IMG/VR virus record: IMGVR_UViG_3300046517_000985
Location: 1 to 28,681 of that record
DNA from: a virus
Strand: one strand, 5' to 3'
Length of the DNA stretch: 28,681 nt
Part shown: positions 1-28,681 of the stretch, piece by piece
Layout: each line of letters begins with the position of its first letter
Numbering within the stretch: the first letter of the stretch is position 1
Made by a program: the position numbers and the translations under genes
The notes under the pieces: model-generated
Told to the model about the DNA's origin: nothing
Database searches by the model: none
The model's input: the letters and a program-made list of their open reading frames with translations, nothing else

Positions 1-190
1 CAGCATGCACGAGGGGGCACTCTATCTTGGGACAGATCAGACTGCCGTGGGACAGCGTGATGCTCGGAGCGGCGATTCGGGTCGACACGAGGTCCCCGTC
101 CACGACGATCGGCTTGTGCGTCTCGACGACGTCCACGAAGGCCGCGCCGTAGAACTGCAGCTCCGTGGGCGTCTCGACGCGTTCGTACAT
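1..190 (-). CDS. Hypothetical protein, 3' end missing at window edge
   Basis: An ATG at 190 opens a frame that stays open to the left edge, so 63 codons are visible and the C-terminus is lost. The visible protein starts MYERVETPTELQFYGAAF and continues with a hydrophilic stretch rich in Val, Asp, Thr and Pro. It contains two cysteines near residues 53 and 58. No family was recognised. It starts 2 bp after the stop of the large receptor-binding protein gene and lies on the same strand, so it is probably co-transcribed with the tail genes. No clear Shine-Dalgarno sequence precedes it, which suggests translation coupled to the upstream gene. Confidence 0.6.
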   Translation of the reverse strand, partial: MYERVETPTELQFYGAAFVDVVETHKPIVVDGDLVSTRIAAPSITLSHGSLICPKIECPLVHA

Positions 191-192
191 GG

Positions 193-2451
193 CTAGGCCG
201 GAAGGAACCCGACGCCGTACAGCATCGTGGAGCCGCCGTTGAAGGTGTCGAACGTGCTGGCCGTCGCGCCAAAGTTCACGAGGTCATCCACGAACACTGT
301 GACCGAGCTGCCGTCCTCGCTGACGACCTCGCCCGTGTTGGCGGAGACCGCCGGCGTCAGCGGAGCCGCGATTGCTGTCGCACCGTTCACTCGAACCTCG
401 GCAGCGATCGTGTAAGGCGTCGAGACTACGCCGGTGTCCGAGATCGCCGTGAAGTACTGCAACGTGCCCTGCAGGTTGGGCCACCGGAGCTGGACCTCCG
501 CCTCGCGAACCGCGATCGCTGTGTCGGCTCGGGCGAAGTTGCCGCCCACGGCCTGCGCCACGCCGACGCTGCCCGACGAGAGGCCGATCCGCGAGGCCGA
601 GAAGGTCTGGCCCGAGGTCAGCACGCACCAATTCTCGAAGCCGGTGTCCATGGCGTAGGCGGCCATGACGCGCACCGAGCCGGCGCCGCTCAGACCGGTG
701 GCGTTCATGTCGCCGTAGTCGGTCAGGAACGTCGCGCCGCTCGTGGGCCGAGCGAGCGTGAAGGCGACCGCCCCCGTCGCGTTGTCGACCGCCGTGTAGG
801 CCAGCGCCGCGCCGGTGTTGGACCCGCCGACCCGAGGCTGGATCGTGCCGGTGTGCGCAGCCGGGAATTGGGCCGAGAGAGCCGAGAAGATCTGATTCGT
901 CGGCATCGGACAGAACGAGGCCTCGAAGCTGTTGAGCCCGAAGGCCACGGCATTCTGGCCGTTGCCCGCGCTTCCCTCGGGCGCGATCTTGTAGTTGGCC
1001 GAGTTCGGGAACACGGTCGTCGCGACGACGGGGGAGGCGCTCGTGCAGGCGAACATGAAGCCGTTGACGATGAGCGCCGCCGAGGTCGGGCTGCTCGCGA
1101 CGCCGCGGATGCTGAGCGTGTCGCCGGCGAGGAGCGCGATCGTGCCGTCGAACCGGCCTCCGGTGTCGCCGGCCCCGAGCGTGATGGCCCAGAGCGGCTG
1201 CGCGGCGCCGTTCACCATCGGGGTGAAGGTCAGCGTCTCGCCACCCGGCAGCGCCGCGGGCATTTGCACCGTCCACGAGTTGATCGTGATGTCCTGCAGG
1301 AGCTTGTGGTGCGCCGCGGCCTCCGTCGAGAGGAAGCCCGCATTCCATCCGAGGCCGGTGTAGGCCGTCGTGCCGCCACCATCGTCGACCGAGTCCGTGA
1401 GGAAGGTCGGCATCACGAACCGCTTTCCTGCGGAGTCGAACTGCGCGTCGACCGTCACGTCTGTGGTCACGGTCACCGAGACGGGGTTGTCCATCTCGTG
1501 GCCTGCCGGGACGTTCGTCCACTGCGTGAACACCGAGCCCATATCCGGCGTCGCCGCGAGGCTAACGACGGAGCCCGAGACGTACGAGTCGTGGTCTACC
1601 CCAGGGAAGTTGATTACGCCTGGTGTGCTCGTGACCGTGCCCGTTCCAGTGCCCGACTCCGTGACAGTGAGCGTGTGGATGATCTCGGCCGGAATCGGCG
1701 CATCGGGCGCGATCAGCGTCATGGTCAGCGTCGGGGTCGTGATGGTGAGCGGCCCGCCCGTCGTCTGGAATCCAATCAGCTCGACGTACTGCCCGGCGGT
1801 GAAGTGGTACTGCGTCCCGAGGGACTGCCACCGGAACAGGGAGCCCTGGTTGATCGGGTACTCGATCGCGGAGAGGAGCTTCGTGCCGCCGAAGCGGAGG
1901 AAGAGCGCGAGGTTGCCCGAGGTCGGGCCGGTGCCCCACGTGCCCCAGGCGTTGATTTGGTAGATGCCGGCGACAGGGGCGGAGAGCCGCGTCGGATGGC
2001 TAACGGAGAAGAACGGATCGAACGTCGGCAGGATGACGCCCGTATCGTAGTTGACGGCATCGAACACGATCGCGGTCTGCGTCTTCGTGGTCAGGCTCTG
2101 CCCGACGGTCTTGAAGACATTCGCGCCGTGCGAGTGGATCGTGCCGCCGCTCAGGCTGCCGGTCGCGGGTGTGTACCAGAACGCTGGCGGCGAGCCCGCG
2201 ATGGTCTCCTTGATGTTCGCGATGACGAAGCGGAGTTGTTCCAGCTCGGTCCCGAGGGCGACTTCGGGCTGCGCCGTCGAGAAGAGGTACGGGTCCGACG
2301 TCGCCCGGAACATCGTCAGGTCGTCGGAGTGCGCGCCGCAGCTCGCCGGGATGTCATTGTCGAGGTGATTCCGGTGCGCGGTGTTGTACAGCGGCGCATC
2401 GACGATCGTGCCCGGCGATCGGGTGATGTGGATGTAGAGGCCCGTGCTCAC
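193..2451 (-). CDS. Large receptor-binding / tail-spike-like protein with C1q-like and InlB-type domains
   Basis: A 752-aa protein starting at a GTG (2451) that overlaps the stop of the upstream gene as GTGA. The open frame runs further upstream, but this start aligns the N-terminus with the two upstream paralogs. Residues 4-30 (GLYIHITRSPGTI...YN..H.NHL) and 69-94 (ELEQLRFVIANIKE...FWYTP) match the conserved module of those two proteins. Residues about 125-250 look like a C1q/TNF-type jelly roll (RLSAPVAGIYQI, FTAGQYVELIGFQ). Residues about 259-338 resemble the divergent InlB B-repeat (LTVTESGTGTGTVTSTPG ... Y.SGS.VSL.ATPD.GS.FTQW ... V.AQF). Residues 345-752 are a long beta-rich region not recognised. 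The likely role is host-surface binding at the tail tip: the N-terminus attaches to the virion and the C-terminus binds the receptor. The family call is from motif reading, not a search. Confidence 0.75.
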   Translation of the reverse strand: MSTGLYIHITRSPGTIVDAPLYNTAHRNHLDNDIPASCGAHSDDLTMFRATSDPYLFSTAQPEVALGTELEQLRFVIANIKETIAGSPPAFWYTPATGSLSGGTIHSHGANVFKTVGQSLTTKTQTAIVFDAVNYDTGVILPTFDPFFSVSHPTRLSAPVAGIYQINAWGTWGTGPTSGNLALFLRFGGTKLLSAIEYPINQGSLFRWQSLGTQYHFTAGQYVELIGFQTTGGPLTITTPTLTMTLIAPDAPIPAEIIHTLTVTESGTGTGTVTSTPGVINFPGVDHDSYVSGSVVSLAATPDMGSVFTQWTNVPAGHEMDNPVSVTVTTDVTVDAQFDSAGKRFVMPTFLTDSVDDGGGTTAYTGLGWNAGFLSTEAAAHHKLLQDITINSWTVQMPAALPGGETLTFTPMVNGAAQPLWAITLGAGDTGGRFDGTIALLAGDTLSIRGVASSPTSAALIVNGFMFACTSASPVVATTVFPNSANYKIAPEGSAGNGQNAVAFGLNSFEASFCPMPTNQIFSALSAQFPAAHTGTIQPRVGGSNTGAALAYTAVDNATGAVAFTLARPTSGATFLTDYGDMNATGLSGAGSVRVMAAYAMDTGFENWCVLTSGQTFSASRIGLSSGSVGVAQAVGGNFARADTAIAVREAEVQLRWPNLQGTLQYFTAISDTGVVSTPYTIAAEVRVNGATAIAAPLTPAVSANTGEVVSEDGSSVTVFVDDLVNFGATASTFDTFNGGSTMLYGVGFLPA

Positions 2452-3200
2452 GCCGTTGCTCCCAGATACACCATATACCCGATCGTGCCGTGCGTGTCCG
2501 ACAGGAACATATTGCCGCCGCTGTTCTGGAACACGGCGAACTCGACGTAGTCCGTGGCGGCGAGTTTCACCGTCGCCTGAATCGCTTGGTACTGCTGGCT
2601 GATGTGTCCGTTGTTCGTATTCGTGAGCGCCATCTGGCCCGTATCCGAGCCATTGACCATCACTTCGAGCCGCCGCGACCCGAGCGTCTCGGGGAACCAC
2701 CGCAGCGTGCAGCCCACGAGGTAGAGGCCTTGGAACGGCGCGGTGAAGCGCGTCGGGTTCACGCTGCTGCTCCACACGCCAGTGTTGAACTGCGTCACCG
2801 TGTCGATGCTGGAGAAGTCGATCGGCGTCAGCGTGTTGTTCGCGATGGTGTCGGTGACGAGGCGCTGGATGCGAGCCCCGATGGCCGGGAACCCGCCGGT
2901 CGGCGTGCCCACGAACCACTCGGGTGGAACCACCGGGCTTCCGGTCAGAAGCTGCTTGATCTGCCGGATGCAGAAGCGGATCCGCTCGACCTCGCCAGTC
3001 CAGTTGCCGGGCAGGCTCTCACCACCGCCGGGGAACGGATCGACCGCGTTCGAGAACTGCTGCACGGACTGCCCGTTCGACAGGAAGAAGAGCGCGTTCC
3101 GGCCGTTCACGTGCGCCTGGTGATCCTCGTTGTAGATCAGCGCGGTGATCACCGTGCCCGGCGCTCGGGTTGCGATCAGGTAGAGGCCTCGGGATGCCAT
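2448..3200 (-). CDS. Receptor-binding-like tail protein, C1q-like jelly roll
   Basis: A 250-aa protein with three parts. Residues 5-31 carry the module GLYLIATRAPGT...YN.DH.AHV, shared with the genes on both sides. A helical linker follows near residues 68-96 (GEVERIRFCIRQIKQLL...PPEWF). The C-terminal beta-rich domain has the C1q/TNF-like signature (PTRFTAPFQGLYLVGCTL ... LAATDYVEFAVFQNSGG). C1q-like folds are common at the tips of phage fibres, where they bind host receptors, and that is the inferred role here. Its ATG overlaps the preceding stop by one base (TAATG), and its own stop overlaps the next GTG (GTGA). The three genes are therefore one translationally coupled set. There is no sign of truncation. 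Confidence 0.75.
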   Translation of the reverse strand: MASRGLYLIATRAPGTVITALIYNEDHQAHVNGRNALFFLSNGQSVQQFSNAVDPFPGGGESLPGNWTGEVERIRFCIRQIKQLLTGSPVVPPEWFVGTPTGGFPAIGARIQRLVTDTIANNTLTPIDFSSIDTVTQFNTGVWSSSVNPTRFTAPFQGLYLVGCTLRWFPETLGSRRLEVMVNGSDTGQMALTNTNNGHISQQYQAIQATVKLAATDYVEFAVFQNSGGNMFLSDTHGTIGYMVYLGATA

Positions 3201-3964
3201 TACGCGCTCACCATGGCCATCCAGATCGCCGGCCGAGCATCGGTCTGCGTCGTCGGGAGCTTCGTTGAGCCGTCAGTCTGCGTCACGTAAGCCTGTACGT
3301 ACTCGCCTTTCGTGAAGTGCGCCGTCGTCTCGACCGTCAGCGCCTTGGGGGCGGCGGTCGAGAACGTGAAGCACTCCTGTGTTGCGAGAGGCGTCACGAC
3401 TTGGATACCGGTCGAGATATTGGCCACGCTGATCGTGAGCGTGAAGTCCCCAGTCGGCCCCATCGTTGCGCCATCCCCGAATCCGAGCGTTGCCCCGACC
3501 GCGTAGACACCATCGAGGTTGATGAGGAGCCCTCGACCCGAGGCGATGAATCCGGTGTCGTACACCGTCGTGTCGAAGAGGATTCGCGTGCTGACGTTAT
3601 GGGGGATCGGCTGCGCGGTCGCCATCTCTCGCCGGCAGGCGACGGCAGGAAAAGACATCCCAGTCGACGTCGCGTTGACGGGGATGTACCAGTGCGCGGG
3701 GGCGACGCCGGCGTTGATCAGCTTCTTGATCTGTGTGAGGACGTATCGGATCCGTTCCAGCTCGTCGGCCGTCGAAGCCGGCAGCGAGACCTCACCCGCG
3801 ATCGTGATCGGGTTGGTCTCCTTGTCCATCGTGGGCACGTTCGGCTCGTGCGAGTTGATGGACATCGGCTCGGTGTGGGTCACGTGGTTGACGTGGTCCG
3901 AGTTGAAGATGTCGGCCGTCAGCGTCGTGCCAGCGGCCCGAGTCGTGATCGAGTAGAGGCCCAT
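3200..3964 (-). CDS. Receptor-binding-like tail protein, first of three paralogs
   Basis: A 254-aa protein starting MGLYSITTRAAGTTLTADIF. It has the same layout as the next two genes: an N-terminal GLY..TR..GT..TA..N.DH..H module, then a linker DELERIRYVLTQIKKLI..G..PAHWY at about residues 67-94. It ends in a beta-rich domain with G.YAVGATLGF and FTKGEYVQAYVTQTDG, resembling a C1q-like jelly roll. It begins 3 bp after the stop of the zinc-ribbon protein gene. Tail attachment through the N-terminus and receptor contact through the C-terminus is inferred from domain order and from the position after the tail nozzle gene. Sequence identity to its paralogs is strong in the N-terminal module and low in the C-terminal domain, as expected for receptor-binding proteins. 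Confidence 0.72.
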   Translation of the reverse strand: MGLYSITTRAAGTTLTADIFNSDHVNHVTHTEPMSINSHEPNVPTMDKETNPITIAGEVSLPASTADELERIRYVLTQIKKLINAGVAPAHWYIPVNATSTGMSFPAVACRREMATAQPIPHNVSTRILFDTTVYDTGFIASGRGLLINLDGVYAVGATLGFGDGATMGPTGDFTLTISVANISTGIQVVTPLATQECFTFSTAAPKALTVETTAHFTKGEYVQAYVTQTDGSTKLPTTQTDARPAIWMAMVSA

Positions 3965-3967
3965 GCG

Positions 3968-4345
3968 CTACGCCGGCGTGCCGCGGCCCTCCTCAGCCAG
4001 GAGCCGGATCGGACGACGGGCGCGAAGGGGGGCCAGCATGGACTCGATGGAGTGCTCGGGCTGGCGCGCAGTACGCGCGTCCTCGCGCCACTGTAGGAGG
4101 TCCCGAGCGTACAGGGCATCCAGCTCGAACGCGGTCGGCGGGCTGGTCAGCAGACGCTCCCGGCACGCGCGGCATGCTCCGGTCTCGTGCTTCCCGACGG
4201 TGTTGTCCGGGTTCGCCATCGCGATGACCAGCTCGGAGTAGTGCTCGTTCGGATGCACGTTCCCGGTACGATCGCGCACTGCGATCACCGAGGGGCATGT
4301 CTTGCAGTGGACGAGTCCATTGACGATGTACTGCTCGACGTCCAT
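3968..4345 (-). CDS. Small four-cysteine zinc-ribbon-like protein
   Basis: A 125-aa protein starting MDVEQYIVNGLVHCKTC. It has CxxC at residues 14/17 (HCKTC) and again at 58/61 (ACRAC), a plausible four-cysteine zinc site. An acidic helical region (FELDALYARDLLQWREDA) and an Arg-rich tail follow. The start overlaps the upstream stop by one base (TGATG). It lies between a small putative virion protein and the receptor-binding set. No family was recognised, and whether it is a virion or a DNA-binding protein cannot be decided. A longer reading upstream in the same frame was rejected because it runs through the neighbouring gene. Confidence 0.65.
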   Translation of the reverse strand: MDVEQYIVNGLVHCKTCPSVIAVRDRTGNVHPNEHYSELVIAMANPDNTVGKHETGACRACRERLLTSPPTAFELDALYARDLLQWREDARTARQPEHSIESMLAPLRARRPIRLLAEEGRGTPA

Positions 4346-4710
4346 CAGAACCACCGGGTGAGGAGGGTGACGAAGACGCCAGCGCCTAGCTCGACGCCGA
4401 AGGTTCCGCTGGTCACGCCCGCGAGGATGGTCGGCGTGTCGATGGAGATCGGGATGCCCGTCGGGTCGCTGTTGTTGCCCTTCAACGTCAGGGTCTGCAC
4501 GTTGTCGGTCGGCGGGATCAACGCCACGAGTTTGAACGGCGTGAGGCTGCTGAAGCCGACGCTGATCGTGTTGAACCCCGGCGACAGCAGGATCGGGACG
4601 ATGTAGTCCGCTGGCGCATCGAGCGCCCACTGCAGGAGGACGTTCGAGGCACCCGAGGCCTCGCCGGTGATCGGGATCGAGAAGGTTGCCGTGGTGGGAG
4701 TGCCTGCCAT
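4345..4710 (-). CDS. Small beta-rich protein, probable virion component
   Basis: A 121-aa protein starting MAGTPTTATFSIPITGEASG. It is rich in Thr, Val, Ile and Gly with no predicted membrane helix or signal peptide, which suggests a small beta-sandwich. An AGGAC ribosome-binding sequence sits about 5 nt before the ATG. It follows the nozzle-like gene and overlaps the next start by one base. No named family was recognised. From position and composition I infer a minor virion or tail protein. Confidence 0.6.
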   Translation of the reverse strand: MAGTPTTATFSIPITGEASGASNVLLQWALDAPADYIVPILLSPGFNTISVGFSSLTPFKLVALIPPTDNVQTLTLKGNNSDPTGIPISIDTPTILAGVTSGTFGVELGAGVFVTLLTRWF

Positions 4711-4716
4711 GATGTC

Positions 4717-6447
4717 CTACTTTCGCGGGGATTGGGTCGTGTCACCAGGGCGGAAGCCCAGGAAGAAGTGCGTCAGCGCGACGTCCTCACCATAGTTGGT
4801 GTTCTCGAAGAAGAGCGAGATGCGTCGTCCCGAGCCGGCGTTCAGGCGCCGCACGATCGAGCGAACGCCCCCGCCGGCGAGCGCGGAGAAGCCGATCACG
4901 AAGGCCCCCGGCGTCGTGGCCGTGAGTCCGAGGGGCTGCCCGCCTTCGAGCAGCGGCAGGTCAATCGTCTGTCGTAGGATCCCATCGACGAGCACCGAGA
5001 GCGTCACCGTCGAGTTGGTGAACGGGACGTACTCGACCTCGATGTTGTCGAAGATCTTGTTGCGGTTCGCAAACTGGACGAACTTGTCACCCAAGTTCAG
5101 GCTCTCGAACTCGCCCAGGTTCGTGTGCGGCGTCTGCACGCGAAATGGGTACGGGCCGCCGTCCCACGTCGTGCGCGACTCCTGTTCGAGCTGGATGATG
5201 TTCGACAGGTAGTCGCCGTACATCGGCTTGTCGATGAAGTCCGCAGGATCGCGCCAGAGCGCGAGCGACGCGGGCTTGTCGCGATACGAGTACGAGAAGC
5301 GCGGCTCGCCCTGCTTGCGGCCGACCGCGGTGAAGTCGAACATGAAGCGCGCCGTGTTCTGACCCGAGGCGTCGGGCTGGGGGATCGAGAACGTCGCGGT
5401 CTGCCAGAAGGGCTGGTACACCGACTGGATCTGATTGAGCAGCGAGCGGTCGTAGGCGTCCAGCAGGAACTGGTAGATTTCGAGGTCCATCGCGAGGTTC
5501 GCGGTCTCCATGTTCTGCTGTCCGGTGGCAGCCTGCAGGACGGCCGAGAACAGGTAGAACTGCCCGTCCGAGCCCATGAAGAGGATGTCGTTTTCGAGCT
5601 GCAGCGCCGCGTTCGGCGTCGGCGCCACGCCGATCACGTCGGTGACCTGCTGCGCGAGCCAGTTTGCCGGGCTGGTGTCCCGAGCATCGAGCAGGAAGAT
5701 GCCTCGGGGGTATTTGAAGATGACGATGAATCCCTGGTAGTTGCGCAGCGCGTAGATGCGCTCCCCGACGCCAGGAAAGATCGGGATCTGCTGCGACGCG
5801 GTGTCCAGGGACGGATCCACGGACATGAAGTCGGTCGGGTCTTGGAACTCCGATGCGTACAGGAAGTGCGGTGCGTTCGTGTTGCCCGCCGCCCAGAGCC
5901 GGCCGCCGTTCACGAGGCCCACGATCGGCGGGTGGCTGTCGTTCCAGTCGGCGGCCGGCGTCGTGATCACCGTGTCGTTCGTCACATCACCGTTCACGAA
6001 CGTCGGCAGGAAGTTCGAGCGGAACAGGAACAGCTTTCGCGTGGCGCCGCCCGTCTCCTGCCCCGCGGTCACGAAGTACCCGAAGCGCGTGCCGGGGCCC
6101 GAGGTCGTCGTGGACTGGTGCGCGCCCGGATCCGAGCCGCCGTTGTCGGTGTAGTACGTGTGCCCGTCGCCGCGGAGATGGACGACGCGCTGCACGGCCT
6201 CGGTCGGGTGCCAGTCGTTCAGGGCGACGATGACGCGGTCGGCGGGATCGGCCGCGACCGTCGTGTTGGTGCCGAAGAGCTTGGTGCCGGGCTCTTTCCG
6301 CCAATGGTCGTAGCGGAAGACCGCCCCCTCCGCCGTGATGACGTTCTTGAGGAGGATCTTCGAGGGGTTCAGGTTGACCGACAGGCCGCCCACGCCACAC
6401 TGGACGGCCGCGATGTTGCCCTCGTAGCCCGGATCACCCTTCGCCAT
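4717..6447 (-). CDS. Beta-propeller tail (nozzle / head-closure-like) protein
   Basis: A 576-aa protein with no signal peptide. The central part (about residues 175-305) carries the pattern typical of podoviral tail proteins with a beta-propeller, of the P22 gp10 / T7-nozzle kind. Key strings are NGGRLWAAGNTNAPHFLYAS, QDPTDFMSVD, GERIYALRNYQGFIVIFK and ENDILFMGSDGQFYLFS: a presumed coordinate list, a sample event, a range check and a display string repeated per blade. The C-terminal part is beta-rich (TLSVLVDGILRQTIDLPL ... RRISLFFENTNYGED). The inferred role is to form the tail channel below the neck and close the head after DNA packaging. It directly follows the adaptor gene (9 bp gap), the usual neck-then-tail order. 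The short-tailed virion interpretation rests partly on this gene. Confidence 0.68.
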   Translation of the reverse strand: MAKGDPGYEGNIAAVQCGVGGLSVNLNPSKILLKNVITAEGAVFRYDHWRKEPGTKLFGTNTTVAADPADRVIVALNDWHPTEAVQRVVHLRGDGHTYYTDNGGSDPGAHQSTTTSGPGTRFGYFVTAGQETGGATRKLFLFRSNFLPTFVNGDVTNDTVITTPAADWNDSHPPIVGLVNGGRLWAAGNTNAPHFLYASEFQDPTDFMSVDPSLDTASQQIPIFPGVGERIYALRNYQGFIVIFKYPRGIFLLDARDTSPANWLAQQVTDVIGVAPTPNAALQLENDILFMGSDGQFYLFSAVLQAATGQQNMETANLAMDLEIYQFLLDAYDRSLLNQIQSVYQPFWQTATFSIPQPDASGQNTARFMFDFTAVGRKQGEPRFSYSYRDKPASLALWRDPADFIDKPMYGDYLSNIIQLEQESRTTWDGGPYPFRVQTPHTNLGEFESLNLGDKFVQFANRNKIFDNIEVEYVPFTNSTVTLSVLVDGILRQTIDLPLLEGGQPLGLTATTPGAFVIGFSALAGGGVRSIVRRLNAGSGRRISLFFENTNYGEDVALTHFFLGFRPGDTTQSPRK

Positions 6448-6456
6448 GACTCGGGC

Positions 6457-7530
6457 CTACCACAGCGGCAGGCCGCTCACGGTGCGGAGCGGGCTATTGC
6501 GACGCTGATTGCGCCGGTAGAGGTGCCGACCCATCAGCTCGCTGCCGCTCATCATCTCCTTGCGGTATTCGTTGCCCATGTGCAGGAGGATCTCGCGGAA
6601 CTCCGACGCGAGCGCGTTGGCCCGAGAGTCGACCTTGTCCTGCATCACGAGCATGGCCGCGCCGATCGAGAGCATGTGCCGGTAGCGCAGCGGGACAAGC
6701 GGCTCCTGCGCCGTGTCGGTCAGCGCCGGCGGGCGCGCGATGTACCCGAACTCGATCCGGTAGGACTGCGTGTCCCACAGGTTCATCATGATCACGTCCG
6801 CGTTCAGACGCGTGGCGGCGCTCGGCGGCCCCTGCGCGATCTGCGTCAGCGGAAACTGATTGTTGACCTGCTCGTACGACCCGATCGAGAGGCGCGGCGG
6901 GTTCGCGCCGTTCCAGCCGCCCTGCACTTGGGGCGACTCGCTGAAGCGGATGAAGTCCTGCGGGAGATGGTATTCCAGCTTGATCAGCGCGAAGTTCGAG
7001 AGGGTCTGCGTCTGCTGCGGCCAGGCCGCGTCCAGCTCGGCAGTTGCGGAGCCGATGACGTGCGTGTTGATCCGTGGCACCGTGAAGGGCGGCGTCGAGA
7101 TCCCCTGCGCCTGATCGAGGATGCGGAGGCGCCAGCCGACGAGGTCGCCTGAGGGGAGTGGCGAAGAGTTGAACGTGATCGTCGTGCTGCCGTTGGCGAC
7201 GAAGACCGTCCCGATGACCTCGGGCGGTGGTCCCGAGGAGGCCACGGAGGCGCCATTGCCGATGACGGCCGGCACGGTGTTGAACGCGTAGGGTGGGAAC
7301 TTCTTGATCCAGAGCCAGTCGGTCGTCGGGACATCGACGAAGTGCTCGTAGAGGCCGGCCGAGGTCGCGATGTCGCGCACCCCGAGCGTCCCGCCGTTCA
7401 CGAGCGTGTCGTACACCGTCTGCATGTGCTGCAGGATGCGCGCGTCGTAGTCCGAGGAGCCGTCGGTGGGCTCACCGGCGAGCCAGAGGGCGTAGGACTT
7501 TAGCTCTTGGCAGGTCGTCGTGTTCGGCAT
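6457..7530 (-). CDS. Head-tail adaptor-like neck protein
   Basis: A 357-aa protein starting MPNTTTCQELKSYALWLAGE. The N-terminal region resembles phage adaptor proteins that begin with a short helical segment followed by a beta insert. The C-terminal region (about residues 255-325) has the pattern YRIEFGYIARPPALT ... EPLVPLRYRHMLSIGAAM ... SEFREILLHMGNEYRKEM, common in podoviral neck proteins that sit under the portal. A GAAGG sequence 5 nt upstream supports the ATG at 7530. The start lies inside the upstream coiled-coil gene, overlapping it by 31 bp. It precedes the nozzle-like gene, matching the expected neck order. The family call is by pattern and context only; homology to a specific adaptor should be tested with profile searches. 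Confidence 0.55.
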   Translation of the reverse strand: MPNTTTCQELKSYALWLAGEPTDGSSDYDARILQHMQTVYDTLVNGGTLGVRDIATSAGLYEHFVDVPTTDWLWIKKFPPYAFNTVPAVIGNGASVASSGPPPEVIGTVFVANGSTTITFNSSPLPSGDLVGWRLRILDQAQGISTPPFTVPRINTHVIGSATAELDAAWPQQTQTLSNFALIKLEYHLPQDFIRFSESPQVQGGWNGANPPRLSIGSYEQVNNQFPLTQIAQGPPSAATRLNADVIMMNLWDTQSYRIEFGYIARPPALTDTAQEPLVPLRYRHMLSIGAAMLVMQDKVDSRANALASEFREILLHMGNEYRKEMMSGSELMGRHLYRRNQRRNSPLRTVSGLPLW

Positions 7531-7742
7531 GGGGCCTTCTTTGCGAGTTTACCCGAGGGGGTCGGGCTGGGGAAACTGCCTACGTCCTGCAATTTCGGCA
7601 GCGCGTCTTCCTCTGCGACATAGGCTCGGGCGAGCATGAGCGCCCCCTCGGCACGAAGGCGCCCGGCGGCGAGCTTCGCAGCCTGCTCATCGATCTGCTT
7701 GAGCTGCGTCTCGATCTGTACGACCTGCTTTCGCATGTCCAT
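7500..7742 (-). CDS. Small coiled-coil protein
   Basis: About 80 aa starting MDMRKQVVQIETQLKQIDEQ, with a helical, heptad-like N-terminal half and a basic Pro/Ser/Lys tail. ATG codons occur at 7745, 7742 and 7736. I chose 7742 because an AAGAGG ribosome-binding sequence ends 6 nt upstream; the first ATG would leave only 3 nt. The gene begins 10 bp after the fibre gene stop and overlaps the adaptor gene start by 31 bp. No family was recognised. It may be a fibre chaperone or a minor neck component, but the sequence does not show which. Confidence 0.6.
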   Translation of the reverse strand: MDMRKQVVQIETQLKQIDEQAAKLAAGRLRAEGALMLARAYVAEEDALPKLQDVGSFPSPTPSGKLAKKAPCRTRRPAKS

Positions 7743-7752
7743 CATCGACCTC

Positions 7753-8931
7753 TTACGTCGCGTCGACCCACGACGTGCCGTTGTAGTAGCGCATCTTGTT
7801 GGTCGTCGTGTTCGCGATGACCATGCCTTCGATCGGAGAAGCAAGTGCAGTTTCGTCTACGAGGCTCATGCGCGGGAGCACGAGCGCCCGCGGCGTGCCG
7901 GGGACGGAGACGAGATCGAGCACGGCGCTCGCGTAGGGGGCCGCGGAGTCACCAAAGATGCCGGGGCCGAGATGGCGAAGCGAGCGATTCCCGTCCTCGG
8001 AGAACATCGTCGCCATGACGGTATCCGCGACACTTCCAGGGCTCCCATCGCCAACGGGAATCCACACCGCCGCGTCATTGTGAACGACGACCGTTCCCGC
8101 GCCGCCCGTCGATCGCACCCCGTAGTGCGTCCACGCATAGTTATTCTCGATCGTGATGTTCCCGTCACCACCCGCATGGACGGTGTGGGTGAGCTGGCCG
8201 ATCCCGCCGTTCCCGAGGGTGTCGCCGGCCGTGAGGTCGCACCCGGCTGCGGCGACCAGCCCAATGTCGGTCTTGCCGAGGTAGAGGCCCCCGAAATCCC
8301 CTACCGTCTGCCCGGTCGCATTCGCCGTGATGATCGGCTCAAAGTCGAGGAGGTTCGAGAAGCCGCAGAGCTTCTGTCCGGTCTGGCCGACCTCGCCATT
8401 GATATTTGGCTGCACGAGCATGCCGAAGAAGCCGATCAACCCGTTCGCGCCCGTGATGTCCCACTGCGTCGTGTCCTGCGACGCTAAGTTGAAGTAGACG
8501 ATGGCGCTCGGGTTCGCCGCCGTATCGAACGTGAGGCTCTGCGACATGTCGAACACATGTGCCGCCGACGTCGTGATCGGGCCGATCGTGGTGATGGTGG
8601 AGTTGAACCGGATGTCTTCGTCGGGATGGAGCGTCGTGCCGGTGTGCGCATTGAGGTTGAGCCCGAAGCCCGCCGCACTCGAACCGACGATCATGCCGTT
8701 CTGGGTCGTAGAGAACAGCGCATCGTTACCCGCACCGGGGCGGCCCGCGAGCAGCAGGTACGCCGTCATCGCGACGTTTGCGACCGAGCCGCTCGCCGTG
8801 ATGATCGTCGCATCGGGCTCGACGAAGTTCAGCGCCGTTGCGGCAGCGACGACGGTGACGCCGTCTTCCTGAATGTCCATGCTTCCCCCTGGACCGCTGC
8901 CACTCGTGCCGACGTTGACAATCGCGCTCAT
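7753..8931 (-). CDS. Tail fibre / appendage protein with C-terminal fibre signature
   Basis: A 392-aa protein, Gly/Thr/Ala/Asn-rich and beta-prone throughout, with no signal peptide. The last 60 residues (ASAVLDLVSVPGTPRALVLP ... DETALASPIEGMVIANT...MRYYNGTSWVDAT) match a recurrent tail-fibre ending of the type LPPRMT...I..P.EGM.IYNT.T....YNG..W. It marks the shaft just before a head or trimerisation domain, or the end of the fibre. The start ATG overlaps the previous stop (ATGA). Gly and Asn repeats in the middle suggest a beta-helical shaft. The role is inferred as a virion appendage or fibre. Its location between head and neck genes is unusual for a receptor fibre and could mean a head or collar fibre. 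Confidence 0.68.
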   Translation of the reverse strand: MSAIVNVGTSGSGPGGSMDIQEDGVTVVAAATALNFVEPDATIITASGSVANVAMTAYLLLAGRPGAGNDALFSTTQNGMIVGSSAAGFGLNLNAHTGTTLHPDEDIRFNSTITTIGPITTSAAHVFDMSQSLTFDTAANPSAIVYFNLASQDTTQWDITGANGLIGFFGMLVQPNINGEVGQTGQKLCGFSNLLDFEPIITANATGQTVGDFGGLYLGKTDIGLVAAAGCDLTAGDTLGNGGIGQLTHTVHAGGDGNITIENNYAWTHYGVRSTGGAGTVVVHNDAAVWIPVGDGSPGSVADTVMATMFSEDGNRSLRHLGPGIFGDSAAPYASAVLDLVSVPGTPRALVLPRMSLVDETALASPIEGMVIANTTTNKMRYYNGTSWVDAT

Positions 8932-9257
8932 GGCGCACGCTCAGTGTAGTAGACGGTGCCGGCCAGCTCAGTCGCTGCCGAAAGGTTGATGACGAAGTCC
9001 TCGCCGGGCAGCGTCGCGAACCAGTGCTCTTCCGTGAAGTCGAGCGCGAAGGTTCCGTGCGCGGTCATCGGCATCGGGCCGGTCAGCGGGACCGCGCCGC
9101 GCTTCACCGTGACGTCGGCCGCGTTGGTCCCGAGCACGAAGAAGATCCGGTAGACGCTGAAGACGTTGGCGGGCGCCGTCGAAGGAATGATGACGTTGTC
9201 GCCCGGCGCCGAGACGTCGATCGGGACCTGCTTGAGCGGGTAGTTGTCGAGGCCCAT
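8928..9257 (-). CDS. Small beta-sandwich virion protein
   Basis: A 109-aa protein starting MGLDNYPLKQVPIDVSAPGD. The pattern VYRIFFVLGTNAADVTVKRG ... LTGPMPMTAHGTFALDF ... PWF-like EHWFATLPGEDFVINLSA ... GTVYYTE matches a small beta-sandwich protein frequent in phage structural blocks (pattern memory, no search). Its likely role is a minor virion or decoration protein. The Shine-Dalgarno GAGGGG lies in a small hairpin directly after the upstream stop codon, so translation is probably coupled. Its stop overlaps the start of the fibre gene. Confidence 0.62.
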   Translation of the reverse strand: MGLDNYPLKQVPIDVSAPGDNVIIPSTAPANVFSVYRIFFVLGTNAADVTVKRGAVPLTGPMPMTAHGTFALDFTEEHWFATLPGEDFVINLSAATELAGTVYYTERAP

Positions 9258-9263
9258 CGCGTT

Positions 9264-9275
9264 CCCCTCGCGGGG
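9264..9275 (-). promoter_or_regulatory. Hairpin that sequesters a ribosome-binding site
   Basis: On the minus strand the sequence CCCC-GCGA-GGGG forms a four-pair stem with a GNRA-type GCGA loop. It begins right after the TAA stop of the coiled-coil gene and contains the GAGGGG Shine-Dalgarno of the next gene. Ribosomes ending on the first gene would be expected to open it. This is seen in sequence; the coupling role is inferred. Confidence 0.4.
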
Positions 9276-9833
9276 TTACGCGAGCGCCGACACCGTGGAT
9301 CGTAGATCGACGAGCTTCGCCTGAATCGCCTGGTGCTTCGCCTCGGCGTCGGACTGCGCCTTCGCCATCTGCTTGAGAAAGGCCTCGTGCTTGGCTCGGG
9401 CCTCACCCGCCGCCCGGTCAAGGTCAGCCTGGACCGCTGCGACACGCGTTGCGCTCTGCGACTCCGCGAGGGCGGCCTTGGCTGCAGCCTTGGCGATGCG
9501 ATCCTTGGCGTCGGCCTCGGCGGCCGCGACGTCCCCGCGGATCTTCTCGTGCTTGGCAAGGTGCTCGGCTTCCCATGCGTCGTCATCGGCGCGCCGCTTG
9601 GCGGTGGCCTTTTCGTGAGCAGCCTTGTCGGCGGCGATAGCGGCCGTGAGCTGTGCCCGGTCATTCTGCAGCCCCGTGACGCTCGCGCGCAGCTCCGCCT
9701 CGTGGTTCACGACGGCGAGTAGCGGTTCGACGGTCGCGGCGAGGTTCCCGAGGGCGGCGAACGGCTTCGTGAGCGCGGCGAGCGACGTAAGGGCGGCCTT
9801 GAGTTCGGGCAGATTGAAGGTGTCGGTCGCCAT
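9276..9833 (-). CDS. Ala/Lys/Glu-rich coiled-coil protein
   Basis: A 185-aa protein starting MATDTFNLPELKAALTSLAA. Residues about 45-180 are an almost unbroken helix with Ala, Lys, Glu and Gln in heptad-like order (EAELRASVTGLQNDRAQLTA ... AKHQAIQAKLVDLRSTVSAL). There is no membrane segment or signal peptide. It is encoded between two small beta-sandwich virion proteins with 1 bp and 18 bp gaps. It could be a structural rod, an internal virion protein or an assembly chaperone; nothing in the sequence decides. The long coil is too short to be a normal tape-measure protein. Confidence 0.6.
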   Translation of the reverse strand: MATDTFNLPELKAALTSLAALTKPFAALGNLAATVEPLLAVVNHEAELRASVTGLQNDRAQLTAAIAADKAAHEKATAKRRADDDAWEAEHLAKHEKIRGDVAAAEADAKDRIAKAAAKAALAESQSATRVAAVQADLDRAAGEARAKHEAFLKQMAKAQSDAEAKHQAIQAKLVDLRSTVSALA

Positions 9834-9834
9834 A

Positions 9835-10200
9835 TCAGTGTCCGTAGCTCCGAGCGGTGAGGGTCACGTCGATCGCCACGCCCGAGCCCCCCGAGATCCG
9901 AGGACGAAGGTAGCGCGCGACCACGTTGGTGATGTCGAATCGAGTCGCGGACGTCGCGCTGATGAGCGCATCGGCGCCGCCGGCGGGGTTCTCGCCGGTC
10001 ATCGTGAAGTACGTCACGCCGTCGTCTGATCCTTCGAGCACGACCGTCGCGCCCCCGAACGTCCCGCCGAACTGGACGCTCATCATCGGGAAGCGCGAGA
10101 ACTCCTCGGGCGATCCGGTATCGTTCGTCGCCAGTGCGGCCCACGTGGTCTGCAGGACGCTGTGCTGGATCGCGAACGTCTTTCCGAGAACGACGGCCAT
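9835..10200 (-). CDS. Small virion-type beta protein
   Basis: A 121-aa protein starting MAVVLGKTFAIQHSVLQTTW. The central string SVQFGGTFGGATVVLEGSDD-GVTYFTMTG and the end ARYLRPRISGGSGVAIDVTL match a recurring small phage protein of the form VQ..GTFGGATV.I.GS.DG..W...T ... YIRP...GG....TV. The function of that group is not known to me, but it is normally encoded among head and tail genes. No clear ribosome-binding site precedes it, and the upstream stop is 9 bp away, so coupling is likely. Confidence 0.62.
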   Translation of the reverse strand: MAVVLGKTFAIQHSVLQTTWAALATNDTGSPEEFSRFPMMSVQFGGTFGGATVVLEGSDDGVTYFTMTGENPAGGADALISATSATRFDITNVVARYLRPRISGGSGVAIDVTLTARSYGH

Positions 10201-10209
10201 GGGCCTAGC

Positions 10210-10695
10210 TTACCCCAGCACCGGCTCGGCGTCGACCGCGGGTGCGGCTGCGCGCCGGCGACGGCCCGAAAGATCCGGCGCCACAGGCTCGACGGTGATC
10301 GAGTCGCCTTGCGTCGGGAGGTCGACGGTCTCGGTGACCTCGACGTCGCCTACGAGCGCGACGCGGATCTCCTGCACCATCGGGCGATTCTCGCGGAGCT
10401 TCATCGGATGCTTGTCCAGCTCTGCGAGGATGTACGCCGGCACCTGCTTCACGGAGATCTCGCGCGCCGCGGCGCGGCTGCCCGAGGTGTCGGGCGTCCC
10501 GTGGAAGAACTTGACCTTCCCGTCCTGCACCTGCGCCGTGATCACCGGGTGGAACTCCGGGTTCGGGACGTACTCGAAGTTGTGCCGGCCCATGATCTGG
10601 CGCTCCTGGGGCGCCTGCATGTACGTGTGGGTCGGGTTGTGGCGGATCGTGTTCCCCTTGGAATCACGGTCCTCGATCGGTCGCAGCGTCGCCAT
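10210..10695 (-). CDS. Hypothetical structural-block protein
   Basis: A 161-aa soluble protein starting MATLRPIEDRDSKGNTIRHN. It is hydrophilic with a mixed alpha/beta look and a basic Ala/Arg patch near the C-terminus (SGRRRRAAAPAVDAEP). An AGGAG ribosome-binding sequence sits about 10 nt upstream of the ATG. No family was recognised. It follows a 73-bp gap after the secreted Cys-rich gene. It may be a virion protein by position. Confidence 0.62.
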   Translation of the reverse strand: MATLRPIEDRDSKGNTIRHNPTHTYMQAPQERQIMGRHNFEYVPNPEFHPVITAQVQDGKVKFFHGTPDTSGSRAAAREISVKQVPAYILAELDKHPMKLRENRPMVQEIRVALVGDVEVTETVDLPTQGDSITVEPVAPDLSGRRRRAAAPAVDAEPVLG

Positions 10696-10716
10696 GGTCA
10701 GCTCACTCCTGTGGGT

Positions 10717-10731
10717 CCAGCATCGAGCTGG
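10717..10731 (-). promoter_or_regulatory. Short hairpin in intergenic gap
   Basis: A perfect five-pair stem with a five-base loop (minus strand CCAGC-TCGAT-GCTGG) lies in the 73-bp gap between the secreted Cys-rich gene and the 161-aa gene, just before the ribosome-binding site of the latter. There is no U-tract, so it is not a standard terminator. In GC-rich DNA such a stem could be chance. Confidence 0.25.
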
Positions 10732-10768
10732 AGTTGTGCCCCTTGGGTGTCAGCGTGCCCCCATCGCG

Positions 10769-11188
10769 TTACGAAGCCGTAGTCGTCGTGGAGCTGGTCG
10801 TCGTCGTCGTGGTCGTGGTCGAGTCGTTGCAGGACTTGACGCACTGCGAGAACCCCGTGCCGCAGCCGGCCGAGCCCGAGCTGGAGACGCAGATCTCGCC
10901 CGAGGCGCAGTTGCCGTCGGACACGCAGCCGATGACGCCGGTCGGCGCACCGGTCGCGCAGATCGCGACGTTCGAGCCACACCGCGTGAGCTGGCAGGTC
11001 GCGGAGACCTGATTCGCGCCACCGATGCAGGTCCCGGCCTGGCTCACGCCCTGGAAGGAGGCGCAGGCCGTGCTGGTGTGACACTGCGCGCCGCAGACGA
11101 TGCCGCCGTCGGCGCACGTCCCGGTCGCGATGGCCGAGGCCGGCAGCAAGAGCGCCAGCCCGAGCAGAAGAGCGATGAGTCCGCGCAT
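10769..11188 (-). CDS. Secreted cysteine-rich protein with poly-Thr tail
   Basis: A 139-aa protein. Residues 1-21 form a Sec signal peptide (MRGLIALLLGLALLLPASAIA), with likely cleavage after residue 19 or 21. The mature part has 14 cysteines (positions 25, 32, 36, 42, 54, 65, 70, 77, 88, 94, 100, 109, 116, 120), an even number that fits seven disulfides. The tail at 124-137 is almost pure Thr/Ser (TTTTTTTTSSTTTT), encoded by a GTC/TCG microsatellite-like tract at 10779-10825. An AGGGGT sequence 8 nt upstream supports the ATG. The product should be exported to the periplasm or outside the cell, which is odd for a gene inside the virion block. It could be a host-derived secreted factor or a superinfection or envelope effector. 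No lipobox is present. Function unknown. Confidence 0.72.
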   Translation of the reverse strand: MRGLIALLLGLALLLPASAIATGTCADGGIVCGAQCHTSTACASFQGVSQAGTCIGGANQVSATCQLTRCGSNVAICATGAPTGVIGCVSDGNCASGEICVSSSGSAGCGTGFSQCVKSCNDSTTTTTTTTSSTTTTAS

Positions 11189-11190
11189 GA

Positions 11191-11544
11191 TCAGTACCCC
11201 TGAGCCTCGACGACCAGCGTGGTCGCCGCGACGGATGCGTTGGTGGCGACCTCCACGCCCGTGCTGAATACGACGGCGCGAAGGGTGTTGTGGGCGGAAT
11301 CGTACGTCCAGTAGTTCGGCAGGCCGCCGATCGCCTCTACGATGAGCAGCTTCTCGACCTGCGCCTGCGGCATCCCGAGGCTGGCCCCGAGGAGCGGCAC
11401 GCCGTTCGCCGGGTAGCTCTCGCTCCCGCCGCCGAACGCGATGGTGACGAGGTTCTTGTAGCGAGGCGTGCTGCCTTCGAGCCGCGACCCCGCGGGGTAC
11501 GGCTTGATGGTGTAGGTCAGGTCTCCTGCGACGATGTTGGCCAT
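11191..11544 (-). CDS. Small virion-type protein
   Basis: A 117-aa protein starting MANIVAGDLTYTIKPYPAGS. The pattern NLVTIAFGGGSESYPANGVP-LLGASLGMP ... VEKLLIVEA ... YWTYDSAHNTLRAV fits a small phage protein commonly encoded just after the capsid gene. Known members are uncharacterised virion or decoration candidates, so the role here is inferred. A GGAGAAG ribosome-binding sequence lies about 7 nt upstream. The gap before it holds a 16-bp perfect palindrome. Confidence 0.65.
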   Translation of the reverse strand: MANIVAGDLTYTIKPYPAGSRLEGSTPRYKNLVTIAFGGGSESYPANGVPLLGASLGMPQAQVEKLLIVEAIGGLPNYWTYDSAHNTLRAVVFSTGVEVATNASVAATTLVVEAQGY

Positions 11545-11561
11545 CGATGACTTCTCCGCTT

Positions 11562-11577
11562 GTCAGCGATCGCTGAC
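11562..11577. repeat. Perfect 16-bp palindrome between two virion genes
   Basis: GTCAGCGATCGCTGAC is its own reverse complement and lies in the 34-bp gap between the stop of the 173-aa gene and the start of the 117-aa gene. It overlaps a second palindrome, CTGACGTCAG, at 11573-11582. As RNA it gives a six-pair stem with a GAUC loop. It could be a protein-binding site, an RNA processing stem or a weak attenuator. Confidence 0.55.
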
Positions 11578-11578
11578 G

Positions 11579-12100
11579 TCAGTTGCTGTCGACGTCGCAG
11601 GCTTCGACGATGCCGGCCCCGTCGCAGTACGCCTTCGCGTAGAACACCGCGGTCGCGCCCGAGGCGCCGCCCGTGGTGACCTGCAGGACGATCTGGTCGC
11701 CCTTGTTCAGCGTCTGCTCGCAGTACGCCCGGATCACCTTCCCGAGGACCCAAGAGGCCGCGGTGTTCGTGATCAGGCCGCTCGGGATCTGGTTCGCGTT
11801 GTCGAAGCCGTTGACGCTCGGGTCACCGCTCACACCGCCCTGGGCCGCGAAGGCCGCCTTGAAGACGGGGATCACGGTGTCGTTGGCCGCGACGCCCAGC
11901 GGCCGGTAGACCGCCTTGAAGACGACCGCGACGCCCGGAGCCGTCACGCCTGTTGCGAGAGCACCAACCTCGACGACCGTGCAGCGCTCGGTGGCCGTGA
12001 AGATGCGCTTCGTGCTCGTGGAGTTCAGGTCGTCCCCGAGCGTGGTCGTGGTGCCGAAGGTCGGCGTCTGGAAGGTGAGCTGTCCGTTCTGACGTGCCAT
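11579..12100 (-). CDS. Protein encoded directly after the major capsid protein, possible decoration protein
   Basis: A 173-aa protein starting MARQNGQLTFQTPTFGTTTT. It is Thr/Gly/Val/Ala-rich and beta-prone, with four cysteines and no signal peptide. An AGAGGA sequence lies 5-10 nt before the ATG. It is the first gene after the capsid gene (39-bp gap), the usual place for head decoration or head-completion proteins, and that is the only ground for the suggested role. No family was recognised. Confidence 0.6.
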   Translation of the reverse strand: MARQNGQLTFQTPTFGTTTTLGDDLNSTSTKRIFTATERCTVVEVGALATGVTAPGVAVVFKAVYRPLGVAANDTVIPVFKAAFAAQGGVSGDPSVNGFDNANQIPSGLITNTAASWVLGKVIRAYCEQTLNKGDQIVLQVTTGGASGATAVFYAKAYCDGAGIVEACDVDSN

Positions 12101-12139
12101 TGCTGTGTCCTCTGTTCCTTCGTGAGGGTGTCCGTCGCC

Positions 12140-13099
12140 TTAGTTGGAGGCGACGTGGATGACCTTGGCCTCGCCGGCGAGCGCCGAGGTCCACAGGAGC
12201 TGGAAGCCGTAGACCCCGTACCAGCCGATGAGGCGCTGGCGGCCGAGGTCGGTGGGGATGCCCGCGCGCAGCTCGGGCGTCACCGCCTCTGCGAACGCGA
12301 CGGCCTCGCGGCCGAAGATCACGGCCTCACCGAGGACGTTGGCGCCGGCCGACGTCCACGTGGAGGTCAGCGCGGTCGCGTGGTTGGACTCGACGAACGT
12401 CATGTCCTCGATCATGCCCACTTCCCCGTTCCACTTGCGCTCGGGGTCCTTGTAGGCCGCCCAGCCGATGAAGAGCGGGTCGCGCTTGATGCCGCGGAGG
12501 CCGAACGTGTTCGAGATGCAGACGTAGTCCGTCTCGTCCTTCACGCCCGGAGCGAGCAGGGTGCCGACGAGGTAGTCGCGCGCCGTCTCGATCAGGAAGA
12601 AGTTCAGGTTCGTGGTCGCGGTCGCGCCCGGCGAGCCCGAGGTCGACGTGGTCACCGCGGCGGTGCCGGTCGGCGTCATCACGGTCGCGGCGGTCTTGAA
12701 CGCAGCCGCGGCGGAGGCGTCGAGCACCAGCTTCTGCTGGTCGACGAGGCGCTGGCTGATCCAGTCTTCCGGGTCGTAGTGGTCGAGGTCTTCGAGCAGG
12801 CCCGAGTACGGAACGGCCTGGCCGAACTCCTTGACGATGACGGTCTGCACCTTGTAGTTGAACGGCAGCTCGGGGATGTTGCTGTTTTCCGAGAGCTGCG
12901 CCGACGTGGGCTCGGCCAGGGTCGGCACGAGAGGGATCGTGACCGATTCGCCCATCTTCTTGCCGAAGGCAGGCTTGATGCTCACGTGCTCGAAGAACCG
13001 AGTGCGCGCGATCGCCTGCTTGAAGTACTCCTCGCTGAGGGCGTTGTTCTTCGCGACGCCCGCGGGTACGTCGAACGTCCAGCTCATTCCGGTTGCCAT
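12140..13099 (-). CDS. Major capsid protein, N4-gp56-like HK97 fold
   Basis: A 319-aa protein starting MATGMSWTFDVPAGVAKNNA. Residues 28-60 (KQAIARTRFFEHVS ... ESVTIPLVPTLAE) fit the N-arm and first strands. The segment 226-241 (GEVGMIEDMTFVESNH), followed by VIFGREAVAFAEA and the C-terminal DLGRQRLIGWYGVYGFQLLW at about 284-303, matches the N4-gp56 family of capsid proteins. That family has the HK97 fold and forms the icosahedral head. The length is normal, with no N-terminal protease domain. Ribosome-binding AGGA sequences lie at -8 to -16. The gene follows the scaffold gene after an 82-bp gap, the longest among the head genes. The gap carries a small hairpin and an AATAAT stretch that could allow extra expression. 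Confidence 0.85.
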   Translation of the reverse strand: MATGMSWTFDVPAGVAKNNALSEEYFKQAIARTRFFEHVSIKPAFGKKMGESVTIPLVPTLAEPTSAQLSENSNIPELPFNYKVQTVIVKEFGQAVPYSGLLEDLDHYDPEDWISQRLVDQQKLVLDASAAAAFKTAATVMTPTGTAAVTTSTSGSPGATATTNLNFFLIETARDYLVGTLLAPGVKDETDYVCISNTFGLRGIKRDPLFIGWAAYKDPERKWNGEVGMIEDMTFVESNHATALTSTWTSAGANVLGEAVIFGREAVAFAEAVTPELRAGIPTDLGRQRLIGWYGVYGFQLLWTSALAGEAKVIHVASN

Positions 13100-13129
13100 G
13101 GTGTCCTGTTTCCTCTTTGGAGTGGGTGT

Positions 13130-13148
13130 CCGCGTCTCAGAGGCGCGG
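13130..13148 (-). promoter_or_regulatory. Hairpin upstream of the capsid gene
   Basis: On the minus strand CCGCGCCTCTGAGACGCGG has perfect five-base inverted ends and partial pairing further in. It lies between the scaffold stop and the capsid start, 30 nt before the capsid ATG. Just upstream of it in transcription, AATAAT at 13162-13167 is the only -10-like string in this gap, but no good -35 accompanies it. It may help set the capsid-to-scaffold ratio through processing or a weak promoter. Confidence 0.35.
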
Positions 13149-13181
13149 CGTCGTTGCCTCGATTATTGCCATGTCACATGC

Positions 13182-14285
13182 TCAAGCAGAAGCCCCCTCG
13201 CGTGCGGCCTTGCGAGCGGCCAACGCGGCGGAGAGGCTTCCCTTGCGAAACTTGTCCTCGGGCTTGCGCTCGGGCTCGGGGGCCTTGGGCGCGGGGGCGT
13301 GGGTGGGCGCGCTCGCGACGAGGTTCGGCGGCGGCGCGACGGGCGGGGCGATCTGCTTGCCGGCCTGCATGATCTTGAGGACTTCCCGAGTGCCTCGGGC
13401 CGCCACGTCCGCGAACGCGGCCGCTCGGACCTCGTCACGCTCCTTGGCCGTGGTCGGCGCCTTCCACTCGCCCTTCTCGAAGGCGCGCTGGGTCTCGTCG
13501 AACTTGGCCGTGAGGAGGCCATCGACGATCTTCTCGGACGCCTTGAGCGTCGGATACTTGGCGTAGAAGTCGTCGCGGAGCGCGGCGCGGATCTGCTCCT
13601 CCTGCGAGGCGCGATGCACGTTCTGCTGCTTCGAGACCTCGGCCAGCGTTTCGGCCTTGGCCTCCGCCTTCGCGCGGTCGGCGGCGAACTTGATCCGCTG
13701 CTCGGTGTAGAGGTCCATCTGCCGGTCGTATTCGGCCGGATCCGAGAGCATGAGGGTCGAGTCGGGCTTCTTGAGGGCCTTCGCGGCCGCCTCGGCAGCG
13801 GCGAGCGCGGCCTCGGCGTCGAGTTCCGCCTTGGACTTCTGCGGCGGCAGCGACGCCTGAACCTCGGCCACGATTTCGGCCCGGAGCGCGGCGCGCTCGG
13901 CGGCCTTGGCGTTGTCGACCTGTACCTTCTCCGCGGTCTTGAAGGCGTCCGCGATTTCCGGCGTGACCTGCATCTTCTGGCCGTCGATCTCGATCTCGAC
14001 GGTCTCGGGCGGCGTCTCGACGGGGGCGGCGACGGGCGGCTGTTCCACGACAGGCGGCTGTTCCGCGGGCGGCGGAACAACAGCCGCGGCGACGAACTTT
14101 CCGTCCGGGCCCCGAGCAGGCGTCGTGGCGGCGGGCGCCGGCGGCGTCACTTCAGGCGCGGCCGCGGCGGCGGGCGCTGGCGCTGGCGGCTCGACCACCG
14201 TCACCGGCGTCGGGCCATCGGTCGCGTGGCCGCGGGCACGCTGCAGCTTGTCCCACATGCGGGTGTTCGTCTCTTCTGCGGGCAT
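13182..14285 (-). CDS. Capsid scaffolding protein
   Basis: A 367-aa protein immediately before the capsid gene. Residues about 25-95 are a Pro/Ala/Val linker (EPPAPAPAAAAAPEVTPPAP). Residues about 125-250 are a long Ala/Glu/Lys coiled coil (AKAAERAALRAEIVAEVQAS ... ADRAKAEAKAETLAEVSKQQ). The C-terminus is basic (KPEDKFRKGSLSAALAARKA). This acidic-coil-then-basic-tail layout is typical of scaffold proteins of podoviruses; the basic C-terminus would bind the capsid subunits, and the coil would dimerise. The sequence has no protease domain. An AGGAGA ribosome-binding site lies 6 nt before the ATG. The identification rests on composition and gene order, not on sequence identity. Confidence 0.75.
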   Translation of the reverse strand: MPAEETNTRMWDKLQRARGHATDGPTPVTVVEPPAPAPAAAAAPEVTPPAPAATTPARGPDGKFVAAAVVPPPAEQPPVVEQPPVAAPVETPPETVEIEIDGQKMQVTPEIADAFKTAEKVQVDNAKAAERAALRAEIVAEVQASLPPQKSKAELDAEAALAAAEAAAKALKKPDSTLMLSDPAEYDRQMDLYTEQRIKFAADRAKAEAKAETLAEVSKQQNVHRASQEEQIRAALRDDFYAKYPTLKASEKIVDGLLTAKFDETQRAFEKGEWKAPTTAKERDEVRAAAFADVAARGTREVLKIMQAGKQIAPPVAPPPNLVASAPTHAPAPKAPEPERKPEDKFRKGSLSAALAARKAAREGASA

Positions 14286-14294
14286 CGTCGTCTC

Positions 14295-14582
14295 CTATCC
14301 CTGTTGGAGCTTCTGCTCTGCCCGACGCCCCTGGTTGGAGGCGAAGGAGAGGTCGTCCACGAGCTGCAGGTTCTCTGACAGCGCGGCGACGGCCAACATT
14401 GCTTTCAGCTCGGTGAGCTTGCCCGCTCGAAAATCCATGATCGCTTGCTGTATGATACCTTCCCGCCGCTCTGCGAGAAGCGGGAGCGCGACTTCGAGGT
14501 CCGCGGTGGCCCGAAGGCCCCGGAGCATCGCGATGTGCCGAGCCTCGTCGCTGCCCCGTTGCGGAGGCTTCACAGGCGACAT
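14295..14582 (-). CDS. Small helical hypothetical protein
   Basis: A 95-aa protein starting MSPVKPPQRGSDEARHIAML. It is almost entirely helical (LRATADLEVALPLLAERREG ... LTELKAMLAVAALSENLQLV). A GGGAGGT ribosome-binding sequence lies 7 nt upstream, giving good support for the start although it overlaps the phosphoribosyltransferase gene end by 13 bp. It lies just before the scaffold gene. No family was recognised. Confidence 0.62.
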   Translation of the reverse strand: MSPVKPPQRGSDEARHIAMLRGLRATADLEVALPLLAERREGIIQQAIMDFRAGKLTELKAMLAVAALSENLQLVDDLSFASNQGRRAEQKLQQG

Positions 14583-14962
14583 GACGGGACCTCCCAGGGG
14601 AAGGCCGGCCAGCCGTCCATAACCCGAGCGTGGAACGTCGGCGTGACCGCGCTCAGTTCGGGATTGTGGACGAGGACTGCCGTAGGGTATTCGGGAAACG
14701 CGGCGAGTGAACCGCCTGTGATGGTGTTGTCGTCTACGATCAGCACATCGAGGCCCATGCTCGGACGAAGCACGACAGGCAGGTCGAGGATGTGCGAGAG
14801 CGCAACGGCCGGCACAAGACCTCCCCGAGGGATCGGGTAGAGTCCGTCATGACGCCGACCCGAGGCCTTGATGGCTCGGGCCAGCGTGAGTACGTCGGCG
14901 TCGAACATCTCCCAGGTGTAGGGATCCTGCTCGTACGACTCGACCGGCGCCGGCTCGCTCAC
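14570..14962 (-). CDS. Gpt-like phosphoribosyltransferase
   Basis: A 130-aa protein from a GTG start (14962) that overlaps the previous stop as GTGA. Two type-I phosphoribosyltransferase signatures are visible: the pyrophosphate loop IPRGGLVPAVALSHILDLP (about residues 44-62) and the PRPP loop VLIVDDNTITGGSL (73-86), with the acidic pair D77-D78 and the TGGS turn. The opening YTWEMFDADVLTLARAI and the ending GWPAFPWE resemble E. coli xanthine-guanine phosphoribosyltransferase (WDMLQ...ARKLA, PWD), but the protein is shorter, mainly around the core hood. The expected reaction would be base + PRPP to nucleotide + pyrophosphate, giving purine salvage in the cytoplasm. The base specificity is not decidable from the sequence. 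Enzymes of this kind are unexpected in the middle of head genes. Confidence 0.75.
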   Translation of the reverse strand: MSEPAPVESYEQDPYTWEMFDADVLTLARAIKASGRRHDGLYPIPRGGLVPAVALSHILDLPVVLRPSMGLDVLIVDDNTITGGSLAAFPEYPTAVLVHNPELSAVTPTFHARVMDGWPAFPWEVPSCRL

Positions 14963-15510
14963 AGCGTCTCCGTGAACCGCTCGTCGAAGGCCTGCGGATT
15001 CGGGGACGTTGCGCTGTGGTTCAGCGTGATGTAGCCCTTGCGCTTCAGGCCCGTCAGCTCGATCCCGAGGCGGCATTGCTGGATGTAGCAGCCCTCGACG
15101 GCCTTCGCGAGAGTCGCAGCCCACTCGGGCACGTAGCCATGCGCGGGCTTGTCGGTGCCGTCCTTGAGGAGCGCGGGGCGCGCTACGTTGAGCCACCACA
15201 TGAACGCTTCGCGCGTGATGTCGTCGGCCTCGCGAACTTCCTCGCCGCTGATGCGGCCTTCGCTGTCGTATCGGATCGCCATTTTCGCCGTGTCCTCTAA
15301 GCGGATCATCCGCGCCAAGGTGAGCTGGTTGTCCATGAGACGGCCGATGCCGTCCGCGAGTGCCCGCTCCCACCCCGTCGCCACCCCATCCTCGATCCGG
15401 CGGCGATGCTCGCGCCACCAAATGTTCCACTCGACTCCGGTCGGGAAGGACGCCTTTTCGAGCGCGCGGAGTCCTTCCTGTGCTACGTCTGGCCGTGCGG
15501 CTGTCTGCAC
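14959..15510 (-). CDS. Hypothetical protein
   Basis: A 183-aa soluble protein from a GTG start (15510) that shares one base with the preceding stop (TAGTG). It is mixed helical, with Trp-rich patches (GVEWNIWWREHRRRIEDGVA, REAFMWWLNVARPALL), and ends SPNPQAFDERFTETL. No motif or family was recognised. It sits between the basic proteins beside the portal and the phosphoribosyltransferase gene and is probably co-translated with both. Confidence 0.6.
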   Translation of the reverse strand: MQTAARPDVAQEGLRALEKASFPTGVEWNIWWREHRRRIEDGVATGWERALADGIGRLMDNQLTLARMIRLEDTAKMAIRYDSEGRISGEEVREADDITREAFMWWLNVARPALLKDGTDKPAHGYVPEWAATLAKAVEGCYIQQCRLGIELTGLKRKGYITLNHSATSPNPQAFDERFTETL

Positions 15511-16184
15511 TACAGCTTTCCCTTCTTCTTGCCTCCGTGGAGCTTTTTCTTGACCTCGGCCCGCGCCATCTCGTGCTCGCCCCGCTTCTTGGAGTGCGAC
15601 GCGAGATGCTGCTGGTGATACGCGATCGATGCGGTGTCGCCCATCTTCTCGGCCCGCGCCTTGCCGCGCCGGTGATCACGCTCGTGCCGGGCCTCGTGCA
15701 TGATCGAATCGCCGTGATGGCTCATCGAGAGGCGCAGGTCAGCCGGCGACTGCGGGGGCATGTTGCGCGCGTCGGCCGCGTAGTCGGCGCCATCGAACCG
15801 ACGGTCACCCGGCTGCGGCAGACGAAGGTATCCAGCCTTCGCCACGGTCGGGCTTGTCACTGCGCCCTTTGGCTTGTGGCCGACGTTGTGCCCCTCGGTC
15901 GTCACGTCGTCGTTCGCGAAGTGCCCGAGGTACTGCATCGGATCGTTCATGCCGTACGACTTGCTCGGGCCGCCGCTGTCTTGCGCGCCGCCCATGTCCG
16001 AGGCGGTCGAGACGACGTGCGGCATCGGCGTACCCGGCGACTTGGCGGGGTCGCGTGGCGCGGTCGACGTGCTGCGCGTCATGCCGCCCGAGGCCTTGAG
16101 CGGCGACGTGCGCGCGGAGGCGGCCAGATCCGTTGAGCGCTTCGCCATCGCGGCGCGCTGGTTCGCGAGTTCGAGGTCGTTCAT
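15510..16184 (-). CDS. Basic protein with YLGHF/GHN motif
   Basis: A 224-aa protein. The N-terminal 75 residues are Ser/Thr/Ala/Pro-rich and probably disordered. Residues 82-100 hold the motif PMQYLGHFANDDVTTEGHN, which recurs in two neighbouring genes. The last 70 residues are very basic and His-rich (HHGDSIMHEARHERDHRRGK ... RAEVKKKLHGGKKKGKL), which suggests nucleic-acid or membrane contact. The start overlaps the upstream stop (ATGA). No enzyme domain is seen. From the location between portal and scaffold I infer an internal virion or ejected protein, but there is no direct proof. Confidence 0.65.
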   Translation of the reverse strand: MNDLELANQRAAMAKRSTDLAASARTSPLKASGGMTRSTSTAPRDPAKSPGTPMPHVVSTASDMGGAQDSGGPSKSYGMNDPMQYLGHFANDDVTTEGHNVGHKPKGAVTSPTVAKAGYLRLPQPGDRRFDGADYAADARNMPPQSPADLRLSMSHHGDSIMHEARHERDHRRGKARAEKMGDTASIAYHQQHLASHSKKRGEHEMARAEVKKKLHGGKKKGKL

Positions 16185-16720
16185 ACCTTGGCCCCTGCCT
16201 TCCGAGCCTGGCTCATCGCGATCGCGATCGCCTGCTTCCGATTCGTGACCTTGGGGCCCTTCTTGGATCCCGAGTGGAGGCCGCCCTCCTTGTACTCGTG
16301 CATCGTCTTCTCGATCTTCGCCTTGCCCATGCCGTCGCGCTCGTTGTGCCCGTCGCGCAGCTCCTTCTCGGTGCCGCCGCCCTTGAGGCCGCGGAGCGAG
16401 CGCTTCTCCAGCTTCTCGTACTTCGCGGACTCGTTGCCCTCGATGTTGAGGGACTCGGGCTTCTGCGTCGCCTTCCCGCGGCTGACCATCGTGGCTTCGC
16501 CAGCCTTCGTCTCGGGGTTCGCCATGTGCGACGCCGCGGACTTCATCGCCGGGTTCGGCTGGTGATCGGGCGCGAGCGCGCCGGTCGAACCCTTCGATGC
16601 GGGCATGGAGCGGTTATGGCCACGGACCTTCACGTCGGCCTTCTTCGAGCCCCCGCCGGTGACGCCGGTGCCCGAGAGGTAGGACCACGGATCGTTTCGC
16701 GTCATCTGCCCGTCGTTCAT
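16181..16720 (-). CDS. DUF6496-like basic protein with shared YL...GHN motif
   Basis: A 179-aa protein. Residues 9-36 carry the shared neighbour motif in a looser form (NDPWSYL ... ADVKVRGHN). The middle is Glu/Lys-rich. The C-terminus (about 141-177, YKEGGLHSGSKKGPKVTNRK, then QAIAIAMSQARKAG) matches a short conserved domain that I recall as DUF6496. That domain is frequent in phage and bacterial small proteins, and its function is not known. The start overlaps the upstream stop (ATGA). The protein is likely carried in the virion or has a nucleoid-type role; both are inferences. Confidence 0.72.
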   Translation of the reverse strand: MNDGQMTRNDPWSYLSGTGVTGGGSKKADVKVRGHNRSMPASKGSTGALAPDHQPNPAMKSAASHMANPETKAGEATMVSRGKATQKPESLNIEGNESAKYEKLEKRSLRGLKGGGTEKELRDGHNERDGMGKAKIEKTMHEYKEGGLHSGSKKGPKVTNRKQAIAIAMSQARKAGAKV

Positions 16721-17013
16721 TTCTGCTTCGCTCGCTTTCGTGAGGCGCCCTTGCCGTGCGCCGTGGCCTTGAGGGACGCGTGGGCCCGAGCCGTCGCGTT
16801 CTGAGGCATGTTCGGAGAGATCGTGTGGCCGATGACGGCTGCGATGTGGTGCGCGGCTTCCTCGCCGTTGCCCGTTAGCAGGTGCCCGAGGGCTGCGCCG
16901 GCGTGGCGCGCGGCCATCTTGTGCGCGGGATGCGTCGGGTTCGTGACCGGGTTCATGTTTGGCAGCCCGGTTCCCGGCGCCGGGCCCGTGGGGATGTTCG
17001 GCTGCGCGGCCAT
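16717..17013 (-). CDS. Small His/Ala-rich basic protein
   Basis: A 98-aa protein starting MAAQPNIPTGPAPGTGLPNM. A Pro/Gly/Asn-rich start is followed by a central amphipathic stretch (MAARHAGAALGHLLTGNGEE, AAHHIAAVIGHTI) and a basic tail (TAHGKGASRKRAKQK). An AGG-type ribosome-binding sequence is about 6 nt upstream. It lacks the shared YLGHF/GHN motif of its neighbours. No family was recognised. The composition would suit a DNA-binding or membrane-active internal protein. Confidence 0.6.
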   Translation of the reverse strand: MAAQPNIPTGPAPGTGLPNMNPVTNPTHPAHKMAARHAGAALGHLLTGNGEEAAHHIAAVIGHTISPNMPQNATARAHASLKATAHGKGASRKRAKQK

Positions 17014-17019
17014 GAGCGC

Positions 17020-17778
17020 CTACTTGCGTGCCGCCCGCAGGCCCTTGCGTGCCGTCTTGACGGCCGAGCGCGCCGCAGAGCGCGCGGTGACCGCGTTACC
17101 CTGAGCCGCGTAGTTCCCGCCGCGGACGGCCGCGCGAGTCGCCTGACGCGCCGCATGGAGCCCGCCGACGGCGTTCTGCAGCGCGGTCTTCGCCTCTCCG
17201 ACCACGTCCTTCTTCGCTGCCTGGGCGCCCTGCGCGATGGACTTGTTCTCGGCCCGAGCGCCCTGCTTCGCGCTCTTCAGCGCGGCGACGTCGCCGGCGC
17301 GAAGGCCCTCGGCATTGCGCGTCTGCCGCTGCTCACGCGCGCCGGCCATCGCGGTGCGGCCCATTGCCCGCGCCTCTTTCACGGCGCCGGGCATGCCCGA
17401 GGCCCGAGCGGACTGGACGACCGCGCGCTTCGCCTGACGTGTGGCCGCGATCGGGTTCGTGGTGGCGTCGAACTGGGGCTTGATCTTCGCCGGCCCCATC
17501 GCCGGGACGGCCGCGGGCGTTCCGCCCATGGCGCCGCCGAGCGCCGGCACGCCGTTGCCCGCCCCGATGTTCGGGCTCGGGCCACGCATGGGCCCCATCG
17601 GCAGGCCGGGCGCGCCCTGGTTGTGGCCGCGCTTCATCACGTCGGCGCTACGGAAGTGGCCGAGGTAGGCGAACGGTTCCGTACCCTTGACGGTCCCGTC
17701 ACACGTCGCGTTGTGCTTGACGGTGTTCGTCATCACGCCGATCCGGCCCTTCTCGGGCATGGGCTTGCTGATTTCCAT
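17020..17778 (-). CDS. Histone-H1-like basic protein with YLGHF/GHN motif
   Basis: A 252-aa protein. Residues 35-53 hold PFAYLGHFRSADVMKRGHN, nearly the same pattern as in the 224-aa protein two genes further on. Residues about 54-105 are Pro/Gly/Met-rich. Residues about 110-252 are Ala/Lys/Arg/Gln-rich without acidic blocks (ATRQAKRAVVQSARASGMPG ... AARSAVKTARKGLRAARK), like bacterial histone-H1-type tails. An AGGAGA ribosome-binding site is 6 nt upstream. It is encoded directly after the portal gene. The inferred role is a DNA-condensing or ejected internal protein held near the portal; the function is unproven. Confidence 0.68.
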   Translation of the reverse strand: MEISKPMPEKGRIGVMTNTVKHNATCDGTVKGTEPFAYLGHFRSADVMKRGHNQGAPGLPMGPMRGPSPNIGAGNGVPALGGAMGGTPAAVPAMGPAKIKPQFDATTNPIAATRQAKRAVVQSARASGMPGAVKEARAMGRTAMAGAREQRQTRNAEGLRAGDVAALKSAKQGARAENKSIAQGAQAAKKDVVGEAKTALQNAVGGLHAARQATRAAVRGGNYAAQGNAVTARSAARSAVKTARKGLRAARK

Positions 17779-17821
17779 GGCTGTCTCCTATGTGTACCGC
17801 AAAGCGTCTGATGCCGCCACC

Positions 17822-19882
17822 CTACGGCTGCGGCGCGCCGGGCACCATCCCGCTCGGCGTCTTGGGCGCCATCGCACCCCCGAGGGCCTGCTGATCCTGG
17901 CTCGCGTCGACCATCGCGGGCGGCGAGCCGCCGTTGCCGTTCGCAGCGGCAGCCGGCGGCGGCGCGCCTCCGCCCTGCGGCGGGGCCGTCGAGCCGGGCG
18001 GCGCGTTCGCGGGGTTCGTGACCTGCGCCTCGTTCAGCGACTCCTGCATCATCTGCTGCGCTTCGTCTTGGTTCTTCTCGTCCTGCGTCTTTTCGAGCGT
18101 GCTCGGGTCGACGCCCGAGTTGCGCATGATCTGCTCGGTAAGACGCTGGTAGGAGTACTTCTGCCCGTAGGCCTGCGCGAATTGCGGGTTCTGACCCATG
18201 AGCTGCAGGACGTTGGCGAGCTTCGTCAGCGTGCGCGATCGCGCGGTCACTCCGCGGAGCCCGCGGCACTTGAACTTGGCCGACTGCGCGAGCAGGACGA
18301 AGCGCTCTTCGTTCGAGAGCTGCGTCAGCTCCAGCACCCGCTCGGGCCCGAGGATCTGCACGAGGGCGGGGTCGGTCAGCTTGTGGTCGAACTCGTACTG
18401 CAGGATCGTGAGCCAGCCCAGCTCGAAGATCGGCTCCAGCCAGGTGTCCTCGGTGCGCGCGGCGAGCGACTCGAAGAGCGAGCCCGAGGCCTGCATGGCT
18501 TCGACGACCGCGGTCGCGCTCGACTCTTGCGAGGGCGTCTGCCCGAGCTTCAGGTCGTTCGTCGCCATCGCGGTCTGGAACTCGCGCATCGCGAGCTGGA
18601 AGATCTCCATGCCGTACTGCGGCATCTCGCCCGAGTCGATGCGCTCGATGGCCTTGTAGCCCTCGGGCACGTTCGGACGAAGCAGGAAGGTCGCCGCCTG
18701 CGGGATGCCTTCTTGGAAGTCCTCGGCGTTCTCGACGAAGTCCGACCGGAGCTGATGCTTGCCCCAGACCGCGCCCAGCGCGCCGTCGAACATGAGACTC
18801 ATCAGCTCGTTCAGGAACTGCCAGGTGTTGACCGCGTCATCCGCGAGCGCCTTGTGGACCGTGCTGTTCGGCGTGCGGAGAAGGGCGGCCGAGGCGAACG
18901 GCCGGCGCTGGTGCCAGAACGGGTTCGGCGTCGGTGGCCGCAGCATCTTGCCGTTGCAGGTCGTCCAGAAGCAATTCGTCGCGAGCACTTCGCACGTGTC
19001 GGGATCGATCAGGTCGCCCCAGAACTCGCGCACGCGCACTTCGTCGGGGTCATGCGCGACGAACACGACGTCCTGCGTGACGCGCTTGTACATATCCGAG
19101 TACGTGGCCTCGGCGCTTCCCTTGATCGCGTTGATGACCTTGGGGTCGTAGTCCGGGTTGGCCCCGAGGTCCGAGATGTTCATCGTGACTTCGTGGATGA
19201 CGAACTTGTTGAGGAGGCTCGGGTCGGGGAACCAGTCCTCCCATGGGATGAGGTCGACGGCGAGACGGAACGACTGCAGGGTGTCCGCGACGACCCGAGG
19301 GCGGCCCATCTCGACGAGGCTGTACGCGTCGAGGTCGTTGCGGTGGCCGAACTTCCCCTTCTGGGGCTTCGACTCCACGAGCCGGTACTGGTACTGCGTC
19401 GTGAACTTCGCGTAGACCTTCGCGGTCATGATCGATTCGAGCAACGCGCGCTTCACGCCGTCGCTGATCAGGTTCGCGATGTTGTACGACGTCTCGGGCA
19501 CATCGCCGGGAACGTAGATGCGGTCGAGGTAGTACTTGAGGAAGGCGCCGATGATGTCCGGGTCGATGACCGGATCCCCGATGCCGATCGGGTCGACCGT
19601 GAGCCAGTCGTTCGAGTCGGTGAGGCCGCGTTCGAGCGTGCCGACCGCCTGCTCGACGCTGATGCCGAACTCGCTGACGGTCTGCTGCGTCTGCCACGGG
19701 AGCTTGTGCGACCAGTCCTGCTGCGAGTGATACGCCTGCCAGTTGGCGAGGTTCTTCGAGCGGCGATTCCACCGCGCCTGCCACGACTTGTTCCAGTTGT
19801 AGTCGGAGATGCGCGTCGCGCGGCTCGCCAGGTCCGTAGCGGACGTGGTGATGATATTCAATGCGGTCGACTTGCGCGCCAC
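17822..19882 (-). CDS. Portal protein
   Basis: A 686-aa protein that forms the head vertex ring through which DNA enters and leaves. It lies directly after the large terminase, the usual order. Residues 25-70 (DYNWNKSWQARWNRRSKNLA NWQAYHS) and the central region (EVRVREFWGDLIDPDT ... HQRRPFASAALLR) resemble portals of podoviruses with long clip and stem regions. Around 450-490 lies the pattern ETATAV-like QESSATAVVEAMQASGSLFE, common in P22-like portals. Residues about 625-686 are a Pro/Gly/Ala/Gln tail (NPANAPPGSTAPPQGGGAPP), probably disordered. The start is GTG (19882) with GAGG about 8 nt upstream. The length is typical for this class. Identification is by context and pattern; no residue is diagnostic alone. 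Confidence 0.8.
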   Translation of the reverse strand: MARKSTALNIITTSATDLASRATRISDYNWNKSWQARWNRRSKNLANWQAYHSQQDWSHKLPWQTQQTVSEFGISVEQAVGTLERGLTDSNDWLTVDPIGIGDPVIDPDIIGAFLKYYLDRIYVPGDVPETSYNIANLISDGVKRALLESIMTAKVYAKFTTQYQYRLVESKPQKGKFGHRNDLDAYSLVEMGRPRVVADTLQSFRLAVDLIPWEDWFPDPSLLNKFVIHEVTMNISDLGANPDYDPKVINAIKGSAEATYSDMYKRVTQDVVFVAHDPDEVRVREFWGDLIDPDTCEVLATNCFWTTCNGKMLRPPTPNPFWHQRRPFASAALLRTPNSTVHKALADDAVNTWQFLNELMSLMFDGALGAVWGKHQLRSDFVENAEDFQEGIPQAATFLLRPNVPEGYKAIERIDSGEMPQYGMEIFQLAMREFQTAMATNDLKLGQTPSQESSATAVVEAMQASGSLFESLAARTEDTWLEPIFELGWLTILQYEFDHKLTDPALVQILGPERVLELTQLSNEERFVLLAQSAKFKCRGLRGVTARSRTLTKLANVLQLMGQNPQFAQAYGQKYSYQRLTEQIMRNSGVDPSTLEKTQDEKNQDEAQQMMQESLNEAQVTNPANAPPGSTAPPQGGGAPPPAAAANGNGGSPPAMVDASQDQQALGGAMAPKTPSGMVPGAPQP

Positions 19883-19897
19883 GATGGCCTCACTCTA

Positions 19898-21538
19898 CTA
19901 CGGGCGTCGGGGAGGAAGAATCCCGCCAGACGAGCCGCGGCTGATGCGCCCATCGGCGCCGTAGGAAGATGGATAGTGGTTCACGGAGCGCGCACCCGGT
20001 GATGCGTTGGGGCCGCCGCGCCCGAGGTAGCCGGGCATCGGGATGTGGCGGAGGCGTGGCCGCTCCTCCGCGACATTCTGCGGGACGGGATCCGTGAACG
20101 CGACCGCGTAACCGACGGCGTCCGTCGCGTGCGTGCGCTGGTAGTACGGGTCCTCGGGATGATGGACCTTCTTGAGGCCGCCCCGCGCGTCCCGTAGCAC
20201 TTCCTCGAAGTCCTTGTGCAGCTCGACGCAGGCGGGGCCGGCGAGCAGGCGCACACGCCCGTCGGATCCCGAGAGGGCCCGGTTCATCGCGTTGAGGCGG
20301 TCGGGCACGAACGGGTTGCGCTTGGGGAGGAACTCGCGGATCGGCGCTGGGTAGCCGCGCAGCGTCTCGTGCATGAGCGCGTAGTTGCTCGTGCTCGTCT
20401 GCACGCTGCGGTTCTTGCCGGTCTGGTCGCCGTAGATGTAGATGGGCGCAGACCACGTCGGGTAGAGTCGGCGGAACTCCTCGGTCATCGACGGGATGTT
20501 GCAGATGTCCATCTGGATCTCGTCGTAGAACTTCCAGCAGTCGGCGTCGTGCTGGCCGATCTCCCACACGCACGGGGAGACGTTGAAGTCGACGCAGAGG
20601 CAGAGCGGGAGACGCGGATCCATCCGATCGGGCGTGAGGTAGGGGTCGAAGTGAACGGCCCGAGCGTACGCCGGGTACGCGAGCGTTCCCCCGATGCTGG
20701 CGAGCAGCTCGCCGTCGAGCCGGATGCGCGCCTCCATGCTGCCGGGCGGGAACATCGAGGCGAGACGCTCGACCTCTTCGCGTGGGATGTGCTTGTTGTG
20801 CCGGATGCCCATCGAGAAGATGTCGAGGAACCGGCCAGGATTGCGATCGCTGTTCTCGTGGTTGCCGGCCGCCCACCATGGCTTGATCTTCTCGGGGTAG
20901 TACCAGCTCACGCCGCCGGCCTGCCCGAGGGGAGGCAGGAGTGTGGCCGCGAGGCGCACCATGAGCGAGCGCCCGCCGCCGGGCGACCGGAACGTCGCTT
21001 CCTTGTAGACGTCCCACTCGCAGATCTCGTCGAAGGCCACGAGGTCGCGACCGGCCGACTGGAACTTGTCAGCGCCGGCATCCGCGGACTTGAAGCCCAC
21101 GAGCGAGCCGTTCTTGAGCTTCCACGTCTGGTCGTTGATGTTCCAGCCGGCGATCTCGCAGGACGGGATGAAGGCCTTGTGCGACTCCGCCTGGGTGTAC
21201 GCGGTCTCGACGATCTTGGGCTGGATGCCTTCGCGCACGAGGCGTTCGGAGAGCCCGACGACCCAGATCGACATGGCGCGGTCGGTCACTGCGAGGCGGC
21301 CACCCGAGGAGTACGCGGTGCCGGGGTTCGGATTGCCGAAGCGCGCGTAGGACGCCACGAGCGCGGCGAGCGCGTCGGACTTGCCCGAGCGGTTCGCGCC
21401 GAGCAGGGCGACCTCGGGCTTCTTCGATTCGAGGAACATGCGCTGGCGCTCGCCGGGTTCCCACTGGCGGAGCGGATCGTTCTGCCAGCGCGACTGCAGG
21501 ATCTGCGCGGCGCGGGCGGCGTCTTCGAGGTCAGCCAT
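19898..21538 (-). CDS. terL: Large terminase subunit
   Basis: The 546-aa ATP-driven packaging motor with a nuclease domain. Numbered from the ATG at 21538, the ATPase domain has Walker A GANRSGKS (47-54) and Walker B LVAFDE (166-171, with D170 and catalytic E171). The RNase H-like nuclease domain has its acidic residues in CVDFN (D317), GDQTG (D371) and HATDAVGYA (D473). It cuts the concatemer and fills the head through the portal. The order small terminase candidate, TerL, portal is typical. An in-frame GTG one codon upstream (21541) is also possible; both overlap the preceding stop. The C-terminal 60 residues are Gly/Pro/Ser-rich and probably flexible. The length is normal and all motifs are intact. 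Confidence 0.93.
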   Translation of the reverse strand: MADLEDAARAAQILQSRWQNDPLRQWEPGERQRMFLESKKPEVALLGANRSGKSDALAALVASYARFGNPNPGTAYSSGGRLAVTDRAMSIWVVGLSERLVREGIQPKIVETAYTQAESHKAFIPSCEIAGWNINDQTWKLKNGSLVGFKSADAGADKFQSAGRDLVAFDEICEWDVYKEATFRSPGGGRSLMVRLAATLLPPLGQAGGVSWYYPEKIKPWWAAGNHENSDRNPGRFLDIFSMGIRHNKHIPREEVERLASMFPPGSMEARIRLDGELLASIGGTLAYPAYARAVHFDPYLTPDRMDPRLPLCLCVDFNVSPCVWEIGQHDADCWKFYDEIQMDICNIPSMTEEFRRLYPTWSAPIYIYGDQTGKNRSVQTSTSNYALMHETLRGYPAPIREFLPKRNPFVPDRLNAMNRALSGSDGRVRLLAGPACVELHKDFEEVLRDARGGLKKVHHPEDPYYQRTHATDAVGYAVAFTDPVPQNVAEERPRLRHIPMPGYLGRGGPNASPGARSVNHYPSSYGADGRISRGSSGGILPPRRP

Positions 21539-22088
21539 CACTCGGCTCCTCCGGGCGCGTCCAGCCCGAGGCGGCGTCGGTCACGAGCTTGCGAAGCTGG
21601 ACCTCGGAGAGGCCATCGAGCGATCCGCGGTCCTCGTCGCCGGCGAGGAAGGCACGCAGGCGCACGGCCTCGTCCTTCGCCTTGACGGCCTGCATGGTCA
21701 TCTTGTTCAGCCGGTCGAGCATGATCGAGACGCGGTTCGAGGCGTCCATGACCGTCGCCATGGCTTCGCGCTGCACGTCGACCGCGGCCTGCGCTTCCTC
21801 GGGAGTGCGGTCCTTGGGGGCTCGGGCGAGCGCGACGGAGAGCTGCAGGCGTTCCAGCTCGTTCCCGAGCAGCTCACGGAGCTGGCTCATCGTGCCCGCG
21901 AGCATCGGGGTGTACTCCTGTAGCAGCTCGGCGCCTGAGCGCGCGTTGTGGACGAGCGTGTCGATCACGCTGTCGAGCGACTCGGGCTCGAACCCGCCCT
22001 TCGAGCGCATGCGCTTCTCGACCGTGACGGGCAGACCCTTTCCCGAGCCGTCCGTTGCGGAGCCGTACGTCATGGAGACCTTACCCAT
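21531..22088 (-). CDS. Possible small terminase subunit
   Basis: A 185-aa protein starting MGKVSMTYGSATDGSGKGLP. Residues about 50-150 are mainly helical and probably coiled-coil (LRELLGNELERLQLSVALAR ... SIMLDRLNKMTMQAVKAKDE). The C-terminus (SLDGLSEVQLRKLVTDAASG) may be a small folding unit. It is encoded immediately before the large terminase, with the two frames overlapping, which is the usual place of the DNA-recognising small subunit. No clear helix-turn-helix was identified at the N-terminus, so the call is from position and helical content only. It also overlaps the upstream 56-aa gene by 8 bp. Confidence 0.5.
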   Translation of the reverse strand: MGKVSMTYGSATDGSGKGLPVTVEKRMRSKGGFEPESLDSVIDTLVHNARSGAELLQEYTPMLAGTMSQLRELLGNELERLQLSVALARAPKDRTPEEAQAAVDVQREAMATVMDASNRVSIMLDRLNKMTMQAVKAKDEAVRLRAFLAGDEDRGSLDGLSEVQLRKLVTDAASGWTRPEEPSDG

Positions 22089-22251
22089 CGGAGATCCGCT
22101 CCGCCCGCATCAGGATCGCGATGAGCGGGTAGACCTCCTTGTAGGGGCGGTCCTGCAGATAGTCGAGGATCTGTTGCCCCTCGAACTCCTTGATCGCGAT
22201 ACGGGCTGCCTTTGGAATAGGGCAGAGCGGATCGGTGTAGCTCTCAGCCAT
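22081..22251 (-). CDS. Small conserved-looking protein before the packaging genes
   Basis: A 56-aa protein starting MAESYTDPLCPIPKAARIAI and ending AILMRAERISDG. A strong GGAGG sequence lies about 4 nt before the ATG, and the end overlaps the small terminase candidate by 8 bp, the dense packing seen for real genes here. It has a helical KEFEGQQILDYLQDRPYKEV core and one cysteine. No family was recognised. Confidence 0.65.
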   Translation of the reverse strand: MAESYTDPLCPIPKAARIAIKEFEGQQILDYLQDRPYKEVYPLIAILMRAERISDG

Positions 22252-22273
22252 GGCGCCTCCGGTCTTGCCCCGG

Positions 22274-22966
22274 TTAGCGGTCTTCGTCCCAGACGATCTG
22301 GACGGTCGTCACGTTGGTGGGCGGGCTCGCGTTCGTTCCCTGGAACCGAAGCCCCTCTCGTGGTTGTAGCACAAGCGGAGAGTAAGGCTCGGGATCGTCG
22401 AAGTCGAGGAGGAAGGAACAGTAGGAGGGCGTTCGCAGGGGGATGACGACCTGTGCCAGGATCTGCTCGTTGAAGCGGGTCGACGTCGCCATGCCGCCGG
22501 CGAGGTAGTACATCGAGCACTGCGATGGGGGCGCGCCGAATGCGCGGTTCGTCGCGCTGGCGATGCTGGATCCGAGAGTCAGGAACGCGCTCACCGCGGT
22601 GCCGACCTCGAAGCTCGCGACTTGATAGCGCGTGACCTGATACCCCGTCTGCGCAGCCGAGGCCCCGCTGACGTTGTTCATGGCGACCCAGATCGATCGG
22701 ACCCGAGCGGCCTTCACGCCGTTGTTCTGGAAGATCGCGCTGATCGTCTGCCCGGTCGGGGACACGAAGGCGGTGGCCGAGTACGAGTAGACCTGCGGGC
22801 TTGTGGGCGTGTTGTTCGGGACGGTCGTGAGCGGCACGCTGACGCCCGGATTCACGATGGGGTTGCCGGCCGAATCGTAGAGCGTGGTGAACGCGGCCAG
22901 CCCGGCATTCACGTCGACCGTCATGTCGGTGTCGGGCGCGTAGATCAGGACGTTGTCGGAGGCCAT
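22274..22966 (-). CDS. Virion protein paralog, third of a tandem triplet
   Basis: A 230-aa protein with an N-terminal region (TVDVNAGLAAFTTLYDSAGN) that matches the TVD.TSKALRTTLYD..G.. module of the two upstream genes. The remaining part is beta-rich, Val/Thr/Ser/Pro (SATAFVSPTGQTISAIFQNN ... STRFNEQILAQVVIPLRTP), with an ending like the others (VQIVWDEDR compared with EWDEGTV and EWDESTT). The start shares a base with the upstream stop. I infer a tail or virion surface protein of unknown detail; the triplication suggests different copies in one structure or alternative receptors. Confidence 0.65.
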   Translation of the reverse strand: MASDNVLIYAPDTDMTVDVNAGLAAFTTLYDSAGNPIVNPGVSVPLTTVPNNTPTSPQVYSYSATAFVSPTGQTISAIFQNNGVKAARVRSIWVAMNNVSGASAAQTGYQVTRYQVASFEVGTAVSAFLTLGSSIASATNRAFGAPPSQCSMYYLAGGMATSTRFNEQILAQVVIPLRTPSYCSFLLDFDDPEPYSPLVLQPREGLRFQGTNASPPTNVTTVQIVWDEDR

Positions 22967-23592
22967 CAGACCGTCCCCTCATCCCACTCGATGTAGCCGG
23001 CGAAGCCCATGCCCGCGACGGACGTATCGCCGTTCTCGATCGCGATGCCCTCACCCTTGTGCAGCTCGATTGGTGAGCCGTTGGCGCGCAGCTCGGACTG
23101 CTGGGGCCACGAGAAGTACTGGAAGTTGCCCGTCGCCGCGACGGAGATCGACTGGATCCAGACGGCGTCCCCGATGCCAGTGAGGCCGCCGATGCCCGCG
23201 TTGTTGAACTGGACGTCCGCGACGGAGGCCGCGTCGCCCGTGCGCTTCTTCGTCGGCGTGATCGTCGTATTGCTGCCCGAGATCGAGCCAGTCGTGCGGG
23301 TCCAGAAGTGGCGTCGACCCTGCGCGCCGGGACTCGTGCCGTCGAACAGCTCGATCGCGCGGAAGCACCGGATCCGCATGAAGTCGGTTGTGCTCGTGTT
23401 CACGAGGCCGAGCATGACCGTATTCGCGGTCGTCGCGCCGGTGTGGCGGATGATGAACCCCGCCATGTACGACCGAAGGGCCGCCGGGCGCTCGACGATC
23501 TCACGGCCCTGTGGGTCGTAGAGCGTGGTGCGCAGCGCCTTCGAGGTCGGGTCGACCGTCGCGAGGTTGCCGCTGGGCCCGAGGATGATCAC
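22966..23592 (-). CDS. Virion protein paralog, second of a tandem triplet
   Basis: A 208-aa protein counted from a GTG at 23592 that overlaps the upstream stop as GTGA, the phage's usual pattern. An ATG at 23610 is an alternative adding six residues. The N-terminal module is ATVDPTSKALRTTLYDPQGR, followed by a short insertion, and then RTGDAASVADVQF. The ending is MGFAGYIEWDEGTV. The best match in the window is the next gene upstream (211 aa), with very similar modules and spacing. Predicted to be a beta-rich virion protein. No receptor-binding motif is recognised and the exact location is unknown. Confidence 0.65.
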   Translation of the reverse strand: MIILGPSGNLATVDPTSKALRTTLYDPQGREIVERPAALRSYMAGFIIRHTGATTANTVMLGLVNTSTTDFMRIRCFRAIELFDGTSPGAQGRRHFWTRTTGSISGSNTTITPTKKRTGDAASVADVQFNNAGIGGLTGIGDAVWIQSISVAATGNFQYFSWPQQSELRANGSPIELHKGEGIAIENGDTSVAGMGFAGYIEWDEGTV

Positions 23593-24224
23593 GTCGTGGA
23601 CTCGTCCCACTCCACGGTGCCGCAGATGCCGAAGCCCGCGGTGGTGTTCTCGTTGAGGAAGATCCCGATGCCCTCGTTCTGCAGGAGTTCGATGGGGGAA
23701 ATGAGACGCTCCGCCATGACGTACAGGGGGATCGGGAAGTACTGCACGAGGCCGGTCGCGGAGATCGGCAGCGCGATCTTGCAGAAAGGCGAGTAGACCT
23801 TCGTCATCGAGCCGACCGTGAGGCCGGTGTCGACGAAGCGCACGTCTGCGACCGAGGCGGCGTCACCGGTACGCTTCAGCGAGGGCGTGATGGTCGTGCC
23901 CGAGGAGGGCGCCGCGGTCGCCGTGCGCTGCAGGTAGTAGGCTCGGGTCGTCGTGGACGCCGTCGTGCCGTCGAACACGACCTGCAGACGAATCGAGCGG
24001 ATTCGGCACTTCTTCGAGGCGTCGGCGTTGAAGAGCGACCAGACGATGGCGTCGGCCGACGTCGTGGTCGACTGCCGGATGAGCACGTTCGCGAGGTAGG
24101 AGCCCGCCGTGGGCTTCTTGATCAGCTCGTTGCCCGAGGAGTCGTACAGCGTCGTACGGAGGGCTTTGGAGGTTGCGTCGACTGTCGCTTCGTCGGCGCC
24201 CGCGCCGCTCTGGATGAATGCCAT
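23589..24224 (-). CDS. Virion protein paralog, first of a tandem triplet
   Basis: A 211-aa protein starting MAFIQSGAGADEATVDATSK. It shares with the two following genes the module TVDATSKALRTTLYDSSGNE, the internal KRTGDAASVADVRF, and the end ICGTVEWDESTT. The match to its immediate downstream neighbour is the strongest. AGGCGGA lies about 5 nt before the ATG. It follows the tail fibre gene after 10 bp. The product is likely a virion surface protein. The shared N-terminal module suggests a common anchoring site, while the differing middle segments would be exposed. No experimental role is known to me. Confidence 0.65.
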   Translation of the reverse strand: MAFIQSGAGADEATVDATSKALRTTLYDSSGNELIKKPTAGSYLANVLIRQSTTTSADAIVWSLFNADASKKCRIRSIRLQVVFDGTTASTTTRAYYLQRTATAAPSSGTTITPSLKRTGDAASVADVRFVDTGLTVGSMTKVYSPFCKIALPISATGLVQYFPIPLYVMAERLISPIELLQNEGIGIFLNENTTAGFGICGTVEWDESTT

Positions 24225-24234
24225 GGTTCCGCCT

Positions 24235-25341
24235 TTAGATGATCACGTAAGAGAACCAGTAGTCCCCGACGACCGGTCCTTGCAACGATACCACACGGAC
24301 GTTGAACCCGCCGCCCACCCAGGCCTCCTCGGCGAAGGTCGCGAAGGCTTCCGCGAACGCGTTGGCTGGGTTCACGCCGGTGTTGTCGGTGAGCGAGGCC
24401 TGAATGAAGACCTGCTTGCCCGTCGTCATGCCCGCGTCGGTGATCGCGACCGTGGTCTCCCAGGTCGGCGTCGCACCGAAGGACGCCTTGAACTGGACGG
24501 GGGTGAGGCCCGAGCCGGATGAGGTGATGGCGACGTTCTGCGCGAAGGTCAGGCGCCCCTTGGCATCGACGGTGAACTGCCCTACGTGGGTGGCATCGCC
24601 GTAGGTGCCCGGCGTCACGGCCGTGCTCGCGAGGGTCAGGGCGCCCGTCTGCGTAACCGTCGCGTCGCCGCTCATCGGCACCCAGGTCGGCAGCGTGCCG
24701 TCCGAGACGAGGAAGTCCGCGATCGCCCCGAGCGCAACGCGCGTGTTGTGGAGCAGGGTGCGCGAGATTAGATCGCCCTGCGACGTCATGGGCGAGAGGT
24801 TGTCGAAGGCGTCCTGCTTGTTCGAGGCGCCCGTGCCCCCTCGGGCGATCGAGAGCGTGCCCGTCCAGCCGGCGGCGATGTTCACCGCGGCGAGGAGCGC
24901 TGCGCTCGGCGTGCCGGTCAGCGTGAGCGTGACGTTCGTGTCGTCGGTCTCGGTGAGCGCGAATGGTGTGGGTGACGAGCCCGTGATCGCGACGTTCTGC
25001 GCGAATGTTAGCCGGCCCTTCGCGTCGACCGTGAACTGTCCTACGTGGGTGCCGTCGCCGTAGGTGCCGGGTGTCACCGCGGTGTTCGCGAGCGTGAGCG
25101 CGCCGCTCGACGCGATCGTGGCGTCGCCGGACATCGCGACGGACTGCCAGGCCGCACCGTCTGCGATCAGGAGGTGCCCCGAGGTCGGGGTCGTCGTCCC
25201 GAGGGGGGCGCCTTTGATCTTGGCGACGGTCGGACTCGGGTAGGTGCCCGAGAGGTCGCCGCCGGCGGGGCCGGACGGAGGGGTCGGCGTGCCCGCGGGC
25301 TGCGCCTTGACCATCTGCTGAAGTAGGGGATCCCACGGCAT
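24235..25341 (-). CDS. Tail fibre protein with duplicated unit
   Basis: A 368-aa protein with no signal peptide. The start has a Pro/Thr/Gly-rich segment (TPTPPSGPAGGDLSGTYPSP TVAKIKG), a fibre-typical string. Two copies of a long unit follow. Both contain MSGDAT...GALTLA.TAVTPGTYGD.THVGQFTVDAKGRLTFAQNV, beginning at residues 70 and 223. This repeat is a widely seen tail-fibre unit. A SIARGGTGASNKQDAFDNLS string lies between them, another known fibre element. The C-terminal third (VQFKASFGATPTWETTVAIT ... GDYWFSYVII) is beta-rich and is the likely tip. The role is adsorption to the host, anchored at the N-terminus. It is the first of four consecutive tail-type genes in the direction of transcription. 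Confidence 0.82.
   Translation of the reverse strand: MPWDPLLQQMVKAQPAGTPTPPSGPAGGDLSGTYPSPTVAKIKGAPLGTTTPTSGHLLIADGAAWQSVAMSGDATIASSGALTLANTAVTPGTYGDGTHVGQFTVDAKGRLTFAQNVAITGSSPTPFALTETDDTNVTLTLTGTPSAALLAAVNIAAGWTGTLSIARGGTGASNKQDAFDNLSPMTSQGDLISRTLLHNTRVALGAIADFLVSDGTLPTWVPMSGDATVTQTGALTLASTAVTPGTYGDATHVGQFTVDAKGRLTFAQNVAITSSGSGLTPVQFKASFGATPTWETTVAITDAGMTTGKQVFIQASLTDNTGVNPANAFAEAFATFAEEAWVGGGFNVRVVSLQGPVVGDYWFSYVII
24530..24675 (-). repeat. Second copy of internal fibre repeat
   Basis: This copy codes for a segment starting with Met 223 of the fibre protein and is offset by 459 bp (153 codons) from the other copy at 24989-25134. Most third codon positions differ while the protein match stays high, so the duplication is old or kept by selection. 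Confidence 0.7.
24989..25134 (-). repeat. First copy of internal fibre repeat
   Basis: This copy codes for the segment beginning with Met 70 of the fibre protein. See the second copy for offset and comparison. Confidence 0.7.
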
Positions 25342-25350
25342 CGCGGGGCT

Positions 25351-25596
25351 CTACTTCTTCGCTCGCTGCGCCTTGAGCGTGTCCCCGATCGTGGTGCGCT
25401 TCTTCTTGGTCGAGAAGAAGTCGCAGCAGTATTCGTCCGCGGGCTCGGGCAGCTTGTCGCCGCCGTTCCACTTCTGGAAATTCATCTGGCCGCACCGCTT
25501 CTGGTCGCCCGAGACGTACTCGCACTTCGCGCAGTCCGAGCCGCCTTTCGGGACCTTCATCCCGACCTGATGCCCTTTAGGGACGTCGAGCTTCAT
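25351..25596 (-). CDS. Small cysteine-rich protein
   Basis: An 81-aa protein with a Lys-rich tail. Cysteines lie at residues 22, 25, 35, 57 and 58 (DCAKCEY, RCGQ, YCCDFF). The pattern CxxC...C...EYC.DFF with WNGGDKLPEPADEY between resembles small phage proteins with a metal- or iron-sulfur-type Cys array (HiPIP-like in appearance), but I do not claim a family. I chose the ATG at 25596 because the upstream 46-aa ORF overlaps it by 20 bp; a longer frame from 25683 exists but its first residues are Ser/Gly/Asp-rich and uninformative. Its stop is directly before the fibre gene. Function unknown; a fold cofactor or a fibre helper are both possible. Confidence 0.58.
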   Translation of the reverse strand: MKLDVPKGHQVGMKVPKGGSDCAKCEYVSGDQKRCGQMNFQKWNGGDKLPEPADEYCCDFFSTKKKRTTIGDTLKAQRAKK

Positions 25597-25717
25597 CGCG
25601 TCGGTGCTTTTTCTGTTGGAGTGCCACGAGGTGAGGGTACTTCTTGATGATGTGCTTCCGTCGGCGCCAGGCGCGCCACTCATCGAGGACGATGGCGATG
25701 ACCCGAGGGAGCTTCAT
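25577..25717 (-). CDS. Short basic helical ORF
   Basis: A 46-aa frame starting MKLPRVIAIVLDEWRAWRRR and ending KKHRRDEARRP. A hydrophobic start (VIAIVL) is followed by an Arg/Lys-rich helix, a composition that is unlikely by chance. It overlaps the next gene by 20 bp and sits between the hairpin at 25737-25759 and the Cys-rich protein gene. No good ribosome-binding site was found. It is offered as a likely small gene, with no functional call. Confidence 0.4.
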   Translation of the reverse strand: MKLPRVIAIVLDEWRAWRRRKHIIKKYPHLVALQQKKHRRDEARRP

Positions 25718-25736
25718 ACGCTCGCGTGGTGGGCCA

Positions 25737-25759
25737 GGGGCCTCCTAGTCGGAGGCCCC
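25737..25759. terminator. Strong hairpin after the lysis genes, possible terminator
   Basis: A perfect nine-pair stem, GGGGCCTCC-TAGTC-GGAGGCCCC, with a five-base loop lies 25 bp after the stop of the holin-like gene. On the minus strand no U-run follows, so it is not a classic rho-independent terminator in the direction of the genes. On the plus strand GTTTTCC follows some seven bases later, which could stop opposing transcription. It probably marks the boundary between lysis and tail transcripts through termination or RNA processing. Confidence 0.5.
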
Positions 25760-25784
25760 CAGCCCCGTTTTCCTCTGTTACAGG

Positions 25785-26027
25785 CTACTTGCCGAGGTTG
25801 CGCACGACGCTGGCGCCGGCGAACATCGGGACGAGGCCGCCGGCGACCTGGCCGATCACCGCCACGGCCGGGCAGGCCGCAGGGTAGAACTGGCACAGGA
25901 CCGAGCCCGCGACTGGCGCCACGGCGGCGATGACCGCAGACGTCTCCGTCCGCTTGCCGACCATGACCGGAACCGCGGCGTCGATCAGCGAGCCCGCGGC
26001 CTGCAGAATCTTCACGAACCAGCTCAT
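25785..26027 (-). CDS. Holin-like small membrane protein
   Basis: An 80-aa protein starting MSWFVKILQAAGSLIDAAVP. An amphipathic N-terminal helix is followed by Ala/Val/Gly-rich hydrophobic stretches (about residues 30-45 and 50-72) and a short basic end (RNLGK). It comes right after the endolysin gene in the transcript. Small hydrophobic proteins there usually form the membrane holes that release or activate the endolysin. A strong AGGAGG ribosome-binding site lies 8 nt upstream. Other phages usually order holin before endolysin, so this order is somewhat reversed. The name is by context and hydrophobicity. Confidence 0.6.
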   Translation of the reverse strand: MSWFVKILQAAGSLIDAAVPVMVGKRTETSAVIAAVAPVAGSVLCQFYPAACPAVAVIGQVAGGLVPMFAGASVVRNLGK

Positions 26028-26042
26028 AAGGGGATCCTCCTG

Positions 26043-26061
26043 CCGCGAGTCTACATCGCGG
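26043..26061 (-). promoter_or_regulatory. Hairpin upstream of the holin-like gene
   Basis: The minus-strand sequence CCGCGATGTAGACTCGCGG has a perfect six-pair stem with a seven-base loop. It lies in the 43-bp gap between endolysin stop and holin-like start, next to the AGGAGG site. It may delay or tune holin translation or allow processing. It also shares its ends (CCGCG...CGCGG) and its 19-nt length with the capsid upstream hairpin. Confidence 0.35.
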
Positions 26062-26070
26062 AGGTCAGAA

Positions 26071-26505
26071 TCAGAACCCCGCGAGCGAGAAGTGCATCGG
26101 GTCGAGCCGGCTGTGGAAGTCGCCGCCGTAGGTGAAGCCGAAGAACGCGAACGCCTCGACGATGCGCGAGTCGAAGCGCTTCGCTGACCCGAGGGGGTAC
26201 TCATTCGGGCAGAAGTCGCCGGCGATCCCCCACGAGTGCGCGCTCAGGTGACCGGGATGCGCGCGGATCGAGCGCTGCTGGAAGATGCCGCCGTAGGAGT
26301 CGACCAGCGACGACAGCCCGAGGTCTTTGATGCGGGTGAGCGCGCCGACGAAGTTCGGCACCGCGAGCCGGTGCGCCCGGCTCTTGTGGACGAGCGCGGA
26401 GCCGTAGAGCAGCGGGTAGGGCAGGTCGAAGAGGACGATGTTCTTCGCCTCGAAGTCGAGGAGGGTGGCGTCGCCGTACTTCGCGAGGACTTGATCGTAC
26501 GTCAT
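26071..26505 (-). CDS. Endolysin, M15-family peptidase
   Basis: A 144-aa enzyme that would cut the peptide stem or crosslinks of peptidoglycan to release progeny. The zinc-site motif SAHSWGIAGDF is at residues 88-98 (H90 and D97), and the third ligand and active segment is GGDFHSRLDPMHF with H138 at residues 127-139. This matches the M15 family (VanY / Ply L-alanoyl-D-glutamate or D,D-carboxypeptidase group). No signal peptide or cell-wall-binding domain is present, so it would depend on a holin. GAGGT lies 5 nt upstream of the ATG. It is a minimal single-domain form, as usual for phages of Gram-negative hosts. Confidence 0.88.
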   Translation of the reverse strand: MTYDQVLAKYGDATLLDFEAKNIVLFDLPYPLLYGSALVHKSRAHRLAVPNFVGALTRIKDLGLSSLVDSYGGIFQQRSIRAHPGHLSAHSWGIAGDFCPNEYPLGSAKRFDSRIVEAFAFFGFTYGGDFHSRLDPMHFSLAGF

Positions 26506-26512
26506 GGTGACC

Positions 26513-26758
26513 TCAGATGTTCGGCTTGCTGTAGTTCGGCGCGCTCGCCGGGGGCGGCGGGCTGTCGGGCATCACGAGGACGCGCACAGTGCCGTCGCAT
26601 TTGTTCAGGATGAAGAGGCGCACGCCGCGCTCGACGCCGTCGCGGCCGGCGACGGTGTAGCAGTCGCGCGGCGCTGGCGGCGTGATCGCGATCGTGGCGG
26701 CCGCACCGACGAGCACGAGACCCGAGAACACGAGGAGCGGAGCGAGGAAGCGAAGCAT
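26513..26758 (-). CDS. Small signal-anchored protein of the lysis region
   Basis: An 81-aa protein. Residues 1-27 (MLRFLAPLLVFSGLVLVGAA...) are a hydrophobic signal anchor or signal peptide, with no lipobox. The rest is a short periplasmic-type domain with two cysteines (33 and 54) and a Pro-rich end (PDSPPPPASAPNYSKPN). The gene is immediately before the endolysin gene, and an AAAGGGA site lies about 9 nt before its ATG. A spanin or other envelope role is possible from position and the Pro-rich tail but is not supported by motifs. Confidence 0.6.
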   Translation of the reverse strand: MLRFLAPLLVFSGLVLVGAAATIAITPPAPRDCYTVAGRDGVERGVRLFILNKCDGTVRVLVMPDSPPPPASAPNYSKPNI

Positions 26759-26760
26759 GG

Positions 26761-27180
26761 CTAGTTTCCCTTTCGTCGCCGCACGCGCAGGTGCAGCCGG
26801 TAGAATTTGCCCGAGGTCGGCGTGCTCTCGGCTCGGGACTGGACGAGACGCCGGCGGAGCTGGTCTGGATTGAACCCGAGGTGGTTGCAGATGCTGATGA
26901 ACGAGTACAGGTACTCTTCCTCCGGGGACGCGAGCCAGTCAACGGCCTGGCGTTCGAGCTTCCGCGGGTGGATGCGCGCGGCCTTGAGGTGGCCCTGGTA
27001 GCAGCGGATCGCGTCTTCGAGGATCGCGAGCATCAGGGCCTTCTCGCCCGAGAGGAGCGAGTCGTTCCGGTGGCCGCCGGCGAGCTGCGCCGGGAAGACG
27101 TGCTCCTCCTGCAGCATCTCGCGGGCGACCACGTAGGCTTCGCCCTCGTTGCGTATAACCCGAGGCTCGGCCACGGTCAC
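26761..27180 (-). CDS. HTH-like small protein
   Basis: A 139-aa protein from a GTG start (27180) that overlaps the preceding stop as GTGA. The pattern SGEKALMLAILEDAIRCYQG ... ERQAVDWLAS ... YSFISICNHLGFNPDQLRRRLVQ resembles a small phage and bacterial family in which the last helices look like a helix-turn-helix. I know it only as hypothetical. The end is Arg/Lys-rich. Its place ahead of the lysis genes would suit a late regulator, but this is an inference. Confidence 0.6.
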   Translation of the reverse strand: MTVAEPRVIRNEGEAYVVAREMLQEEHVFPAQLAGGHRNDSLLSGEKALMLAILEDAIRCYQGHLKAARIHPRKLERQAVDWLASPEEEYLYSFISICNHLGFNPDQLRRRLVQSRAESTPTSGKFYRLHLRVRRRKGN

Positions 27181-27329
27181 CGCGCGCCGATGAGCAGCTC
27201 GAAGGCGACGCCGACGAGACAGACCGCGGCGACCACGCCGACCGTGAACACGAGGCAGAGCGGCAGCACGATGAACGAGAGGAGCCAGGCTGCGGCGCGG
27301 GAGCGGACGTAGCGCTCGGGCTTGCTCAT
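27177..27329 (-). CDS. Small single-pass membrane protein
   Basis: A 50-aa protein starting MSKPERYVRSRAAAWLLSFI with a single long hydrophobic stretch (about residues 15-46) after a basic N-terminus and a short LIGAR end. Its ATG overlaps the stop of the upstream gene (ATGA), and its stop overlaps the next start (GTGA). It lies in the lysis neighbourhood. A second holin or antiholin is possible but unproven. The longer frame in this region was rejected because it crosses the neighbouring gene. Confidence 0.62.
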   Translation of the reverse strand: MSKPERYVRSRAAAWLLSFIVLPLCLVFTVGVVAAVCLVGVAFELLIGAR

Positions 27330-27619
27330 CGGGACGTCAGCCGCGGGTCGGGGGTGCCGCACCATGTGATCCATGGGAGTTGCGGGTCCCACGGCATCGG
27401 GCTCTGCGGCGTCCACGGCAACGTCGGGTAGGGACCGGGGTAGATCGGCGGCGTCGGCGCGGGTGCGGGCTGTCCGCACGTGCGACAGCGGCCGCAGCCC
27501 GTGCAGTGCGTGCCACCGATCGTGAAGGTCAGCTCCTGCCCGTGGACGATGGGCACACTCGCGCCGCACTCCGTCCCATTCGAGACGTGCCAGCCGGGCG
27601 GCGCGGTAATCGTGCTCAC
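27326..27619 (-). CDS. Small Cys- and Pro-rich protein
   Basis: A 97-aa protein from a GTG start (27619), chosen because AGGAG lies about 6 nt upstream and GTGA overlaps the preceding stop. The longer ATG form (27691) would overlap the upstream gene by 76 bp. Residues 38-49 (HCTGCGRCRTCG) are a C-x2-C-x2-C-x2-C array that could bind zinc or an iron-sulfur centre. The C-terminal half is Pro/Trp-rich (PAPAPTPPIYPGPYPTLPWT). Function unknown. Confidence 0.6.
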   Translation of the reverse strand: MSTITAPPGWHVSNGTECGASVPIVHGQELTFTIGGTHCTGCGRCRTCGQPAPAPTPPIYPGPYPTLPWTPQSPMPWDPQLPWITWCGTPDPRLTSR

Positions 27620-28146
27620 GGGCGCTCCTGCCGAATGGGATCCGAGGTCGGTGAACGCGGCCGACTCGACGGACCCGGGTGACGTGCGCATGCCTTGCAC
27701 CGTACCGCGATCGCGTGGCGGCGTCCACCGATGATGCCGGCCCGAGGGAACCCCGCCGCGGCGAGCTTCGCGTAGAAGGGTGCGCCCCCGCGGTGCGCGG
27801 CCGCCGGCGCCCCGTCGTCCGGCACGATCGTGAGCCCGAGCTGTCCGAAGGCGGTCGAGCCGCACGAGCCGCAGGCGCCGCCGTACGCCATGACCGCCGC
27901 GAGGCGCAGGCGCTCGCGCCCGCCGACGGTCGCCGCCTTGGCGTAGGCGCGCTGCCCGAGCTTGGGCGGCGTGAGGCCGGCGCGCCGGGCGCGCGCGTAG
28001 GCGCGGCGGTGGTCGGCGCGCGTGGCCGCCCAGCGCTTGTAGCAGGCCGGGCAGTAGCCGCGGCGCGTCATCTTCGTCGCGCAGCCCTGTCCCGAGCAGG
28101 AGTACTCGGGTTCCGTTGACTCTGGCGGCAAGCGATTTTGCTCCAT
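27616..28146 (-). CDS. Degenerate HNH-like zinc protein
   Basis: A 176-aa protein from the ATG at 28146; a TTG eight codons upstream is possible. Residues 17-39 (CSGQGC ... GYCPACYKRW) match the small zinc knuckle common at the N-terminus of phage HNH proteins. Residues 88-153 follow the layout of phage HNH endonucleases (YGGACGSCGS ... LTIVPDDGAPAAAHRGG ... FYAKL...GFP ... AVRCKACA), with cysteines at 92, 95, 150 and 153. The usual catalytic Asp-His after LTI is replaced by Val-Pro, and the Asn of the last CxxCN is lost. The protein probably binds zinc and DNA but cannot cut by the usual mechanism. It is the first gene after the control region. Confidence 0.6.
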   Translation of the reverse strand: MEQNRLPPESTEPEYSCSGQGCATKMTRRGYCPACYKRWAATRADHRRAYARARRAGLTPPKLGQRAYAKAATVGGRERLRLAAVMAYGGACGSCGSTAFGQLGLTIVPDDGAPAAAHRGGAPFYAKLAAAGFPRAGIIGGRRHAIAVRCKACARHPGPSSRPRSPTSDPIRQERP

Positions 28147-28194
28147 GGCCCGACCGTAGCACAGATCCAATCCTTTTGCATAGCCTCATGGTAA

Positions 28195-28223
28195 ATTTTG
28201 CAATCCGCCGAGGGGAACTGCAA
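28195..28223 (-). promoter_or_regulatory. Candidate leftward sigma70-type promoter
   Basis: Reading the minus strand, TTGCAG (28223-28218), a 17-base spacer and CAAAAT (28200-28195) make a weak -35/-10 pair, set in a short AT-rich patch just upstream of the first leftward gene. The hexamers match poorly in part, so this is a tentative call. Confidence 0.3.
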
Positions 28224-28325
28224 CGGCTGTGGCAAGGACAAGAGTGCTATGGCACCCCCTAAAGCACTGTCCCTATCGAAGTCGCACGCACCCGCGCCCA
28301 CGCATCTGCTGCAGCATCCGACACG

Positions 28326-28342
28326 TTGGCACGCGCCTTGCA
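28326..28342 (+). promoter_or_regulatory. Sigma54-like -24/-12 element, rightward
   Basis: TTGGCACG-CGCC-TTGCA fits the sigma54 consensus TGGCACG-N4-TTGC, with GG and GC exactly ten bases apart. A start near 28354 would read rightwards through the operator region. No enhancer-binding site was identified. Confidence 0.45.
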
Positions 28343-28377
28343 CGTCAACGGAAAGGTGCCGGCCCGGCGAAAGGCGT

Positions 28378-28410
28378 AGCAAGATCCGTGCCTTAGCAAG
28401 GAACGTGCCA
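28378..28410 (-). promoter_or_regulatory. Tandem sigma54-like elements, leftward
   Basis: On the minus strand TGGCACG-TTCC-TTGCT (28410-28395) is followed with a 17-bp step by AGGCACG-GATC-TTGCT (28393-28378). Both have the ten-base GG-to-GC spacing and point toward the late gene block. The tandem copy suggests either two promoters or a repeated protein-binding site of the form GGCACG-N4-TTGCTA. Confidence 0.45.
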
Positions 28411-28519
28411 GCCACGCGACGCTCGCGCTCACGCCACGCGCCATGCGTAGCCCGCATTCGGCATGCCGGAGTGCGTGAGGTCGGCGCTAGCGCTGGCGTC
28501 CGTGGCCGGTATCGCATGT

Positions 28520-28538
28520 GCTATAGGGTCTGGGTGAG
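28520..28538 (+). repeat. Operator-like direct repeat, copy 1
   Basis: GCTATAGGGTCTGGGTGAG, repeated 81 bp to the right (28601-28619) with one mismatch. A third start, GTGCTAT at 28675-28681, is cut by the window edge. The spacing and the neighbouring promoter suggest binding sites for a phage repressor. Confidence 0.6.
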
Positions 28539-28548
28539 CAACAAGGGT

Positions 28549-28563
28549 GGTCATGACCGGTCA
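28549..28563. repeat. Overlapping palindromes
   Basis: GGTCATGACC (28549-28558) and TGACCGGTCA (28554-28563) are two perfect ten-base palindromes sharing five bases, between the two direct repeat copies. They are candidate sites for a dimeric regulator. Confidence 0.45.
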
Positions 28564-28600
28564 GTGTCCACTTTGAGACGGCCCGAGTGACCACGCAGAT

Positions 28601-28619
28601 GCCATAGGGTCTGGGTGAG
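28601..28619 (+). repeat. Operator-like direct repeat, copy 2
   Basis: GCCATAGGGTCTGGGTGAG, the second copy. Its first part (CCATAGGGT at 28602-28610) also pairs as an inverted repeat with ACCCTATGG at 28625-28633. Confidence 0.6.
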
Positions 28620-28633
28620 TGATCACCCTATGG
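28602..28633. repeat. Inverted repeat near the right-edge promoter
   Basis: CCATAGGGT and ACCCTATGG are perfect nine-base inverted copies with a 14-base centre that includes the palindrome GTGATCAC. This looks like a dimer-binding operator. Confidence 0.55.
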
Positions 28634-28642
28634 TATGTCCCC

Positions 28643-28670
28643 TTGACCTGTTCACCACCCAGAGTATATG
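28643..28670 (+). promoter_or_regulatory. Candidate rightward sigma70-type promoter
   Basis: TTGACC (28643-28648), 16 bases, then TATATG (28665-28670) resembles a -35/-10 pair directed off the right edge. The spacer contains CACCCAGA, the reverse complement of TCTGGGTG from the nearby repeats, so a bound repressor would cover the promoter. Confidence 0.45.
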
Positions 28671-28681
28671 GCGGGTGCTAT

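Follow-up and report, generated by a model that had tools for sequence, protein, structure and literature searches.

Bacterial promoters read by the sigma54 (RpoN) RNA polymerase have the -24/-12 consensus YTGGCACG-N4-TTGCW. The sigma factor is present at the order of a hundred molecules per cell and has nitrogen and stress genes among its targets. Titration of regulators by binding sites is known from datA, which acts on DnaA, and from the multicopy inhibition caused by nif promoters. At its promoters the sigma54 polymerase forms a stable closed complex that is opened only by an activator (PMC9770992, PMC2680985). In E. coli, regulators can be titrated with synthetic decoy sites (PMC7826281), and sigma54 controls the bacterial exterior, namely flagella, polysaccharides and lipopolysaccharide (PMC3162934).

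The sigma54 binding motif and the principle of site titration are already known. What appears to be new is the occurrence of arrays of such sites in viruses, the rules of their spacing and the fact that bacterial genomes almost lack them, and no report of sigma54-site arrays in phages was found in the open-access literature. The viral sites have the same motif as bacterial -24/-12 promoters, down to the flanking T and A/T and the ten bases from GG to GC, but they are clustered 16-19 or 24-30 bp apart or head-to-head and are not oriented by genes. Like datA, the nif multicopy sites and the decoys of PMC7826281, they are clusters of perfect sites, not promoters of neighbours, that could sequester a scarce regulator. 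They differ from those systems in that they occur naturally, on phage DNA, and have a sigma factor as their target, titration being proposed here from sequence.

The window, the whole stretch of 28,681 nucleotides that was analysed, is virus record IMGVR_UViG_3300046517_000985, a linear fragment whose genes read leftwards. A non-coding control region of about 530 bp (28147-28681), cut on its right side by the contig end, precedes a leftward late operon. The first gene of this operon, P0001 (27616-28146, minus strand, start at 28146), encodes a Cys-rich, HNH-like protein that gave no family match, and no convincing ORF was found in the record to its right. Small proteins are encoded after P0001, and the operon further contains a peptidase-M15 match (26071-26505, leftward), the terminase large subunit (19898-21541, minus strand, PHROG 2) and a portal or head-tail adaptor protein (17822-19882, minus strand, PHROG 332).

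The control region holds three exact copies of GGCACG-N4-TTGC within 85 bp, one pointing right and two in tandem pointing left, as the original prediction had it. Element 1, TGGCACGCGCCTTGCA (28327-28342, core 28328-28341, plus strand), is an exact consensus match and faces the contig end. Element 2, AGGCACGGATCTTGCT (28378-28393, core 28379-28392, minus strand), matches the core exactly, and element 3, TGGCACGTTCCTTGCT (28395-28410, core 28396-28409, minus strand), is again an exact consensus match. Elements 2 and 3 repeat with the 17-bp period and the ten-base GG-to-GC spacing first noted, and both point left to the late operon, whose first start codon, at 28146, lies about 220 nt downstream. 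The outer letters of TGGCACGCGCCTTGCA, AGGCACGGATCTTGCT and TGGCACGTTCCTTGCT are also those of the sigma54 consensus TGGCACGN4TTGCW, with the exception of one A for T, and GG and GC lie ten bases apart inside it, as they should in a sigma54 (-24/-12) element.

The cluster stands out from its background. Exact matches to GGCACG-N4-TTGC are absent from the rest of the record, the same pattern read backwards has no match in it, and 1500 second-order Markov shuffles gave a mean of 0.089 exact sites per record, with a maximum of 2 and not one pair of sites within 85 bp. The probability of three exact sites within 85 bp by chance is about 3e-9. A weight matrix built from the sigma54 consensus found only these three sites at 15 bits or more, against 0.17 expected. 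Sites with one mismatch number 6 in the whole record against 3.5 expected, which is not unusual, so that the signal of the window lies in the exact sites and their clustering.

Other elements of the control region lie to the right of the cluster. Two 26-bp repeat copies, CGCATGTGCTATAGGGTCTGGGTGAG (28513-28538, plus strand) and CGCAGATGCCATAGGGTCTGGGTGAG (28594-28619, plus strand), are candidate operators or enhancers. Copies of GCYATAxxxTCTGGGTG are seen at both places and inverted at about 28650-28672, and one of them makes GGGTGA-N4-TCACCC, with arms CCATAGGG/CCCTATGG; by their appearance they look like operators for some regulator. A weak sigma70-like promoter, TTGACC-N16-TATATG (28643-28670, plus strand, 3 mismatches), points right, away from the cluster. 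Rfam gave no RNA family in the control region, and a search of the window for enhancer-binding sites returned neither an NtrC nor an IHF match.

A terminase search led to L016 (G007), a 63-kb record with 65% identity in the terminase, 73% in the portal and 92% in another protein. The idea that related phages carry the same elements was borne out in part: L016 lacks an exact site, but a near-consensus one, CGGTACGATTCTTGCA (5108, plus strand), is the sole good site in the corresponding gap before the first gene and faces the operon. Matrix matches of at least 14 bits number 6 in G007 against about 2.3 expected by chance, so the support from this site is moderate. The place of P0001 is taken in L016 by P0002, a Cys/His-rich, HNH-like protein whose likeness was judged by eye. 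The two phages share a leader element, TAGGGGGTGCCATAGC, between the sigma54 site and the first gene (28246-28261, minus strand, in the record; 5174-5189, plus strand, in L016). It sits in a hairpin whose stems differ yet pair in both, AGTGCT/AGCACT in the record and GCGGCT/AGCCGC in L016; folding supports the hairpin in the record (z -2.3), while in L016 it is not the best fold, and Rfam gave no match for it. Close relatives that extend past the right end of the record were sought with the terminase and with the conserved protein of 12140-13099; these queries gave only L015, L016 and L293, none of which has an intact equivalent of the sigma54 cluster.

Beyond this family, the 17-bp tandem of GGCACG-N4-TTGC is found in six further viral contigs. 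When gaps of 0-30 are allowed, IMG/VR has at least 120 stretches with tandem pairs, compared to 9 with the reversed pattern in the same collection. Triple tandems occur in 55 viral stretches and in 25 stretches of 257 Gb of bacterial genomes. At most three of the 25 bacterial matches (L152, L167, L168) are sigma54-like, as judged by a T before GG throughout and a GC followed by A at least once, and triple arrays with sigma54 context are thus practically absent from these bacterial genomes. Convergent overlapping pairs, in which two sites stand head-to-head with 22 fixed letters, were found in 94 viral stretches, where about 0.03 would be expected by our own estimate. Once similar loci are removed, 145 distinct ones remain in viruses, and they carry the sigma54 consensus in full. 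The letters that were not part of the search agree with it: T precedes GG at a frequency of 0.89 and T or C stands before that T at 0.76, while A/T follows GC at 0.82 and 0.77. This recurrence of the full consensus in some 145 distinct loci, unsearched letters included, gives strong support to the identification of the elements as sigma54 (-24/-12) sites.

The N4 spacer is mostly free, with C preferred at its last letter and T scarce at its first. When one family is aligned, the first pair has the same sigma54 letters in every sequence and the flanks differ, and a de novo motif search of the masked flanks returned chiefly further sigma54 variants (TGGCATG-N4-TTGC). By sequence, selection on the sites acts on the -24/-12 letters only. 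Adjacent tandem sites lie 16-19 or 24-30 bp apart, with 20-23 almost empty; the 17-bp tandem of the record was correctly described, but it falls within the preferred 16-19 bp spacing of the class and is no oddity. For head-to-head pairs the distance is 17-23 bp, out of a permitted 15-26. A transcriptional hairpin was considered for these pairs and rejected, the N4 spacers of the two arms not being complementary in the printed arrays.

Phages with arrays span 33-68% GC. Phage records of 30-147 kb have their sites mostly in one region, and reversed-pattern counts are near 0; G028 has 10 sites in 0.5 kb of 44 kb and G037 has 14 in 1 kb of 65 kb, and the maximum for one phage record is 31 sites with at most one mismatch. 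The 147-kb phage record L010 has about 20 sigma54-like sites in 700 bp (15289-15990), among them eight consecutive sites spaced by about 27-37 bp, with weaker -24 elements. No clusters were found in terminase relatives from Caulobacter, Rhodoferax, Methylophilales, Brevundimonas and three environmental genomes, and blastn with three tandem sites as query found none in an annotated phage collection. Since isolated relatives of array phages lack arrays, the feature is dispensable.

Sites are 22 times denser in non-coding DNA, where 82 of 94 loci have their arrays. Divergent junctions hold 37 of 59 arrays, compared to 33 of 251 background gaps, and at 57 of 62 loci a terminase, portal or other structural gene is directed away from the array. 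Tandem arrays point toward the terminase operon at 8 of 24 loci and away from it at 16. In one-directional gaps 33 sites agree with the gene direction and 70 oppose it (14 loci versus 7), and in divergent gaps 102 sites point toward the farther start versus 70 toward the nearer, counts that come from a home-made gene finder, from sites that are not fully independent and from loci of at most 57% GC, a ceiling set because the self-trained gene finder does not work on DNA as GC-rich as this record. Sigma70-like promoters flank the arrays 50 times, compared to 6 in shuffled flanks, with 36 directed away from the array versus 14 toward it. In L013, single sites lie 90-130 bp behind leftward operons and point away from them, and two of these sites adjoin perfect TTGACA-N17-TATAAT promoters. 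The A+T fraction of the region that would be melted shows no rise (0.446 versus 0.466). The class displays the sequence features of a decoy array, with several near-consensus sites in a non-coding cluster and no gene-directed orientation; only three sites make up the cluster of the record. The orientation, sigma70 and A+T results, together with the lack of RpoN and activator domains described next, fit binding without transcription of the neighbouring genes better than they fit ordinary promoters.

Protein domains and regulator sites were also surveyed. Fifty array phages have no RpoN-type DNA-binding domain and no activator domain above the cut-off, with one sub-threshold PF00158 match (G055). 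Several families have NtrC-type palindromes, TGCACCAN3TGGTGCA, next to their arrays, and GCACC-N5-GGTGC is found at 5 loci against 0.25-0.4 expected. This recalls glnAp2-type promoters activated by NtrC, as a few of the palindromes stand 130-155 bp upstream of a sigma54 site. The likeness ends there, for equally many lie downstream, without upstream bias and at many distances, and the record has no such palindrome. Near-perfect NtrC sites adjoin sigma54 sites in L245 (5396/5456), L228 (4811), L251 (7235/7410), L006 (3949/3971) and L184 (8499). IHF-like sites near arrays number 30 against 8.2 expected, a 3.7-fold enrichment.

Another palindrome, GTTAGTGAGYRCTCACTAAC-like or GCGAAGTGAGYRCTCACTTCGC, is found beside arrays at 7 distinct loci against 0 expected, and we know of no owner for it. 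Its positions include L121 2178, L266 12775 and 12859, L197 14061 and 14095, L252 6315 and L245 5557, among others; it was not found in the record. In L079 (740-920) repeated ACCACAAGCCGTTGTGGT palindromes and GTTGGTTAAAGCTGACCA repeats adjoin the sigma54 array and are possibly additional host-regulator sites. Two tandem perfect DnaA boxes (TTATCCACA) lie inside the array of L069 at about 70-100. An RNA-family scan of 13 loci gave only pistol ribozymes and a tRNA, both in L129, an array-bearing phage contig with two pistol ribozymes (71-133 and 351-416, minus strand).

Several explanations compete for these observations. Chance or a compositional artefact could draw on nothing but the unremarkable one-mismatch count; it is refuted by the shuffles, with a probability of about 3e-9 for the record cluster, and by the reversed-pattern controls in the same collection, and we give it next to no weight. 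The original prediction had offered, as another possibility, that the tandem pair is an iteron or a repeat for a phage protein; in this explanation the repeats serve, as iterons or operators, a protein encoded by the phage and have nothing to do with sigma54. Repeats that are both tandem and inverted do give a control region without genes the look of an operator region, and the phage of the record is too diverged for such a protein to be identified. Iterons would come with a cognate phage protein and with a site that differs between lineages, but here one motif, the full RpoN consensus, recurs at some 145 loci in unrelated phages of 33-68% GC, a constancy that a phage's own regulator would not have, and the RpoN-type domain is missing from the 50 phages surveyed, so we find this explanation very improbable. 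Bound RpoN polymerase could instead have a local role, neither as promoter nor as sink. Placed behind divergent phage promoters, or close to the DNA end where packaging starts, it would serve as a landmark, an insulator or a roadblock. The outward-pointing sigma70-like promoters, the terminase or portal genes reading away from the array and the single sites of L013 would agree with this, but the number, spacing and direction of sites vary widely among phages and no fixed geometry relative to one promoter or end was found; we deem such a role unlikely.

Use as working sigma54 promoters is a more serious contender. Whenever an enhancer-binding activator of the host, for example NtrC, is at work, the late operon would be transcribed from the tandem pair, and genes to the right, past the end of the contig, from the single site. 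The phage programme would thereby be tied to the nutrient or stress state of the host. In line with the initial idea of late promoters, two of three sites in the record face the operon, and in L016 the near-consensus site has the same place and orientation and is followed by the shared leader element; the NtrC-type palindromes upstream of some sites in other phages, the IHF-like enrichment and the frequent position at divergent junctions are also in its favour. Against it, site orientation across the class does not follow the genes, head-to-head overlaps and arrays of 10-14 sites are no promoter design, NtrC positions have no upstream bias and the neighbouring genes seemingly own sigma70-like promoters; the window itself has neither an NtrC nor an IHF site. 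We rank promoter use second to a sink for the class, a lesser but real possibility, especially in this record.

We privilege the hypothesis that the RpoN RNA polymerase of the host docks with high affinity at the three sites, the record cluster being a small example of a widespread viral class whose main role would be that of a sink; taken as a whole, this statement has, in our estimation, close to an even chance of being right. Binding of RpoN at the sites is well supported by the sequence, and the function is what we infer. The holoenzyme would occupy the sites as stable closed complexes that seldom fire, and the sites, multiplied by the copy number of phage DNA, would act mainly as a sponge that keeps sigma54 polymerase away from host promoters. 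The sink is favoured as the main role of the class because the closed complex is stable and few sigma54 molecules face many sites: with about a hundred per cell, the near-consensus sites of one genome, as many as 31 and multiplied as phage DNA is copied in infection, could tie up much of the pool. Overlapping head-to-head pairs cannot be fired independently. Some points speak against a sink, since three sites are few for one, two of them face the late operon, as does CGGTACGATTCTTGCA in L016, the IHF-like enrichment near arrays is as for activated sigma54 promoters, sites 17-19 bp apart are probably not filled by polymerase simultaneously, and the arrays are dispensable to isolated relatives. 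For the record alone the gap between the sink and promoter readings narrows, since two of its only three sites face the operon; given a host activator, these two could also fire into the late operon.

In some phages NtrC would likewise be drawn off host promoters. That many uncultured phages carry virus-specific arrays of perfect sites, tandem, head-to-head and sometimes accompanied by NtrC sites, as DNA sponges for both RpoN polymerase and activators, reprogramming host transcription without any phage protein, is advanced tentatively, as a proposal somewhat short of evenly balanced. During infection the host may lose surface, stress and nitrogen functions controlled by sigma54, and since sigma54 runs exterior, nitrogen and stress genes, its loss could affect superinfection, defence and metabolism. 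These findings suggest that phages may sequester this host regulator or turn it to use in some other way. Should the sites prove to be promoters, phages across a broad class would be reading the nutrient regulators of their hosts. If phages titrate RpoN by DNA alone, this would be a takeover strategy invisible to gene-by-gene annotation that can be found by motif search.
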